A stretch of 64,000 nucleotides of DNA from Bacillus sp. SB49 (GTDB taxonomy: Bacteria > Bacillota > Bacilli > Bacillales > Halobacillaceae). The notes beneath the pieces are model-generated. The model ran no database searches. It was not told the DNA's origin and worked only from the letters and a program-made list of their open reading frames with translations. The stretch spans positions 3,571,501 through 3,635,500 of the forward strand of contig NZ_CP048117.1 in NCBI RefSeq assembly GCF_000469135.2, given 5' to 3'. The first letter of the stretch is position 1, and each line of letters begins with the position of its first letter. Shown piece by piece: positions 1 to 64,000 of this stretch. Made by a program: the position numbers and the translations under genes.

Positions 1-361
1 CACCGGAAAGGACCTTTAAAATAAGTAGTTTTGCTTTTGGCGCCACCCCTACTACTCCATTTCCATTCTCTAAAGCTGCGATGGTACCGGCAACATGGGT
101 GCCGTGTCCGTTATTATCATTATAATCTTCTATACTTCCATTAAAGTCATCTGTGAAATTGTAGCCATCGATGATCTGCCCCTCCAAATCCGGGTGATCC
201 ATCTGACAGCCTGTGTCAATAACAGCTACGACACTGCCTGCACCTTGATCTGTCCGTTCCCACAACTCCTCTGCTTCCACCATTTTTATTCCTGAAGGAA
301 CCTCTGAAATGGACTCTAAAACAGTTTCTGTGCGATATGGAATCAGTTTCATTTGGTTCAT
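1..361 (-). CDS. isp: Intracellular serine protease (subtilase, S8), 5' part
   Basis: The first 120 codons of a subtilisin-family protease; the rest lies outside the window. There is no signal peptide. The N terminus carries LIPYR (residues 6-10), the short inhibitory extension known from intracellular subtilisins, which blocks the active site until it is removed. The catalytic Asp is in VIDTG (D49) and the catalytic His in HGTHVAG (H86); the spacing equals that of Bacillus ISPs. The Ser residue is beyond the window. The start at 361 is backed by a GGAGGAG ribosome site. Role by family: turnover of cytoplasmic proteins in stationary phase and sporulation. Confidence 0.93.
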
Positions 362-555
362 GGGTATCTCCTCCTGCTTATGGTTTGGAGTTCAGTCATG
401 AAGGGAATCTCTTCCATAATTATACCATCATCACTTATCCAGAGTGAACGAGGCATGTGTGTAAACAAGAAAACAGAACCATCTACCCATTTGAATAAAT
501 ATGCGTTATAATCTTAATGAAACGTTCTTCATAAAGAACAGAAAGGGTGAAGGAA

Positions 556-738
556 ATGTTGAAAAAGATCTGCACGACTTGTCAAAGACCATCTTATCGA
601 TCCTCCTCCTCTCAATGGGTCTGTCCTTTATGTCATGAGAACTTATCACACGTTGCTTCCATTACCCCCCCACGCCTGCCGAAACGGGAAACCGTCCAAG
701 CTATCTACAAAAGGCACATTAGGACACAAACTCCCTGA
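556..738 (+). CDS. Small zinc-ribbon-like protein
   Basis: A 60-residue basic protein with two paired-cysteine knuckles, CTTC near residue 6 and CPLC near residue 25, which suggests one bound zinc. I do not recognise the family. The ATG at 556 is preferred to the GTG at 547 because an AAAGGGTGA ribosome site sits five bases before the ATG. It lies 41 bp upstream of the coat-like gene on the same strand and may be cotranscribed with it. Function unknown. Confidence 0.55.
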   Translation: MLKKICTTCQRPSYRSSSSQWVCPLCHENLSHVASITPPRLPKRETVQAIYKRHIRTQTP

Positions 739-779
739 TTGGAACATATAGTAAAGGAGCTCGAAGAGGAGGCGGCCTA

Positions 780-1640
780 TTGTCCATGAATCAGGATCAC
801 TGCATCCGAGTCCCTGTTCTATATGACTGGGTTACCTTAAACGAGACATTTTATAAAAACCACAACATTCCTCTTTCCCAGATAGAATCATATCCTGTAG
901 AAAAGCTCATTTTTAACATCGAAAGAGCATGTAAAAACAAGTATTACTTCCCTCTGTGGGAACATTACTCCAAGCATTCCTATGCGGTTACCATTAATGT
1001 TAATCAGGTCCATAAAATGAGAGGACCGATGAAACTAGTCTTGAACGGGAAAGAGTCTTTCTCCATCGAGGCAGAGCAGCCGTTCTCCATCACGGTACAA
1101 AACATCACCTCTATTGTTTTAAAGGTTCCTGAATCCTGCACCATTACCGGGTATATAGGTACAGTAGAGGTGATCCTTAAGAAGGCATATCATTCTTCCG
1201 ACAGGTATAAAGTATCAAGCTTTTTCACGTCTGCTCCGGATGCTTCAAATAATGCAGATTACTCCCCCTTACATGTCTATGTAAAAACCAATCGGAGAGA
1301 GCCCTCATCAACAATCCCCCAACGGTTTTCTGTGGTTATTAAAGGCTTCCTCGCCGTTATCCGGACAGATACAATAACAGAGGAACAGTGCCTGGTGGAG
1401 GTTCTACCAATCCATTATGAGAAAAACGTTCATCTCCATACCCCTGACGGAGCAGAAATTTCCTACACAATCCACGACATTCAGCTGCATTCTACATCTG
1501 CATGCATAGATCAGAGGCGCTGTTTGAAAATTTCTCATGAAATCCAGGTAGATCTTACACTAAAGTCAACAAAAATCCACACCATCGCCATACGAGGCTC
1601 TCTGAAACACCCCTATATTAAGCCAAGCGAATCACAGTAA
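780..1640 (+). CDS. Spore-coat-like cysteine-containing protein
   Basis: A 286-residue beta-rich protein with no signal peptide or membrane segment. It has six cysteines spread along its length, including a CIRVPVLYDWV opening of the type seen in Bacillaceae spore-surface proteins. I think it belongs with the morphogenetic coat proteins of the B. megaterium BMQ_0737 type, but this is from memory of the opening motif and is not certain. The start is TTG at 780, seven bases after AGGAGG; the ATG two codons later is too far from that site. It is convergent with the appendage/C1q operon and its last 23 bases overlap the C1q-like gene. That neighbourhood supports a spore-surface role. Confidence 0.6.
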   Translation: MSMNQDHCIRVPVLYDWVTLNETFYKNHNIPLSQIESYPVEKLIFNIERACKNKYYFPLWEHYSKHSYAVTINVNQVHKMRGPMKLVLNGKESFSIEAEQPFSITVQNITSIVLKVPESCTITGYIGTVEVILKKAYHSSDRYKVSSFFTSAPDASNNADYSPLHVYVKTNRREPSSTIPQRFSVVIKGFLAVIRTDTITEEQCLVEVLPIHYEKNVHLHTPDGAEISYTIHDIQLHSTSACIDQRRCLKISHEIQVDLTLKSTKIHTIAIRGSLKHPYIKPSESQ

Positions 1641-2064
1641 GCGCAGCCCCCGTTGCCCCTCCTCCGACCAGAACAACCGTAGCAAGCAGACCAAAAAACT
1701 GAACTCTGATCGTATCACCAGCGTTCAAATTCACAATAAGATCATTATTATAGCTGGATGTTGAAAGGGATGGAGAGAGAATGGATCCAGGTACAGCCGT
1801 ACCATTCCGAAGAATCCTCGTGCCCGCCAGCAGCCCGACTGTCGTATTTAACTGGTAGGACACATAGTACCTCCCCGAAACAGGCACCGTGAATACCTGA
1901 TTGTTCGGCGTGGCTGTGAATCCTCCTAATACCTGATTATTCGGGAGCGGTACATTCGTACCCCCTGCAATGACGAGCAGGCTGGTTCCTGACGTGTTAG
2001 AAGCATACATCGAGTCTCCTCCGACAGGATCGGATTCACTATTACAGAACGGAATTTGTGCCAT
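1618..2064 (-). CDS. BclA C-terminal (C1q/TNF-like) domain protein
   Basis: A 148-residue protein that is nearly all one jelly-roll domain of the kind found at the C terminus of exosporium glycoproteins such as BclA. Typical strands are visible: VLGGFTATPNNQVFTVPVSG (residues 46-65), then RYYVSYQLNT, RILRNGTAVPGS and LNAGDTIRVQFFG. There is no collagen-like GXX stalk, only about 20 residues with one cysteine (C8) before the domain. It follows the S-Ena-like gene by 21 bp on the same strand and probably shares its transcript. In B. cereus a BclA-type protein caps L-type endospore appendages, so a tip or surface role is a reasonable inference. Confidence 0.75.
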   Translation of the reverse strand: MAQIPFCNSESDPVGGDSMYASNTSGTSLLVIAGGTNVPLPNNQVLGGFTATPNNQVFTVPVSGRYYVSYQLNTTVGLLAGTRILRNGTAVPGSILSPSLSTSSYNNDLIVNLNAGDTIRVQFFGLLATVVLVGGGATGAALTVIRLA

Positions 2065-2085
2065 CTCCCTCTACCTTTCCTATGT

Positions 2086-2433
2086 TCAGAATTTATAATT
2101 TAAAGAAAAAGAAACTTTTACTGCAGAAGATCCTGTGCCAGCACCGCTGATTCCAATGGAGTTCAGATTATCCAGTGTAATTGCCCTGCTTTCTCCCGGT
2201 GCTACTGTAAATCCAGTCACTTCTGTATCGTTCACCAGCAGAGATGCCGTAGGTGATGTTTCCGTAATTCCGTTGTTCTCAATCATAATCGTTCCATTAA
2301 TAGCAAAACCCGTACTGTCCTCCCACACTTCCACAGGCGTTCCCGCAGTCGTGTCCTCCAAGGTAATGGTAAAACACACGGCATCATTAACACTGCTGAC
2401 AGACATATCACTGCAGCCGCCTAATAAAGCCAT
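2086..2433 (-). CDS. S-Ena-like endospore appendage subunit (DUF3992-like)
   Basis: A 115-residue protein, close to the 117 of B. cereus Ena1B. It shares the family layout: a short N-terminal arm with cysteine (GGC), a VNDAVCF strand like VQDKVCI, and the C-terminal pattern TVAPGESRAITL-NLNSIGISG ending in an aromatic beta strand. Ena subunits stack into fibres held by disulfides between N-terminal-arm cysteines and cysteines in neighbouring subunits. Here only two cysteines remain (about residues 7 and 20) and the C-terminal partner cysteine is replaced by valine, so crosslinking would differ. The ATG at 2433 follows AAGGGGGTG and is preferred to the GTG three codons upstream. Assignment is by pattern, not alignment score. 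Confidence 0.65.
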   Translation of the reverse strand: MALLGGCSDMSVSSVNDAVCFTITLEDTTAGTPVEVWEDSTGFAINGTIMIENNGITETSPTASLLVNDTEVTGFTVAPGESRAITLDNLNSIGISGAGTGSSAVKVSFSLNYKF

Positions 2434-2464
2434 ACTAAACACCCCCTTCTCCCCTTAGTTATTT

Positions 2465-2491
2465 CATCCTATGCACGAAAGAGAAAACAGT
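2465..2491 (-). promoter_or_regulatory. SigK-like promoter before the appendage operon
   Basis: On the minus strand AC (2490-2491) is followed after 16 bases by CATAGGATG (2473-2465), close to the SigK consensus AC-N16/17-CATANNNTA. SigK drives late mother-cell genes, which suits spore-surface proteins. Short motif, so moderate confidence. Confidence 0.45.
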
Positions 2492-2524
2492 ATAGCCGAT
2501 TGTCCAGCGTCATTCCCCGGGCAA

Positions 2525-2556
2525 TAAAAAAACGCACCGGCTCTCAGGCCGGTGCG
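2525..2556 (-). terminator. Rho-independent terminator of the M23 gene
   Basis: Nine-base-pair GC-rich stem (2533-2541 with 2548-2556), six-base loop, then a run of seven T on the minus strand. Confidence 0.92.
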
Positions 2557-2573
2557 TCGTATTGTATATTCTA

Positions 2574-3998
2574 TTATGGTAAATATTTACGTGGGTTTAC
2601 AGAGTTTGAACGAGCTCCATTGTACGATCCTTCGTGAATCTCGAAATGGAGGTGCTGCCCTGTAGAATCACCTGTGCTGCCCATATTTCCAAGGAACTGA
2701 CCTTGGGATACGGTTTGACCAGCGGAAACAGCTGGAGTACTTCTCATGTGGCCATACACCGTTGTGTATGTCTGACCATTAATATGGTGGGTAATTTTCA
2801 CGTTGTTACCCAGTCCTGAAGAATATCCAGCGGAATAGACAGTACCGGAAGCTGCTGCATGAATCGGAATCGTTCCAGGTCCGGCGATATCAATACCGGA
2901 GTGCAGACGGCTTGTGTTGTGGATCGGGTGGAATCGCATACCATATTCAGACGTAATTGTAGCATGTGCCGGCCAGATGAACATGGATCCACTGGACGTC
3001 GTGTTGCTGGAAGCACTTGATTCTGATTTGCTGCTGGAGCTGCTTGAGCTGCTTGAACTGTTTGAAGACTCAGAAGAGCTGCTGGAGCTTGACGCAGCTG
3101 CTGCGGTAGCTTTAGCCTCTGATTCTTTTGCTGCTGCCTTCTCGGCTGCTGCTTTTTCAGATGCAGCTTTCTCGCGTGCTGCTTTCTCCGCAGCGGCTTT
3201 CTCTGCAGCAGCTTTCTTTCTGGCTTCTTCTTCCTTACGCTGACGCTCAATTTCCTGCTTGATCGCATTTTCCTGAGCTGCAAGCTCTGCCTGCTCGTCT
3301 TCAATTGCTGTAATCTCTGAAAGTGCTTCTCTCTCTTCTGCAGATAAGCCTTCCATTACAGAATTTTTCTCTTCTTTCTTATCATCAAGGCCGGATTTCA
3401 GTGACTCCAGCTCTTTAAGGTTGGATTCAAGGGAAGCAAGTTCGTCTTCTACTTCCGCTTTCTTGGATTCGACCGCCTCTTTATCAGCACGGTGCTGATC
3501 CAGCAATTCTTTATCTTTTTCAGCAATCGTATTCAGGCTCATAGCACGTTCCACGAAGTTACCGAAGCTTTCCGCCCCCATAAGGACGTCCAGGTAATCA
3601 ACGGCTCCTCCACTTTGCTGCATGGACTTCACACGATCTTTAAGAAGTTCATCACGTTCTGCGATACGCTTCTCAAGTTCTGCGATTTCTTCTTTCAATT
3701 GCTCAATGTTCTGCTTCGTATCGGCAATTTCATTTTCCTTCGCGTCGATCTTGTCCATCGCTTCCATGATTTGTTTATCCAGGCGGGCGATTTCTGAACT
3801 GATCTCGTCCTGACGTTCTTTCAGTTCATCCACCTGCTGCTTGGTTTGTTGCTTTTCCTGTTCTTTCTGTGACTGCTGCTGCTGGTTCTGTTCCAACTTC
3901 TCCTGATTTGTTTCGGCTGATACGGTGTTGAAGCTTGTTGGCAGTCCAGCAAGAATAAGACCGGTCGACAAAGCGGCAATTAATACTTTAGACTTCAC
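2574..3998 (-). CDS. Secreted coiled-coil M23 peptidoglycan endopeptidase
   Basis: 474 residues. A signal peptide (about 1-28, ending VSA) leads to a long coiled coil rich in Glu, Gln and Lys (30-260), a KAAAEKAA-type repeat, a polyserine linker (about 295-335), and a C-terminal LytM/M23 domain. The zinc ligands H366 and D370 (HSGID) and the HLH pair H449/H451 are all present, so it should be an active metallo-endopeptidase rather than an EnvC-like degenerate activator. The coiled-coil plus hydrolase layout matches PcsB/CwlO-type partners of FtsEX, and ftsX lies 58 bp upstream on the same strand. The start is GTG at 3998 behind GGGGGAGG. Cell-wall cleavage in growth or division is likely. Confidence 0.85.
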   Translation of the reverse strand: MKSKVLIAALSTGLILAGLPTSFNTVSAETNQEKLEQNQQQQSQKEQEKQQTKQQVDELKERQDEISSEIARLDKQIMEAMDKIDAKENEIADTKQNIEQLKEEIAELEKRIAERDELLKDRVKSMQQSGGAVDYLDVLMGAESFGNFVERAMSLNTIAEKDKELLDQHRADKEAVESKKAEVEDELASLESNLKELESLKSGLDDKKEEKNSVMEGLSAEEREALSEITAIEDEQAELAAQENAIKQEIERQRKEEEARKKAAAEKAAAEKAAREKAASEKAAAEKAAAKESEAKATAAAASSSSSSSESSNSSSSSSSSSSKSESSASSNTTSSGSMFIWPAHATITSEYGMRFHPIHNTSRLHSGIDIAGPGTIPIHAAASGTVYSAGYSSGLGNNVKITHHINGQTYTTVYGHMRSTPAVSAGQTVSQGQFLGNMGSTGDSTGQHLHFEIHEGSYNGARSNSVNPRKYLP

Positions 3999-4056
3999 TC
4001 TCTTGTTTCCTCCCCCGAATCCTTACCTGTGTAATAATGGTAGTTTCCTTGTTTTT

Positions 4057-4950
4057 TTATACTTTCAAATACTTGCGGATCGATGTGAAGCTTCCCCATA
4101 GTCCGATGATGACTCCCATGAGCAGCATCAGTGCTGATACTTGAAGGACGAATGGGTAAACCGGAAGTAGATCTATGAACAACGTCGGGTATCGCGTGCT
4201 GATTTCTGAGAAAAGGAAATCGTATCCGAATATGACAAGGAGGATTGGGATGACCGATCCTAATATACCGATCATAATTCCTTCTACGAGGAACGGCCAG
4301 CGGATGAACCAATTGGTTGCACCGACCATTTTCATGATTTCGATTTCTTTTCTTCTTGCGACGATTGTAATCCGAATCGTGTTAGCAATCAGGAACATGG
4401 CTGTGAACAACAGACCTGCTATGATGGCCAGTCCCACATTGCGGGCGATATCCATTACTTTGAACAGACGTTGAACCGTCTCTTCTGCATACTCTACTTT
4501 ATCGATATTCTTGAATGTTTCAATTTCTTTTGCGACGGCAATAGTATCTTCAGGGTTCTCGGCATTGACGATGAATACATCGTTCAATGGGTTCTCATCC
4601 TTCAAGGATTCAAACACTTGCCCTTCATCTCCGAGGCTTTCGATGAGTTCATCGAGCCCTTCCTCTTTGGATTGGAATTTAACCGAAGATACTTCTGATA
4701 TTCCTTCAATTTCTTCCTGCAGTGCATCTCGTGCATCTTCATCCGCAGTCACTTCGATGAATGCGCGTACTTCCACATCCTCTTCGATCTGCTTACCGAT
4801 GTCATTCAAGTTAAGCAGTAATGTAGCAAAAACTCCGACTAGAAGTAATGTTACAGTGACAGCTGAAACGGATGCCACCGACATCCAGCGGTTTCTCGCA
4901 AGGTTCTTGAAGCCTTCTTTCATGTGGCGTCCGAACGTTCTAAATTTCAT
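4057..4950 (-). CDS. ftsX: Cell division protein FtsX
   Basis: 297 residues with the FtsX layout: cytoplasmic N terminus, TM1 (about 25-45, SVSAVTVTLLLVG), a large extracytoplasmic loop (50-165), then three more TM segments and a cytoplasmic tail. In Bacillus FtsX forms an ABC-like complex with FtsE and activates a coiled-coil hydrolase outside the cell. I start it at the ATG at 4950, because MKFRTFGRHMKEG aligns with the start of known FtsX, while an in-frame codon further upstream adds 11 unrelated residues. The M23 gene follows. There is no ftsE directly upstream, which is unusual for Bacillaceae. Confidence 0.93.
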   Translation of the reverse strand: MKFRTFGRHMKEGFKNLARNRWMSVASVSAVTVTLLLVGVFATLLLNLNDIGKQIEEDVEVRAFIEVTADEDARDALQEEIEGISEVSSVKFQSKEEGLDELIESLGDEGQVFESLKDENPLNDVFIVNAENPEDTIAVAKEIETFKNIDKVEYAEETVQRLFKVMDIARNVGLAIIAGLLFTAMFLIANTIRITIVARRKEIEIMKMVGATNWFIRWPFLVEGIMIGILGSVIPILLVIFGYDFLFSEISTRYPTLFIDLLPVYPFVLQVSALMLLMGVIIGLWGSFTSIRKYLKV

Positions 4951-5293
4951 TTCGTCTGCCACCCCAAACGCTTCGTTCCTCACATACGCTGAATTCTTGA
5001 ACGGTAGTCATGCCACAAGTTGTCGTCTCTTTGCGGTGATGTCTATCAAACAATTTATATCACTTCCTACTAAACACTCATTTTGTAAATCTATGTTGTC
5101 GATTCTATGTAATCTGTGTCGTTGCGTCGTTTACCTTCCCAATTATAACAAAGTTATTCGCTAAATACAGACAAATTATTATTACATTTGTGTTTCATAA
5201 CGTTACATAAAAGTGACATGACTGAATATTCTTTCGACATATTTCATGGTTTTCTCTCCCTTTTCCGTAGTCTTAAATACCTATTAAAACCGC
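4951..5293 (-). other. Non-coding stretch upstream of ftsX
   Basis: About 340 AT-rich bases with no coding sequence I can support on either strand. On the minus strand a perfect TATAAT (5147-5142) could be the -10 element of an ftsX-M23 promoter, which would give a leader of about 185 bases; no good -35 is seen. I looked for FtsE C-terminal codons in all frames just before ftsX and saw none. Confidence 0.45.
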
Positions 5294-5323
5294 AAAAAAA
5301 GACAGCCGTTACAGCTGTCTTTT
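5293..5323. terminator. Terminator after the 95-residue gene
   Basis: AAAAGACAGC pairs with GCTGTCTTTT around a seven-base loop (5297-5306 with 5314-5323), with A/T runs on both sides, so it could work in both directions. The stop codon of the minus-strand gene lies inside its arm. Confidence 0.85.
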
Positions 5324-5609
5324 ACCTGCTCTTTTCGATTGTCCTCTGCTGTTTTAATAACAGTAATTCCCGTTTTAACCGTTCATTTTCCTGCCGCATG
5401 GTTTCACGGGAATTTCCGTCAGGAATCAGGCAGACTTCATACCAAGCTTTACTGCGTCCGGCCACCGCTTCACTCGTTCGTTTCACCGTGGCTTTCGGAT
5501 AGCAGGATCTCAGCGCAGCAAGTTCCTGATCCGACAGCCTGAGCTCCCTGTAATAGATCCCTTCTCTAAAGGAATCATGGAGAAAACGATCAAAGGTGCT
5601 TTCCGGCAT
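5322..5609 (-). CDS. Hypothetical protein, 95 residues
   Basis: A small soluble charged protein with a C-terminal heptad-like stretch (MRQENERLKRELLLLKQQ) that suggests a short coiled coil. The middle contains a possible nucleic-acid or ligand-binding beta segment (KAWYEVCLIPDG). I do not recognise the family. It lies 57 bp after the racemase-like gene, same strand, ahead of a clear terminator, so it could be the last gene of the cross-bridge operon, though a palindrome lies between them. Confidence 0.5.
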   Translation of the reverse strand: MPESTFDRFLHDSFREGIYYRELRLSDQELAALRSCYPKATVKRTSEAVAGRSKAWYEVCLIPDGNSRETMRQENERLKRELLLLKQQRTIEKSR

Positions 5610-5625
5610 CTGCTGTCACCCCTCT

Positions 5626-5642
5626 AAGAAAAGCGTTTTCTT
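5626..5642. promoter_or_regulatory. Palindrome between racemase and the 95-residue gene
   Basis: Perfect AAGAAAA-GCG-TTTTCTT inverted repeat. Its core resembles a CcpA catabolite response element, but the flanking bases differ from the usual TG/CA ends. It could also be a weak hairpin. Confidence 0.3.
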
Positions 5643-5666
5643 AACTATATCGCGGGCAGCAGATTT

Positions 5667-6377
5667 TTATGACTTTTGGTACACCGATTCTTTTACGACC
5701 ACGTTGGCCACGACTTCCATCGGATCGATCAGCGGTACAGAGAGATGATACGGCTTCAATACAAGACCGATTTCCGTGCATCCGGAAATGATCAGTTCTG
5801 CTCCGTTATTCAAAAGTTCCATGGATGCTTCCTTCAACTTATCCAATGGATCATGATCAGTATTTCCGCTTTTAATTCCATTCTCTCCATAAATGGCGTC
5901 CATGACTTTATTTTTCTGTGTCAATGGCGTAGGCGTAACGACCTCCAAGTGGTCGAAATACTTCTGGAACAATCCGCTCTCCAACGTCCCCGTCGTCGCC
6001 AATACGCCGATCTTCGTAACTTTCGGGTAATGGTCCTGAATGAATTTCTTCAATTCAAGAAAAGCATTCAGTAACGGGAAGGAAACGGATTTCTGAACTT
6101 CTTCTATGAAATAGTGGGCCGTCATACAAGGAATGACGGCGACTTCCACTCCTAATTTTTCCAAATTCTTCGCAGCATGGGTCATTTCAGGTACAGGACT
6201 TGCTCCTCTGCCTGATATCGCTTCTGTCCGATCAGGAATCTTCGCATTACTGTCTATGATGACGCGATAATGTTCCTGGTCTTTACTAGCGTCCGTTGCA
6301 CGGATGATTTTCAAATAACATTCGGCTGTCGCTTCCGGGCCCATGCCCCCGAGAATACCGATCAGTTTATCATTCAT
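5667..6377 (-). CDS. Aspartate/glutamate racemase family protein
   Basis: 236 residues, full length for the family. The glycine-rich start (GILGGMGPEAT) and the two catalytic cysteines are present: C84 in IPCMTAH and C200 in SGCTEIGL. These enzymes invert the alpha carbon of Asp or Glu by two-cysteine acid/base catalysis without a cofactor. The usual PCNTAH motif has Met for Asn, which may change substrate binding. It is the third gene after an ATP-grasp ligase and a Mur-family ligase (39 bp gap), which points to D-aspartate supply for a peptidoglycan cross-bridge; that is inference. Other racemases of this fold act on other amino acids. Confidence 0.82.
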   Translation of the reverse strand: MNDKLIGILGGMGPEATAECYLKIIRATDASKDQEHYRVIIDSNAKIPDRTEAISGRGASPVPEMTHAAKNLEKLGVEVAVIPCMTAHYFIEEVQKSVSFPLLNAFLELKKFIQDHYPKVTKIGVLATTGTLESGLFQKYFDHLEVVTPTPLTQKNKVMDAIYGENGIKSGNTDHDPLDKLKEASMELLNNGAELIISGCTEIGLVLKPYHLSVPLIDPMEVVANVVVKESVYQKS

Positions 6378-6416
6378 ATGATGCCTCCTAACAAAAGACC
6401 GGAACCAAGCAGTTCT

Positions 6417-7964
6417 TCATGAAATACCTGCCACTCGATTTTTCAGCGGCTTGAACAATATGTCCTCGTCCATTTCTGGTCTCGTTTTGTTTAACTGTTC
6501 CAGGGCGATCTTCGCTCCCGGATCCATTCCTTGACAACCGGCCAACAGAACAACATCGTTTTCCTTCACTTCAGACAAGGCATGTTGGACAGCATCATCC
6601 AACTCTTTGTATAAGTGGACACGGATACCCGCTTTGTCCATCATCTCCTGAAATACGCGCACCTCTTCTTCTGTCACAACGTCTTTCTCTGTGACGTGGG
6701 AATGACTGACGGTCGCAATCAGTTCCGTCAGACCGAGCTTAGGCGCCCATTCCATAATAGCCTGGGCATTCTCACGGTTTACAGTTACGCCGCGGCTTCC
6801 GCGGATGGCGTAGACCAATTTCAAATCGGCATAATCCATTTGTTCCAGCGTACTGAGGGTCACATTAATATTTCCGTAGTTCGCAAAGTGGTCGTCCAAG
6901 ATCTTGAAATCGTCTTCGAACACCATTTCGAAGCGGCGCTCGACGCCTCCAAACCCTTTCAAGCCTTTCTGGATCGTCTCAATCGGAATTTCGTTCAACA
7001 ATGCTGCTGCGATCGCAACCATGGAATTATAAACGGAATGATACCCCGGTGTCGACAGCTCGATGTCAAAGGACTCTCCGCCATACTTGCTTCCGCCGAC
7101 TGTAAATGGCTTGCGGATCTCTACCGTGAACTTCGCACGGCCTGTGGAAAGGTCAAGATTTTTACAAATCAGATCTCCGTCTCCTGTCTCCACACTGAAG
7201 GTAAGGACGTTTGCTTCCGTCTCTTCTATAAGGGAGGCGGAATAAGCATCGTCCAGGTTAAGGATTGCCCATTTGCCTGCGCCTGCATTGCGGATAAGAC
7301 TTGCTTTGCTGTTGAAATACTCTTCAAAAGAACCGTGGAGGTCAATATGTTCGCGGCTGATGTTATTCAGCGAGACGATGTCAAAATCAACGCTTCCGAC
7401 CCTGCTTAAATCAAGTGCAGAGGAGGAGACTTCCATCGTTACATGGGATACATCCTGGTCTCTCATCTGAGCGAAGTAATGGTGGAGATCCAACGATTCC
7501 GGCGTCGTCAGTTTCGTCGGTTCCGAATAATCACCGAATTTGACAACCACCGTCCCGATCAATCCTGTTTTCCAACCATGCTCTTCTAAAATGGCATCGG
7601 TCATAAACGATGTCGACGTCTTTCCGTTGGTTGCCGTTATTCCGATTGTTTTCATCGCACGGGATGGATGACCATAGAAAGCGTCACTCAAGGCTGCCAG
7701 TGCTTTGCGGCTGTCCGTTACCTGGTATTGAGGGAGGTCGTCCCATCCTTCCTGGTAATCTTCTACAACGATGGCCGCAGCACCGTTCGCCAGCGCATCA
7801 GCAATGTAGACGTGCCCATCTGTTTTAAATCCCTTGATACATACAAATACATCGCCCGGTGTTACATTCCGTGAGTTGTAGGCGAGTCCCTGCACGTCCA
7901 TATCCCGATCATTCCATGCTGCCACTATGTGAATGGATGATAGTAATTCTTTTAGTTTAGCCAT
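6417..7964 (-). CDS. Atypical MurE-like Mur ligase family protein
   Basis: 515 residues with the three Mur-ligase domains: an N-terminal UDP-MurNAc-binding-type domain, a central ATPase (P-loop ITATNGKTST, 109-118; TTPES; NISREHIDLHG, 201-211; K220 as the likely carbamylated lysine), and a C-terminal ligase domain. Up to about residue 345 (ERRFE) it follows MurE closely. After that the usual DYAHTPD becomes DDHFANYGN, the GAGGDRD motif becomes AIRGSRG, and the DNPR or DNPA substrate motif is absent. The enzyme is therefore unlikely to add diaminopimelate and may use another amino acid. Between an ATP-grasp ligase and a racemase, it fits cell-wall precursor modification. Confidence 0.8.
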   Translation of the reverse strand: MAKLKELLSSIHIVAAWNDRDMDVQGLAYNSRNVTPGDVFVCIKGFKTDGHVYIADALANGAAAIVVEDYQEGWDDLPQYQVTDSRKALAALSDAFYGHPSRAMKTIGITATNGKTSTSFMTDAILEEHGWKTGLIGTVVVKFGDYSEPTKLTTPESLDLHHYFAQMRDQDVSHVTMEVSSSALDLSRVGSVDFDIVSLNNISREHIDLHGSFEEYFNSKASLIRNAGAGKWAILNLDDAYSASLIEETEANVLTFSVETGDGDLICKNLDLSTGRAKFTVEIRKPFTVGGSKYGGESFDIELSTPGYHSVYNSMVAIAAALLNEIPIETIQKGLKGFGGVERRFEMVFEDDFKILDDHFANYGNINVTLSTLEQMDYADLKLVYAIRGSRGVTVNRENAQAIMEWAPKLGLTELIATVSHSHVTEKDVVTEEEVRVFQEMMDKAGIRVHLYKELDDAVQHALSEVKENDVVLLAGCQGMDPGAKIALEQLNKTRPEMDEDILFKPLKNRVAGIS

Positions 7965-8070
7965 TCTTATCTACCTTCCTGCCAATGTTTTATCCTTATG
8001 ATCCGTACGTGTCATGATTCTTCCTTCTTATTATAAACGGCTGTTCCTCTTTATTCTGACGGAAAAACCA

Positions 8071-9258
8071 TTATTTTCGTTTCGTCACTTTTCCTGCGAC
8101 AAGCCCTGCAAGCTTCTTCCCGAAAGCGAACGCCGGTTTCGGATCTTTCGGGTCCCAAATCGCGTGTGCTTTTGGCCGGAAATACGATTTGAATACTTTT
8201 TTCGGTGAGAGCTGACCCGTCTTGATGTATTCTCTCACTGCAAGCAGATCTTCATAGGCATACCAGAATACGATGTTCTGATCCTCCTCTACCGCTTTCG
8301 GCGGCAGCGGATCACCTGTCAATTCCTTATAAGTGATGTAAGGAATATTGATGCCCGTTTTCTGCAGCAGATGATTCAAGTTCGTAATCCGAACGTTAAT
8401 CTCAATCAGGTAATAGCGTCCTGTTTCCGCATCCTTCTTAAATTCTATTTCCGCAAAGCCCTTGTACTGAATTCCTTCCAGGAACCTGCTTCCCAGCTCG
8501 TACAGCTCCGGGACATACTTCTGCTGCGTATAGACGGAAGCACCGTAGTTAACAGGGAACTGACGCAGTTTCTGACAAGTCACCCAATGTGTAACCTTCG
8601 AATCCTGGTCCAGATAGGCGTCAAAGGTGTACATATGATCATCAAATCCAGGAATAATCCGTTGAACAATGACCTCAATGTCCGCAGCTTTGGATTCTTC
8701 CACTTTCTCCACCAATTCTTCTCTCGTGTGAACGGTGAACAGCTTTCTTCTGAACTTAGCCACAAACGCAGGGGAATCGACAGGTTTGACGAGACAAGGG
8801 TATCCAATTTCCGATTCCACCTTATCTACGTATTCCGCTCCGTCGACATGGACCGTCTCAGGTACCGCCACTCCGTGTTCGGAGGCGAGTTTATGCAACG
8901 TTCCTTTATCCATTATTTTAGTATATAATCCCTGCTCTTTTTGGGGAATAAGGAAATGTTCCCTTAATTCCGGAAGATAAGCATCGACGAATTCGACATA
9001 AGGATCTGCTGTCGGTATCAGCACCGGCGCTTCCTGTTGTTTTTTTGCGTAATCAATCAAAAAAGCAACCAGACCCTCTGGATCCTCTTTATAATGTGGA
9101 CCGATCAACGCTTCGGAACAATACTTGGACTCAAGTCCATAGGCACCTTCCCACGCATAGTCGACGGCAGCAACGTGGACACCGTGAACGCCGAGGCACC
9201 GGATCGTGCTGAGACCGATATAATAATTCGCTCCTAATACAACTGCTTTGTTAGCCAT
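8071..9258 (-). CDS. ATP-grasp ligase, D-aspartate ligase-like
   Basis: 395 residues. A Rossmann-like N domain (VVLGANYYIGLSTIRCLG, 6-23) leads to an ATP-grasp fold with YPCLVKPVDS for nucleotide binding and the metal-binding segment FAEIEFKK...YLIEINVRITN. The order of elements resembles carbamoyl-phosphate-synthase-type ATP-grasp enzymes, including the D-aspartate ligase Aslfm that attaches D-Asp to the side chain of Lys in Enterococcus. First gene of the operon: Mur ligase and racemase follow. I infer a role in adding D-Asp to a peptidoglycan precursor. A role in making some other peptide or amide bond cannot be excluded from sequence. Confidence 0.75.
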   Translation of the reverse strand: MANKAVVLGANYYIGLSTIRCLGVHGVHVAAVDYAWEGAYGLESKYCSEALIGPHYKEDPEGLVAFLIDYAKKQQEAPVLIPTADPYVEFVDAYLPELREHFLIPQKEQGLYTKIMDKGTLHKLASEHGVAVPETVHVDGAEYVDKVESEIGYPCLVKPVDSPAFVAKFRRKLFTVHTREELVEKVEESKAADIEVIVQRIIPGFDDHMYTFDAYLDQDSKVTHWVTCQKLRQFPVNYGASVYTQQKYVPELYELGSRFLEGIQYKGFAEIEFKKDAETGRYYLIEINVRITNLNHLLQKTGINIPYITYKELTGDPLPPKAVEEDQNIVFWYAYEDLLAVREYIKTGQLSPKKVFKSYFRPKAHAIWDPKDPKPAFAFGKKLAGLVAGKVTKRK

Positions 9259-9403
9259 GAAAAATCCCCTTTTTCACCTTTATGTAACGCAAATTTACTT
9301 TGATTTATATAGATTCGTTATCGTTTCATTTTTTCAGTACGTAAACATATCTATTTTATCACAATCGCACTTGTAAAAAAACGTTAAGGGTGTCGCCATG
9401 ATG

Positions 9404-9432
9404 CAAAAAAGACAGCCCTGATGGACTGTCTT
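9404..9432 (-). terminator. Terminator of the M20 dipeptidase gene
   Basis: AAGACAG (9432-9426) pairs with CTGTCTT (9415-9409) on the minus strand, followed by a T run. Confidence 0.85.
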
Positions 9433-9441
9433 GATATATCT

Positions 9442-10791
9442 TCATAAATTGTTCAAATAATGGCAGACGGTTTCGATGCCTTTGGTGAAATTTTCGATAT
9501 GGAAATGCTCGTTGGGCGCATGGAGGTTCTCCGACGGCAGACCGAATCCCATCAGCACCACAGGAGCATTCAGAACACGTCCGAATACTTCAACAATCGG
9601 TATCGAGCCCCCTTCTTTAGGAAACAGCGGGCGAGTCCCGTACACAGCCTCGAACGCATCGGCCGCCGATTGAATCATCGGATTATCCGAATCGATGGAT
9701 ACAGGATCCGCCTTAATGTACTGCTGCAGCGTCACTTTTGCTCCTTTTGGTTTAACGGTTTCCACGTGCCGGACGACAGCGTCATACACCGCGTCCGGAC
9801 TCTGGCTGCCGACGAGACGACAGCTGATTTTCGCAGCAGCCTCTTTCGGGATAATTGTCTTCAATCCTTCGCCTTGGAAGCCGCCTGTGATTCCATTGAT
9901 TTCCAGCGTTGGTCGAATGCCGACCCGTTCCTGGAACGTATAGCCGTCTTCCCCGTAAAAATCATCGAGACCGAGAGACTCCCTCACCGCTTCTTCTGAA
10001 AAAGGAATTGAGGCGATTTCCGCACGGAGCTCTTCTGTCGGTTCCGGAACCCCTTCATAAAAACCATCGACCGCGACGCTCCCGTCCGTATTGTGAAGGG
10101 AATCAAGCACCGTGACCAACGCATGGATCGAGTTCGGCACCGCTCCTCCGTAGGTTCCGGAATGAAGATCAGAATCAGCTGTTTTCACCGAAAGTTCAAG
10201 CGCAAGTGCTCCGCGCAGAGAAGTGCAGATGGCAGGCTGCCCCTCTTCAATAAAGGATGTATCGCTGATCAATACGGCATCGCAGGAAAGGGCCTGCTTT
10301 TTCTCCTCTATATAAGCAGGAAGATTCGGACTCGCCACTTCCTCCTCCCCTTCGATGACGAACTTCACATTAACAGGGAGCTCTCCTCTTTCCCGCATCA
10401 ACAAGTCCACCGCTTTAATATGAATAAACAACTGCCCCTTATCATCGGTCGCTCCACGAGCAAACACCTTTCCATCACGGATGACAGGATCAAATGGTGG
10501 AGTATCCCATAAGTGGACTGGATCCTCCGGCTGAACATCATAGTGCCCGTAAACGAGAACCGTCGGTTTCCCTTCGGCGTGCAGCCAGTCCGCATAGACG
10601 ATCGGGTGACCCTCCGTCTCCACCACTTCCACATGTTCCATTCCCGCCTTCTTGAGTGCCGCGGCCGTCCAAGCGGCTGCCTCAGCTACATCGTCCCTGC
10701 GCTGTTCTGAGGAAGAGATGCTGGGTATGCGTAAAAAATCCTTCAACTCCTCCAGAAATTCTTCCTTATGTAAAGCTACGCTCTCTTTCAT
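9442..10791 (-). CDS. M20 family dipeptidase
   Basis: 449 residues with the complete set of M20 zinc-binding motifs: YGHYDVQPED, FARGATDDKGQ and EGEEEVASPN, with a dimerisation domain in the middle (about 190-350). These cytosolic di-zinc enzymes hydrolyse dipeptides or small peptides. The ATG at 10791 is chosen because GGAGGAGG lies six bases before it; the ATG two codons upstream touches that site. A short hydrophobic peptide gene and a 16-bp hairpin lie just upstream. A single-gene transcript is likely, with its terminator at 9404-9432. Confidence 0.9.
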   Translation of the reverse strand: MKESVALHKEEFLEELKDFLRIPSISSSEQRRDDVAEAAAWTAAALKKAGMEHVEVVETEGHPIVYADWLHAEGKPTVLVYGHYDVQPEDPVHLWDTPPFDPVIRDGKVFARGATDDKGQLFIHIKAVDLLMRERGELPVNVKFVIEGEEEVASPNLPAYIEEKKQALSCDAVLISDTSFIEEGQPAICTSLRGALALELSVKTADSDLHSGTYGGAVPNSIHALVTVLDSLHNTDGSVAVDGFYEGVPEPTEELRAEIASIPFSEEAVRESLGLDDFYGEDGYTFQERVGIRPTLEINGITGGFQGEGLKTIIPKEAAAKISCRLVGSQSPDAVYDAVVRHVETVKPKGAKVTLQQYIKADPVSIDSDNPMIQSAADAFEAVYGTRPLFPKEGGSIPIVEVFGRVLNAPVVLMGFGLPSENLHAPNEHFHIENFTKGIETVCHYLNNL

Positions 10792-10825
10792 TGTCATCCT
10801 CCTCCGCCTTCTTTTGTCTATCATT

Positions 10826-10869
10826 ATACACGAGGAGACTGCCCGTATTCGGACAGTCTCCTCGTGTAT
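10826..10869. repeat. 16-bp perfect hairpin between micropeptide and dipeptidase genes
   Basis: ATACACGAGGAGACTG (10826-10841) and its exact complement (10854-10869) are separated by 12 bases. Neither strand has a T run after the stem, so it is not a classical terminator. It lies just after the micropeptide stop and about 35 bases before the dipeptidase start. Confidence 0.75.
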
Positions 10870-10872
10870 GAA

Positions 10873-10941
10873 TTAAATTAAAGAAATGATAAAGCTGACT
10901 ACGACAATCAAGCCGATAATCATCAGAATAGTCCGGATCAT
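10873..10941 (-). CDS. 22-residue hydrophobic micropeptide
   Basis: ATG at 10941 follows GAGGTGATC with ideal spacing. The product, opening MIRTILMIIG and ending SFIISLI, is a single membrane-spanning helix with one arginine at the N-terminal side and nothing else. Standard gene finders would miss it. It resembles the many small membrane peptides of bacilli in character, but I cannot assign a family. It sits between katE and the M20 dipeptidase and is followed by a strong hairpin. Confidence 0.6.
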   Translation of the reverse strand: MIRTILMIIGLIVVVSFIISLI

Positions 10942-11050
10942 AAGATCACCTCACTGAATAGGTGTATTTGCCATACCATTACCCTTATATTCTGTGTCCG
11001 CAAACAATCTATACGATAAATCGGTCTTTATACTCCCCAGGGATAGAAAA

Positions 11051-11069
11051 GAAGACAGGAAATCCTGCC
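11051..11069 (-). terminator. Weak terminator after katE
   Basis: GGCAGGA-TT-TCCTGTC hairpin on the minus strand (11069-11054) followed by TTCTTTTC. Short stem with one wobble pair. Confidence 0.55.
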
Positions 11070-11084
11070 CTCTCCCCATACTTC

Positions 11085-13121
11085 TTACACTATAACTCGA
11101 TCCCAGTGCCGATGCGCAGCAATGGCTTTCGTGAAATCTTCGGAGAACTGTTTATAATCCGTTGCGGTAACGACACCACTGTTACCGCTCCATCCTCCCT
11201 GTTCTACTATATCCGCTCCGGCTCCGGTTGCACCGATCGGCTTGTAATGGTTGAAGGATTCCTCGAGGTAATAAGCAACACGTTTGCGGAACGACTCATC
11301 CATGTCTTTTCCTCCGACAACGTAAACCGCATCATAGAGTACCGGGTCTGTCGTCCGGAACGTATGATCAACGGTAACTTCGTTGCCCTCACTGGATTTC
11401 AGCTTCCCTTGTTTACTGCTGATGATTTCGGCAGCAACCCCGTTGGAAGAAAGGTGGTCAAGCACGGTCTGCACACCGCTTCCATCAAAACCGGCCGCCA
11501 ATAGGACGCCGACCTTCCTGGTTGCCGCCTTGGAGGCAGAATTAGCCTGACTTAAGGCAGGAGAGGACTTCGTCACTTCCGAACCTCCCTCTGTCGGAAC
11601 TGCCACACCAATGTTATCGGCAATGCCTTCAGCTAGATCCATACTGACGTTAGCAAACATGTCGACGACCTGTTTACGCACAGATTCGCTGCCGACTTTA
11701 CCCAGTTCAAAGCTGAATGCTTGGATCAAGTGTTTCTTCTCATGATCGCTCATGCTGTTCCAGAACAACGTCGCTTGTGAGAAGTGATCTTTAAAGCTTT
11801 CACTCCGCGCCCGAACTTTACGGCCTTCTACTTTCTCCTGATAATGCTTGTATCCGCCCTCTTCCTCTGACGCCGGTGTTGGCGTGTTCTTGGCCAAAGA
11901 GTTCTTATGATAGCTGACCTGACCGGTATTGATGGTCTGGCGGCCGTAACCGTCACGCTGGTTATTAAAGAACGGGCAGACGGGACGGTTGATCGGAAGC
12001 TCATGGAAGTTCGGTCCTCCAAGGCGGATCAGCTGGGTATCCGTATAAGAGAACAAACGCCCTTGCAGCAACGGGTCGTTCGTAAAGTCGATTCCCGGTA
12101 CGACATGCCCAGGGTGGAATGCCACCTGCTCATTTTCCGCAAAGACATTGTCTACATTACGGTTCAGGGTCATCTTACCGACAATTTGTACGGGCACGTC
12201 TTCTTCCGGCCAAAGCTTCGTCGGATCGAGAATGTCGAAATCAAACCGGAACTCATCCTCTTCCGGAATGATCTGTAAGCCCAGTTCGTATTCCGGAAAA
12301 TCGCCGTTTTCAATGGCATTGTATAAATCTCCTCTATGGAAATCCGGGTCTTTCCCCATCACCTTCTGTGCTTCATCCCACACAAGAGAGTGCGTCCCAA
12401 GCACAGGCTTCCAGTGGAACTTGACGAAGTGCGATTTTCCTTCTTCGTTTACAAGGCGGAAGGTATGTACTCCAAACCCTTCCATCATCCGGAAGCTGCG
12501 CGGAATAGCGCGGTCGGACATCGTCCACATAGCCATATGGGCGGATTCCTGGTTGTTCGCAATGAAGTCCCAGAATGTATCGTGGGCGGAAGCCGCCTGC
12601 GGCATGCCGTTATGGGGTTCCGGTTTCACCGCGTGGATCAAATCCGGAAACTTGATGGCATCCTGTATGAAGAATACCGGTATGTTATTTCCAACAAGGT
12701 CGTAGTTACCTTCTTCTGTGTAAAATTTCGTAGCAAAACCACGGGCGTCACGAGCAAGATCGGCAGAACCTTTAGAACCAGCCACCGTGGAGAAGCGCAC
12801 GAAGACAGGTGTTTTCTTAGCCGGATCATTGAGGAAATCGGCCCTCGTATAGTCCTTCAATGATTTATAAAGTTCAAATTCCCCGTGGGCGGAAAAACCG
12901 CGCGCATGTACGATACGCTCAGGGATACGCTCGTGGTCAAAATGCGTCATTTTTTCACGAAAATGAAAATCTTCCATTAACGTAGGACCACGCTCACCTG
13001 CTTTTAAAGAAAATTCATCCTCAGACACCTTCAACCCCTGGTTCGTCGTCAGATGCTTCCCTGAATCATCAACCCGGAACTGCTCCAACTGTTCATCCTT
13101 CTTCGATCTTTTGTCGCTCAT
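11085..13121 (-). CDS. katE: Large-subunit catalase (HPII/KatE type)
   Basis: 678 residues, the size of clade 2 catalases. The heme-side His is in IVHARGFSAHG and the proximal Tyr in LFSYTDTQLIRLGG. A C-terminal extension of about 150 residues has a DJ-1/glutamine-amidotransferase-like flavodoxin fold (KVGVLLAAGFDGSGV, then VDHTFRTTDPVLYDAVYVVGG), typical of this clade. It converts hydrogen peroxide to water and oxygen. The RBS GAGGAGG precedes the start. A SigB-type promoter about 60 bases upstream agrees with SigB control of katE in B. subtilis. Confidence 0.96.
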   Translation of the reverse strand: MSDKRSKKDEQLEQFRVDDSGKHLTTNQGLKVSEDEFSLKAGERGPTLMEDFHFREKMTHFDHERIPERIVHARGFSAHGEFELYKSLKDYTRADFLNDPAKKTPVFVRFSTVAGSKGSADLARDARGFATKFYTEEGNYDLVGNNIPVFFIQDAIKFPDLIHAVKPEPHNGMPQAASAHDTFWDFIANNQESAHMAMWTMSDRAIPRSFRMMEGFGVHTFRLVNEEGKSHFVKFHWKPVLGTHSLVWDEAQKVMGKDPDFHRGDLYNAIENGDFPEYELGLQIIPEEDEFRFDFDILDPTKLWPEEDVPVQIVGKMTLNRNVDNVFAENEQVAFHPGHVVPGIDFTNDPLLQGRLFSYTDTQLIRLGGPNFHELPINRPVCPFFNNQRDGYGRQTINTGQVSYHKNSLAKNTPTPASEEEGGYKHYQEKVEGRKVRARSESFKDHFSQATLFWNSMSDHEKKHLIQAFSFELGKVGSESVRKQVVDMFANVSMDLAEGIADNIGVAVPTEGGSEVTKSSPALSQANSASKAATRKVGVLLAAGFDGSGVQTVLDHLSSNGVAAEIISSKQGKLKSSEGNEVTVDHTFRTTDPVLYDAVYVVGGKDMDESFRKRVAYYLEESFNHYKPIGATGAGADIVEQGGWSGNSGVVTATDYKQFSEDFTKAIAAHRHWDRVIV

Positions 13122-13179
13122 GGAGATCCTCCTCGTACTATATTTAGAATGTTAAGTAACTAAGAAACATTACAAATAT

Positions 13180-13205
13180 GTACCCACGCCCCCCGCACGA
13201 TAAAC
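13180..13205 (-). promoter_or_regulatory. SigB-type promoter of katE
   Basis: Minus strand GTTTAT (13205-13200), 14-base spacer, GGGTAC (13185-13180), each one base from the SigB consensus GTTTAA and GGGTAT. Initiation would be about 50 bases before the katE start. Confidence 0.7.
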
Positions 13206-13245
13206 GTTATATAAATATAGATTTAAGGTGGGAGGTAAAAAAAGG

Positions 13246-13306
13246 AAAACAAAAACACCTGAACGGCTTCCCACTCTAATTAGAATAGGAGTTCGTCCAG
13301 GTGTTT
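13246..13306 (-). terminator. Terminator of gltBD
   Basis: AAACACCTG at the outer stem (13306-13298 pairing with 13261-13253) with an inner loop, followed on the minus strand by TTGTTTTCC. Confidence 0.7.
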
Positions 13307-13320
13307 CTCTGTGGAATTTA

Positions 13321-14808
13321 TTATGGAAGCTGGGTAGCACCCATCAGGTGACGGTCACATTCCCTTGCCGCTTCACGTCCTTCATTAATCGCCCAGACAA
13401 TCAAACTTTGTCCGCGGCGCATGTCACCGGCAGCAAAGACACCTTCGACATTCGTTGTGTACTTTCCATACTGAGCAGCAACGTTGGAACGGACTGTCGT
13501 TTCAATTCCAAGCTTTTCGATCAAGTCCTGCTCCGGCCCGCTGAAACCGATAGCAAGCAGAACAAGGTCCGCTTCCCAAACTTTCTCTGTTCCAGGGATT
13601 TCTGTACGTACTTTGTTGCCTTTTTCGTCATAGGAAAGGGCAACGTCGATCGTATGCACTTCTTTTACCCGGTTATTCTCGTCCCCGACAAATTTCTTCG
13701 TCATGACCGCATAAGCTCTCGGATCCTTTCCGAACTTCGCTTCTGCTTCCTTCTGGCCGTATTCGATACGGTGGATGAGCGGATACTGCGGCCACGGGTT
13801 CGCTTCATTATCACGCGCGGAACCTTTCTTATCATAAATGTCGAATTGGACGAGACTTTCGCAATCATGACGCAGGGATGTGGAAATACAGTCTGTACCC
13901 GTATCCCCGCCACCGATAACGATGACCTTCTTCCCTTCGGCACTGATATAATTTCCATCGGCATGATCCGTGTCCAAAAGGCTCTTCGTATTGGAATGAA
14001 GGAAATCCATGGCATAGTGGATACCCTTCAGCTGGCGTCCCTCTACCTCCAGATTTCTAGGCGTCGTCGCCCCACCACAAAGAATGACGCTGTCATATTC
14101 CTCATTCAACCGGGAAACAGGATAGTTTCTGCCTACTTCTGTGTTGGTAAGGAAACGGATTCCTTCTTCCTTCAGAATGTTCACCCGACGCTCCACGACA
14201 GAATAAGGAAGCTTCATTTCCGGAATACCGTAAGTCAGCAGACCGCCGATGCGGTCGTTACGCTCATAAACAGTCACCCAGTGCCCCGCCTTGTTCAGCT
14301 GGGCAGCAGCAGCCAGTCCGGCTGGGCCGGATCCGACCACGGCGACATGCTTACCAGTCCGTGTCGCCGGTGGATTAGGCTGGACCCATCCTTCCTGGAA
14401 TCCTTTTTCGATGATAGAACGCTCGACACTTCGGATGGCCACAGGAGGCTCGTTAATTCCGAGCACACATGCGCCTTCACAAGGTGCTGGACAAGCGAAT
14501 CCGGTGAATTCCGGGAAGTTGTTCATTTCATGTTCTTTTTCCAGCGCTTCTTTCCACTGCCCTTGATACACAAGGTCGTTCCACTCCGGAATGAGGTGAT
14601 ACACCGGGCATCCGGAGGTGACTCCGTTAATTTCCATTCCTGAATGACAGGTGGGAACACCGCAGTCCATGCAGCGTGCCCCCTGCTTCTGTGCCTCTTC
14701 ATCCGAAAGGGGAAGCGTGTAATCTTCCCAATCTTTCGTTCTGGTTGCAGGATCGCGTTCAGGTATCGATTGACGTTGATATTCCATGAATCCGGTAGAC
14801 TTTCCCAT
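13321..14808 (-). CDS. gltD: Glutamate synthase, NADPH small (beta) subunit
   Basis: 495 residues, full length. An N-terminal four-cysteine iron-sulfur region ([12 protein letters not shown], then [10 protein letters not shown]) leads to two dinucleotide-binding folds: FAD ([21 protein letters not shown]) and NADPH ([13 protein letters not shown]), and the C-terminal [16 protein letters not shown]-like FAD motif. It passes electrons from NADPH to GltB. The gene follows gltB by 19 bp and shares its transcript; a terminator lies downstream. Glutamate made here serves both nitrogen assimilation and, in halophilic bacilli, osmolyte supply. Confidence 0.97.
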
Positions 14809-14827
14809 CAGATTTCCCCCTTCTCCG

Positions 14828-17800
14828 TTATTTCACAGTCTCCACTGGCTTATTCCGTTCTTCAAAGGCGGTCATTTCCGCATCAAATTTCTCGAGTCCT
14901 TCTGCTTTCAGTCGTTTGATCCGCTCCTGCATCGTCAAATAATCCCTCGGGATGACTTTGACGAACTTGGCGACATAAGAATCCCAGTCTGCCAGAATCC
15001 GTTGACCAAGGCCGCTGTTCGTATAACTTACGTGCTTCTCGATCAATTGGTAGAGCTCCTGGATTTCTTCCGCATCATCCAGCGTATGCAGGTGGACCAA
15101 TTCTTTGTTGCATTTCGTTTCAAAAGGTTGTTGTGATTCATCGAGGACATAAGCGACCCCGCCGGACATACCGGCAGCGAAGTTACGACCTGTCCCTCCA
15201 AGAACAACGACTTTTCCTCCGGTCATGTATTCACAGCCGTGATCACCGACACCTTCGACGACGACTTCGGCTCCACTGTTCCTGACACAGAATCGTTCAC
15301 CGGCAAGACCGTTGATGTAAGCTTCCCCGGCTGAGGCTCCATAGAAGGAGACGTTCCCGATGATCGTGTTTTCCTCCGGAACAAACGTCGATTTCGGAGA
15401 AGGATGGACGATGATTTTACCGCCTGATAAGCCTTTTCCTACGTAGTCATTGGAATCTCCGACAAGACGGAGTGTTACACCCTTCGGAATGAACGCGCCG
15501 AAACTCTGACCTGCCGACCCTTTGAACGTCAGCTTGATCGTATCTTCAGGAAGTCCTTCTGCACCATATCGGCGGGTGATTTCACTACCAAGAATCGTCC
15601 CGGTTACCCGGTGTATATTACGGATGGACCCGGTACCTTCCACCGGCTCTCCTGTTTCTATCGCTTTCCTGCAAAGAGGGATAAGCTCTTGAACATCAAG
15701 CGTCTTCTCCAGCCCGTGATCCTGCTTCTGTGTTGCGAAGCGGCCGTAGTTATCCGGCACGTCCGGCTGGTAAAGCAGTGCGGAAAGGTCGATGCCTTTG
15801 GCCTTCCAATGATCGATCGCTTCGTTTGCTTCCAGCACGTCTGTGCGCCCGATCATTTCATTGATGGAACGGAAGCCAAGCTCTGCCATCAGCTCCCTTG
15901 CCTCTTGAGCAATAAAGCGCATGAAGTTTTCAAGGTGGTCCGCTTCCCCGGTGAACTTCCTGCGCAGCTCCGGATCCTGGGTTGCCACGCCAACCGGGCA
16001 TGTGTTCAAATGACAGACCCGCATCATGACACAGCCAAGCACGACAAGCGGTGCTGTGGAGAATCCGTATTCTTCTGCGCCCAGTAATGCAGCGACGACG
16101 ACATCCCGCCCCGTCATCATTTTTCCGTCTGTTTCAACAACGATACGGTCACGCAGACGATCAAGAACAAGCGTCTGATGGGTTTCGGCCAAGCCGATTT
16201 CCCACGGCAGCCCTGTATGTTTAATACTTGTCCGCGGAGCAGCTCCTGTACCGCCATCATACCCACTGATCAATACGAGATCGGCACGTCCTTTGGCAAC
16301 GCCGGCAGCAATTGTTCCGACTCCGACGGCGGACACAAGCTTCACGCTGACTCTTGCTTTCGGATTGGCATTCTTCAAGTTATAAATAAGCTCAGCCAGG
16401 TCTTCAATGGAATAGATATCGTGGTGTGGTGGTGGAGAGATCAGCTCGACACCTGGTGTAGAACCACGAACTTCTGCCACCCACGGATATACTTTCTTGC
16501 CTGGAAGGTGACCGCCTTCTCCAGGCTTGGCCCCTTGAGCGACCTTAATCTGAATTTCATCGGCATTCACAAGGTAGTGACTGTTCACACCAAAACGTCC
16601 GGAGGCGACCTGTTTTATGGCGCTTCGTTTGGAATCTCCGTTTTCTTCCGGATTAAAACGCTTCGGATCTTCGCCGCCCTCTCCGGAGTTGCTTCTGCCT
16701 CCGATCCGGTTCATAGCAACCGCAAGCGCTTCATGCGCCTCAGCACTGATGGAACCGAAGGACATGGCTCCAGTCTTGAATCGTTTGCAAATATCTTCCA
16801 CCGATTCTACTTCCTCCACCGGAATGGAGTAACGCTTCTTAAAGGACAACAAACCACGCAGAGACTGGAGGTTATTGTTCTCGTCTGTCAGCATTTTCGA
16901 ATACGATTTGAACAAGTCATAATCATTGGAGCGGCATGCATGCTGAAGGGTCGCGATCGTCTGAGGATTGTACTGATGATCCTCCCCGTTCTCCCGGTAT
17001 TGGAATTCATCACCGGCTTCAAGCTTACGATTCGATCCACGGCTTTCATCGAAAGCAACTTCATGACGCATCAATACTTCTTTCTCGATGATATCAAGGC
17101 CGATTCCGCCTAAACGGGAAGCAGTACGTGTGAAGTATTGATCGACGACTTCCTTCTTAATTCCAACAGCTTCAAAAATTTGAGCACCGCGATAACTCTG
17201 GATCGTGGAAATACCCATTTTGGAAAGTACTTTAATAATGCCGTCGGTCGCTGCTTTCACATACGTATCGACAGCCGCTTCATGGGATTCGACCTCAAGA
17301 AGATTGCGCTCCTGCAAATCACGCAGCGACTCATAAGCGATATAAGGATTGATGCCTTCCGCGCCATAACCGAGAAGCGTCGCGAAGTGATGGACTTCTC
17401 TTGCTTCCCCGGTCTCTGCGAGGATCGACACCTTCGTCCTTGTCCCTTGACGGATCAGGTGATGATGCAGACCGGAAACCGCAAGCAGTGTCGGAATGGC
17501 TGCGTACTTTGCGTCCACACCACGATCGGACAGGATGAGGAGGACATTTCCTTCTTCAATAGCCTGATCAGCTTCTTCAAACAAACGGTCAAGAGCCGGT
17601 TTCATCTCCTCTTCTTTCGCTTCAAACAAGACAGACAACGTCTTAGTCCGGAAGCCCTCCAAGTCCTGTTGACGAAGCTGTTCGAGCTCTCTGTTTGTCA
17701 AAATAGGAGAGGCAAGACGAATATGGCGGCAGCTTTCCGGCTGAGGATCGACAAGGTTGCCTTCTGCTCCGATCGTTGTTTCCACCATCGTGATCAGCTT

Positions 17801-19414
17801 CTCCCGAATCGCATCGATAGGCGGGTTGGTTACTTGTGCAAACAGCTGTTTGAAATAGCTGTAGAGTACTTGCGGCTTTTTCGAAAGCACGGCAAGCGGG
17901 GAGTCGTACCCCATTGATCCGACGGGGTCTTTCTTGTCTGTGACCATCGGCATCAGAATCTTATTCAGCTCTTCAGTCGTATATCCAAATGCAAGCTGTT
18001 GACCAATCAAATTCTCTACCGGCGGGTGCTCTGTGACCGGCTCCGGAAGGTCTTCTAAATTCCATTTATTCTCTTCGATCCATTCTTTATATGGATGCTC
18101 CTGAGCGATCTGCAGTTTAATCTCTTCATCCGGGATGATCTTCCCTTCTTCCAAATCGACAAGCAGCATCTTTCCAGGTGCGAGGCGGTCCTTGTACAAA
18201 ATGTCATCCGCAAAGATATCAAGGGCTCCTACTTCGGAACCGAGGACGATCATTCCGCCTTTGGTTACGTAATACCTCGCTGGTCGAAGTCCGTTACGGT
18301 CAAGACAGGCACCGATCTGCTTCCCGTTTGTATAGGCAAGCGCAGCCGGTCCGTCCCACGGCTCCATCAATGTGCTGTGGTATTCATAGAAATTCTTCTT
18401 ATCTTCCTGAATCGTATCGTCATTGGACCAAGGCTCCGGCACCATCATCATTGCCGTATGGGCAAGGGAGCGTCCGGACAAGTGCAGAAATTCAAATGCA
18501 TTATCGAACATCGACGAGTCGCTTCCTTCTGCATCGATGATCGGCAGAAGTTTCTTCAAGTCTTCTTCACTGAAATATTCGGACTTCAGTAATTCCTGTC
18601 TTGCTCTCATCCAGTTGACATTTCCCCGGATTGTATTGAATTCTCCATTATGGATGGTGTAGCGGTTCGGGTGTGAACGTTTCCAACTCGGGAAAGTGTT
18701 CGTACTAAAGCGGGAATGCACTAAAGCGAGGGCAGTAATGAAATCCGGGTGATTCAAATCGATGTAGAAGGAGTCCAACTGCTCAGGAATCAGCATTCCT
18801 TTATAAACGATCGTGTTGGAAGATAAACTGCAGATATAGAAATCATCGTAGCCTTCCACACTTGCAATCTCTGCTTCTGCACGTTTTCGTATAATATATA
18901 AACGGCGTTCAAAATCCATCTGTGTCTCCACACCAGCCGAAGGGGCCACAAATGCCTGACGGATGAAAGGCTTTGTCTTCTTCGCATCGTTACCCACGAA
19001 GGAATCGTTAATCGGCACCGTTCTCCAGCCGAGGAATTCCTGTCCTTCTTCTTCCACAATCTTCTGGAAGCGCTGCTTACATTCCATTCTCAAGTCATGG
19101 TCATCCGGCAGGAAAATCATCCCGATGCCGTACTTCCCTGACTCAGGCAGGTAAATATCTTCTTTCTCACACTGCTTCTCAAAGAATTTATGAGGGATTT
19201 GTGTCAGGATTCCGGCCCCATCTCCGGTACTGACATCAGCAGACTGCCCACCACGGTGTTCCAGGTTACAAAGAATCGTAATGGCATTCTCGACGATACT
19301 ATGGCTTTTCGTTCCATCAATATTAGCAATTACTCCGATTCCACAAGCTTCGTGTTCGTTCTCCGGGTGATATAAACCCTGCGGAACAGGATATCCGTTT
19401 TTTTGCATATTCAT
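14828..19414 (-). CDS. gltB: Glutamate synthase large (alpha) subunit
   Basis: 1528 residues, full length. The first 23 residues form a propeptide, and C24 ([10 protein letters not shown]) is the N-terminal nucleophile that takes ammonia from glutamine. This is followed by the central domain, the FMN-binding synthase domain (about 850-1200) with the 3Fe-4S cysteines in [15 protein letters not shown], and the C-terminal beta-helix (GXXGG repeats, about 1250-1450). The enzyme makes two glutamates from glutamine and 2-oxoglutarate. First gene of gltBD. No gltC-like regulator is adjacent, unlike B. subtilis. Confidence 0.98.
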
Positions 19415-19760
19415 TCCCCCTAGCGGACTTATTCTTGTAGGTTACAGGCATAAAATTAAAAAATTCTGTCTTTTCAGTTTCTTACTAGTATAGCATGAAA
19501 ATCCGGCCCCTTCACGTACCTAAAGCACATAAGTACGCAATTTTCCGACAAATAAAGAGGGATTACCAAAAGGAAAATCCAATAACACGAACGATGTAAG
19601 CGCAACCAACCAATTTTGTATTTTTTTATAATTTTTTCAAGAAACCGTGTCTTTTTGTTTCGGATACAGAAAGATTTTGTATAAAAAGTCATAAAAACGA
19701 ATCAATATACAAGGAGGAATCAGGCTGTAAGTTGCGAATAGGAAGGATGGAGGTGTAATA
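19415..19760. other. Divergent promoter region gltB / P1 peptidase
   Basis: About 345 bases with no gene I can support. On the minus strand TATACT (19492-19487) with a weak GTGAAG 17 bases upstream could be the gltB promoter, giving a leader of about 65 bases. On the plus strand TATAAA occurs near 19680, and GGATGGAGGTG is the ribosome site of the peptidase. A 72-codon frame on the minus strand has no ribosome site and looks spurious. Confidence 0.5.
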
Positions 19761-20822
19761 ATGGGTCATGAAGTTCGGAAGTATGGCATTTCAGTTGGAA
19801 AACTATCCACCGGGAAAAGGAACGCAATCACAGACGTCCCCGGCGTAAAGGTCGGGCATCACACGCTCGCTGAAGGGGATGTGCAGACAGGAGTGACAGC
19901 GATCATCCCCCACGAAGGGAATTTGTTTCAAGAGAAGGTACCGGCGGCATCCCACGTCATCAACGGCTTCGGCAAGACAGCCGGATCGATTCAGATAGAA
20001 GAACTGGGGACGCTTGAGACGCCTGTGATTCTCACCAATACTTTCGGTGTCGGGACAGCGATCGATGCCGTCATTGATTATACATTGGAACGTAACGAGG
20101 AAATCGGCAGGGAAACCGGAACCGTCAATGCGGTCGTCGGGGAATGCAACGATATGATACTGAACGATATCCGCAGGCGGACGATCCGACGGGAGCACAT
20201 TCATTCAGCCATTGAAAAAGCAGATAAGCACTTCGGGGAAGGAGCCGTGGGCGCGGGGAGAGGGATGGTCTGCTATTCGCTCAAAGGCGGGATAGGATCT
20301 GCTTCCAGAATACTGCCGATAGGTTCGAAAGACTATACCATCGGTGTGTTGACGCTCACCAACTTCGGCACGCTGCGTGATCTTCGTATAGACGGAAGAG
20401 CAGCAGGGGAAGAATGGCACGCGGAGAAAGAAGCGAAGGAGGAGAAGGATAAAGGGTCTGTCATGATTGTGGTGGCGACGGATTTACCGGTTACCGACAG
20501 ACAGCTGCATAGAATTATCAAACGTTCCGTCATCGGCCTTTCTAGAACAGGAGCGATGATCAGCAACGGAAGCGGTGATATCGCCCTCGGTTTCTCAACT
20601 GCTTACAACATCCCCGCAAAACCGTCTTCCGTTCACATGATTCCGACCATTCATGAAGAGGAAATCGATATCGCTTTTCGCGGCGTGGCAGAGGCGACGG
20701 AGGAGGCGGTCCTGCAATCCCTGTTTTGTGCAGAAACCGTTACCGGACGAGACGGAAACATCCGCCGATCTATAACGGAGTTACTATCAGAATCTCTTGT
20801 ACCAAAGGGAGAAAACCCTTGA
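19761..20822 (+). CDS. P1 family peptidase (DmpA/BapA type)
   Basis: 353 residues, full length for the beta-aminopeptidase family. The conserved DVPGVKVGH start, the GAGRGMVCYSLKGGIGSASR loop and the self-cleavage site SNGSGD (G270-S271, with Ser as the new N-terminal nucleophile) are all present. Such enzymes are made as a precursor that cuts itself and then remove N-terminal D- or beta-amino acids or other residues from peptides. Start ATG at 19761 after GGAGGTG. It is a single gene, with a strong terminator about 180 bases downstream. Confidence 0.9.
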   Translation: MGHEVRKYGISVGKLSTGKRNAITDVPGVKVGHHTLAEGDVQTGVTAIIPHEGNLFQEKVPAASHVINGFGKTAGSIQIEELGTLETPVILTNTFGVGTAIDAVIDYTLERNEEIGRETGTVNAVVGECNDMILNDIRRRTIRREHIHSAIEKADKHFGEGAVGAGRGMVCYSLKGGIGSASRILPIGSKDYTIGVLTLTNFGTLRDLRIDGRAAGEEWHAEKEAKEEKDKGSVMIVVATDLPVTDRQLHRIIKRSVIGLSRTGAMISNGSGDIALGFSTAYNIPAKPSSVHMIPTIHEEEIDIAFRGVAEATEEAVLQSLFCAETVTGRDGNIRRSITELLSESLVPKGENP

Positions 20823-21002
20823 AAAAGAGACAATGCCCGTGCTACATTTCTCCAGTAACCGGAGGGATGCCCTTATGCGCAGGTGGCGGATACTAACTAT
20901 TTTGCCGGCTGTCTTCATAGCCGGTCTGAATTTCAACGATCATCGTTATTTCTTTAGTATTCTTATGGACGCAATCGCTGTCGCAGCAAGTATCGACGTG
21001 GT

Positions 21003-21054
21003 AAAACGAATGAAAGCCCCCATCCTCTTAAGGACAGGGGCTTTCATTCGTTTT
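21003..21054. terminator. Bidirectional terminator
   Basis: An 18-bp perfect stem (21003-21020 with 21037-21054) with A and T tails on both strands ends the P1 peptidase and YihY-type genes. The 180 bases before it (20823-21002) hold no convincing gene. Confidence 0.93.
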
Positions 21055-21057
21055 CTA

Positions 21058-21882
21058 TTAAGCCGCTTCCTGTTTCCCATCTTCTCTTCGTCGGTGATAG
21101 ATGACGTTGATTTCTGCTCCGACCATCAAGATGATACCGGTCAGGAAGAACCAAAGCATCAGAACAATGATTCCCCCAAGGCTTCCATAGGTTGCGGAAT
21201 AGTTACCGAAGTTGGACACGTAGAAAGAAAAGCCTAAAGAAATCAGCTGCCAGAGGACAGCGGTAATGACAGCTCCAGGCAGGATATGATGAAACGGAAT
21301 ATTCTTATTCGGCGCAAAGTGGTACAGTGCCATAAGCACGCCTCCGATGACAGCGACACTGATCACCCACCGGAACACCTGGAACAGAAACGCTGTTTCC
21401 CCAGGAAGATTGATGGCATCAAGAATGACCTGACCGAAAACCGGCAGTACGAGTGCGACAGCAATGGCAATAATCATGCCGACAGTCAATACCACCGACA
21501 GGAGCCGGACTTTAATAAAGGACCTTGTTTCCTCCACGTTATACGCCTGGTTGGCAGCTTGAATGAAGGCATTGATTCCACTCGAAGCAGACCAGAGTGT
21601 ACCGAGAATACCGACAGTAAGAAGCCCACCGTTGGGCTGCTCCACTACGTTTATGATGTTATCCCGGAAAATGTTTGCTGCTTCCGGTGTCGAGAAGCTG
21701 CCCACCGCATCGACGACCCTTTCCGAATCAATATTCATATAAGGCAGTATGGACAGCAGTAAAATAAGCAGCGGCACAATCGCAAGCAAATAGTAATAGG
21801 CCTGCGCCGCTCCAAGCATCGGTATGTTATCCTTTTGAAACTCTTTTATGAGATCTTGTAAATAGCTTTTCGCTTTCTTCAT
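21058..21882 (-). CDS. YihY/BrkB family inner-membrane protein
   Basis: 274 residues with six predicted membrane segments and the family hallmarks: an N-terminal amphipathic region, GAAQAYYYLLAIVPLLILLL near residue 24, and a later segment NYSATYGSLGGIIVLMLWFFLTG around 215-240. The family was once called ribonuclease BN in error; its real function is unknown, though some members have been linked to transport. A convergent terminator separates it from the P1 peptidase. Confidence 0.9.
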   Translation of the reverse strand: MKKAKSYLQDLIKEFQKDNIPMLGAAQAYYYLLAIVPLLILLLSILPYMNIDSERVVDAVGSFSTPEAANIFRDNIINVVEQPNGGLLTVGILGTLWSASSGINAFIQAANQAYNVEETRSFIKVRLLSVVLTVGMIIAIAVALVLPVFGQVILDAINLPGETAFLFQVFRWVISVAVIGGVLMALYHFAPNKNIPFHHILPGAVITAVLWQLISLGFSFYVSNFGNYSATYGSLGGIIVLMLWFFLTGIILMVGAEINVIYHRRREDGKQEAA

Positions 21883-21972
21883 CGATCTGCTCCCTCCTCC
21901 ACAGACATGTAATTGTCTATCCCCTTTTTTTGTAAGAACTAACCTTCTGAGGATGCGGGAGAGAGGAGAGGC

Positions 21973-23253
21973 TTACGTCTTTCGCCGGGAAGAGGATGGA
22001 ATCCCCATCCCGTCCCGGTATTTAGCAACCGTACGACGCGAAATATCTACGTGAAAGGTATCTCTCATTTTATCTGCGAGCCGTTGATCAGACAAAGGAC
22101 GGGAGCTGTTCTCCTCCTTAATCCAATCACAGAGAATGTCTTTGATCTGCAAAGAGGAGTATACTTCTCCAACCTGCGATTCGTACCCCTTCACGAAAAA
22201 AGACTTAAGCTGTTTCATACCGAGGGGGGTCTGTATCACTTTTCCTGCAACCGCCCGGCTGACGGTGGATTCATGGACCCCCATACGATCGGCAACCTGC
22301 CTCAGCGTCAAAGGCTGCAAAGGTTCTCCACTGAAGTACCTTTTCTGATGTTTCATCACTATCCCAGCCACACGCATCAATGTATGCTGCCGCTGTTCAA
22401 TGCCACGCATCAACCAGCGGGCCTGCTGGAAGCAGTCTTCAAGAAACAGCTTCGCCTCTTCCTCCTCTTCATGCATCCTACTCAGTATACCATCCCAATG
22501 AATGTGTTTTTGGAAAGAGTAAGGATCGCGCAAAAGAAGTCCGTGGTCCTTTTTCTCCACATATAAATCAGGCAGAGCTGTCTCACGAGGTTGTACCTTC
22601 GTCTGAATGAGCGGTCGAGGCTGAAGCTCACGAAGAATGGCAAGAGCTCTTTCCGCCTCCACTTCCGAAACGCCAACTGTCTGCAGCAACTCCCAGTTCC
22701 TCCCTGCAAGATCCTCCAGGTGATCTGCTGTCAATTGATAGAGGAGGTGATCTTCTGGATACGTTTCTTCTATCTGCAGAAGTAGAAACTCCTGGAAGTG
22801 GAAGCAGCCGGCTCCGAATGGCTCCATATGCATAAGCTGCCGCCTGGCGGAAGAAACCGCTTCTACATCCACCGCCAGAATCATCGCAGCCTCCTCTTCA
22901 GATATAGTCAGGAAGCCTTTGTCATCAAGACTTTCAGCAAGAAAGCGAAGAATCTTCTTTTCCTTCTCCTCCCTCTCCAGCCACCTAATTTGTTCGATCA
23001 AATCTTCCCGCCAATTCGCGGCATCTGCTGCGAGTTGATCTATTCTATCAATATAAGCATCGTCGTTTCGCGAAGACAGGATGGAAGACATGGAAGCCGG
23101 TGGATCAAAAGCAATCATCGGGTTGCTCTCGACCACTTCCCATATGTAATCCCATACCTCAGCCGTCGTATATTGAAGCAGGTTGATGGCCTGTTTCATC
23201 TCTGTCGTCATGAATAAACCCGTCGTCTGTTTTTGAGCTAATTCCAGCTTCAT
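21973..23253 (-). CDS. rpoN: RNA polymerase sigma-54 factor
   Basis: 426 residues, called sigL in B. subtilis. Region I starts with the glutamine-rich MKLELAQKQTTGLFMTTEMKQAINLLQY type sequence (here split: QKQTTGLFMTTEMKQAINLL at 7-26), followed by core-binding repeats, an HTH (LRQVADRMGVHESTVSRAV), and the C-terminal RpoN box (RRTVAKYRDGMGIPSSS) that reads the -24 element. Sigma-54 promoters need an AAA+ activator; none is in this window. B. subtilis SigL controls levan, arginine and branched-chain amino acid catabolism, and a similar role is assumed. Confidence 0.96.
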   Translation of the reverse strand: MKLELAQKQTTGLFMTTEMKQAINLLQYTTAEVWDYIWEVVESNPMIAFDPPASMSSILSSRNDDAYIDRIDQLAADAANWREDLIEQIRWLEREEKEKKILRFLAESLDDKGFLTISEEEAAMILAVDVEAVSSARRQLMHMEPFGAGCFHFQEFLLLQIEETYPEDHLLYQLTADHLEDLAGRNWELLQTVGVSEVEAERALAILRELQPRPLIQTKVQPRETALPDLYVEKKDHGLLLRDPYSFQKHIHWDGILSRMHEEEEEAKLFLEDCFQQARWLMRGIEQRQHTLMRVAGIVMKHQKRYFSGEPLQPLTLRQVADRMGVHESTVSRAVAGKVIQTPLGMKQLKSFFVKGYESQVGEVYSSLQIKDILCDWIKEENSSRPLSDQRLADKMRDTFHVDISRRTVAKYRDGMGIPSSSRRKT

Positions 23254-23336
23254 CTTTCACACCCCTAAGATAACGCTTTCATATTTAATAATGAACGGTT
23301 TCTATCTATCTTTCAAGTTCCATTCCTATGTATAAG

Positions 23337-23361
23337 AAAAGCCGGCACAAGGCCGGCTTTT
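23337..23361. terminator. Terminator after the PH-domain gene
   Basis: AAAAGCCGGC-N5-GCCGGCTTTT, ten-base-pair stem with flanking A and T runs. Confidence 0.88.
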
Positions 23362-23431
23362 CTTCTGTCTGTTTTTAAGAGCGGGCACCTTCGTAAAAGG
23401 AGGCGCTTATCGTTTCACGTGGAACATTTTG

Positions 23432-23806
23432 CTAAAGCACGTAAGTAGCAAGCGTTTTCTGAACCGCTTCAATCGGGCTGTCTTTCTTAAACAGCTTGAC
23501 GATCGGTTCGTGTGATCCGGATAACCAGATTTTCAATTCGGAATCCATATCGAAGCTTCCTGCTGTTTCCACACTGAAATGGGTGATGCTCTTATAAGGG
23601 ATGGAATGATATTCGACCTTCTTACCTGTCATCCCCTGCTTATCTATGAGAAGAAGGCGCTTGTCGGTGAAAAGGAAGGAGTCCCGGAGCACTTTATAAC
23701 CGCTCTGAATCGCTTCCTTCTCTGTTAAAATACCATCCAGCTGCTTTTCCAGCTTCTCTACGTCCACTTCACTGGCATTGCCAAGCAGTTCATTCAAAAA
23801 TCCCAT
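23432..23806 (-). CDS. Bacterial PH domain protein
   Basis: 124 residues. After an N-terminal helix (residues 1-30), the sequence SGYKVLRDSFLFTDKRLLLIDKQGMTGKK is the beta-hairpin pattern of bacterial pleckstrin-homology proteins, with SIPYKSITHFSVETAGSFDMDSELKIWLSG as the core, split here as two strands and a final helix. No membrane segment. Such proteins are widespread in bacilli and poorly understood. The gene lies 15 bp after the GH13 enzyme gene, so it may end the glycogen operon transcript; its own terminator follows. Confidence 0.8.
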   Translation of the reverse strand: MGFLNELLGNASEVDVEKLEKQLDGILTEKEAIQSGYKVLRDSFLFTDKRLLLIDKQGMTGKKVEYHSIPYKSITHFSVETAGSFDMDSELKIWLSGSHEPIVKLFKKDSPIEAVQKTLATYVL

Positions 23807-23821
23807 GGTCCTTGCTCCTTT

Positions 23822-25741
23822 CTACTTCATCATTCGCAGCAGCATACTTTCTCCCGGTTCCAATTCAAGCGTCAGCCGGTTATTCTTTGAGCTGAATATC
23901 CGCTTCTTGTTTTCCAGGTGCTGCCACTTCCCTTTCTCGATCGGGATATCGACTTCCCGCTGTTCGTAATGGTTGCGGTTGAACAAGTAAAGAAAACGTC
24001 CGTCCGATGCCTGATCACCGAAATGATCGACTCCGTTGTCTACCCAGCGTTCGAAGCAGAAGACATCCTTATCCAAGGCGAACGGCTGCCAGTGCCCTGT
24101 TCGGAGAGCATCGTGATCCTGCCTCCACTTTCCGATGTTCCGGTACCAGTCAAGCAGGTCCTCATCTTCTCTTCCCCATGGATACGGCTTCCGGTTATCC
24201 GGATCGGCCCCTCCGGTGAGACCCGCTTCATCTCCGTAATAGAGAGAAGGGATGCCCGGGAAGGTGTACATCCATAAGCTGAGAGCTTTGATCTGTTTCC
24301 TCACCATTCCCTCTGCACCCTCTTCTCGAAAAGAGGCAGGAAGAAAGCCTGTCAACATTGTTTTAATACGCTCGACATCATGGCTGGACAGCATGTTCAT
24401 CACGGCATAGAAATATTCTTTCGGATAGTGTTCACATAACGTCAACAGACGCCGGTAGACACTATAGCCGTCCATTTCGCCCTTCATGAAATCAAGCATG
24501 ATGCGACGGACGGGGTAGTTCATGACGGAGTCCAAAACGCCGCCGAGGAAGTAATCTCTCCGTTTCCCATAGGCTGTTTTGTTTGAGGCATCTTCCCACA
24601 CCTCGCCGAGCAGCACGCTCGACTCATTCTCTTTCTTGAGCTGGCGGTAGATTTGACGAATCAGATCATCTGTTAATTCATCCGCAACGTCCAGGCGCCA
24701 ATGGTTCATATTTGATCGCTGCCACGTTTTGATGACACTGTCTTCGTCGTGAACGAGAAAGTTCTGATAGTCTTTGTTTTCTTTATTCAACGTCGGAAGT
24801 GTGCCGACTCCCCACCAGGCATCATAATCATCCGGATACTGGTGGAACGTGTACCAGCTGTAATAGGGGGAATCCTTAGACTGGTACGCTCCCAGTGAAT
24901 CATATTTTCCTTCTCGATTAAAGTAAATGCTGTTGCTGCCTGTATGACTGAATACACCATCAAGCATAACCTCGATTCCATAAGACGAAGCCTCTTCAAT
25001 AAGCGTCTCAAAAGCTTCCTTGTCTCCAAGCAGTGGATCGATCTTATGATAATCGCCTGTATCATACCTGTGGTTACTCTCCGCTTCAAACACAGGATTC
25101 AAATAGATGACTGTCACACCGAGGGATTGGATGTACGAAAGCTTGGAACGAATCCCATCAAGATTTCCCCCGAAAAAATCCCAGCGGATCACTTCGCCCC
25201 GTTCGTTGCGTATATAAACCGGATCATTTTCCCAGTGAGCATGGACAAGACTTGTTTCCGGTGCCTTCTCAAGCGACAGCTCCCCTTCGCAATAGAAGCG
25301 ATCCGGGAAGATTTGATACATCGTCGCATTTTTCCACCACTTAGGCGTCCTGTATGCAGGATCGTACACCGTTATTTGCCAAGACGGTGGGATATGCTCG
25401 TATATCTTTCCTTCTCCACTCTCATTACTGCGCTCCCGCCCGTAGTACAACGTCTGGTCTGCGAGAACCACCTCGAAGAAATACCAGATCAGCTGTGGTT
25501 CTTCCGGCATTTCTATTGTCACTTCGTAGGAAGCCTGTTGATGACCTTCGCTCCGAACATCCATTTTCTTCGTGTGCTCGTCGTCGGTGCGATCGAGGAT
25601 ATAGTGCAGGATGACCTGGGATGCCTGGTATCTTGCGTGGACATCGATCGCCAGAGTAACAGCAGAACCTCTCGGCGCTGCACCGAAAGGCTCTCGATAA
25701 GAAGCTTCAAAACTATTATGATACATCTCTTTTTGTTTCAC
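23822..25741 (-). CDS. GH13 alpha-glycosidase (neopullulanase/maltogenic amylase type)
   Basis: About 639 residues. An N-terminal beta-sandwich (residues 1-110), as in CD-hydrolysing neopullulanases, is followed by the TIM barrel. The nucleophile Asp is in WRLDVADEL, the acid Glu in LLGEVWED, and the third Asp in LSSHDVERI. It should hydrolyse maltodextrins or short branched glucans inside the cell, since no signal peptide is seen. I choose GTG at 25741 because GGAGGAGGT lies seven bases before it; this leaves a 20-bp gap to glgP. The location behind glgP suggests it works on limit dextrins from glycogen breakdown. Confidence 0.88.
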   Translation of the reverse strand: MKQKEMYHNSFEASYREPFGAAPRGSAVTLAIDVHARYQASQVILHYILDRTDDEHTKKMDVRSEGHQQASYEVTIEMPEEPQLIWYFFEVVLADQTLYYGRERSNESGEGKIYEHIPPSWQITVYDPAYRTPKWWKNATMYQIFPDRFYCEGELSLEKAPETSLVHAHWENDPVYIRNERGEVIRWDFFGGNLDGIRSKLSYIQSLGVTVIYLNPVFEAESNHRYDTGDYHKIDPLLGDKEAFETLIEEASSYGIEVMLDGVFSHTGSNSIYFNREGKYDSLGAYQSKDSPYYSWYTFHQYPDDYDAWWGVGTLPTLNKENKDYQNFLVHDEDSVIKTWQRSNMNHWRLDVADELTDDLIRQIYRQLKKENESSVLLGEVWEDASNKTAYGKRRDYFLGGVLDSVMNYPVRRIMLDFMKGEMDGYSVYRRLLTLCEHYPKEYFYAVMNMLSSHDVERIKTMLTGFLPASFREEGAEGMVRKQIKALSLWMYTFPGIPSLYYGDEAGLTGGADPDNRKPYPWGREDEDLLDWYRNIGKWRQDHDALRTGHWQPFALDKDVFCFERWVDNGVDHFGDQASDGRFLYLFNRNHYEQREVDIPIEKGKWQHLENKKRIFSSKNNRLTLELEPGESMLLRMMK

Positions 25742-25761
25742 TGATCCGACCTCCTCCAACA

Positions 25762-28206
25762 TCACTTCAACGACGTTACCCGTTGGATGCCCCATATATC
25801 GCGGGCATATTCCTGAATCGTCCTGTCACTGGAGAAAACTCCGGATTGGGCGATGTTCACCAGACTCTTCGCGTTCCAAAGGCGTGTTTTCTGATAGTCC
25901 TGACTCACTTTCTTCTGCGCGAGCAGATAACTGGCAAAGTCTTTCAAAACGAAGTATTCATCGTTATGCGTCAACAAGGCATCATAGATTTCCTGGAAAT
26001 CTCTTTCCCCTTTAGAGAAGGGACTGTAATGGAGCAGTTCATCAAGGGTATTACGAATCCGTTCGTCCTGGTTATACATCGCTTTCGCTGAGTAGGAACC
26101 GTTATGGTAATAATCCCATACTTCGTCCGAGCGTAATCCGAATATATAGATGTTGTCATCACCGACCAGGTCATGGATTTCCACATTCGCTCCATCCATC
26201 GTTCCCACCGTCAAAGCTCCGTTCATCATGAACTTCATATTCCCTGTTCCGGAGGCTTCCTTCGTAGCAAGGGAAATCTGTTCACTTACGTTGCTCGCAG
26301 GAATCATCTTCTCTGCAATCGACACCGAATAGTTCGGAAGGAAAACGACCTTAATATATTCATTCACTGCCTTATCGTTATTGACGACGTCAGCGATTCT
26401 ATTGATTAATTGTATGACCTTTTTAGCAAAATGATAGCTTGGTGCCGCCTTCGCTCCGAAGAAGAACGTGCGCGGGACAATGTCCAATGTCGGGTCGGAC
26501 TTTAATTCATTGTATAAATGCATAATATGAAGTGCGTTAAGCAATTGGCGTTTGTAACCGTGCAGCCGCTTGATGTGGACGTCAAAGATGGAATTCGGGT
26601 CAACGATGATCCCCTGCGTTTCCTTCACCCAGTTGGAGAAATCTTTCTTATTCTCCTGTTTGATATCATGAAGCCGATCTAAAAAGGAAGCATCTTCTTT
26701 ATGATCCAGCAGACGCTTCAGCTCGCCTGGTTTGTCTATCCACCCATCACCGATCGTATCGGTTACAGCGGTGGCAAGTTTCTGGTTGGCATGCATCAAC
26801 CAACGGCGGTGGGTGATGCCGTTCGTCTTGTTGTTGAATCGGTCGGGGAACGTATTGTAGAAGCGTTTCATTTCTCTTTCTTTCAATATATCCGTGTGCA
26901 GTTTGGCGACACCATTAACGCTGTGGCTGCCTACAATGGATAAGTGGGCCATTTTCACCTGTCCGTCCGCCACGATGGCAAGGTCGGCAATCCGGTTGAA
27001 ATCCCCGGGGAACGTCCGCCAGAGCTCCTGACAGAAACGCTCATTGATTTCATCTATGATCATAAAAATTCTTGGCAGCAAAGACCTTACAAGCCCTACA
27101 GGCCATGATTCCAAAGCTTCGCTCAATGTCGTGTGGTTGGTGTACGACACGGATGATTGAGTAATCTCCCATGCCTCCTCCCAGCCTACGCCTTTCTCAT
27201 CCATGAGAATCCGCATCAATTCAGGAATGACGAGTGCGGGGTGCGTATCGTTAATATGCAGGGCTGCTTTCTCAGGGAATTCCGACCACGGCAGATCCAA
27301 CGCTTCGAACGTGCGGATGATGGATTGGACGCCTGCAGAAACAAGGAAGTATTCCTGCTTCAGCCGCAGCTTCTTGCCTTCCTCATTGGAGTCATCGGGA
27401 TAGAGGAATTCCGATATCCTCTCCAAGGATCGCTTATGATGCAGGAAGTGGCCGAATTCCCCTTCCCGCTCCGCTTTCTGAAGCGTATCGGAAACAGTGG
27501 GCTCCGCAGACCACAGCCGCAGCGTATTCACCGTTTCATTGCTATAGCCGACGACAGGGACATCATACGGAACAGCCAGAATCTGTTCTTCATCTGTATA
27601 GTGGAATCGGAGGACACCGTCTTTATCCTTCTCGGACGAGACGCGGCCGCCGAAGCGAACCGTAACGGCCTCTTCCGGACGACGGGTTTCCCACACGAAG
27701 CCGTCCTGGAGCCAGTGATCCGGGAGCTCCACTTGTTTGCCATCGACGATGTGCTGGTCGAACATGCCGTATTTATAGCGGATTCCATACCCATGTCCAG
27801 CTAACTCCAGCGAAGCAAGGGAATCAAGGAAACATGCAGCTAAGCGGCCAAGCCCGCCATTACCGAGACCGGCATCGCTCTCCTGCTCTTCTATATCGGA
27901 AAGGGAAAGGTTCAGGTCTGCCAGCCCCTCCTCCACCACCGACAGCACCTTTTCATTCAACAAGTTGTTACCGAGCAGACGCCCCATCAGAAATTCCATG
28001 GAGAAATAATAGACCTGCTTTGTCTTACTTTGTCTATACTCTTCATTGGTCTTCAGCCAATGCTTATTGATCTTCTCCTGGAGCAGACCACTGAGCGCAC
28101 GGTACGTATCATACGTCGTAGCGTTATCGATCGATTTCCCCAGGTTTCCTTCCAACCGCCTCTGGAACTCCTTTTTGAATTCCTCTTTATCACTGAACAT
28201 CACCAT
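25762..28206 (-). CDS. glgP: Glycogen phosphorylase
   Basis: 814 residues, full length. The PLP lysine lies in EASGTGNMKFMMNGALTVG, and the N-terminal YYFSMEFLMGRLLGNNL segment is typical of the alpha-glucan phosphorylases. It releases glucose-1-phosphate from chain ends of glycogen. Start ATG at 28206, behind GGAGGAAACC. It sits 24 bp after glgA and is the fifth gene in the Bacillus-type order glgB-C-D-A-P. Confidence 0.97.
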   Translation of the reverse strand: MVMFSDKEEFKKEFQRRLEGNLGKSIDNATTYDTYRALSGLLQEKINKHWLKTNEEYRQSKTKQVYYFSMEFLMGRLLGNNLLNEKVLSVVEEGLADLNLSLSDIEEQESDAGLGNGGLGRLAACFLDSLASLELAGHGYGIRYKYGMFDQHIVDGKQVELPDHWLQDGFVWETRRPEEAVTVRFGGRVSSEKDKDGVLRFHYTDEEQILAVPYDVPVVGYSNETVNTLRLWSAEPTVSDTLQKAEREGEFGHFLHHKRSLERISEFLYPDDSNEEGKKLRLKQEYFLVSAGVQSIIRTFEALDLPWSEFPEKAALHINDTHPALVIPELMRILMDEKGVGWEEAWEITQSSVSYTNHTTLSEALESWPVGLVRSLLPRIFMIIDEINERFCQELWRTFPGDFNRIADLAIVADGQVKMAHLSIVGSHSVNGVAKLHTDILKEREMKRFYNTFPDRFNNKTNGITHRRWLMHANQKLATAVTDTIGDGWIDKPGELKRLLDHKEDASFLDRLHDIKQENKKDFSNWVKETQGIIVDPNSIFDVHIKRLHGYKRQLLNALHIMHLYNELKSDPTLDIVPRTFFFGAKAAPSYHFAKKVIQLINRIADVVNNDKAVNEYIKVVFLPNYSVSIAEKMIPASNVSEQISLATKEASGTGNMKFMMNGALTVGTMDGANVEIHDLVGDDNIYIFGLRSDEVWDYYHNGSYSAKAMYNQDERIRNTLDELLHYSPFSKGERDFQEIYDALLTHNDEYFVLKDFASYLLAQKKVSQDYQKTRLWNAKSLVNIAQSGVFSSDRTIQEYARDIWGIQRVTSLK

Positions 28207-28230
28207 AACGGTTTCCTCCTGTCCCCCCTG

Positions 28231-29661
28231 CTAACGGAACATAGATTGATAGAGATCCATGTACTGTTGGGCAGAGTTTTTCCAAGTGAACTTACTCTTG
28301 CAAATGTTCTTCACAAGCGTTTGCCAAGCATCAGCATCTTGATACATTGCAAGGGCCCTGCGGATGGTGTACAGCATGTCATGGGCGTTGTAATTCGTAA
28401 AGGTGAAACCGTTTCCCTCTCCCGTCTCCTCATTATATGGCTGGACGGTGTCTACAAGTCCACCTGTTTCCCGTACGATTGGTGCCGTTACATAGCGAAG
28501 TGCGAGCAGTTGCCCGATTCCGCACGGCTCGAAGCGGGACGGCATAAGAAACAGGTCGCTTGCCGCGTAAATCTGCCTGGATAAGGCTTCGGAGAAACGG
28601 ATGTTCGTCGACATTTTCTCTGGGTGCCTGTCATGTGCCCATTGAAGCATCTGTTCATATTGATATTCTCCTGTACCGAGCAGAACGATTTGAACATCCT
28701 CATGATACAGTAGTTCATCAATGACCCGCCCGATTAAATCGAACCCTTTCTGCTCGACCAGCCTGGAAACGATGCCAATCATCGGGACATCTTTCCGGAC
28801 CGGCAAACCGAGTTCTGCCTGCAGCCACATCTTGTTCTGCCCTTTCTTAATCAGGGAGCTGCGATACGGGAAGGCGAGCGACTCGTCTTTCATAGGATCA
28901 TAGTTTCGGTCATCAATTCCGTTGACAATGCCAATTAATTCATCGGTGCGCTTTCGGAGTACTCCGTCTAGGTTTTCCCCATAATACGGTGTTTGAATCT
29001 CTTTTGCGTAAGTTTCACTGACGGTCGTGATGAAATCGGCGTAGTTCAAGGCGCCTTTCATGAAGTTGATGTCTCCAAAAAATTCGAAAGCATCGTCTCT
29101 CATCATCGATTCATCAAAGTCCATTAAATCGTGAAGCACGGATTGGGCGAAGACCCCCTGATACTTTAAATTATGGATGGTGAACACCGTTTTCATACCT
29201 TGAAGTTTCTCGACCTCTTTATAATGGGTATGTAAGAATACCGGAATCAACCCCGTCTGCCAGTCGTGACAGTGAAGAATGTCAGGAGTCCAGTCCATCC
29301 GGCATACCAATTCCATGACGGCCCGGTTGAAGAAGACGAACCGTTCGGCTTCATCGCCGTACCCATAAAGGTTCGAGCGTTTGAAGTAATACTCGTTATC
29401 TATGAAATATACAGGGATGCCTTCATACTCCAGGTACTCGATCCCGGCATATTGATTGCGCCAGCCGAGTTGGACATCAAGCGCCTCAAGGTGGGTCATT
29501 TGCTGCTTCCACTCGTCCGCCATATTCTCGTATTTAGGAAGGACCACACGTACATCAGCGCCTTGATCCTTCAATGCCTGCGGCAGAGAACCGAGTACGT
29601 CCGCCAATCCTCCTGTCTTGATAAAAGGGGTGCATTCAGATCCAATCATCAATACTTTCAT
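28231..29661 (-). CDS. glgA: Glycogen synthase (ADP-glucose)
   Basis: 476 residues, GT5 family. The N-terminal substrate loop KTGGLADVLGSLPQAL (16-31) and the C-terminal SRFEPCGIGQL motif are intact. It extends alpha-1,4-glucan using ADP-glucose from the GlgC/GlgD enzyme. RBS GGAGGAG precedes the start. The 125-base gap to glgD holds a hairpin, so expression may differ between the first three and the last genes of the operon. Confidence 0.97.
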   Translation of the reverse strand: MKVLMIGSECTPFIKTGGLADVLGSLPQALKDQGADVRVVLPKYENMADEWKQQMTHLEALDVQLGWRNQYAGIEYLEYEGIPVYFIDNEYYFKRSNLYGYGDEAERFVFFNRAVMELVCRMDWTPDILHCHDWQTGLIPVFLHTHYKEVEKLQGMKTVFTIHNLKYQGVFAQSVLHDLMDFDESMMRDDAFEFFGDINFMKGALNYADFITTVSETYAKEIQTPYYGENLDGVLRKRTDELIGIVNGIDDRNYDPMKDESLAFPYRSSLIKKGQNKMWLQAELGLPVRKDVPMIGIVSRLVEQKGFDLIGRVIDELLYHEDVQIVLLGTGEYQYEQMLQWAHDRHPEKMSTNIRFSEALSRQIYAASDLFLMPSRFEPCGIGQLLALRYVTAPIVRETGGLVDTVQPYNEETGEGNGFTFTNYNAHDMLYTIRRALAMYQDADAWQTLVKNICKSKFTWKNSAQQYMDLYQSMFR

Positions 29662-29717
29662 TATTTATTCACTCCTCCAATTAATGTGCGGGGGACCGCC
29701 TCTTGCGTCTTACGCGA

Positions 29718-29755
29718 AAGGGACTGACCAGAGTGATGCGTCCAGACAGTCCCTT
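29718..29755 (-). repeat. Hairpin in the glgD-glgA gap
   Basis: AAGGGACTG pairs with CAGTCCCTT (nine base pairs) around about 20 bases. Only a three-base T run follows on the minus strand, so it may be an attenuating or RNA-processing hairpin rather than a full terminator. Confidence 0.6.
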
Positions 29756-29786
29756 ATGTTAGTCATTCATTTTTGATAACGTTCGT

Positions 29787-30893
29787 TTACATCGTCCTTC
29801 TCTTGGCGATAACAAACGGTTTCTCCGGGGCACCGATCAGCGTTTTGCCGCGGGAGATGCTGCAGTCTTTATCAAGGATGACATTCTCGAGAACAGCATT
29901 GCTTTCAATTTCGCAGCGCTGCATGATGATCGAGTTTTTAATGACGGCTCCTTCTCCTACTTTCACACCTCGGAAAAGGATGCTGTCTTCCACATGACCC
30001 TCGATGACACAGCCGTTTGCGACCATCGTATTGGTGACGTTGGACGTTTCCGTATAGTTGGAAGGCGCTTCATTCTTCACTTTTGTGAAAATAGGTGCTT
30101 CTTCCTTAAACAGTGCATCATGTTCGTCTGCATCAAGCAGTTTGGAACTGTTGCGGTAGTAGCTTTCCACGGAATTGATCAAAGCATGAGTTCCTTCATA
30201 TTCATACGCATGGACATGGATGTCCGGAATCTTCGACTTGATCCCGTCCAGGAAAAAGTTCGAGCAGCCGTGTGCGATACACTTCTCGATCAGCTCATAC
30301 AAATACTGCTTCTCGATGATGTACATATCCATGTACACATTGGAATTGCTGTGATCATTGTGAATAGCTGTCACCCGGTTGTCTGCATCCAGATCCAGCT
30401 TGTGGGCTCGATGGAACTCCGGATAAAGCTCTTCTACCTTCGTATAGACGACCGTTACATCCGCTCCTGATTCCTTATGTTCACGGAGGACATCCTGGAA
30501 GTCAATGTTGCAGATGTTCTGGGAACCGGAAACGACGATATAATCTGCAAGTGTCCGGTTGATGAAGTCTATATTGTTGTGGAAATGCTGCAGATCCCCG
30601 CGGGAAATGTCCGTCGGATCATTCCAGTCCGGCGGCAAAATGAATAATCCGCCGCGCATCCTGTCCAAATCCCATGCTTTCCCTTGTTCCAAGTGATCCA
30701 TAAGTGAGCGGTACTTACGACGCGCGAACACAGCCACGGATTCAATTCTGGAATTGGTCATGTTCGAAATTGTAAAGTCGATCATCCGGTAACGGCCGGC
30801 GAATGGTACAGCCGCTCCGCACCGGAAATAAGTCAGTTCGTCCATCATGTCTTGTTCGTGATCTAAGTTTATGATTCCTGCAATACGATCCAT
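29787..30893 (-). CDS. glgD: Glucose-1-phosphate adenylyltransferase, GlgD subunit
   Basis: 368 residues. It is related to GlgC, with an N-terminal nucleotidyltransferase-like domain and a C-terminal left-handed beta-helix (repeats such as GCVIEGHVEDSILFRGVKVG). The GlgC nucleotide-binding GGQGTRL motif is missing; the start is IAGIINLDHEQDMMDELT instead. In Firmicutes GlgD is the regulatory or helper partner of GlgC. It follows glgC by 12 bp. Confidence 0.95.
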   Translation of the reverse strand: MDRIAGIINLDHEQDMMDELTYFRCGAAVPFAGRYRMIDFTISNMTNSRIESVAVFARRKYRSLMDHLEQGKAWDLDRMRGGLFILPPDWNDPTDISRGDLQHFHNNIDFINRTLADYIVVSGSQNICNIDFQDVLREHKESGADVTVVYTKVEELYPEFHRAHKLDLDADNRVTAIHNDHSNSNVYMDMYIIEKQYLYELIEKCIAHGCSNFFLDGIKSKIPDIHVHAYEYEGTHALINSVESYYRNSSKLLDADEHDALFKEEAPIFTKVKNEAPSNYTETSNVTNTMVANGCVIEGHVEDSILFRGVKVGEGAVIKNSIIMQRCEIESNAVLENVILDKDCSISRGKTLIGAPEKPFVIAKRRTM

Positions 30894-30905
30894 AATATCC
30901 TCCCT

Positions 30906-32066
30906 TTAACTATTCGTTGCGTAGCTTGTCGCAAGGACGCTGCCTTCATCTGCTACAAGCGTGATTTCACTGTCTGGTGAAGGGTCGCCGATGACGGCTC
31001 CGTCTTCGATGACGCTGCCTTTGGAGATGATCGCGCGGTGAATCTTCACGTTTTTGCCGATCTTCACGTCCGGCATGATGACGGAATCTTTCACGACGGA
31101 AGACTCGCCGACATGCACACCGTAAAAAATAATCGATGTATCAACCGTTCCATAAATCCGGCAGCCTTCATTGACGAGGGCATTCCGGACGGAGCCTCTC
31201 GGTGCAATGTACTGCGGCGGCTGGTTCGGATTCTTCGAATAGATGCGCCATCTGTGATCGTTGAGGTCGAGCTCAGGGTTCTTCTTCAACAGATCCATAT
31301 TCGCTTCCCACAGACTATCGACCGTACCGACATCCTTCCAGTATCCTTCGAACTGGAATGCCATCAGCTTTTTATAATCATAAAGAAGAGCAGGGATGAT
31401 ATCTTTCCCGAAATCATGGGAGGAATCTTCTTTCTCCGCATCATCGATCAAATAACGCTTCAATACTTCCCATTTGAAGATATATACACCCATCGACGCC
31501 AGGTTGCTCTTCGGAAATTCAGGTTTCTCATCAAACTCGGTAATGCTTCCATCATCATCGGTATTCATGATCCCGAAGCGGCTCGCTTCTTCCCAAGGGA
31601 CTTCGATGACAGAGATCGTCGCATCTGCATCCGTCTTCTTGTGGTGGTCGAGCATCGCATTGTAATCCATCTTATAGATATGGTCACCGGAAAGCACCAG
31701 TACGTGTTCCGGATCATATTGGTTAAGGAATTTCAAATTACGGTAGATGGCGTTCGCTGTCCCAGAATACCAACCTCCGCCTGCTGCCTGCATGAAAGGC
31801 GGCAGTACAGAAACGCCTCCGTATTTACGATCCAAATCCCACGTGTCCCCGATTCCGATATAATCGTTCAGGATCAGTGGTTCGTATTGTGTGAGAACAC
31901 CGACCGTATCGATGCCGGAGTTCGTGCAGTTACTTAATGGAAAATCAATGATCCGGTATTTTCCGCCAAAATAGACGGCTGGTTTCGCAATTTGTTTGGT
32001 TAATGATTTCAGTCGTGTCCCTTGACCGCCGGCCAAAAGCATCGCAACGCATTCTTTATTTTTCAT
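30906..32066 (-). CDS. glgC: Glucose-1-phosphate adenylyltransferase, catalytic subunit
   Basis: 386 residues. The [16 protein letters not shown] motif (8-23) binds [23 protein letters not shown] follows, and a beta-helix forms the C terminus. It makes ADP-glucose from glucose-1-phosphate and ATP, the committed step. Its start overlaps the end of glgB by 11 bases, which suggests translational coupling. Confidence 0.97.
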
Positions 32067-33990
32067 GATTTTCCTCCTTGGATACTGAAGTTCTCTTCAA
32101 GAAGCTCACACCGAGCGGGGGAATCGTCATGGTAATATGTTGATCCTGTCCTTGCCATGGAGAAGGTACTGTTTCCAGCGGCAGTCCGTTCGTCTGCCCA
32201 GAACCTCCGAAGTGTTCCGCATCACTCGAGAAAATTTCTTTGTATGAGCCGTTTTTCGGGACCCCTACTTTGTAGTCGTGATAAACTTCCGGTGTGAAGT
32301 TACATACCACTACCAGCTGATCATTGGACGTACGGCTGTTGCGTACGAACGATACGATGCTCTGCTCGTAGTTGTTGGGATCGATCCATGTGAATCCTTC
32401 CGGTTTGTGATCGAACTCCCACAGGGCGGGCATGTCCTTATACAAACGATGCAATTGTTTCGTGTATTCCAAAATGGAGGCGTGGGATTCGTAATCGAGC
32501 AGTTCCCAATCCAAGTCCTCTAAGTCCTTCCATTCATCGAATTGACCGAATTCACCTCCCATGAATAAAAGTTTCTTCCCTGGATGGGCGTACATAAAGG
32601 CGAGAAAAGCACGCAGATTGGCGAATTTCTGCCAGTAGTCCCCAGGCATTTTATTTAATAACGACTTCTTACCATGAACGACTTCATCATGAGAAATCGG
32701 TAATACAAAGTTTTCGGAAAATGCATAATGGATCGAGAAGGTAATCAGGTTGTGATGGTACTTCCGATGAATCGGATCCATCTCCATGTACTTGAGCATG
32801 TCATTCATCCAACCCATGTTCCATTTATAATTGAACCCGAGGCCTCCGATATAAGTCGGAGCGCTAACCATCGGCCAGGACGTGGATTCCTCAGCCATCA
32901 TAAGCGTATCGGGGATTTCTTCGAAAACGGATTCATTCATTTGTTTGATGAACGTTACAGCTTCCAGGTTTTCTCTTCCGCCGTATTCATTCAGCTCCCA
33001 TTCCCCGTCTTCCTTACCGAAGTCGAGGTAGAGCATACTGGCGACGGCATCGACACGGAGCCCGTCCAGATGGTATTCCTTAAGCCAGTAAACAGCGTTT
33101 GAAATGAGAAAGCTCTTCACTTCGTTCCTTGCAAAGTCGAACGTAAGCGTTCCCCATTGGGTTTTCTCCGCTTTCTTAGGATCGGCATACTCATAAAGCG
33201 CTTCTCCGTCGAAGCGTCTCAGTCCGTGCTCGTCCTTGCAGAAGTGACCTGGGACCCAGTCCAATATGACACCGATTCCAGAATTGTGACAGCGGTCGAC
33301 AAAGTATTTGAAATCATCCGGGGTGCCGTAGCGGGAGGTGACGGAGTAGTAGCCTGTCGCCTGATATCCCCAGGAGCGGTCGAACGGGTGCTCCGTCATA
33401 GGTAGTAATTCGATGTGGGTGTAACCGAGGTCCTTAACATACGGAATGACCATATCTGCATACTCCCGAAAATTATAGAAGACTTCCGGTTCAATATTCT
33501 TCCATGACCCTAAATGAAGCTCATAGATGGACATCGGAGATTCATACGGGTTCTTCGCCTTCCGTTCTTGCATCCACTGATGATCTTTCCACTCATAACC
33601 ATCCAGCGGATAGACGACGGAAGCAGTATCGGGGCGCAGTTCGCTGGAAAATGCGTAAGGGTCAGCCTTCAATCTCAAATGTCCGTGTGCGGTCAGGATT
33701 TCGTATTTATAGATCGTCCCTGAATCGAGATTCGGGATGAACGCCACCCATATCCCGTTATCATTGACTTTCTCCATCGGGTTCTCCCGTCCATCCCAGT
33801 CGTTGAACATACCGACGACGCTTACACGGACAGCATTAGGGGCCCATACGGCAAAGCGGATGCCCTGCTTTCCATTCCGCGTTTCGGGATGAGCACCGAG
33901 CAGTCGGTAACTGTACCGGAGATTCCCTTGATGGAACAAGTAGATATCATGCTCTAAAGTTGTATCCTGAACCACATCATCACTCCTCAT
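32056..33990 (-). CDS. glgB: 1,4-alpha-glucan branching enzyme
   Basis: 644 residues. A carbohydrate-binding module 48 (about 25-120) precedes a GH13 barrel with nucleophile in [10 protein letters not shown], the acid in MAEESTSW and the third Asp in [10 protein letters not shown]. It creates alpha-1,6 branches. It is the first gene of the glycogen operon, and the AT-rich region upstream carries possible CcpA sites. Confidence 0.97.
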
Positions 33991-34281
33991 GAATGTTCTT
34001 CACCAGCCTTATACCGTTGTTTTACACCGGCCTGTTGAGAACGTTTTAATATGCTTATATTCATCATAAATTTTGGCGAACGCTTTTACAATTAAAATTA
34101 ATGAAAATATTCTGAAAAGTTTTGTCGGATATTGTCGAATTTTCCCAAATTAATGCCAAAATCACTTATAATAGGTTCGCAATTTTCGGAAATCGCTTTC
34201 ATATGATGTCGATTCCCTTTTTATTACAAAAGAAAACGGTTTATTACATATTTTTACACATCGTATAGTTTTCTCAAATGC
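33991..34281. promoter_or_regulatory. AT-rich region upstream of glgB with cre-like sites
   Basis: No gene is seen. Two sequences resemble catabolite response elements: TTGAGAACGTTTTAAT (34035-34050) and, on the minus strand, ATGAAAGCGATTTCC (34202-34188), each about one base from the consensus core. They lie between glgB and the ytx-like operon. CcpA control of glycogen synthesis would be sensible but is inferred from short motifs. Confidence 0.4.
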
Positions 34282-34307
34282 GTTTCAGACAAAAAAAATA
34301 GTGGTAT
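34282..34307 (+). promoter_or_regulatory. SigB-type promoter of the ytx-like operon
   Basis: GTTTCA (34282-34287), 14-base spacer, TGGTAT (34302-34307), each one mismatch from GTTTAA and GGGTAT. The B. subtilis ytxGHJ operon is SigB-dependent, which agrees. Confidence 0.65.
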
Positions 34308-34342
34308 AGCTTTAGAAACCAAAATTAACGAGGTGAACAGTC

Positions 34343-34756
34343 ATGTCATTAGCAGGGATCAGCCTACTAATCATCGCCATCGCATTCGCATTCATCAGTA
34401 TCTATGTCGTCAAAACGCTGAAGGCGGCAGCCAGCACCATGACCAGCGTCTCCCATACATTAGAGAAAGTGGAGGGACAGATGCAGGGAATTACCACAGA
34501 ATCAGAACATCTCCTTAAGAAGACGAACACGATCGCTTCCGATATCGAATCGAAAACACAAACCTTAGACGGACTTTTCGACACCATTAATAATGTAGGG
34601 TCGACTGTCGGTAACGTAAACCAGTCCCTGCAGGGCATGAGTGAGAGTGTCGCCCATGCTTCCCACCAAAAGGATGAAAAGGTGGTCAAGGCGCTCCAAT
34701 GGGGCGATGCGGCCATCGAACTTTATTTGAAATGGAAACGGAAAAATGCAAAATAA
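34343..34756 (+). CDS. DUF948 membrane-anchored protein (YtxG-like)
   Basis: 137 residues. One N-terminal membrane helix (about 3-24) is followed by a helical, coiled-coil-like cytoplasmic or peripheral domain (TSVSHTLEKVEGQMQ, TIASDIESKTQTLDGLFDTI), as in the DUF948 family. RBS GAGGTGAAC. First gene of a three-gene operon with a second DUF948 gene 15 bp downstream and a YtxH-type gene. General stress role by analogy with ytxGH; molecular function unknown. Confidence 0.88.
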   Translation: MSLAGISLLIIAIAFAFISIYVVKTLKAAASTMTSVSHTLEKVEGQMQGITTESEHLLKKTNTIASDIESKTQTLDGLFDTINNVGSTVGNVNQSLQGMSESVAHASHQKDEKVVKALQWGDAAIELYLKWKRKNAK

Positions 34757-34771
34757 AAGGAGGCAGCTCAT

Positions 34772-35221
34772 ATGGATTTCTTAGGAATTGGAGTATTGAT
34801 CATCGGCATCGCCTTTGCCATCGTATCAATCTTCCTGATTAAAGCACTGAATAATTTAGCCAATGTCCTCAAAGGCGTAAGAAAGACGGTGGATCAGCTG
34901 CCGGAGCAGTTGGATTCTGTCATGAAGGAAACGACCGGCGTCCTCCATCAAAGCAACGATACGCTGGCAGATGTGAATGAAAAGATCCGTGCCCTCAGCC
35001 CACTCTTCTATATCGTGGGGGACATTGGGGAATCTTCCCGTAAATTGACCTCTTCTCTCGTTGATGTGACCCACACGATCAAGACGAGCACCCACGAGGG
35101 AGAACAGAAAATTAACGAGGAAGGCTGGCGCGGCATTTACGGGGCCCTCGCCTTGACGTATTATTTAAGCCAGAAGCGAAAAGCGCTGAAATCCGCCCAG
35201 ATCAAGAGTACGTCTGTATGA
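34772..35221 (+). CDS. DUF948 membrane-anchored protein, second copy
   Basis: 149 residues with the same layout as its neighbour: N-terminal membrane helix (3-25), then a long helical domain with VRKTVDQLPEQLDSVMKETT and DTLADVNEKIRAL. The two DUF948 proteins differ enough to be an old duplication; they may form a hetero-oligomer. RBS AAAGGAGG. The stop overlaps the start of the next gene by four bases (ATGA), so translation is probably coupled. Confidence 0.87.
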   Translation: MDFLGIGVLIIGIAFAIVSIFLIKALNNLANVLKGVRKTVDQLPEQLDSVMKETTGVLHQSNDTLADVNEKIRALSPLFYIVGDIGESSRKLTSSLVDVTHTIKTSTHEGEQKINEEGWRGIYGALALTYYLSQKRKALKSAQIKSTSV

Positions 35222-35928
35222 AGAAGGACAGCGACTGGATAATCGGAGGAGCTTCAGGGGTTCTCGCGGGATATACGGCACGATCGATAAGCAAAGATCC
35301 ATCCATCACGAAGATGAAATGGTACAGAAAGAAGAAAGAGCTATATGAAACAGGTCTTTCCGGACACCAGTATCTTCAGGAATCAAAGAAGGAGCTGCAA
35401 CAGGCAGCTGCCGCAAATACGAAACAGAAAGGGGATATTAAGATGACACAAACGAATGGAAACGCAACACAAACAAAAAAACGAGGGAAACTGCCGTTGG
35501 CCATGCTGACTGGGGCAGTGATCGGGGGAGCATTTGTTCTAATTAAAAACCCCGAAGAACGAAAGCGTATCATGGAGGGAACGAAATCCACCAAAAATGC
35601 CGTAACAGGCTATGCTTCCGAGGTGAAAGAGGACCCGAAAGCGAAGAAGGATGACCTCTTAACCCGCATCCAGAACGTTGTAACCATCGCTAACGAAGCC
35701 ATTACAACCGTTCAGGAAGTCTTCAATAACCAAGGCAAGGAAATTACTGAAAAAGTGAAAGATATTAAAGAAGAGTCCGAAGCCATTATCCATACGGCAA
35801 AAGACGCCGGAGAGGACCTGCAGGAGGTAGGCGGTAAGGCGAAGGAAGCGAAAGAAGAGCTGACAGAGTCGAAGGAAGAGCCTTCCGTCCAACAGGAAAA
35901 AGTCGTGGAAGTAAACGCTCAACGATGA
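35218..35928 (+). CDS. YtxH domain protein with N-terminal extension
   Basis: 236 residues, about twice the usual YtxH size. The YtxH part starts near residue 88 (KLPLAMLTGAVIGGAFVLIKNPEERKR) and continues as a charged helical tail. The first 75 residues have a separate Gly-rich hydrophobic segment (IIGGASGVLAGYTA). An internal ATG at 35443, preceded by AAAGGGG, would give a normal-sized YtxH, so either a fusion or two products from one gene is possible. Terminator follows at once. Confidence 0.8.
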   Translation: MKKDSDWIIGGASGVLAGYTARSISKDPSITKMKWYRKKKELYETGLSGHQYLQESKKELQQAAAANTKQKGDIKMTQTNGNATQTKKRGKLPLAMLTGAVIGGAFVLIKNPEERKRIMEGTKSTKNAVTGYASEVKEDPKAKKDDLLTRIQNVVTIANEAITTVQEVFNNQGKEITEKVKDIKEESEAIIHTAKDAGEDLQEVGGKAKEAKEELTESKEEPSVQQEKVVEVNAQR

Positions 35929-35940
35929 AGAGGTAGACGA

Positions 35941-35976
35941 AAAGCGCCGGATCCGTAGTAGGATCCGGCGCTTTTA
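35941..35976. terminator. Bidirectional terminator
   Basis: Fifteen-base-pair perfect stem (35941-35955 with 35962-35976) with A and T tails, shared by the YtxH gene and hemAT. Confidence 0.94.
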
Positions 35977-35978
35977 TG

Positions 35979-37259
35979 TTATTCCGTTACTTGTGTAAGA
36001 CGCTGGGAAGAAGCAGCGACATCCGTTACCGCTGCATTTATTTCCTGAATTGCTTCCGCAAAAGCAGCAAGCTCTGCTTCTACGCTGTCACTGAAAGCCT
36101 TGTTCTCCCCCATTGCCTCAACAATTCCGGTGAAGAATTTGTTGATGTGCTGCATGCTTTCGGTGCTCTGACGGACGGCCCCATCCATCTGCGTCACGCT
36201 TGCAGACACCTTGTGGATTTGAGAGCTTGTCATCGTGATAAGCGCTGCTACTTCTTCCACAGATGCTTTCGTCTGTTCGGAGAGCTTCCTTACTTCATTG
36301 GCAACAACTGTGAAGCCTGCTCCATGTTCCCCCGCCCGTGCAGCTTCAATAGACGCGTTTAAGGAAAGTAAATTCGTCTGCTCGGCTATGGACGATACAA
36401 TGGTGACAATTTTGCTGATCTGTTCCGCTGTCCCTTGGAGGTGATTCATATCGGCTGTAATCGAATCGATCTGCCCTTTCATTTCATCCATTTGTGATTG
36501 CTGGACCTGCAGGCGGTCCTGTCCTTCTAAAGATTGTCGCTCTACATCATGAGAAATACGCACCCCTTCTCTTGATGCTGCGACGATGTTCTTCGTCTGG
36601 TCTGTCAGGTGTTCGGTAGAGGCACTGGCCTGCTGGGATACAGCTGCGACCTCCTCCGACATCCGGTCGATCCTCGTATAGGCCTCCATGCGCTTATGTA
36701 CTTCCACTTCCCGCAGACCTGCCGCCTCTTCTTCAAACATTTCCAAAACCAACTGCTGCTCCAGATTCAAGATTTTTGTCACCGCACGAAGTGCTTCCAG
36801 AAACTGAGGACCGGTTCCAAGTTCCCGAGAGAAAATATCCAGGAAGGAATGGGTGAGATCCTGGAACGCGCACATATACCACTTAGGTTTCAGCCCGATT
36901 CTCAAATGAACAGAAGCGATCGTCCGCCTCTTCTCCAAAAACGCTTCGTCGATGATTCCTGTAAACATTTCTTCTATGTGTCTCCTGAGCGTCTGCTTCA
37001 GCCGATCGACGGAGCTGGTTTCCTCAATGATGGCGGTCAAGGACGGTTCTTTCTGTAAGTTGGCATAGAATTGATCGACGACTGCACCGATATTAGCGGC
37101 AACAACAGGTTGGAGCGACTGGAGAACGGCCAGATCGGGCTCTGTCAACCCGATCATGTCACACTGCCTCTTCACATCCGTCCCTTCTACGAGATGGAGC
37201 TCTCCACTGAATTTTTCTTCTATTGGTAATGTTGGCGTCTGCTTCTTCTTAAATAACAA
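35979..37259 (-). CDS. hemAT: Heme-based aerotactic transducer HemAT
   Basis: About 426 residues. A globin-coupled sensor domain (about 20-180) has proximal His118 in [16 protein letters not shown] and a distal Tyr65 in DQFYANL, as in HemAT-Bs. It is followed by a linker and a methyl-accepting signalling domain (about 190-420) with the conserved hairpin tip [20 protein letters not shown]. There is no membrane segment: it is a soluble oxygen sensor feeding CheA. TTG at 37259 is chosen for its GGAGG spacing; a GTG six codons upstream lacks one. A SigD-like promoter lies upstream. Confidence 0.93.
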
Positions 37260-37295
37260 TGCCTTTTCCTCCCTCACTCACGCTTCTATACGTAT

Positions 37296-37321
37296 GTATC
37301 GACATAGAAAGTACGGTTTTA
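37296..37321 (-). promoter_or_regulatory. SigD-like promoter of hemAT
   Basis: TAAA (37321-37318), 14-base spacer, GTCGATAC (37303-37296), six of eight matches to the SigD -10 GCCGATAT. SigD controls motility and chemotaxis genes. Confidence 0.6.
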
Positions 37322-37350
37322 AGCCATTTGATAAAAAAAGGAAAAGACGC

Positions 37351-37376
37351 AAAAAGGCCCGCCATATAGGCGGACC
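37351..37376 (-). terminator. Terminator of the 49-residue gene
   Basis: GGTCCGCC-N5-GGCGGGCC (one wobble pair) followed by TTTTTGCG on the minus strand. Confidence 0.85.
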
Positions 37377-37391
37377 CGTATCGAAGTACCG

Positions 37392-37541
37392 TTAGTAACG
37401 GCCTCGATCGATATATTCATTCGGCTCTTGACCGAACTCCGTACTGTGGTTCTTGAATTGGGCAAGGCGGCCGTTTCGATGCTCACCTTTGCTCTTCGTC
37501 TCTTTAAACTGACGATTGTGTTTCTTCTCTTTATTGCCCAT
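37392..37541 (-). CDS. Small, highly charged protein, 49 residues
   Basis: Opens MGNKEKKHNRQFKETKSK and is very rich in Lys, His, Asn and Glu, with almost no hydrophobic residues. ATG at 37541 follows GAGGTGAAAACC. It resembles small spore-associated or minor acid-soluble proteins in character, but I cannot place it in a named family. Own terminator downstream; 62 bp after the SDR gene. A longer reading frame in the same phase overlaps that gene and is not needed. Confidence 0.65.
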   Translation of the reverse strand: MGNKEKKHNRQFKETKSKGEHRNGRLAQFKNHSTEFGQEPNEYIDRGRY

Positions 37542-37603
37542 GGTTTTCACCTCGTGTAAAACATGATGTCTTACACCCCTATTCTTCGTCCATTCCGGCT
37601 GGT

Positions 37604-39025
37604 TTATGCATGGCTCCGAAAGGAAAGAGGAGGGGTTGTATCCCATTTTTCCAAATGACGGCGGAAGCAGTGCATGACAAGCAGATGGGCTTTGGCCTGT
37701 GTATATTTATAAAAGAACCAAGGGATCGACGGCATGTAATCATGAATCGCTACGATCGCTTCATTCTTACCGGGAATTTTTCGAAATTCAAGCCGGCCCC
37801 GCTCATTCTTATCGACATCGGCCAGAACGCCGCCGGAAATATAATAAAGCGCCCGGTCTCTCGTACTTCGATCAGCGGCATACGTAAGTTCAAGCAGGGG
37901 CGTCCGGTTAAAGATGACACCGATCCGGCAATGGCTGGCATCAAAAACCGTCGTCTTCACCCACGGATTGAGTACCCGCTCCAGCCAGCGCACGTAATAT
38001 TTTGCAATCCAGTCTGCAGAGTGACCCGTTGGCAGCGGGATCCTCTGCACAGACCGCACATCCTGTTGGATGGGAGAGAACTTCGGCTTGAGACGGCCCT
38101 TTTTCTTCGGTGCTTCTTCCTCTAAAGCAGCCCTCGCCGCTTCTTCAAACGTTATGCTTCCTTCACTCAATCCTTTCACGCGGTTCTCTTCCTGCACAAT
38201 CATCGGATGCACAAGGCTTTCAATTAATGGGTAAACCATTTCTTTAGGCGAACCTGTCACAAGACGCACCCACAGCTTGGACAATTGAATGGTTAGAAAA
38301 GGAACATCGATCATCTTCGGGCTGCGGTTCATGACGGCGGCGAGTTTTGCCATCATCTCCTCATAAGTCATCACTTCCGGACCGCCGACGTCGACAGCCT
38401 TCCCTGCCAGTTCTCTATTATCAATGCTCTTATCCAGCGTAGTGAGTACGTCCGGAAGAGCAATCGGCTGCGTCTTCGTCCGCGTCCACCTTGGTAAGAC
38501 CATAAACGGCAGCCGCTTCACCAAATTCTTCAAAATCGGAAAAGAGGAGCCGGAGGGACCCACGATAAGCCCTGCCCGGATCGTCGTGACCGGTGTCCCG
38601 TATGCTCCGAGAATTTCTTCTACTTCCAGGCGGCTCCTTAAGTGAGGGGACAGCGGACGCCCATCATCCGGAACGATCCCGCTTAAGTAAATGATTTGCT
38701 GTACGCCCTGCTTTTTAGCTGCCTGTGCGAAGTTATCGGCAAGGATGACGTCCATGTCTTCAAACGACCCTTGGGTCAACTTCGCTGAGGGAAGCATCGA
38801 ATGGACGAGGTAGACAGCAATATCGGCACCCTCCAGTCCTCTTTCCGCATCAATCAACGAATATAAGTCACAGGACTTCCAATGAATATGGGGCTCGTCC
38901 TCCTTATCATCCCCATTTCTTGATAATGCGATAATGTCATGATTTTTTACCAATTTTTTCATTAAATTACGGCCGATATACCCGCTTGCACCAGCGACTA
39001 CGACCTTTTTTCTCGGCTCTGTCAT
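37604..39025 (-). CDS. SDR-family NAD(P)-binding protein with DUF2867 domain
   Basis: 473 residues. The N-terminal Rossmann domain opens VVVAGASGYIGRNLMKKL (about residues 8-25) and has NmrA/atypical SDR character (VYLVHSMLP, IIYLSGIVPD, TIRAGLIVG). The C-terminal third (about 330-470) is a DUF2867-type domain (YYISGGVLADVDKNERGRLEF, split across strands). These two-domain proteins occur in many bacteria without a firm function. ATG at 39025 follows AGAAGGAAGTG; the earlier in-frame codon is unsupported. Confidence 0.85.
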   Translation of the reverse strand: MTEPRKKVVVAGASGYIGRNLMKKLVKNHDIIALSRNGDDKEDEPHIHWKSCDLYSLIDAERGLEGADIAVYLVHSMLPSAKLTQGSFEDMDVILADNFAQAAKKQGVQQIIYLSGIVPDDGRPLSPHLRSRLEVEEILGAYGTPVTTIRAGLIVGPSGSSFPILKNLVKRLPFMVLPRWTRTKTQPIALPDVLTTLDKSIDNRELAGKAVDVGGPEVMTYEEMMAKLAAVMNRSPKMIDVPFLTIQLSKLWVRLVTGSPKEMVYPLIESLVHPMIVQEENRVKGLSEGSITFEEAARAALEEEAPKKKGRLKPKFSPIQQDVRSVQRIPLPTGHSADWIAKYYVRWLERVLNPWVKTTVFDASHCRIGVIFNRTPLLELTYAADRSTRDRALYYISGGVLADVDKNERGRLEFRKIPGKNEAIVAIHDYMPSIPWFFYKYTQAKAHLLVMHCFRRHLEKWDTTPPLSFRSHA

Positions 39026-39075
39026 GGCTTCACTTCCTTCTTTATTTCCTATGTACCCGGATACCATATGCTAAT

Positions 39076-39105
39076 AACTCGACAAAATTCGCCGAATTTC
39101 GAGTT
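39076..39105. promoter_or_regulatory. Inverted repeat between SDR and gltS
   Basis: AAATTCG-C-CGAATTT (39085-39099) flanked by AACTCG and CGAGTT with a three-base bulge. It lies between divergent genes and may be an operator. Confidence 0.4.
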
Positions 39106-39164
39106 TTATGGTAAAATTCCCGAGGTGACACCTACATATTCCATCGTAAAGGGAGAGATGAAAT

Positions 39165-40559
39165 TTGACAGCTAATGAAATCGGCTTTGCACTCCTTTAC
39201 ATCGGACTTTTTCTATTGATAGGAAAGATCATCCGTGTGAAAGTGACTTTTTTACAAAATTTGTTCTTACCATCTTCGATTATCGGAGGTTTTGTAGCAT
39301 TATTGTTAGGCCCCCAAGTATTAGGTAAATTCATGCCGGATGACTCCTGGCTTTCTTACGGCGTCATGCCGCCGGTCGTGACAGAAGTCTGGGCGGATCT
39401 GCCTGGGTTGATGATTAACGTCGTGTTTGCTGCCTTATTCCTTGGCGCAACCCTTCCTAAATTGAGTCAAATTTGGAATTATGCCGGCCCTCAATTAGCT
39501 TTTGGCTGGACGATCGGCTGGGGCCAGTATGTCGTAGGACTTCTTCTCGTGCTGCTTGTTCTGACACCCGTATTCAATATTCCACCGATGGCAGGAGCCC
39601 TGATCGAAGTAGCCTTTGAAGGCGGACACGGAACGGCTGCCGGTATGGCCGGTACGTTCGAACAATTCGGCTTCGATGAAGCGTTCGATTTGGCGATCGG
39701 GCTTGCGACGATCGGCGTCTTATCCGGTGTCATCTTCGGAATCATCCTCATCAACTGGGGAATCCGTAAGAAAAAGACGAAGGTAATTGATGGAATCAAC
39801 GATTTCTCCGATCTTCAGAAGCGCGGGTTCATGGAATATCAGAACCTGGAGCCGAACGGAAAGCTTACGTTCCGTCCGGAATCGATCGAACCTCTATCCT
39901 TCCACATGGCGATTGTCATGCTTGCCATCTTCATTGGTTGGGGAATCTTAGAATTACTCATTCAATTAGAAGCGGTGACACTGGGATCAGGCTTCATGGA
40001 ATTCATTCCACTGTTCCCTATGGCTATGGTCGGTGGTGTGCTTCTACAGATCTTCTTCAGCAAAAAAGATAAATATAATTTAGTCGACCGCCGTATGGTC
40101 AACCGTATTCAAGGGCTGTCTCTCGATGTTCTCATCCTGACTGCCATCGCTACGGTTTCCATCGACGTCATCGGTGAGTATCTGGTTCCGTTCTTGCTGT
40201 TAGCTGCAGCGGGGATTATATGGAACTTGTTCTGTTTCTTGTACTTTGCCCCACGTTTCATTCCTGATTATTGGTTCGAGCGCGGATTAGGCGACTTCGG
40301 ACAATCGACGGGCGTCACCGCTACAGGGCTTCTCCTTATGCGTATCGTCGACCCCGACAACAAATCACCATCCTTTGAAGCATTCGGATATAAGCAGCTG
40401 TTCTTTGAACCATTCTTAGGAGGCGGTTTCATCACAGCATTATCCGTTCCATTCATTGTGCAGTTCGGCCCATGGACTGCCCTCATCGTATCTGTAGCCA
40501 TGATGGCTGTCGGAATCATTTCCGGGCTGTTCTATTTCGGCAAACAGAAAATGAAATAA
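39165..40559 (+). CDS. gltS: Sodium/glutamate symporter
   Basis: 464 residues with about 11-12 membrane segments and two copies of the GltS-family pore-loop region, the second in the form DFGQSTGVTATGLLLMRIVDP. The first half has FLPSSIIGGFVALLLGPQVLG and FEGGHGTAAGMAGTF. It should bring in glutamate with Na+, a plentiful driving ion for a halophile. TTG start at 39165 after AAAGGGAGAG. No partner gene; terminator follows. Confidence 0.93.
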   Translation: MTANEIGFALLYIGLFLLIGKIIRVKVTFLQNLFLPSSIIGGFVALLLGPQVLGKFMPDDSWLSYGVMPPVVTEVWADLPGLMINVVFAALFLGATLPKLSQIWNYAGPQLAFGWTIGWGQYVVGLLLVLLVLTPVFNIPPMAGALIEVAFEGGHGTAAGMAGTFEQFGFDEAFDLAIGLATIGVLSGVIFGIILINWGIRKKKTKVIDGINDFSDLQKRGFMEYQNLEPNGKLTFRPESIEPLSFHMAIVMLAIFIGWGILELLIQLEAVTLGSGFMEFIPLFPMAMVGGVLLQIFFSKKDKYNLVDRRMVNRIQGLSLDVLILTAIATVSIDVIGEYLVPFLLLAAAGIIWNLFCFLYFAPRFIPDYWFERGLGDFGQSTGVTATGLLLMRIVDPDNKSPSFEAFGYKQLFFEPFLGGGFITALSVPFIVQFGPWTALIVSVAMMAVGIISGLFYFGKQKMK

Positions 40560-40576
40560 ACGATTTATTAGATCAG

Positions 40577-40607
40577 CGTCTGCCATGCCGGCAGGCGTTT
40601 TTTTTTT
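40577..40607 (+). terminator. Terminator of gltS
   Basis: CGTCTGCC-N5-GGCAGGCG stem (one wobble pair) followed by ten T. Confidence 0.92.
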
Positions 40608-40645
40608 CATACGAGCGTCTCTTTGTTTCATACTAAGCAAGTCGA

Positions 40646-40673
40646 TTGACACCCGGCGCAGGCATGCTATATG
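40646..40673 (+). promoter_or_regulatory. SigA promoter of the dicarboxylate symporter
   Basis: Perfect TTGACA (40646-40651), 16-base spacer with an extended TG, then TATATG (40668-40673). Confidence 0.7.
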
Positions 40674-40743
40674 TTATAGTCCGTAATCATAAGTAAATCG
40701 ATCAGAATTCATGATAAATATTGGTAAATAAAGGAGGTTACTT

Positions 40744-41964
40744 ATGAGTAAACTGTGGAAGGGATATATGGAGACATCTCTGATTAAGAAAATCACCGTC
40801 GCACTTGTACTCGGGATTCTTGTCGGGCTGATCTTCGGCGATGGGGCATCTGTCCTTGCTCCGCTTGGAGATTTACTGCTCCGTCTTCTCAAGTTCATCA
40901 TCGTTCCATTAATTCTGTTTACATTAATTGTCGGTGTCAATCAGACCAACACGCACGACCTCGGTCGAATGGGCGGGAAGGTGTTCCTCTACTATCTCGG
41001 CACCTCGGCCCTGGCGATTATCGTCGGAATCATTGTCGCAGGCTTGTTCCAACCGGGAACGGGCACGAGCCTGGATGGGAGTGAAAGCATTGACGTCCCG
41101 GATAATCCCGGTCTCACAAGTGTTCTATTAAATATCGTACCGGAGAACATTTTGACGGCCCTGACGGAGATGAACCTGCTCGGCATCATCTTTACGGCCA
41201 TCGTCTTCGGAATCGCGATTGCATTCCTGCGTTCCTCCGCCGATTATAAAAAAATCGGTGACAGTACGTATCAAGTGATGGAAGGCTTGAATGAAGCGAC
41301 GCTGACGGTCATGAAGGGAATATTGCAGTACGTACCCGTCGGAATCTTCGCGATTGTTGCTGAAATTGTCGGAACAGAAGGCAAAGACACGCTGCTGTCG
41401 CTTGGAAATTTCATTCTTGTCCTTTATGTCGGCCTGTTTGTCCAGCTGCTGATCTATGTCGGTATCCTGTTGGTTACCAAGCGGAAGCCGTCCGCTTTCT
41501 TCCGGGAAGCACGGACACCGATGATCACCGCATTCGTCACACAGTCAAGCTCCGGGACGCTGCCGCTGACACTGAATGCAGCTAAAAACCTCGGCTTAAA
41601 CAAAAGCCTGTACGGGTTCAGCCTTCCGCTCGGGGCAACGATCAATATGGACGGAGCAGCCATCCGGATTGCTGTATCTGCTGTATTTGCAGCGAACGTC
41701 ATCAATGATCCGTTGAGCTTCACGGATATGCTTCAGGTCGTCCTTGTTGGTACCCTCGCTTCTGTCGGTACAGCCGGAGTTCCGGGAGCCGGAATCATCA
41801 TGATCGCAACCGTCTTCTCGCAAGTCGGACTTCCTATGGAAGCTGTCGCGCTGCTTACAGCGGTGGATGTCTTTGTCGGAATGGGGGCAACCGCCCTTAA
41901 CGTCACCGGCGACCTCGTCGGAACGACCGTTATCAATAAATCAGAGAAGAAAACAAACCGGTAA
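40744..41964 (+). CDS. Dicarboxylate/amino acid:cation symporter (GltP/GltT type)
   Basis: 406 residues, DAACS family. Key elements are visible: the serine-rich hairpin QSSSGTLPLT (about 258-267), the ion and substrate motif GATINMDGAA, and the second hairpin GTAGVPGAGIIM. Likely substrates are glutamate, aspartate or C4-dicarboxylates with Na+ or H+. RBS AAAGGAGG. It stands alone behind its own promoter, but its location next to gltS gives the cell two glutamate carriers in tandem. Confidence 0.94.
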   Translation: MSKLWKGYMETSLIKKITVALVLGILVGLIFGDGASVLAPLGDLLLRLLKFIIVPLILFTLIVGVNQTNTHDLGRMGGKVFLYYLGTSALAIIVGIIVAGLFQPGTGTSLDGSESIDVPDNPGLTSVLLNIVPENILTALTEMNLLGIIFTAIVFGIAIAFLRSSADYKKIGDSTYQVMEGLNEATLTVMKGILQYVPVGIFAIVAEIVGTEGKDTLLSLGNFILVLYVGLFVQLLIYVGILLVTKRKPSAFFREARTPMITAFVTQSSSGTLPLTLNAAKNLGLNKSLYGFSLPLGATINMDGAAIRIAVSAVFAANVINDPLSFTDMLQVVLVGTLASVGTAGVPGAGIIMIATVFSQVGLPMEAVALLTAVDVFVGMGATALNVTGDLVGTTVINKSEKKTNR

Positions 41965-42019
41965 TATAGAAGAACAAAAGCGCTTTTCTATGCAAACGCC
42001 ACTAATCGGTAGAGCGATC

Positions 42020-42160
42020 ATTATGGTAAAGGGCGGAGGGAAAAAGGGCAGACTCCTGCGGGAAGTGTGGCACAGATGAGAACCCGGAAGAGCAACAGCG
42101 ATGAGGAGGCTCACCGGCCACCCCGCGGAAAGCGCCCCATTTCCCGCAGCCCGCTCCTCT
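42020..42160 (+). repeat. Intergenic repeat element, intact copy
   Basis: A GC-rich, about 140-base non-coding element with parts such as GCAGACTCCTGCGGGAA, GATGAGGAGGCTCACCGGCC and CCCGCGGAAAGCG. A second copy in the opposite orientation lies at 60785-62352 and is split by the IS. Similar sequences recur between genes in many Bacillaceae genomes as far as I recall. It sits between the symporter stop and the terminator. The remaining bases of the 41965-42350 gap hold that terminator and the MFS promoter region. Confidence 0.8.
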
Positions 42161-42180
42161 ACCCGATAAAAATTTCAATT

Positions 42181-42212
42181 AGAAAGCTGTATTATGCGGC
42201 TTTCTTTTCTTT
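42181..42212 (+). terminator. Terminator downstream of the symporter and repeat
   Basis: AGAAAGC (42181-42187) pairs with GCTTTCT (42199-42205), then TTTCTTTTT. Confidence 0.78.
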
Positions 42213-42271
42213 TTGCAGTCGAATGGTTAGCATTCTAAGGAATTTTTGTGGGAAAAAACATTAAGAATGCA

Positions 42272-42326
42272 ATTCCAATGGAATATATGCTATCATTAAT
42301 CGTTAGTCACCTAAGTATTTAGCTAA
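42272..42326 (+). promoter_or_regulatory. Palindromes before the MFS exporter gene
   Basis: Three short inverted repeats: ATTCC-AAT-GGAAT (42272-42284), CTAA-GTAT-TTAG (42311-42322) and TTAGCTAA (42319-42326). A -10-like TATCAT lies between the first and second. The layout suits a repressor of the MarR or TetR type, although no regulator gene is adjacent. Confidence 0.45.
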
Positions 42327-42350
42327 GCACCAAAAGAAAGAAGGGGTAAG

Positions 42351-43751
42351 ATGACAGACGAAGAAAGAAAGTCCATTAATCGCGTCCCCTTGATGATCGT
42401 GCTCATCTCGGGGGCGTTCGTTGCGATTTTGAACCAAACCTTACTTGCAACGGCCTTGCCGAAGATCATGGAAGATCTTCAATTGGACGCCAATACAGCC
42501 CAATGGCTGCAGTCGATATTTATGCTGGTGAATGGAATTATGATTCCGATCACCGCCTTTTTAATTGAACGTTTTACGACAAGAAGTTTATTCCTGACCG
42601 CCGTCGGATTGTTCGCTGCGGGTACGCTCGTTTGTGGGATCGCACCGAACTTCTCCTTACTGATGGCCGGACGTGTCCTTCAAGCTGCCGGGGCGGGGAT
42701 CATCCTGCCGTTGATGCAGACCATCCTGTTCCTGATTTTCCCTATAGAAAAACGCGGTGCAGCAATGGGAATGTTCGGACTCGTCATCGCTTTTGCACCG
42801 GCCATCGGTCCGACATTGTCCGGATGGGTCGTCGAGCAATTCCCTTGGAGAAGTCTGTTCTTCATCATATTGCCGATCGCCATCGCAGATATTATTGTCG
42901 CTTACTTCATATTGAAGAACGTAACCAAACAGACCTTTCCGAAAGTGGACCCGATCTCCATCATCCTGTCTACCTTCGGTTTCGGCGGGATTCTGTATGG
43001 ATTCAGTGTCGCCGGTAATAACAGCTTCTTCAGCGGGGAAGTAATGATTTCCCTCGGTGTCGGAGCGGTTACGCTGTTCCTGTTCATTACGAGACAGCTG
43101 AAATTGGAGAAACCAATTCTGGAATTCCGGATTTTCAAATACAAAATGTTCACCTTAACGACAGCTATCGGAATGATTGCCTTCATCGCCATGATCGGCG
43201 GTGCCGTCATTCTACCAATCATGATGCAGAACATGCTCGGATTCACTGCCTTTGAATCCGGTTTGATGCTGCTTCCTGGAGCGGTACTCATGGGGATCAT
43301 GAACCCGATCACGGGACGTCTTTTTGATAAATTCGGTGCCAAATGGCTCGCCATCATCGGACTCGTGCTCGTTACCGGCTCCACGTTCCTGTTCACCGAT
43401 CTTACGCCGCAAACAACGTTCACGTACCTGGCGATCGTCAACTGTTTCCGTATGTTCGGTATCGCCATGGTCATGATGCCTGTCACAACGGCAGGACTCA
43501 ACCAGCTGCCGGAACATTTGATGCCGCACGGTACAGCGATGAACAACACGATGCGCCAAGTGGCCGGGGCCGTCGGTACGGCACTTCTCGTATCTGTCAT
43601 GACGAGTCAGGCCGAACCGTCGGAAGGTCTGATCGGTTTGATCCACGGTGTCAACGTATCCTTCATCGTCGCAGGTATTTTCGCCATTCTTGGATTGGTC
43701 ATGTCCATTTTCCTTACCAATTCCCAGCCCAGCCAAGAGTACAGCACCTAA
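42351..43751 (+). CDS. MFS drug exporter (EmrB/QacA, DHA2 family)
   Basis: 466 residues with about 13-14 membrane helices. Conserved features are the N-terminal NQTLLATALPKIMEDL segment (motif D1 region), GRVLQAAGAGIILPL and the GPTLSGWVVEQFPWRSLFFI stretch (motif C and following). It should export hydrophobic compounds or cations by proton antiport; the substrate cannot be told. Single gene with strong terminator and a palindrome-rich upstream region. RBS AAGGGG. Confidence 0.92.
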   Translation: MTDEERKSINRVPLMIVLISGAFVAILNQTLLATALPKIMEDLQLDANTAQWLQSIFMLVNGIMIPITAFLIERFTTRSLFLTAVGLFAAGTLVCGIAPNFSLLMAGRVLQAAGAGIILPLMQTILFLIFPIEKRGAAMGMFGLVIAFAPAIGPTLSGWVVEQFPWRSLFFIILPIAIADIIVAYFILKNVTKQTFPKVDPISIILSTFGFGGILYGFSVAGNNSFFSGEVMISLGVGAVTLFLFITRQLKLEKPILEFRIFKYKMFTLTTAIGMIAFIAMIGGAVILPIMMQNMLGFTAFESGLMLLPGAVLMGIMNPITGRLFDKFGAKWLAIIGLVLVTGSTFLFTDLTPQTTFTYLAIVNCFRMFGIAMVMMPVTTAGLNQLPEHLMPHGTAMNNTMRQVAGAVGTALLVSVMTSQAEPSEGLIGLIHGVNVSFIVAGIFAILGLVMSIFLTNSQPSQEYST

Positions 43752-43757
43752 AAAACG

Positions 43758-43816
43758 AAAAAATCCGAACGATTCTCTTTCTCTAAACAGAAAGGGAATT
43801 CGTTCGGATTTTTTTT
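43758..43816. terminator. Bidirectional terminator
   Basis: Long interrupted stem: AAAAAATCCGAACGA with its complement (43758-43772 and about 43801-43816), plus an inner TTCTCTTTCT pairing. Confidence 0.9.
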
Positions 43817-43826
43817 GCATAGAAGC

Positions 43827-44123
43827 TTAACCGAGATCGACTTTCTCAAAATGTTCGACAGTCGGATGTGGATCATAGAAAGGATGGAGCAGCCTCGACC
43901 ATTCTTTATATTCGTCCGATTCGCGGAAACCGATGGTATGGTCTTCGAGCGTCTGCCAATAGATCAGCATTAAATACTTACCATCGACTTCCAAGCACCG
44001 CTTAAGCTCGTGGGATATGTACCCGTCCATGGATGAAATGTACGTCGATGCTTCCCGGAACGCTTCTTCATATTCCTGTTCTCTTCCTTTTTCCACGTGC
44101 AACATGACCGCCTCTGTGATCAT
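43827..44123 (-). CDS. Antibiotic biosynthesis monooxygenase (ABM) domain protein
   Basis: 98 residues, one ferredoxin-like ABM fold: VMLHVEKGREQEYEEAFREA, then SMDGYISHELKRCLEVDGKYLMLIYW and DHTIGFRESDEYKEW in separate strands and helices. Members range from heme-degrading to quinone-oxidising enzymes, and many have no known role. It lies ten bases after the PutR gene, so it may be cotranscribed. Confidence 0.85.
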   Translation of the reverse strand: MITEAVMLHVEKGREQEYEEAFREASTYISSMDGYISHELKRCLEVDGKYLMLIYWQTLEDHTIGFRESDEYKEWSRLLHPFYDPHPTVEHFEKVDLG

Positions 44124-44133
44124 CGACTTCCTC

Positions 44134-45441
44134 CTATCCCTTCTGAAGGGCTGATTTGTAGCGCTGGTAGTAATTATCTACGTTATTTAATAGCAATAAC
44201 TCCGTATACAAATAGGCTTTACTGTTAAAATCTGAAAAATCGATGTTCGTCAATTCCTGGATTTGTTTGATTCGGTAATTGAGCGTGTTCGGGTGAATGA
44301 ACAGTTCCTGCGCGGTCTGTTTACCCTTCCCGTTATTCGCAAGGTACGCTTCCAAAGTAAGCAGGAGTTCCGTCTGTTTCTCGGTATCATTCTTGATGAG
44401 AAGAAGCAGATCTTCACTATAATAGTCTTCCGAACTGTTTTTCTCATATAAAGCGGCAAGGTAGCGGTAAATCCCCAGACGTGCGAATTCCCTCGGCATG
44501 GATTCAGGACGGGGGTTGATGAAACTTGCCGTCTCGATCACTTCCAATGCCTCCAGGAAGCTCTTTCGCATATGAATCAGCGTCGTGTATTCTTTACCGA
44601 CTCCGATGAGGAAATGGTAAAATTCCTCTTCGCCCGTCTCGCGCTTCACTTCTTCGATCAGATCCCGCGCGATGTTACGAGAAGAGAAGCGGTCCTTCAC
44701 ACGGCCTTCGATCATAATAATGATCTGGAATTCCGTCTTCAAATAGTAGAGCTGTTTATCGGCACGGAAACGGTTGACTGTTGTCTCCAGCTCATCCAGC
44801 ATGTATTTGTACTGGGGAGCGGTCACAGAGAAGACAACCACCGAAAACCTGTCAGGAACCTGAAGCATCGCTAAGGAAGCATCGTGACGGAACTGACGCT
44901 CGCTGCCGTACTCATGCTGCAGCAGCTGCCAGAGCAGTTCCTCCTTCCGTCCTTCCTTGGCATTCACCTTCATGAACTGATCATATATTAATTTCCCTAA
45001 ATGGGGCGTAATTTCCTCCAAGAAATGTAAATCCGTTTCCTCCAGAGAATGATCCGACTCCTGGATCCACACATAGCCGAGCGTATGGCCTAGATGCTTG
45101 GCAGCGATGACGACCCGCTGCTGGAAGCCGAGGTCCTCGATTGGAGAAATACGGATCGCATCCGGCTGTTGATCGAGACGCTGGACGATCCCTTCCTTCT
45201 TCAAGCGGTCGATGATGAAGATCGGACATTTCTTGGACAAAATCGTTTTCTGCTGGGTTTGATCGAAGTCATCGAAAGCAGAGCTGTAGGACACGAGTTC
45301 AAAATTCTTATTTTCAATGATGACCGGTTTCTTCAGTTTCGAACTGATCAATTCTGTCGCTTTATGGATATCTTCTGCCTGAAGGATCAACTCTTTCACT
45401 TCCATAGGAATCCTTACCTTTCCAAGTAGGTTGAATGTCAT
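44134..45441 (-). CDS. putR: PucR-type transcriptional activator (PutR-like)
   Basis: 435 residues. An N-terminal sensory region with a GAF-like stretch (about 35-160), a central GGDEF-like CdaR domain, and a C-terminal PucR HTH (KQTAQELFIHPNTLNYRIKQIQELTN, about 385-410). In B. subtilis PutR activates putBCP in response to proline. The location just after the P5C dehydrogenase gene, itself after proline dehydrogenase, supports that name. ATG at 45441 after GGAGGG. A terminator separates it from putC, so it has its own promoter or is fed by readthrough. Confidence 0.88.
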   Translation of the reverse strand: MTFNLLGKVRIPMEVKELILQAEDIHKATELISSKLKKPVIIENKNFELVSYSSAFDDFDQTQQKTILSKKCPIFIIDRLKKEGIVQRLDQQPDAIRISPIEDLGFQQRVVIAAKHLGHTLGYVWIQESDHSLEETDLHFLEEITPHLGKLIYDQFMKVNAKEGRKEELLWQLLQHEYGSERQFRHDASLAMLQVPDRFSVVVFSVTAPQYKYMLDELETTVNRFRADKQLYYLKTEFQIIIMIEGRVKDRFSSRNIARDLIEEVKRETGEEEFYHFLIGVGKEYTTLIHMRKSFLEALEVIETASFINPRPESMPREFARLGIYRYLAALYEKNSSEDYYSEDLLLLIKNDTEKQTELLLTLEAYLANNGKGKQTAQELFIHPNTLNYRIKQIQELTNIDFSDFNSKAYLYTELLLLNNVDNYYQRYKSALQKG

Positions 45442-45517
45442 GCGTTACCCTCCATTATATCCGTTGTGGTTGGAAAGAAAAAGCAATTGTACCGGAGAAA
45501 ACCCGCCGGTTATGAAA

Positions 45518-45544
45518 AAAGCTCCCCCATTCCGGGGGAGCTTT
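45518..45544. terminator. Terminator after the P5C dehydrogenase gene
   Basis: Eleven-base-pair stem AAAGCTCCCCC with GGGGGAGCTTT, A-rich and T-rich sides. Confidence 0.9.
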
Positions 45545-45584
45545 GGTTTGTTGTAAGGAGTAGATGACATTTTCGAATACGTTT

Positions 45585-47132
45585 TTAGAACGTTTCCGAG
45601 ATCGTCTTCGCCTGCATGTGCAGCGCCAGATAATCCGGTCCGCCGGCTTTAGAGTCGGTTCCGGACATTTTGAAGCCGCCGAACGGCTGGTAGCCGACAA
45701 TGGCTCCTGTACAGCTGCGGTTGAAGTAAAGGTTTCCGACATGGAAATCATACTTCGCTTTTTCCAGGTGATCACGGTCATCGGAAATGACTGCACCAGT
45801 CAGTCCATATTCCGTATTGTTGGCGATATCGATCGCTTCATCGAAGTTCTTCGCCTTCGTGAAACAAACGACCGGCCCGAAGATTTCCTCCTGCTGCATA
45901 CGGGAATCCGGCGCAAGGTCTGCAAATACCGTCGGCTTGATGAAATACCCTTTGGAGTCATCACCTTTTCCACCAGTGACAAGGCGGCCTTCTTCTTTCC
46001 CGATTTCCATGTAGCTCATGATCTTGTCATAAGCCCCTTTGTCGACGACAGGCCCCATATACACGTTCTCTTCGGAGGCATTTCCGACGGTCAACTGTTC
46101 GGCACGCTCTTTCACTTTCTCCAACACTTCATCGTAAACCGCTTCGTGTGCCACGACACGGGAACCGGAGGAGCATTTCTGACCGGAGAAACCGAAAGCA
46201 GAAGTGATGATCGCATCGACGGCTGTTTCAATGTTCGCTGATTCATCGACAACGACGGTATCCTTCCCGCCCATTTCCGCGATCACCTGTTTGATATGAT
46301 TCTGCCCTTCCTTCACCTCGGCCGCGCGTTTGATGATGCGAAGACCGACATCACGGGAGCCGGTGAAGGAAATAAGGGCTGTTTTCGGATGATCGACGAG
46401 GTAATCGCCTACTTCGCCGCCGCTTCCAGGGACGAAGTTCAAGACGCCTTTCGGAAGACCGGCTTCTTCCAGCACTTCAACGAATTTGGCTGCAACGACC
46501 GGACTGTTGCTGGCCGGCTTCATGACAACCGTGCTTCCTGTCACAAGCGGTGCGACAGCGGTACCGGCCATGATAGCGAATGCCAGGTTCCATGGTGGAA
46601 TGACGACGGCTACGCCTGTCGGTGTGTACACATAACGGTTCTGTTCACCCGGACGGCTTTCCACCGGTTTCCCTTCTTTCAGTTCAATCATCTGACGAGC
46701 ATAATATTCAAGAAAGTCGATAGCTTCCGCTGTATCCGCATCCGCCTCTTTCCAAGGCTTCCCTACTTCGTACACAAGGTAAGCGGAGAATTCATGCTTG
46801 CGGCGGCGGATGATGTGCGCAGCGCGGAAAAGCAGCTCTGCACGGGCACGTGGATCCCATTTGCGCCAATCTTCAAAAGCGTCCGCTGCTGCCTGCACTG
46901 CTTTCTCTGCAAGTTCCGCATTCGCTTTCGATACCGTTCCGACAACCTGCTTCGTATCCGCCGGGTTGATGGACGTAATATGCTGATCCGTGTGCACGCG
47001 TTCTCCATTGATGAGAAGGTCATGATGCTGACCAAGCTCTTCCTTCACCTGCTTCAGTGCTTCTTCGAAAGCTTTCTTGTTCTCTTCTACTGTAAAATCT
47101 GTGAATGGTTCGTGCTTATATGGCTGGACCAT
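45585..47132 (-). CDS. putC: L-glutamate gamma-semialdehyde (P5C) dehydrogenase
   Basis: 515 residues, aldehyde dehydrogenase family. The general-base Glu is in [13 protein letters not shown] and the nucleophile Cys320 in [11 protein letters not shown]. It oxidises pyrroline-5-carboxylate/glutamate semialdehyde to glutamate with NAD+. B. subtilis has two such enzymes, RocA and PutC; the neighbourhood of proline dehydrogenase and a PutR-type regulator supports putC. It follows the proline dehydrogenase gene by 32 bp. Confidence 0.95.
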
Positions 47133-47164
47133 AGGTAAATTCCCCTCTCTGTATAATAAATAGT

Positions 47165-48091
47165 TTATTTGCTGAAAATCCCTTTCATGGCGAAGGCGAT
47201 GTTAGCCGGTCTCTCCGCCAGGCGTCTCATGAAGTAGCCGTACCAATCTTCCCCGTACGGCATATACACACGGACTTTATATCCCTCTTTCAGAAGGTCT
47301 GCCTGCATTTGTGTCCGCATGCCGTAAAGCATTTGGAATTCGAAACGGTCGTTCGGAATGTCATGCTCCTTCACGAGCTGCTTCGTATAAGCGACAATCG
47401 CATCGTCATGGCTTGCAATGGCCGTATAGTTGCCGTTTAACAAGTTCTTTCTGATCAGATGCTTGAGGTTATCATCGACGAGCTTCTTCTCCGGGAAAGC
47501 TACTTTGCCGGATTCCTTGTAAGCCCCTTTGACGAGGCGCAGGTATGGATCGTATTCATTGAGATCATCCAAGTCCTGATCGGAGCGGTACAGATAGGAT
47601 TGAACGACAGTTCCGAGGTTCGGGTAGTCTTTCTTCAGCGCTTTGTATATGTCCAGCGTCGCTCCGCACCTGGAGGAATCCTCCATATCAATCGTCACGG
47701 TGATACCATGCTTCTCCGCTTCCTTCAGGATCAGTTCCATATTCTCCATCACAAGCTCATGGCTGATATCAAGCCCGAGGGAGGTCAGCTTCAAGGACAC
47801 TTCCGATTGAAGTTGATGGGCAGCAATCTGCTGAATACTGCGGATGCATTCTCCGGCCCGGTCCCTCGATTCAGACTCACAGTCGACGAATTCACCAAGG
47901 TGATCGACGGTTACCACGAGTCCCTCCTCATTCAATTGCTTGATCAGCGGTATTGCCTGAGGGAATGTTTCTCCCCCGACTATCTTGTCCGCTCCGAATC
48001 TTGTGCCGAAGCGCTTGGCCATCCGATCTAACATCTTATTGTTGGAAAGGTATAAGAAGAAATTCTTACTGATGGCTTCCAAGATCCCCAC
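47165..48091 (-). CDS. putB: Proline dehydrogenase
   Basis: 308 residues, monofunctional FAD enzyme. The barrel motifs are clear: [20 protein letters not shown]-type strand (TIDMEDS near residue 132), [10 protein letters not shown] and [10 protein letters not shown], ending near [19 protein letters not shown], the substrate-contact helix. It oxidises proline to P5C. First gene of the put operon. Degrading proline when salt falls recovers glutamate. Confidence 0.96.
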
Positions 48092-48302
48092 ACCCTTTCA
48101 TCATTCTCTATCGATCCATACAAGCTTTATCCGGTGTAACTCGGAAATGTTTAATTGTTAAGAAAATTGTAACGAATAACGCTTACATTTGACAACGTGG
48201 TCGAAACACAAAGATACCCCCGCCTTTTTATTGTTTCAGCACAAAAGTGTCGAAAGGTGTTTTCACCACCCATATAATGGGAATATCCACTTTCTCTTAC
48301 CG
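48092..48302. other. Divergent promoter region put / des
   Basis: About 210 AT-rich bases with no gene. A TTGACA-like TTTGACAACG occurs on the plus strand near 48188. The put promoter should lie here on the minus strand, but I do not see a strong match. PutR targets are inverted repeats; I could not pick one with confidence. Confidence 0.4.
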
Positions 48303-48324
48303 ACCCATGATAAGTGTCATGGGT
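48303..48324 (+). promoter_or_regulatory. DesR-type palindromic box before des
   Basis: ACCCATGA-TAAGTG-TCATGGGT, an eight-base perfect inverted repeat. A -10 TATGAT follows at 48367-48372 with a poor -35 (TTATCG), so the box centre is about 65 bases before the expected transcription start. This placement suits an activator such as DesR. Confidence 0.7.
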
Positions 48325-48406
48325 AAGTCCTGACGTTTGTGTCTTATCGTCGGTCCTCTTATCTCTTATGATGGGGATAACGACCAATCAAAGAGGAGAA
48401 AAACCT

Positions 48407-49453
48407 ATGAACAGCGCCAAACAAAGAGAGTTGAAGAAAAGTGTTTCCGCATATGCGAAACCGGATACAGCCGCCGGCGTCCGCCAGCTGATCAATACAC
48501 TGATTCCATTTATCCTGCTGTGGTATTTGGCTTACGCCAGCATGGCTTTATCTGTATGGCTCGCCATTCCAATCGCCATGATCGCCGGAGGTTTCGTGAT
48601 CCGGGTCTTCATCATTTTCCATGACTGCACGCACCAATCCTTCCTGAAAAGTCAGAAGGCCAACCGTGTCATTGGAACGATCTCGGGTATTTTGACGCTC
48701 TTCCCTTTCGAAAAATGGAAACGGAGCCACTCGATCCACCATGCGACGAGCGGTAATCTTGATAAACGTGGTACCGGTGACATCTGGGTGATGACGGTCG
48801 ATGAGTATGTGAACGCGAGTTTCAAAGAGCGTCTCGCTTACCGTCTGTACCGCAACCCGATCGTCATGTTCGGACTCGGACCGATTTACTTGTTCCTTAT
48901 CTCCAACCGCTTCAACCGCAAAGGTGCAAAGCGCAGAGAACGTTGGAATACGTACATTACCAACGTGGCGGTCGTCGCCATCTACTCCCTTCTTATCTGG
49001 GCGATCGGCTGGCAGGCATTCCTGATCATCCAGCTGCCGATCCTTTACGTATCCGGTGTTCTCGGAATCTGGTTGTTTTACGTCCAGCACCAGTTCGAGG
49101 ATTCCTATTTTGAAGATGAATCGGAGTGGGACTTCGTTAAAGCAGCGGTCGATGGAAGCTCTTATTATAAGCTTCCGAAGTTGCTTCAATGGGTGTCCGG
49201 AAACATCGGTTTCCACCACGTCCACCACTTGAGCCCGCGGGTACCGAACTACGCCCTGGAGAAGGCACACGAAGAGACGCCTCCCCTTCAGCACGCAACG
49301 ACCATCACGCTGAAGACGAGCCTTGAGTCGATCCGCTTCCGCCTGTATGACACGGAAAACAAGACATTCATTTCCTTCAAAGAAGTGAAACCGTTACTGG
49401 AGAAAAAGCAGCGACGTGTCCAAAGCCGTCCAAGGTTCCAGGAAGACCAGTAA
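48407..49453 (+). CDS. des: Acyl-lipid fatty acid desaturase
   Basis: 348 residues, the length of B. subtilis Des (352). The three histidine boxes that hold the di-iron centre are intact: HDCTH (72-76), HSIHH (108-112) and HHVHH (about 275). Four membrane segments. It introduces a double bond into membrane lipid acyl chains to keep the membrane fluid in the cold. ATG at 48407 follows AGAGGAG. The sensor pair desKR lies directly downstream behind a terminator. Confidence 0.96.
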   Translation: MNSAKQRELKKSVSAYAKPDTAAGVRQLINTLIPFILLWYLAYASMALSVWLAIPIAMIAGGFVIRVFIIFHDCTHQSFLKSQKANRVIGTISGILTLFPFEKWKRSHSIHHATSGNLDKRGTGDIWVMTVDEYVNASFKERLAYRLYRNPIVMFGLGPIYLFLISNRFNRKGAKRRERWNTYITNVAVVAIYSLLIWAIGWQAFLIIQLPILYVSGVLGIWLFYVQHQFEDSYFEDESEWDFVKAAVDGSSYYKLPKLLQWVSGNIGFHHVHHLSPRVPNYALEKAHEETPPLQHATTITLKTSLESIRFRLYDTENKTFISFKEVKPLLEKKQRRVQSRPRFQEDQ

Positions 49454-49461
49454 TTCCACCA

Positions 49462-49490
49462 AAACCCATTCCTTTGAATGGGTTTTTTCT
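49462..49490 (+). terminator. Terminator of des
   Basis: AAACCCATTC-N4-GAATGGGTTT then TTTC. It separates des from desKR. Confidence 0.88.
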
Positions 49491-49536
49491 TTATTTTCCT
49501 TTATGCTTAAGTGAGAGAAACAAGGAGGCCGCCGCC

Positions 49537-50673
49537 ATGCAGAACTGGTACCATATCATTCCGAAGAACACAGGACTCAGCATTTATGTCTGGATTATCT
49601 TCTGCGTCCTGCCGTTCTTCTTCATTTTCCGCTCCTCTTCGATGTATGAAATGATGTTCGGCATTTTGATGACGCTGCTCTTCTTCCTTGCGTATCGTCT
49701 GTCCTTCATCTCCAAGAGCGGATTCGTATATCTGTGGGTGAGTATCGAAATGGTGATCAGTCTTTTGATGACCATTTCGTTCGGATACATCTATTTCGCC
49801 CTGTTCCTCGCTTTCTTCATCGGGAACATTAAGAGCCTGGGTGGGTTTCTTTCTCTCTATATTGTCCACCTGGCAACGACGTTGATCGCCATCACCGTCA
49901 CTTTCATCCATCAGCTTGATTCGGTATTTCCGAACCTGCCGTTCATTATCATCACCGTCATCGGTGTGATCCTGCTCCCCTTCACTGTCCGCTACCGGAA
50001 CCAGCAGCAGAAGCTGGAAGGCGAACTGCAGGATGCCAATGAACGGATTTCCCAGCTGATGGTCATCGAAGAAAGAGAGCGGATTGCGCGGGACCTTCAT
50101 GATACCCTCGGACAGAAGCTGTCGATGATCGGCTTGAAAAGCGACCTCGCCCGGAAGCTGATGGACATGCAGCCGAATCGAGCCAAGCAGGAAATCGATG
50201 ATATCCGGATGACCTCACGCAATGCGTTGAAGGAAGTAAGGGAAATGGTATCGAATATGAGAGGGACGAAGCTTGAGGATGAACTCGTCCGCGTCCGGCA
50301 GATTATCGAGGCAGCGGAAATGACGTTTTCCTACGAAGGAGATCCGGTGCTTAAGAACACCCCGCTGCTTGTTGAGAACGTACTCAGTATGTGCCTGAAG
50401 GAAGCAGCGACGAATGTAGTCAAGCACAGCGAAGCTTCCACCTGCCATATTACGATCCATCCCTCACCAAATGAAATTCTCGTCACGATTGCCGACGATG
50501 GGAAAGGGATTCCGGAGACGCTGGAACCTTTCCAGGGACACGGCTTACAGGGAATGCGCGAACGGCTGGAATTCGTTAACGGAAGGCTGGAAATCCGTTC
50601 CGAAGAAGGAACCAAGCTGCTCTTTCACGTACCGAATGTGATAAAAAACAAGAAAAAGGAGGGTCCGGCATGA
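49537..50673 (+). CDS. desK: Membrane thermosensor histidine kinase DesK
   Basis: 378 residues. Four to five short membrane segments (15-155) form the temperature-sensing module, with a linker helix, a HisKA_3 domain with the phospho-His in ARDLHDTLGQKLSM (about residue 193) and a HATPase (KEAATNVVKHSEAST, ADDGKGIP, GLQGMRERLEF). In B. subtilis DesK senses membrane thickening and switches from phosphatase to kinase. ATG at 49537 follows AAGGAGG. It overlaps desR by four bases. Confidence 0.94.
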   Translation: MQNWYHIIPKNTGLSIYVWIIFCVLPFFFIFRSSSMYEMMFGILMTLLFFLAYRLSFISKSGFVYLWVSIEMVISLLMTISFGYIYFALFLAFFIGNIKSLGGFLSLYIVHLATTLIAITVTFIHQLDSVFPNLPFIIITVIGVILLPFTVRYRNQQQKLEGELQDANERISQLMVIEERERIARDLHDTLGQKLSMIGLKSDLARKLMDMQPNRAKQEIDDIRMTSRNALKEVREMVSNMRGTKLEDELVRVRQIIEAAEMTFSYEGDPVLKNTPLLVENVLSMCLKEAATNVVKHSEASTCHITIHPSPNEILVTIADDGKGIPETLEPFQGHGLQGMRERLEFVNGRLEIRSEEGTKLLFHVPNVIKNKKKEGPA

Positions 50674-51278
50674 TACGGATCGTCATTGCAGAAGACCAGC
50701 GTATGCTGCTGGGCGCGCTGGGCGCCCTGCTGGATTTAGAAGAAGGGATGGAAGTCGTCGGGCAGGCGGGAAACGGTCAGGAAGCAGTCAACCTTGTCCA
50801 TGAAGAAAAGCCGGACATCTGCATCATGGATATTGAAATGCCGGTGAAAGACGGCCTGGATGCCGCCGAAGAAATTCAAGAGGAAACATGCAAAGTCATC
50901 ATCCTGACGACTTTCGCCCGCCCCGGTTACTTCGAACGGGCAAGAAAAGCGGGAGTCAGCGGGTATCTGCTCAAAGACAGTCCGAGTGAGGAACTGGCAA
51001 CGGCCATCCGTAAGATCATGAACGGCCAGCGCATCTTCGACCCGGAGCTGGTTGATCTTGCCTTCACCGAACCCAATCCGCTCACCGAACGGGAACAGGA
51101 AGTCATTCAGCTGATGGCAGATGGAAAAAATACGAAGGATATCTCTAAAGAGCTGTTCATCACACCAGGGACTGTCCGCAACTACATATCTGTCATTCTG
51201 GAAAAGCTGGAAGTAACCAACCGAATCGAAGCGATCTCTCGTTTTAAAGAAAAGGGCTGGTACAAACGGTCGAAATGA
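50670..51278 (+). CDS. desR: Response regulator DesR
   Basis: 202 residues, NarL/LuxR class. Receiver domain with D9, phospho-acceptor D54 (CIMDIEMP) and K near residue 102, and a C-terminal LuxR HTH (TEREQEVIQLMADGKNTKDI, then FITPGTVRNYISVIL). Phosphorylated DesR should bind the palindrome upstream of des and activate it. Start codon overlaps the stop of desK (ATGA). Confidence 0.94.
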   Translation: MIRIVIAEDQRMLLGALGALLDLEEGMEVVGQAGNGQEAVNLVHEEKPDICIMDIEMPVKDGLDAAEEIQEETCKVIILTTFARPGYFERARKAGVSGYLLKDSPSEELATAIRKIMNGQRIFDPELVDLAFTEPNPLTEREQEVIQLMADGKNTKDISKELFITPGTVRNYISVILEKLEVTNRIEAISRFKEKGWYKRSK

Positions 51279-51291
51279 TTCCCCTAAAAAA

Positions 51292-51329
51292 AACAGCCGG
51301 TCCTGCTTATACTCGCAGGACCGGCTGTT
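51292..51329. terminator. Bidirectional terminator
   Basis: Fifteen-base-pair stem AACAGCCGGTCCTGC with its complement, eight-base loop. Confidence 0.93.
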
Positions 51330-51342
51330 CTTTGGTGTTTTC

Positions 51343-53022
51343 TTATAGTTTGAAACGGCGGACATGACGATTCAGTTCTCCTGCCAGCTCCGACAATTCG
51401 GCGGCACTTCGAGACACTTCCTCCATCGATCCGCTCGACTGCTGGGCCGAAGCAGCTGCCTGTTCGACCCCCGCCGCCGACTCTTCTGTAATCGAAGCGA
51501 TTTCTTCGATGGAACGGTTCATATCTTGTCCTGCGCCGGCAATTTCGCGAAGGTGGGCAGAAATCTCCTGGATTTTAGCTACCATGTCCGAAACGGAATG
51601 ATGGATCGTATCGAACGTCTCTCCACTTGCCTCCATCTCGATAGACCCCCGGCCCACTTCGGTATATCCTTCTTCCAAGGATTGGACGACCTGCCCGGAT
51701 TCCGTCTGAATGCCTTCCACGATATCGGTAATATCACCGACAGAAGCAGTGACCTGCTCTGCAAGTTTTCTCACCTCATCCGCAACGACGGCAAAGCCTC
51801 TTCCGTGCTCACCCGCACGGGCGGCTTCAATCGCCGCATTCAACGACAGCAGGTTCGTCTGAGACGCAATCGCTTCAATGACCTGGACAAGCTTGGAAAT
51901 TTCCCGAGACTGCCTATCGAGGCCTTTCACTTTCTCGACCGAATCCTTCACAATCGTATCGATCCTGTGCATCTGGCCGATCGCTGCCTTCATCTGCTCC
52001 CGACCTCCTTCTGCAAGCTCGAGTACTTGAGAAGACGAATGCGACACGTGCCCGCCGTTCGCATCCGCAACCGCAATTTTATCTGTGAAGGTGCGCATCT
52101 GTTCCGCCAGACTGGAAGCACCGTCCGCCTGGGACTCTGCTCCGGAAGACATTTCCTGCATCGTCGAGGCGATCTGCACGCTTCCTTCCCTCACTTCTTC
52201 CGATGCCTGATCAAGCTCCCTGCTTTGCACCGTGACACGGTCGGAGGTCAGGGAAACCGATTCGATCACTTCCTTCAAGGCCGCCTGCATCGTATTCATC
52301 GCACCGGCAAGCGCCCCGATCTCATCCTTGCTCTTCACTTCCAGATCCCCTTTACTGATGTCGCCGCCCGCAAGGTGACGCATCCGTTCTGCCACACGTT
52401 TGATCGGCCTGGAGAGGTTATTCGCCATCATCCATGCGAAAAGGAGTCCGACCAGGATGACTGCCGCAGAGATAATCAATCCCCAGAACACCATAGCCGC
52501 GCCGCTTTCCAACACGTTAGATCCCATCTCCTGGATTTCTCCTTCTCTACGAATAGAGGCTTCTTCATAGATGGTTATCAATTCATTACTTACCGGAGTA
52601 ACCGTATCTTCGAGCGCTTTCAGGGCTTCCTCTTCCCGACCGTCGTCAAACCGTTCAAACACCTCTGTCCGCACAGTCCCTTCCCATTCAATACTGTCCG
52701 TGACAAGCTTCCTGATGTCATCGGAGTCCGTCCGGTCCAGGAGATCCTTCTGCATCTTCATGCTGTCTTCCGAATACGCTTCAAAGGTTTCCCTGTATGC
52801 GTCATCGTTAAAGAGTACATACCCACGGGCTGCAGCTACCTTCTGTGATAAGTTATAGGCGAGCTTCTCATCGAGGATCAACAGCGGCAGTTCACGGTCG
52901 ACGATCCCCTTCGTATTCTCGTTCGTCCTTGAAGTAGCGAAATAGTTGAAACTCGCGAGCAAAACCGTCAATAAAATGACCACTGAGAAGGCCGTCAAAA
53001 TCTTTCCTCTTATACTTTTCAT
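51343..53022 (-). CDS. Methyl-accepting chemotaxis protein
   Basis: 559 residues. TM1 (about 10-29), a four-helix-bundle sensor outside the cell (30-180, 4HB type), TM2 (about 183-206), HAMP (207-260, [20 protein letters not shown]) and the signalling domain (280-540) with the conserved tip [20 protein letters not shown]. Ligand unknown. It would signal to CheA/CheW. A SigD-like -10 lies about 45 bases upstream. Single gene. Confidence 0.95.
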
Positions 53023-53066
53023 CGTTGAAACCAGGTCCCCTTTTTTATTATAGTTATCTATCTTTT

Positions 53067-53074
53067 ATATCGGG
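53067..53074 (-). promoter_or_regulatory. SigD-like -10 element before the chemoreceptor
   Basis: Minus strand CCCGATAT, seven of eight matches to GCCGATAT. The TAAA element upstream is only 12 bases away rather than about 15, so the -35 is poor. Confidence 0.45.
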
Positions 53075-53175
53075 TTGATGGACCTTTTTATGTAGTTCCT
53101 CCTCTCCCATGCGCAGGTCGGCATAAGCCAATGTGCAAAAACATTGTCGAAGATTTGGAATTTTCATCGTTCGTG

Positions 53176-53204
53176 TTGTATTTGAGGACAATTTTTGTTA
53201 CGAT
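53176..53204 (+). promoter_or_regulatory. Probable promoter of the dapA riboswitch RNA
   Basis: TTGTAT (53176-53181), 17-base spacer, TACGAT (53199-53204), about 45 bases before the conserved riboswitch core. Confidence 0.5.
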
Positions 53205-53244
53205 CAAGCTAACTAAATATTTTCTTATTTCAAATTTTATTTGG

Positions 53245-53436
53245 AGTAAGGATAGAGGTGCAATGACATCAGTACGCATACGGAGGAGAATGAGCTCTGA
53301 CGATCGATGCGGAAAGGGGAAATTGCCGAAGCTTCTCGAATCTCATCTTCCTGAAGCTGGTTCTGATACTGAAGAAGTGCAGGACTGTCATATAGGAGAC
53401 TATATGGAGGGCTATCTTACGCAGGAACGGATACAA
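53245..53436 (+). ncRNA. Lysine riboswitch (L box) aptamer
   Basis: Conserved L-box elements occur in order: GATAGAGGTGC (53251-53261), AGTACGC, GGAGGAGAATGAGCTCTGACG region, GCGGAAAGGGGAA...TTGCCGAAGC (53319-53335 area) and GGAGGGCTATC (53406-53416). The five-helix lysine aptamer of B. subtilis lysC has the same landmarks. It precedes a terminator and dapA, so high lysine should end transcription before dapA. Coordinates of the 5' edge are approximate. Confidence 0.93.
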
Positions 53437-53443
53437 AGTTTCT

Positions 53444-53479
53444 ACGGCAGCAGCGATTCCCTCGTTGCTGCCGTTTTTG
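53444..53479 (+). terminator. Riboswitch-controlled terminator before dapA
   Basis: ACGGCAGCAGCGA (53444-53456) pairs with TCGTTGCTGCCGT (53462-53474), then TTTTTG. In the lysine-free state the 5' arm would be taken up by an antiterminator. Confidence 0.9.
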
Positions 53480-53551
53480 TTTATTTACTGCGCTGAATGG
53501 TCCTGATGCCTCGGTCTGTATTTAAAAAAACTTACTAAAGGGTGTGAGGTT

Positions 53552-54445
53552 ATGAATTTCGGCCAAGTATTAACAGCAATGGTAACCCCGTTCGACAACG
53601 ATGAGAATATTGATTATGAAGCGACACGTGCTTTGATCGACCATTTGATCGACAACGGTTCGGATGCGTTGGTCATCGCAGGAACGACCGGAGAATCTCC
53701 GACGCTTACGAAAGAGGAGAAGCTGTCCCTGTTCCGCTTCACTGTGGAAGTCGTCGACGGACGTGTTCCGGTCATCGCAGGAACAGGATCCAACAACACA
53801 CGAGCATCTATAGAGCTGACGAAGGAAGCAGAACAGACCGGCGTGGATGCCGTCATGCTCGTCGTCCCTTACTACAACAAACCGTCTCAGGAGGGGATGT
53901 ATCAGCATTTCCGCACCATCGCTGAAGCGACTTCCCTCCCGGTCATGCTTTATAACATTCCGGGAAGAAGCGTCGTCAACATGGAACCGGAAACGATCAT
54001 CCGCTTATCTAAGATCGACAACATCGTTTCCGTTAAAGAAGCGAGCGGCGATCTCGATGCGGCGACGACCATCATCCGCGAAACGCCGGAGGACTTCTCC
54101 GTCTACAGCGGAGAAGACGGCAACACGCTGCCGTTCGTTGCCATCGGTGGGACAGGTATCGTCTCCGTCTCCTCCCACGTCATCGGAAAAGAAATGCAGC
54201 AGATGATCCAAAGCTACCGTGAAGGAGACGGCGCCTTCGCAGCAACGCTTCACCAGAAGCTGCTCCCGGTCATGCACGCCATCTTCTCCGCACCGAGTCC
54301 ATCACCGGTGAAAGCAGCCCTGAACGCTCTCGGCGTCCAGGTCGGAGGCGTCCGCCTGCCTCTGCTGCCTTTGTCGCAGGAAGAAAGCAAGCGGGTTTTG
54401 GATATAGTAAGCACGATCAGACAAGACGAACGAATGGCATCATAA
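53552..54445 (+). CDS. dapA: 4-Hydroxy-tetrahydrodipicolinate synthase
   Basis: 297 residues, full length. Schiff-base Lys162 in SVKEASGD, Tyr134 in YNIPGR, and the GTTGESPTLT pyruvate-binding loop are all present. It condenses pyruvate with aspartate semialdehyde at the start of lysine and dipicolinate synthesis. A lysine riboswitch and terminator control it. It stands alone before its own terminator, unlike the asd-dapG-dapA cluster of B. subtilis, so it may be the lysine-responsive copy of two. Confidence 0.96.
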   Translation: MNFGQVLTAMVTPFDNDENIDYEATRALIDHLIDNGSDALVIAGTTGESPTLTKEEKLSLFRFTVEVVDGRVPVIAGTGSNNTRASIELTKEAEQTGVDAVMLVVPYYNKPSQEGMYQHFRTIAEATSLPVMLYNIPGRSVVNMEPETIIRLSKIDNIVSVKEASGDLDAATTIIRETPEDFSVYSGEDGNTLPFVAIGGTGIVSVSSHVIGKEMQQMIQSYREGDGAFAATLHQKLLPVMHAIFSAPSPSPVKAALNALGVQVGGVRLPLLPLSQEESKRVLDIVSTIRQDERMAS

Positions 54446-54452
54446 AGAATAA

Positions 54453-54496
54453 AGGAAGGCGTGCTCTCTGGATAGGAGCACGCCTTCCTCTTTTTT
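54453..54496 (+). terminator. Terminator of dapA
   Basis: AGGAAGGCGTGCTC with its complement (54453-54466 and 54476-54489), then CTTTTTT. Confidence 0.94.
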
Positions 54497-54833
54497 AACC
54501 CATTAAAATAGGTGATGATTCGTTTAGAGGCGTACGGGATAAAAATTAAGAATGATCAGAGCGGGGTGGATAGGACCATTGAGTATAGTCAGTCCTTCCA
54601 CAATGAGATGCAGTCTTTCATGGATGTTGCTTCTTTTATTTTTAGATTACCTTTTTTGTACATCTTAGGCTGGCAAGGACCGAACTACCCTTTATTCGTT
54701 ACCTTGCTGCCTTCTGTGCTTTTATGGCTGGGGTTACAGAGTAAGTTACTCGTCCAATCCAAAAGAAAAGGGAAACATAGCAACAGGGGAGTCGCCGGAA
54801 GAGCAGCTTTCCCCTTCCTGTCCCTCCTCCAAC
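54497..54833 (+). other. AT-rich stretch with a doubtful open frame
   Basis: About 340 bases. One plus-strand frame from ATG 54512 includes a hydrophobic stretch (LPFLYILGWQG, then LFVTLLPSVLLWLGL), but it has no proper ribosome site, its AGGTG touches the ATG, and it runs through the ilvE terminator into antisense ilvE. It may be a decayed membrane-protein remnant. No other signal is seen. Confidence 0.35.
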
Positions 54834-54870
54834 AAAAAGAGAGCCTTCCACACCATTGGGAGGCTCTCTT
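54834..54870 (-). terminator. Terminator of ilvE
   Basis: AGAGAGCC (54869-54862 side) pairs with GGCTCTCT (54845-54838 side) on the minus strand, followed by TTTTTG. Confidence 0.85.
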
Positions 54871-54906
54871 CTATGCATACTATTCAAACGAAGCCGGAGG
54901 GTCTTT

Positions 54907-55971
54907 TCAGTCGATCGTGACCGTCCAGCCTTCCGTATCTTCCTTGCGGCCGCGCTGGATTCCGGTGATCGTGTCATACAGCTTCTGGGACAGCTCGCCG
55001 ATTTCATGATCATTGATGACCATTTTCTTACCGAGCCAGTTCAATTCCCCGACAGGAGAGATGACGGCAGCCGTTCCTGTTCCGAACGCTTCCTCCACTT
55101 TCCCCTGTTCATACCATTCATACAGCTCTTCAATCGCAATTCGGCGCTCGGTGACCGGGATGCCCCACTTCTCCAAAAGCTCCAGGATCGATGCGCGCGT
55201 GATCCCCTTCAGGATACTGCCGCTCAAGGCAGGTGTGACGACTTCTCCGTCCACTTTGAAGAAAATGTTCATGCTGCCGACTTCTTCGATGTAGCGTTTC
55301 TCCACACCATCAAGCCAAAGCACATCGTTGTTGCCTTCCTCGACCGCCTTCGCCTGGGCCTGATAGCCGGAGGAATAGTTCCCTGCTGTCTTCGCCATGC
55401 CGGTGCCGCCTTTGACCGCACGGGTGAATTCATTCTCGACGTTGATCGTGACAGGCTTCAAACCGCCGGAGAAATACGGGCCGACTGGAGAGAGGATGAT
55501 CATCAACTTGTAGGATTTCGACGGCGCAACGGCGAGGTTCGCTTCTGTCGAAATGATAAACGGACGGATGTACAGCGACGTCCCTTCAAAGGATGGAACC
55601 CAGTCTTTCTCCAGCTCCACAAGCTCCTTCAGATAACCCAGCACTTCGTCTTCATCAATCGCCGGAATGCTCAAGCGCTCACTGGACAAGTTCAAGCGTT
55701 CGAAGTTCTTCTCCGGACGGAAAAGCAGGACGCGGTCATCATCCGTACGATAAGCCTTCATCCCTTCGAAAACCGTCTGCCCGTAATGGAAAATCATCGC
55801 TGCCGGGTCGAGTGTCAGCGGCTCATAAGGGACGATGCGCGGCTCGTGCCAGCCTTTATCCGCTTCATAATCCATCACAAACATATGGTCTGTGAACGTT
55901 CTCCCGAAAGGAATCTCTTTCGATTCCGGTTTCTTCTTCTTCGTTTCGCTTTGAATGATGCTCAATGCCAT
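54907..55971 (-). CDS. ilvE: Branched-chain amino acid aminotransferase
   Basis: 354 residues, class IV PLP enzyme of the eukaryote-like/YwaA-YbgE type. The PLP lysine is in GTGMAKTAGNYSSGY, and EEVGSMNIFF and the FGTGTAAVISPVG cofactor loop follow. It interconverts Leu, Ile and Val with their 2-oxo acids. I start it at ATG 55971, which follows AAAGGAG with correct spacing; a much longer in-frame reading upstream has no homology and crosses the bceR promoter. Confidence 0.95.
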   Translation of the reverse strand: MALSIIQSETKKKKPESKEIPFGRTFTDHMFVMDYEADKGWHEPRIVPYEPLTLDPAAMIFHYGQTVFEGMKAYRTDDDRVLLFRPEKNFERLNLSSERLSIPAIDEDEVLGYLKELVELEKDWVPSFEGTSLYIRPFIISTEANLAVAPSKSYKLMIILSPVGPYFSGGLKPVTINVENEFTRAVKGGTGMAKTAGNYSSGYQAQAKAVEEGNNDVLWLDGVEKRYIEEVGSMNIFFKVDGEVVTPALSGSILKGITRASILELLEKWGIPVTERRIAIEELYEWYEQGKVEEAFGTGTAAVISPVGELNWLGKKMVINDHEIGELSQKLYDTITGIQRGRKEDTEGWTVTID

Positions 55972-56149
55972 TGTCAGGACTCCTTTATTTATGTAATCGC
56001 CGGCCGGGGCCGTTTTATAAATAATACTATCCATTGTACGCCCACTTCCGACAATTTTAAAGGGAATTTGCTTGAATAATCGAAATACGGTACGGAGAGC
56101 ATCATGGTATACTGGAAAAAGGCAATATACGGAAAGCGTGGTGTCTTTT

Positions 56150-56836
56150 TTGTTTAAATTATTGTTGATTGAAGACGACCGGACGTTGTTCCAGGAAATG
56201 GAGGAACGACTGTCGCAATGGTCGTATGAAGTATATGGGATCGATGACTTCCAACAGGTGATGAACCGGTTCACCGATGTAAATCCCGATCTTGTGCTCA
56301 TTGATATCCAACTGCCGAAGTTCGACGGCTTCCATTGGTGCCGGATGATCCGTGCCCACTCGAACGTACCGATCATCTTCCTGTCCTCGAGAGACCATCC
56401 GACGGACATGGTGATGTCGATGAACCTGGGTGCCGACGATTTCGTCCAGAAGCCGTTTCACTTCGATGTGCTGATTGCGAAGATCCAGGCGATCCTGCGC
56501 CGCGTCTACAACTACAATACGGAAACGAATGAGTGGAAGACTTGGCAGGGAGCCACCATTGACTATGACCGCAACCGCGTGTCCAATGAAAAAGGATCGA
56601 TCGATTTGACGAAGAACGAAATCCTTATTTTGAAGCAGCTGGTGGATAAAAAAAGCAAGATTGTCAGCCGGGAAGAGCTGATCCAGCGTTTGTGGGAGGA
56701 TGAACGGTTCGTCAGCGACAATACCCTGACCGTCAACGTCAACAGGCTGCGCAAGAAACTCGCTGAAATCGACTTGGGAGATGCGATTGAGACGAAGGTC
56801 GGACAAGGCTATGTGGCGAAGGAGGCTTCGCAATGA
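56150..56836 (+). CDS. bceR: Response regulator, BceR type
   Basis: 228 residues, OmpR class. MFKLLLIEDD start, phospho-Asp52 (LVLIDIQLP), and a winged-helix DNA-binding domain with LTKNEILILKQLV and RQL-like VSDNTLTVNVNRLRKKL. TTG at 56150 is chosen because the product then starts exactly like B. subtilis BceR; the ribosome site (GTGGTG) is weak. It overlaps the kinase gene by four bases. Controls the ABC transporter downstream by family. Confidence 0.9.
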   Translation: MFKLLLIEDDRTLFQEMEERLSQWSYEVYGIDDFQQVMNRFTDVNPDLVLIDIQLPKFDGFHWCRMIRAHSNVPIIFLSSRDHPTDMVMSMNLGADDFVQKPFHFDVLIAKIQAILRRVYNYNTETNEWKTWQGATIDYDRNRVSNEKGSIDLTKNEILILKQLVDKKSKIVSREELIQRLWEDERFVSDNTLTVNVNRLRKKLAEIDLGDAIETKVGQGYVAKEASQ

Positions 56837-57837
56837 TCGGGGCATTTCTGAAAGAACGCCTTGCTTGGATCGCCTTTCTTTTCGGTCTGCAGGTGCTGGC
56901 AGCTCTCATCGGTGCCATCGATCCGACAATCCCGGTCACCTCCGTTCTGTACTACAACTTTCTGTCCTTCCTTTTAATTGCGCTGTTTTTATTCATCCGG
57001 TACCAGAAGGAAACCCGCTTCTACCGTCAAATGCAGGAACGGGACCGGGACTTGGATCTTTCGACTTTTCCGGAAGGGGACAGTCCGTTTGAACGGATCA
57101 TCGACGACAACGTCACAGACCATATGGAACGCTTGAAACAGGAGCTTGCCGATAACCAGCACCGATTGGAAGAGGAGAAGGACCAGCTGCTCTCCTGGAT
57201 CCACGAAGTGAAGACGCCGATGAGTGCGATGCACCTCCTGTTTGATAAGATCGAAGATTACAAGCTGAAGTCCCAGCTGACGTATGAATGGATGCGGATC
57301 CACCTGCTTCTAGACCAGCAGCTCTATCAGAAAAGGATCCCCTTCATCGAGAATGACCTTTATATAGAAGAAATAGAGTTAGAGCCGCTGTTATTTCAGG
57401 AAATCCGTACCCTTAAGTCCTGGTGCATGCAGAAGGGAATCGGCTTCGATATCGATTTGGAAGCGACACACGTGTTGAGTGATGCGAAATGGCTCGCCTT
57501 CATCCTGCGCCAGCTGCTGACGAATGCCATCAAATACAGCGAATCGAGTGACATTACCATCACAAGCCGGCGGGAAGACGAGCGGGTGCACATAGCGATC
57601 CGTGATGAAGGCCGGGGCATAGAGGCGAAAGACCTCCCCCGCATCTTCGATAAAGGCTTCACGTCGACATCCGATCACCAGAACGGCGCCGCAACGGGAA
57701 TGGGTCTCTATTTGACCGACCGCATCAGGAAAACGTTGAAGATGAAGATCTCCGTCACTTCCGAAGTTGGACAAGGGTCCACCTTCACCCTCCACTTCCC
57801 GAAGAAAGACGCCTTCACAACCATCCGAAGCATGTGA
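56833..57837 (+). CDS. bceS: Intramembrane-sensing histidine kinase, BceS type
   Basis: 334 residues. Two N-terminal membrane helices (about 12-28 and 38-55) with almost no outside loop, the mark of intramembrane-sensing kinases. Phospho-His124 in SWIHEVKTPMSAM, then N (LTNAIKYS), G1 (IRDEGRGIEAKDLPRIFDKG) and GMGLYL boxes. Such kinases do not sense the antibiotic alone but read the flux through their partner BceAB transporter. Confidence 0.92.
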   Translation: MIGAFLKERLAWIAFLFGLQVLAALIGAIDPTIPVTSVLYYNFLSFLLIALFLFIRYQKETRFYRQMQERDRDLDLSTFPEGDSPFERIIDDNVTDHMERLKQELADNQHRLEEEKDQLLSWIHEVKTPMSAMHLLFDKIEDYKLKSQLTYEWMRIHLLLDQQLYQKRIPFIENDLYIEEIELEPLLFQEIRTLKSWCMQKGIGFDIDLEATHVLSDAKWLAFILRQLLTNAIKYSESSDITITSRREDERVHIAIRDEGRGIEAKDLPRIFDKGFTSTSDHQNGAATGMGLYLTDRIRKTLKMKISVTSEVGQGSTFTLHFPKKDAFTTIRSM

Positions 57838-57891
57838 CCCTGTCCTATGCTTCTTTTCTTTTACCTGCACGCAGCAGGGAGAACTCCTTTA

Positions 57892-57936
57892 GGGTGGGAA
57901 GGATCAAGGCCAAAGGATCGAGGAGACTTCCCGCCC
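57892..57936. repeat. Stem-loop after bceS
   Basis: GGGTGGGAAG (57892-57901) pairs with CTTCCCGCCC (57927-57936), one wobble pair, 25-base loop, no T run. Could be a weak terminator or part of a degenerate repeat. Confidence 0.45.
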
Positions 57937-57951
57937 CTCTCATCTGCCCAT

Positions 57952-57967
57952 GTGACGAAACTGTCAC
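57952..57967 (+). promoter_or_regulatory. BceR-type inverted repeat upstream of bceA
   Basis: GTGAC-GAAACT-GTCAC, about 90 bases before the bceA start. It resembles the TGTGACGAAA-type sites of BceR-like regulators in B. subtilis as I remember them. Confidence 0.6.
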
Positions 57968-58054
57968 TTCCATCCCCGATTTTGTTAGGTGAATGACAGG
58001 AAAACATCGGAAAAAGCTAATAGAATAAAGTCATAGAACAAGGGAGGTCATACC

Positions 58055-58816
58055 ATGAGTATATTAGAAGCTACGAAAATCCATAAAAGCTACGGCAATA
58101 AATTCACGAAACAGCACGTATTAGAAGGCATCAACCTGACCATCGAAAAAGGCGAGTTCGTCACGATCATGGGAGCATCCGGTTCCGGAAAGACGACACT
58201 GCTGAACGTCCTTTCCTCCATCGACCGGGTGAGCCACGGAACCATCAAAATCGACGGACAGGTCATCACCGGCCAGAAAGACAAAAAGCTGGCTGAGTTC
58301 CGGAAGCATCACCTCGGATTCATTTTTCAAGATTACAACCTGCTCGATACGCTCACAGTGAAGGAAAACATTCTTCTGCCGCTGTCCATCGCCAACGTTA
58401 AAAAGAAGCAGGCGAATGAGCGGTTCCAGGAGGTAGCGGAAGAGCTCGGGATCAAAGAAATTGAAAACAAATACCCGAATGAAATCTCCGGCGGTCAAAA
58501 GCAGCGGACTTCCGCAGCGAGAGCGTTCATCCATGATCCGAGCATCATTTTCGCCGATGAACCGACAGGCGCGCTCGATTCGAAATCAGCGTCTGATCTC
58601 CTTAGTAAGCTCGGTCGTTTGAACGAACGGAAAGAGGCGACGATCGCTATGGTCACCCACGACCCTGTCGCAGCAAGCTACAGTACCCGCGTCATCTTCA
58701 TCAAAGACGGACAGATTTACACACAGCTGAATAAAGGAGACCAGCAGCGGCAGGAATTCCTGAAAGACATCATGAAAACCCAGGGCGTCCTCAGCGGGGT
58801 GCACTATGAATATTAA
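58055..58816 (+). CDS. bceA: Peptide-antibiotic ABC transporter ATPase, BceA type
   Basis: 253 residues. Walker [12 protein letters not shown] (about 40-50), Q-loop [10 protein letters not shown], signature [14 protein letters not shown], Walker [13 protein letters not shown] and the switch His in VTHDP. It powers BceB in freeing lipid II-cycle targets from bacitracin-like peptides. RBS GGGAGG. The end overlaps bceB by 11 bases, so the two are coupled. Confidence 0.95.
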
Positions 58817-60746
58817 TCAACTGATTATCCGCAATTTGAAAAAGAATGTGAAGAACTATTACCTGTACTCTTTCGCTCTCATTTTCAGTGTCGCCCTTTA
58901 CTTCTCGTTCGTGACGCTGCAGTATGATCCGGCGATGAGCATGGATGGATCGATCAAGGGCGAGGCTGCGCTGCGGGTCGCTTCCGTTCTCTTGATTGCG
59001 ATCGTAGCTATCTTCCTCATCTATGCGAACAATATCTTCATCAAGCGGCGCGGGAAGGAAATCGGATTGTTCCAGCTGATCGGAATGACGAAGAACCGGA
59101 TTTTCCGGCTCATCAGCCTGGAGAACCTGATCGTTTATTTCGGCTCCTTGATCGTCGGGACGTTCGCCGGTTTCGCCGTCTCGAAGCTGATGATGATGGC
59201 GCTCTTCCGGATTACAGACATCGAGGAAGTCGCCACGTTGTCCTTTTCCGGGAAGGCCTTGCTCCAAACGATCCTTGTCTTCATGGCAATCTATCTGTTC
59301 ATCATGCTGCTCAACTACTTTTTCATCCGCAGACAGAGTATCCTGTCGCTGTTCCGGACGAAATCGAAGACGGAGACGAGAGTCGGGAACATATCCGTCT
59401 GGGAGATTCTGATGGGTATCTTCGGACTGACCCTGATCATCGCAGGCTACTACGTCTCCTCGAAGCTGTTCAGCGGGGATTTCAATTCCATGAACCAGCT
59501 GTTTGCGGCAATGGTCTTTATTCTGGCAGCGGTCATCATCGGAACGTACTTCTTCTATAAGGGATCGGTACGCTTCGTATCGAACCTGCTTCGCAAAAAT
59601 AAGCAGGGATATTTGAACATCAATGAAGTGTTGTCCTTATCATCGATGATGTTCCGGATGAAATCGAATGCGATGCTCCTGACGATCATCACGACCGTCT
59701 CCGCCCTCGCTATCGGTCTGCTGTCGCTCACCTACATTTCGTACTATTCGGTCTATGATGTCGGAAGCATTTCTTCTCCGGACGATTTCAGTTTCGTGTC
59801 CGAAGAAGATGCGGCCGCCTACACGGAGGCGCTTGATCAGACCGGCATCGCCTACAGCGAAGAAAAGGTCGACGTTACAGATGCGCGGGTGATGGTCAAA
59901 GACATTTTTGGTACGAATTTAGAGGAAATGCAAATAGAGAACAATCAAATGGATATGCCGGTCGTCGCTGATACGGCTCTGGAGGACACGGTGCTTGAGG
60001 ATGATCAAGTCCTGTTCGCCGGCTACAACGATGCGTACATGCAGATGTCCCAGCTGAAGGACGAGGGCAAGGTGCAGTTGATCACATCAGAAGGGAAGAT
60101 GGACGCAGATTACATCGGCAGCACGAAAGAAAACGTCCTCTCCAGAGCCTTCACGTTCGGCGCACCAGCGGCCGTCGTCAGTGAGAACACCTTCCAAAAG
60201 CTGAAACAGGAGCAGCTGGACGATATCCAGACCACCTACGACACGTACACAGGGGTGAACGTGGAAGACAGAGCGGACATCGAAACGGCGGATGATATCT
60301 TCCAATCGATGACATTTGCGAAGGAGAACGAAAACCTGTCCCTCTATGCGCAGACGGAGTCACAGAAAAAAACAATGGGACTGAGTATGTTCATTGTCGG
60401 TTTCCTTGGACTTACCTTCCTCGTCACATCCGGCTGTGTTCTATACTTCAAACAGATGGACGAAGGGGATGAAGAGAAACCGAACTACACGATTCTGAGA
60501 AAGCTCGGCTTCAGCCGCGGCGATCTCCTGCGGGGAATTCAAGGGAAGCAGTTGTTCAATTTCGGCATCCCGCTCGTCGTCGGTCTGCTGCACAGCTACT
60601 TCGCCGTCCAATCCGGCTGGTTCTTCTTCGGAACGGAGCTGTGGACACCGATGTTCGTCGTCATGGGCGTCTACACCCTGCTCTATTCCGTCTTCGGATT
60701 ATTGTCGGTCCTGTATTACAAACGCATTATAAAAGAGGCACTCTGA
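58806..60746 (+). CDS. bceB: Peptide-antibiotic ABC transporter permease, BceB type
   Basis: 646 residues, FtsX-like permease with ten membrane segments: four near the N terminus (to about 190), two around 215-255, two more flanking a large extracellular domain of about 200 residues (315-525), and two at the C terminus. The large loop between TM7 and TM8 is the hallmark of BceB proteins and senses the drug-target complex and signals to BceS. The stop codon lies in the loop of the terminator hairpin. Confidence 0.94.
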
Positions 60747-60763
60747 TGAGTGCCTCTTTTTTC
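60731..60763 (+). terminator. Terminator of bceRSAB
   Basis: AAAAGAGGCACTC-TGAT-GAGTGCCTCTTTT then TT; the TGA stop of bceB lies in the loop. Confidence 0.93.
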
Positions 60764-60784
60764 AGCTTGCTGAAGAAGTATTTT

Positions 60785-60858
60785 CATAGGAAGCGAGCGG
60801 GCTCCGGGGAATCGAGCGCTTTCCGTGGGGTGGCCGGTGAGCCTCCTCATCGCTCTGC
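60785..60858 (-). repeat. Intergenic repeat element, copy 2, part A
   Basis: In reverse orientation it matches 42095-42160: GATGAGGAGGCTCACCGGCC, CCCCACGGAAAGCG and GGAGCCCGCTC. The match stops exactly where the IS begins. Confidence 0.82.
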
Positions 60859-60859
60859 T

Positions 60860-60901
60860 GAAATGCCCCCTGAATATTGGACAATATTCAGGGGGCATTT
60901 C
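60860..60901 (+). promoter_or_regulatory. 19-bp hairpin at the IS left end covering the orfA ribosome site
   Basis: Perfect stem (60860-60878 with 60883-60901), loop GGAC. The AGGGGG ribosome site (60890-60895) of orfA lies in the 3' arm, seven bases before the ATG. Any RNA reading in from outside would fold and hide the site. Confidence 0.8.
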
Positions 60902-60902
60902 T

Positions 60903-61421
60903 ATGAATAAATGGAGTAAAGAAGAAAAGTTAAGCATTGTGTGGAGATATCAAAACGAAAACATCAGTATACGAGGACTTTCCGAAGAACTCGACATCGA
61001 TAATTCTTCGTTACGATATTGGGTCAAATTGTTTGAGTATCATGGGAATGAAGCTTTTCACTTTCCCTATACAAACTACCCTCCTGCCTTTAAACTGAAG
61101 GTAATTAACTATATTCAGGAAACAGGAGCCTCCATACGTGAAGCTTCCGCTCTCTTTCACATTCCAGACTTCTCCATGGTTCGCCGATGGATCGTGAAGT
61201 GGAAACAGGGCGGCCTGGCGGCCTTGGGTCCTGCACAGGAGGATCAACTACTTATGGCTAAGGACAAATCCAATAAACCGTCTCGTTCTTTCAAATCGAT
61301 AGAAGAAGAAATCGAATACCTACGCATGGAGAACGCTTATCTAAAAAAATTAAATGCCTTAGTCGAAGAGGAAACCAAGAACCAACCGAAAGGCAAAAAG
61401 CCCAAACGGTCTTCGAACTAA
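60903..61421 (+). CDS. IS3-family transposase OrfA
   Basis: 172 residues with two helix-turn-helix units (KWSKEEKLSIVWRYQNENIS and a second around VINYIQETGASIREASALF) and a C-terminal leucine-zipper-like helix (SIEEEIEYLRMENAYLKKL). It binds the IS ends. ATG at 60903 after AGGGGG inside the hairpin. In-frame readings further upstream run out into the flanking repeat. Confidence 0.9.
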   Translation: MNKWSKEEKLSIVWRYQNENISIRGLSEELDIDNSSLRYWVKLFEYHGNEAFHFPYTNYPPAFKLKVINYIQETGASIREASALFHIPDFSMVRRWIVKWKQGGLAALGPAQEDQLLMAKDKSNKPSRSFKSIEEEIEYLRMENAYLKKLNALVEEETKNQPKGKKPKRSSN

Positions 61422-62245
61422 GGCACGCCTTCCCTGTATATAAACTCGTCAAGGTAGCTGGTATCCCCCGTAGTACTTACTACTATCACGTGAAGCAGAT
61501 GGGGAAAACAGATCCTGATCGTGAGCTGAAAGAAAAGATCACGGAAATCTTCCATCAATCTGATAGGAAATACGGGTATCGTCGGGTTCAAAATCAGTTG
61601 GAGAATGAAGGTATTCATGTGAATCATAAAAAAGTTTACCGCCTGATGAAAGAGTTAGGCCTTCGATGCCAAGTTCGCATGAAGAAATACCATTCTTATA
61701 AAGGGAAAGTCGGTGAAGTAGCCGATAATCTCTTGAATAGGGAATTTACAGCTTCGAAACCGAATCAGAAATGGGTAACGGATATTACGGAGTTTAAATT
61801 GTTTGGTGAAAAACTCTATCTTTCTCCCATTCTGGACTTATTTAATGGTGAAATCATTACGTATACGATCGGGTTGCGCCCTACGTACGCCTTGGTAGCG
61901 GAAATGTTGGAGAACGGCCTTCAGCGTTTGAACCCGGAAGACGAATTAATGATGCATTCCGACCAGGGATGGCATTATCAAATGCGTCCCTATCGAGAAC
62001 GTCTTCAAGAGGCAGGCATCACCCAAAGTATGTCTAGAAAAGGGAACTGTCACGATAATGCCGTGATAGAAAACTTCTTCGGCATCATGAAATCAGAGCT
62101 TTTATACTACAAAGAATTTGAAAGTATCGAGCACTTCAAAGAGCAACTGGCAGCGTTTATGGATAATTATAATCATCAAAGAATTAAGTCGAAACTCCGC
62201 ATGAGTCCGATTCAATTTCGTGAGAAATTTAATAAAGCGTCATAA
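61397..62245 (+). CDS. IS3-family transposase OrfB, DDE integrase (via -1 frameshift)
   Basis: About 282 residues if entered by -1 frameshifting at CAAAAAG (61394-61400) near the end of orfA. The frame then reads FELRHAFPVYKLVKVAGIPR, the normal start of OrfB, before the ATG at 61490. DDE residues lie in WVTDITEF, MMHSDQGWHY and NAVIENFFG, with RKGNCHDNA before the Glu. The fused OrfAB would be the active transposase. The heptamer has C in place of the first A of the classic A-AAA-AAG. Confidence 0.87.
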   Translation, partial: KAQTVFELRHAFPVYKLVKVAGIPRSTYYYHVKQMGKTDPDRELKEKITEIFHQSDRKYGYRRVQNQLENEGIHVNHKKVYRLMKELGLRCQVRMKKYHSYKGKVGEVADNLLNREFTASKPNQKWVTDITEFKLFGEKLYLSPILDLFNGEIITYTIGLRPTYALVAEMLENGLQRLNPEDELMMHSDQGWHYQMRPYRERLQEAGITQSMSRKGNCHDNAVIENFFGIMKSELLYYKEFESIEHFKEQLAAFMDNYNHQRIKSKLRMSPIQFREKFNKAS

Positions 62246-62276
62246 AAACATTGTCCAAGTTCATGGGTTCATTTCA

Positions 62277-62352
62277 CTCCGCTCTTCCGGGGTCTCACCT
62301 GTGCCACTATTCCCACAGGAGTCTGCTCCATTCCCCTCCACCCTTTGCCATA
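62277..62352 (-). repeat. Intergenic repeat element, copy 2, part B
   Basis: In reverse orientation it matches 42020-42092: ATTATGG.AAAGGG, GCAGACTCCTG.GGGAA, GTGGCACAG.TGAGA and CCCGGAAGAGC. It is the other half of the element interrupted by the IS. Confidence 0.82.
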
Positions 62353-62487
62353 ATTCCCTTCCTTTTGTTTCATTCCCTTCATCCATCGTTATCGTTATTT
62401 GATGGAAAAGTTTCATAGAAGGAGGATTTTTATTCCTTCCTTCGATTTTTTAAGATTTCACAGCCGGAAAAAGGGAACCATCCCTAA
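62353..62487 (+). other. Short AT-rich spacer with terminator-like stem
   Basis: GAAGGAGGA and TCCTTCCTTC (about 62417-62441) can pair with a bulge and are followed by ATTTTTTAAG on the plus strand. No gene is seen. Confidence 0.35.
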
Positions 62488-62754
62488 TCAGCCGAATAAA
62501 TGAAGCAGCCATCCTGCACCGGAGAAGAGGAGCACGATCGCCAGGATGACAAGGAAGATATAAAACAGGACGGCAAGGATGTGAAAGGCCACCACGGCGG
62601 CCATAAGCAGGATGATCAGCAGCAGAAACAGCTGCAGCATGTCCTTCGTATGTACGATCAGGAAATAAGCGGCAAAGGCAGCTACGGCCAGCAGCAGAAT
62701 CCTCATCGCCCACAGGCCTATATTCTTGAATAGGTTCGATTTCTCTCCCTTCAT
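62488..62754 (-). CDS. Small membrane protein, 88 residues
   Basis: Three closely packed hydrophobic segments (about 14-34, 37-58 and 62-84) and only a short charged N terminus (MKGEKSNLFKN). ATG at 62754 follows AAGGAGGGG. Function unknown; resembles small integral membrane proteins common in bacilli. A longer frame that starts upstream runs antisense to the next two genes and is not real. Confidence 0.75.
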   Translation of the reverse strand: MKGEKSNLFKNIGLWAMRILLLAVAAFAAYFLIVHTKDMLQLFLLLIILLMAAVVAFHILAVLFYIFLVILAIVLLFSGAGWLLHLFG

Positions 62755-62862
62755 CGTATCCCCTCCTTTTCTAAGTATGTATGTTTTTGTTATCCAACCC
62801 GTGATTTCTGTGCGTTTCCATTGTGATATAATGGAAAAAACAAAACCATCGGAGGTGCTTCC

Positions 62863-63060
62863 ATGAGCGCAGACAAACAGACAGAAGCAGAGATGCTGAA
62901 AGAAATCGAACGACTTCAGAAGATCGAGGAGCAGCAGCGGGACATTCTCGACAAACAACCCGGAGAAAAGCCGGCCGACCGCCTGCGCACAGACGGGAAA
63001 GGCAAAGTGATCATCGACAAGGACGACAAAGAACTTCGCAAGCTGTGGGATGTGGAGTAA
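62863..63060 (+). CDS. Small acidic/charged protein, possible antitoxin partner
   Basis: 65 residues, all charged and helical in the first half (EAEMLKEIERLQKIEEQQR), then a likely flexible stretch and GKGKVIIDKDDKELRKLW. No MazE/AbrB or ribbon-helix-helix fold is evident. RBS GGAGGTG. It ends three bases before the MazF-like gene, the usual antitoxin-first order, so an antitoxin role is plausible but unproven. The alternative is an unrelated coupled gene. Confidence 0.6.
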   Translation: MSADKQTEAEMLKEIERLQKIEEQQRDILDKQPGEKPADRLRTDGKGKVIIDKDDKELRKLWDVE

Positions 63061-63063
63061 TCG

Positions 63064-63477
63064 ATGAGTGATATCTACACACCCCAAATGAAGGACGTCG
63101 TCTGGGTGGACATCGACTTTTATGACAAAAAAACAGGGGAAATGAGCAATAAAGGCGCCCGTCCCTGTGTCGTCATGAAGGTGGAAGACGATCAAGTCCA
63201 CCTGCGGACGTTGACCTCGCAGATCAAAACATATCCAGCGAACAAACACGGCGTCCTCGTCGAAAAAGACGACGTCAATAAACTGAAGAAGGATTCCGCC
63301 GTCCTCTGCACGTCCGATAACTATTTCTCCATGAGCAGAGAAGAAATCGGACACCTCGAAAAGTCAGGCGAGATCTCCACGGCTCAAATGCTTGACGTCA
63401 TGCGGAAATCGGTCGCCTGCAACCGGATGGATATCCAGCTGAGAAAAAGCGTCCAGAAATCAGGATCCCTTTCCTGA
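63064..63477 (+). CDS. PemK/MazF-like protein
   Basis: 137 residues. It follows the MazF fold pattern: DVVWVDIDFYD (first strand), GARPCVVMK with Arg33 in the place of the catalytic Arg, VHLRTLTSQ with Thr51 in the place of the catalytic Thr, then GVLVEKDDVNKLKKDSAVLC and the REEIGHLEKSGEISTAQMLDV helix. MazF-type proteins cut mRNA at short sequences. Similarity is by pattern and modest, and it is longer than the usual 110-120 residues. Start ATG at 63064; terminator downstream. Confidence 0.65.
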   Translation: MSDIYTPQMKDVVWVDIDFYDKKTGEMSNKGARPCVVMKVEDDQVHLRTLTSQIKTYPANKHGVLVEKDDVNKLKKDSAVLCTSDNYFSMSREEIGHLEKSGEISTAQMLDVMRKSVACNRMDIQLRKSVQKSGSLS

Positions 63478-63496
63478 TGCCCTCTCCACAAGCAGG

Positions 63497-63522
63497 AAGC
63501 CCCCTTAGTTAAGGGGGCTTTT
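63497..63522. terminator. Bidirectional terminator
   Basis: AAGCCCCCTTA-GT-TAAGGGGGCTT with T run, shared by the MazF-like gene and the partial gene after it. Confidence 0.92.
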
Positions 63523-63523
63523 A

Positions 63524-63997
63524 TTACAGCTGATTTTCTGCAGATTTTGTTTTCGTCTCCTGCCTGACACTGCTTTCCATCTTCGTAATCGTCTGCTGCG
63601 GGACATTAAACGTCTCCATGACTTCCTGCTTGCTGGTCCGGTACGTCTGCTCCGCGGACAGGCGGTTGACGAGATTTTCTTCCGTCAATTCGCCGCTGTT
63701 TTCTTTCTTCACCATATCCCACAAGTTCTGATACTGGGCTTTCAAATCCTTCATCGATTCTGCTTTCGCGCTCGCCTCCGGATTGACCAGATCAAGCCCT
63801 TTGGCATGCTCGAGTTCCTTCGCGGACAACATGAACGACGTCTGCCGCCCCTGCATCTGCGCTTCTCTCAATTCCGCTGCGTTCTCTTTCGTGAGCAGAT
63901 CGGATAGGTGCACCCTTCTTTCTCCGTTCTCAATGATGCCACCCGGCTCGATGGCATATTCCTGTGTATGATCGGTATTCATATCCCGCAGCATCAT
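63524..63997 (-). CDS. Unknown helical protein, possibly cut by the window edge
   Basis: At least 157 residues. It is polar and mostly helical, with KENAAELREAQMQGRQ and KDLKAQYQNLWDMVKKEN, and ends NVPQQTITKMESSVRQ. No signal peptide, membrane segment or family motif is recognised. The frame is still open at the window end, so the true start may be upstream. It converges on the MazF-like gene across a terminator. Confidence 0.6.
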   Translation of the reverse strand: MMLRDMNTDHTQEYAIEPGGIIENGERRVHLSDLLTKENAAELREAQMQGRQTSFMLSAKELEHAKGLDLVNPEASAKAESMKDLKAQYQNLWDMVKKENSGELTEENLVNRLSAEQTYRTSKQEVMETFNVPQQTITKMESSVRQETKTKSAENQL

Positions 63998-64000
63998 ATA

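Follow-up and report, generated by a model that had tools for sequence, protein, structure and literature searches.

In the Halobacillus genome of Bacillus sp. SB49, adjoining genes for an ATP-grasp ligase, a MurE-like ligase (MurX), and an Asp/Glu-family racemase probably form a cassette for an A4-beta (Orn-D-Asp) wall, laid over a genome still able to make mDAP stems. Many spore-forming relatives carry the cassette too. We give this reading a probability of about two in three (0.66). The genes lie in a window of 64,000 nucleotides, the whole stretch of DNA that was analyzed. The observations are of gene content, conservation, homology, motif loss, co-occurrence, and replacement of one ligase type by another, and from these we infer all substrates.

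In the proposed pathway, the racemase would convert L-Asp to D-Asp. MurX, not the dcw MurE, would extend UDP-MurNAc-L-Ala-D-Glu at stem position 3 with L-Orn, or possibly with L-Lys in relatives. The ATP-grasp enzyme would activate D-Asp as an acyl phosphate and then attach it to the side chain of the position 3 residue, whose amino group is free. The branched precursor would follow the ordinary MurF, MraY, MurG, and PBP route, so that no exporter would be needed. The dcw MurE would still add mDAP, though for a different purpose; this is most likely the spore cortex, as is the case in Bacillus sphaericus. An earlier note on this DNA had proposed a cluster that supplies and attaches D-Asp, together with a re-specialized Mur ligase. 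The core of that proposal is well supported by comparative genomics, namely homology to Asl enzymes, exchange between ligase types and the MurX or MurK neighbors that both types have, distribution across genomes of the family, and loss from MurX of a DAP motif that the dcw MurE keeps; ornithine, D-Asp, and action on wall precursors are its predicted part.

Gene order and setting

The three open reading frames described in the earlier note were all recovered, as a minus-strand operon. The ATP-grasp ligase, a probable D-aspartate ligase (8071..9258, 395 aa), is followed by MurX, a proposed UDP-MurNAc-L-Ala-D-Glu : L-Orn ligase (6417..7964, 515 aa), and by the racemase, a proposed aspartate racemase (5667..6377, 236 aa), with gaps of 106 bp and 39 bp, respectively. 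Directly 3′ of the racemase, on the same strand, is a 95-aa open reading frame (5322..5609), which matched neither Pfam (at E 0.001) nor NCBIfam (at E 1e-10); relatives of it were present in 34 of the 80 nearest named loci, in 30 of these within ~115 bp of the racemase end. Upstream, an M20 dipeptidase gene ends before a terminator-like hairpin (9432-9409) that separates it from the ATP-grasp gene. We therefore rejected the dipeptidase as an operon member, and it is probably outside the transcription unit. No promoter-like site was found 5′ of the ATP-grasp gene in a scan that also gave fewer such sites than shuffles. Pairing of Mur and ATP-grasp genes exceeds chance: of the 80 named loci, 78 had both genes scoring >400 bits, and in 77 of these the two were co-oriented.

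MurX and the ordinary MurE

MurX carries the N, M, and C Mur ligase domains (PF01225, PF08245, and PF02875) and scored 292.3 bits against TIGR01085 murE (cut-off 257.3), though its 312 against the best-scoring mDAP equivalog model was below the cut-off of 373. It has the MurE fold over its full length, with a MurE bound to UDP-MurNAc-tripeptide as best structural match, and keeps the MurE signature positions TTP, SS, R188, K220, and NGKT. In a Mur tree, from which a Mur-family protein of another kind (L261) had been removed beforehand, MurX formed a separate clade with support of 100/99 for 14 typical members. A search for MurX on plasmids yielded 16 records, the best of which (57%) was a chromosome-like 2.6-Mb Acetoanaerobium record, with the other listed ones at ≤39%.

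Several motifs of MurE are replaced in MurX. DDHFAN stands in place of DYAHTP at residues 357-362 (6879..6896, minus strand) and was invariant in the alignment of 34 MurX sequences. DNPR, the motif binding the second carboxylate of mDAP, is absent; profile alignment to Mycobacterium tuberculosis MurE places S-x-S-H there, at residues 420-423 (6696..6707, minus strand), with S420 conserved in 34/34 sequences, S422 in 31/34, and H423 in 33/34. GKGHE is replaced by GCQGMD at residues 476-481 (6522..6539, minus strand), again in 34/34. The invariant D481 falls close to where MurE has the acidic residue responsible for holding the side-chain amine, a role described in the excerpted text of PMC3829189. 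MurX has Ser for the Asp of DNPR, and so retains only one of the pair of acidic residues with which Staphylococcus aureus MurE contacts the side chain. By elimination, L-Orn is the suggested substrate of MurX, and we favor an ornithine-adding MurE over a ligase acting on a D-Asp-bearing precursor.

The same genome has an ordinary dcw murE with DNPR, which is the separate canonical copy that the earlier note had suggested looking for, and three further MurE-like paralogs. Across the three Halobacillus and six Ornithinibacillus genomes read, the dcw MurE has both DNPR and GKGHE. This enzyme might itself add L-Orn, leaving MurX to act otherwise on a wall precursor, for example by adding a further residue or in Mpl-like peptide recycling. 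DNPR may not decide alone, as the same excerpt attributes the use of Lys by S. aureus MurE largely to lysine levels (PMC3829189), and one genome (G770) has an Asl ligase with one MurE only. We nevertheless consider this account quite unlikely, as the dcw MurE motifs of Halobacillus and Ornithinibacillus are those of two ligase-free relatives, and 18 of the 19 ligase-bearing genomes that we listed for Mur ligases also have MurX, MurK, or a DDPR-type MurE.

The ATP-grasp ligase and the racemase

The ATP-grasp protein belongs to the CPSase_L_D2 / Dala_Dala_lig_C families, and its profile aligned with that of Asl-type ligases over 291 columns (hhalign, 99.9%, E 1.3e-33, 25% identity). The comparison set, used in place of the published AslA and Aslfm sequences, comprised 13 proteins tied to named lactobacilli through matches at 40-52%. 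Nine of the 13 have a racemase as neighbor and four do not, and AsnB is found beside four; the named relatives adjoin a racemase in Latilactobacillus curvatus and asnB in Lactobacillus crispatus. K118, K158, E286, N288, and R290 were invariant across 29 sequences of the cassette and Asl groups. The AF2 model (pLDDT 87.4) has an ATP-grasp fold, and Foldseek returned generic ATP-grasp folds (biotin carboxylases, PurK, and PylC) with no closer function. Searching with the Asl profile found the cassette enzyme as sole match in three Halobacillus genomes and no match in two same-family genomes lacking the cassette. Judged by its sequence, the enzyme is a remote relative of the lactobacillus-type ligases that have a racemase or asnB as neighbor, an arrangement like that of AslA/RacD/AsnH. 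Genomic context together with the ligase replacement described below suggests that its product carries D-Asp on the side chain at residue 3.

Paralogs at ~30% were set aside. Three of these (L117, L120, and L121) have glycosyltransferase-like and deacetylase-like neighbors; no racemase was flagged near them, and a MurE-like gene was seen only at L121, >4 kb off and on the opposite strand. Among more remote relatives of the ATP-grasp enzyme (40-56%), 12 of 14 phylum-level loci had no Mur ligase, some loci being cut by contig ends. A family wider than the cassette would suit a role outside the wall, in secondary metabolism, with a soluble D-amino-acid-containing peptide or cofactor as product. 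That role is very unlikely given that MurX retains the signature positions and best fold match of a MurE and that the cassette ligase exchanges with the lactobacillus-type Asl.

The racemase matched PF01177 and the TIGR00035 amino acid racemase model (186 bits, cut-off 93), and its best PDB match was aspartate racemase 1jfl. It has cysteines at C84 and C200, which we take to be the positions of the two catalytic cysteines. It also passed the NCBIfam CuyB model (NF052483; 209.9, cut-off 190), as did its counterpart in a cassette that includes AsnB (206.4), raising the idea of a cysteate racemase in a cluster devoted to a sulfonated amino acid. Of two racemases linked to Asl, one passed this model too (L286, 208.7), whereas the other fell under the cut-off (L303, 162.2), so the specificity of the model is doubtful in this setting; we did not accept the cysteate reading and regard it as extremely improbable. 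According to the excerpted text of PMC4155827, the aslA operon of Lactococcus lactis includes racD, and AsnH amidates D-Asp after ligation, while Lactobacillus plantarum has racD and mDAP with no aslA. A racemase alone therefore proves nothing.

Distribution of the cassette and exchange of ligase types

The cassette ATP-grasp enzyme was present in 22/22 Halobacillus genomes vs 1/22 genomes from elsewhere in the family; Fisher values for such counts take related genomes to be independent of one another. Among the 80 nearest named loci, a count that keeps L169 and L196 although frames are broken or contigs end there, MurX or MurK was found in 80 and the racemase in 69, with 11 lacking it. An AsnB-type amidotransferase was present in 19 (17 within the cassette) and a C39-like peptidase in 17 (one weak).

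Within Ornithinibacillus, 9 of 11 genomes had the cassette-type ligase, 2 had the classic Asl, and none had both, so that the two ligase types replace each other in this genus. MurX or MurK was present in 10 of the 11. Either ligase type occurred in 23 of 148 genomes of the remaining family. The classic Asl adjoins MurK in genome G747 and MurX in genome G817. We listed the Mur ligases in 19 hand-picked ligase-bearing genomes, of which 14 had MurX or MurK, 4 (all of family f49) had a DDPR-type MurE instead, and 1 had neither. This last, G770, has a classic Asl and a single MurE of DNPR type; it must count as an exception to the rule unless the acceptor is added there by the dcw MurE. Neither of two ligase-free genomes (G023 included) had MurX, MurK, or a DDPR-type MurE. 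Outside the 19-genome count is G894, with an ATP-grasp paralog at ~31% and a MurX-like protein only 33% identical. Both DDPR- and DNPR-type MurE were found in three of the four f49 genomes, and the fourth had the DDPR type only among the copies read. We provisionally take f49 to be Planococcaceae.

The earlier note would take its proposal as refuted if the cluster turned up in many species whose murein is plain meso-DAP, and in part this is what we found. The cassette occurs in Cohnella xylanilytica, another Cohnella, Paenibacillus, and Bacillus-like species, as well as in Oceanobacillus, Virgibacillus, and Caloramator. Paenibacillus, Oceanobacillus, Virgibacillus, and Caloramator have mDAP as far as their walls have been measured. 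The excerpted text of PMC10308117 and PMC11668882 assigns mDAP to the genus Cohnella. Such scattered carriers in genera described as mDAP would fit a conditional or minor wall variant (in stress, growth phase, or sporulation) of mostly mDAP cells, vs the uniform presence in Halobacillus and the near-uniform presence of MurX or MurK in Ornithinibacillus, where the cassette would have become the main route. This variant is compatible with the Orn-D-Asp reading, and we see it as possible but on the unlikely side. Against the Orn-D-Asp reading itself stand the cassette in Cohnella, G770 without MurX, the remote ATP-grasp loci without Mur, the named loci without a racemase, the L. plantarum racD that goes with mDAP, the three further MurE-like paralogs, and the acidic contact that MurX has lost.

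Wall chemistry on record

Halobacillus and Ornithinibacillus walls are described as being of Orn types, and the cross-bridge type is used as a taxonomic marker. The mDAP of Halobacillus campisalis, a species not among the named matches to the cassette, has been called unlike other Halobacillus (PMC10868198). The excerpted text of PMC9781867 gives l-Orn-d-Asp and similar types as infrequent beside mDAP in Bacillus, and that of PMC4015370 has general remarks only on wall diversity. Among open-licence papers, we found none linking Halobacillus, D-Asp, ornithine, and peptidoglycan together and none linking Ornithinibacillus, peptidoglycan, and ornithine. A term search of PMC12167742, PMC4148997, and PMC11332149 returned no cell-wall amino acid data, and the genes behind the cross-bridge type of the two genera were named in none of the open-licence papers found, as far as their excerpts extend.

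Discussion

More broadly, MurX or MurK, either ATP-grasp type, and an Asp racemase may constitute a portable cassette bringing a second wall chemistry (Lys/Orn-D-Asp) beside mDAP to spore-forming Bacillota. Dozens of species now classed as plain mDAP would then have two wall types, with a condition-dependent cross-bridge. We offer this tentatively, at somewhat below even odds. If the Orn-D-Asp reading is right, wall type would become predictable from genomes, and genera called mDAP could be tested directly for a second wall chemistry that has stayed hidden. The MurE clade with its rebuilt amino-acid pocket would provide a test case for the choice of stem position 3, and H. campisalis, the reported mDAP exception in its genus, would be a natural control.

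The closest known systems are AslA/Aslfm with RacD and AsnH in Lactococcus and Enterococcus faecium. As there, an ATP-grasp ligase with profile homology adjoins an Asp/Glu-family racemase, and some relatives of the cassette also have an AsnB-type amidotransferase. The cassette ATP-grasp enzyme is, however, only ~25% identical to its Asl-type relatives, and a MurE-family ligase stands in all 80 of the nearest cassette loci, whereas none was flagged in 20 classic-type loci. Unlike the MurE that adds mDAP or L-Lys, MurX has S-x-S-H, DDHFAN, and GCQGMD, falls in its own clade, and occurs in addition to a normal dcw MurE. In the two-MurE system of Lysinibacillus/B. sphaericus, Lys is used in the vegetative wall and mDAP in the cortex. 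Like the cassette-bearing genomes, this system has a non-DAP MurE besides a DNPR-type one and an Asl-type ligase in the genome; as we read family f49, the non-DAP MurE there is of the DDPR type and lies apart from the ligase, whereas here MurX or MurK lies inside the cassette.

Gene organization of the cassette

The arrangement described in the earlier note was confirmed: an ATP-grasp ligase (9258-8071), the MurE-like ligase MurX (7964-6417) and an Asp/Glu-family racemase (6377-5667) follow one another in transcription order on the minus strand of a complete, single-contig Halobacillus genome of 3.77 Mb. Directly after the racemase, on the same strand, lies a 95-aa ORF (5609-5322) that gave no Pfam or NCBIfam hit at the cut-offs applied. 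Between the cassette and an upstream M20 dipeptidase there is a terminator-like hairpin, and the scan gave no promoter-like site upstream of the ATP-grasp gene. Reading the sequence by eye, we found a hairpin and T run 3′ of the 95-aa ORF, which is absent from the scan's list.

Also by eye, genes for an FtsX-like protein and an M23-type peptidase lie downstream (2574-4983). FtsX relatives remain close to the cassette both in Halobacillus and in Thalassobacillus pellis. Reading by eye further gave a similar long catalase-like gene (window 11085-13121; L101:1112-3157; L337:4628-6676), which precedes the cassette in Halobacillus and Lentibacillus sediminis and adjoins the lone MurX of one Ornithinibacillus genome.

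Distribution and composition across Bacillota

The cassette ATP-grasp was present in 22/22 Halobacillus genomes, with orthologs in named Halobacillus at 81-90% identity. Elsewhere in the family it reached ortholog level (75% identity) in 1/22 genomes, that of Thalassobacillus pellis. An order-wide sample gave matches at E 1e-20 in 33 of 249 genomes; 11 had at least 64% identity, five of these being Halobacillus, and in the remaining 22 the top match had 26-32%. Scanning named genomes yielded 232 confirmed coding stretches; the best 80 by ATP-grasp similarity were kept for locus counts. Carriers among these best 80 were Halobacillus, Thalassobacillus, Ornithinibacillus, Oceanobacillus, Virgibacillus, Cytobacillus, Fredinandcohnia, Paenibacillus, Cohnella, Caloramator, and others.

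Every one of the 80 loci had a MurE-family partner: MurX in 65 and MurK (motif DNPK) in 16, with both in one. A racemase was found in 69, and relatives of the 95-aa ORF in 34; in 30 of these the ORF lies no more than about 115 bp from where the racemase gene ends. Nineteen carried an AsnB-type amidotransferase, 17 inside the cassette, between Mur ligase and racemase (L096:9778-12764 and similar loci), and two as a remoter AsnB upstream. A C39-like peptidase was present in 17/80 (one weak), and the cassette AsnB-type gene is mostly followed by such a peptidase, with a prealbumin-like domain in L096; the two additions possibly serve D-Asn formation and bridge cleavage. At remoter ATP-grasp loci (40-56%, phylum sample), a Mur ligase was nearby in only 2/14.

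In Thalassobacillus pellis (L046:1921-5780), two different MurX copies, 72% and 61% identical to that of the window, flank the racemase, and the ATP-grasp gene occurs in paired copies at L103:6998-10499 and L172:7690-10155.

A second MurE alongside the dcw MurE

The ordinary dcw MurE, with DNPR and GKGHE, was present in the three Halobacillus and six Ornithinibacillus genomes read. We listed Mur-family proteins in 19 hand-picked ligase-bearing genomes: 14 had MurX or MurK, four had a DDPR-type MurE (family f49), and one (G770) had only a DNPR-type MurE. None of the three additional types was found in two of two ligase-free genomes (G041 and G023). Six Mur-family proteins were found in genome G771; besides the dcw MurE and MurX, they are MurF, MurD, MurC, and FolC, as judged from position and score.

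Halobacillus is a genus of the Orn-D-Asp type, and the spore cortex of B. sphaericus contains mDAP. The mDAP of H. campisalis is described as setting it apart from other Halobacillus (PMC10868198). Given this wall type and the exceptional place of mDAP in the genus, MurX is the most parsimonious candidate for the enzyme that adds Orn. The dcw MurE would be left for mDAP, as in the B. sphaericus cortex.

Three more MurE-like paralogs in the host genome (L040:3802-5355, L043:4289-5779, and L044:3720-5177) have VDQPG, VDHPG, and MDDLN at the place of DNPR and adjoin carotenoid-type, metal-ATPase-type, and GlcNAc-use genes. They are not common to all Halobacillus and Ornithinibacillus genomes read.

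Several observations count against a wall-type reading. Among the best 80 of 232 loci, the cassette occurs in C. xylanilytica and another Cohnella, a genus reported as mDAP (PMC10308117, PMC11668882), and 11 loci lack the racemase. G770 is an exception to the two-MurE rule. The cassette racemase passes a cysteate-racemase model, and of two Asl-linked racemases tried against that model, one passes too. L. plantarum has racD and an mDAP wall without aslA (PMC4155827), which means that a racemase by itself is not diagnostic.

Exchange of ligase types

Ligase types were assigned at E 1e-60 for the cassette ATP-grasp and E < 1e-100 for classic Asl, the lactobacillus-type ligase. Across 159 genomes of the family containing Ornithinibacillus, 22 had the cassette type, 15 classic Asl, and three both. 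Within the 11 Ornithinibacillus genomes, which include O. bavariensis (G762) and O. contaminans (G765), nine had the cassette type, two classic Asl, and none both; elsewhere in the family, 23/148 had either ligase. Fisher tests gave 1e-11 for Halobacillus and 1e-8 for Ornithinibacillus (either ligase), though the genomes are related and so represent few independent events. Classic Asl directly adjoins MurX in G817 and MurK in G747; in G188 a MurK-racemase pair stands alone, with Asl elsewhere in the genome. Given these neighbors and the swapping of ligase types, the two kinds of ATP-grasp and the two kinds of Mur ligase look like exchangeable components of a single system.

The Mur ligase forms a distinct MurE clade that, across Bacillota, accompanies one or the other of two ligase types, and this suggests a wall-type cassette that is portable. 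This is our chief addition to the earlier note, whose proposal of D-Asp attachment with a Mur ligase acting on an unusual substrate is right in outline, its chemistry being putative.

Relationship to classic Asl ligases

We read 20 classic-type loci from genomes of the class; their ATP-grasp proteins share about 24-31% identity with that of the window. A same-family racemase was flagged in 10 and an AsnB-type gene in six; a Mur ligase was flagged in 0/20. Comparison of a window-family profile (16 sequences) with one of 13 of the 20 classic-type proteins, nine with a racemase nearby, gave 99.9% (E 1.3e-33 over 291 columns). In three Halobacillus genomes the classic-type profile hit the cassette enzyme alone, and in two genomes of the family that lack the ligase it had no match. 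Separately, an ATP-grasp paralog of ~30% groups, by eye, with glycosyltransferase-like, deacetylase-like, and kinase-like genes at L117, L120, and L121.

Named classic-type relatives (40-52%) include one next to an "amino acid racemase" in Latilactobacillus curvatus. In Lactobacillus crispatus the neighbor is asnB, and in Limosilactobacillus fermentum the gene stands alone. In L. fermentum DR9 (L408:4001-5242), the ligase lies near transposases, with no racemase listed beside it; the 760-kb record that carries it (CP033372.1) is deposited as a plasmid. Position 3 of L. fermentum is ornithine, AslA is an ATP-grasp ligase adding D-Asp to residue 3, racD lies within the same operon as aslA in L. 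lactis, and the D-Asp is amidated by AsnH after ligation (PMC4155827). The classic-type loci with a racemase or asnB neighbor have this same aslA/racD/asnH arrangement.
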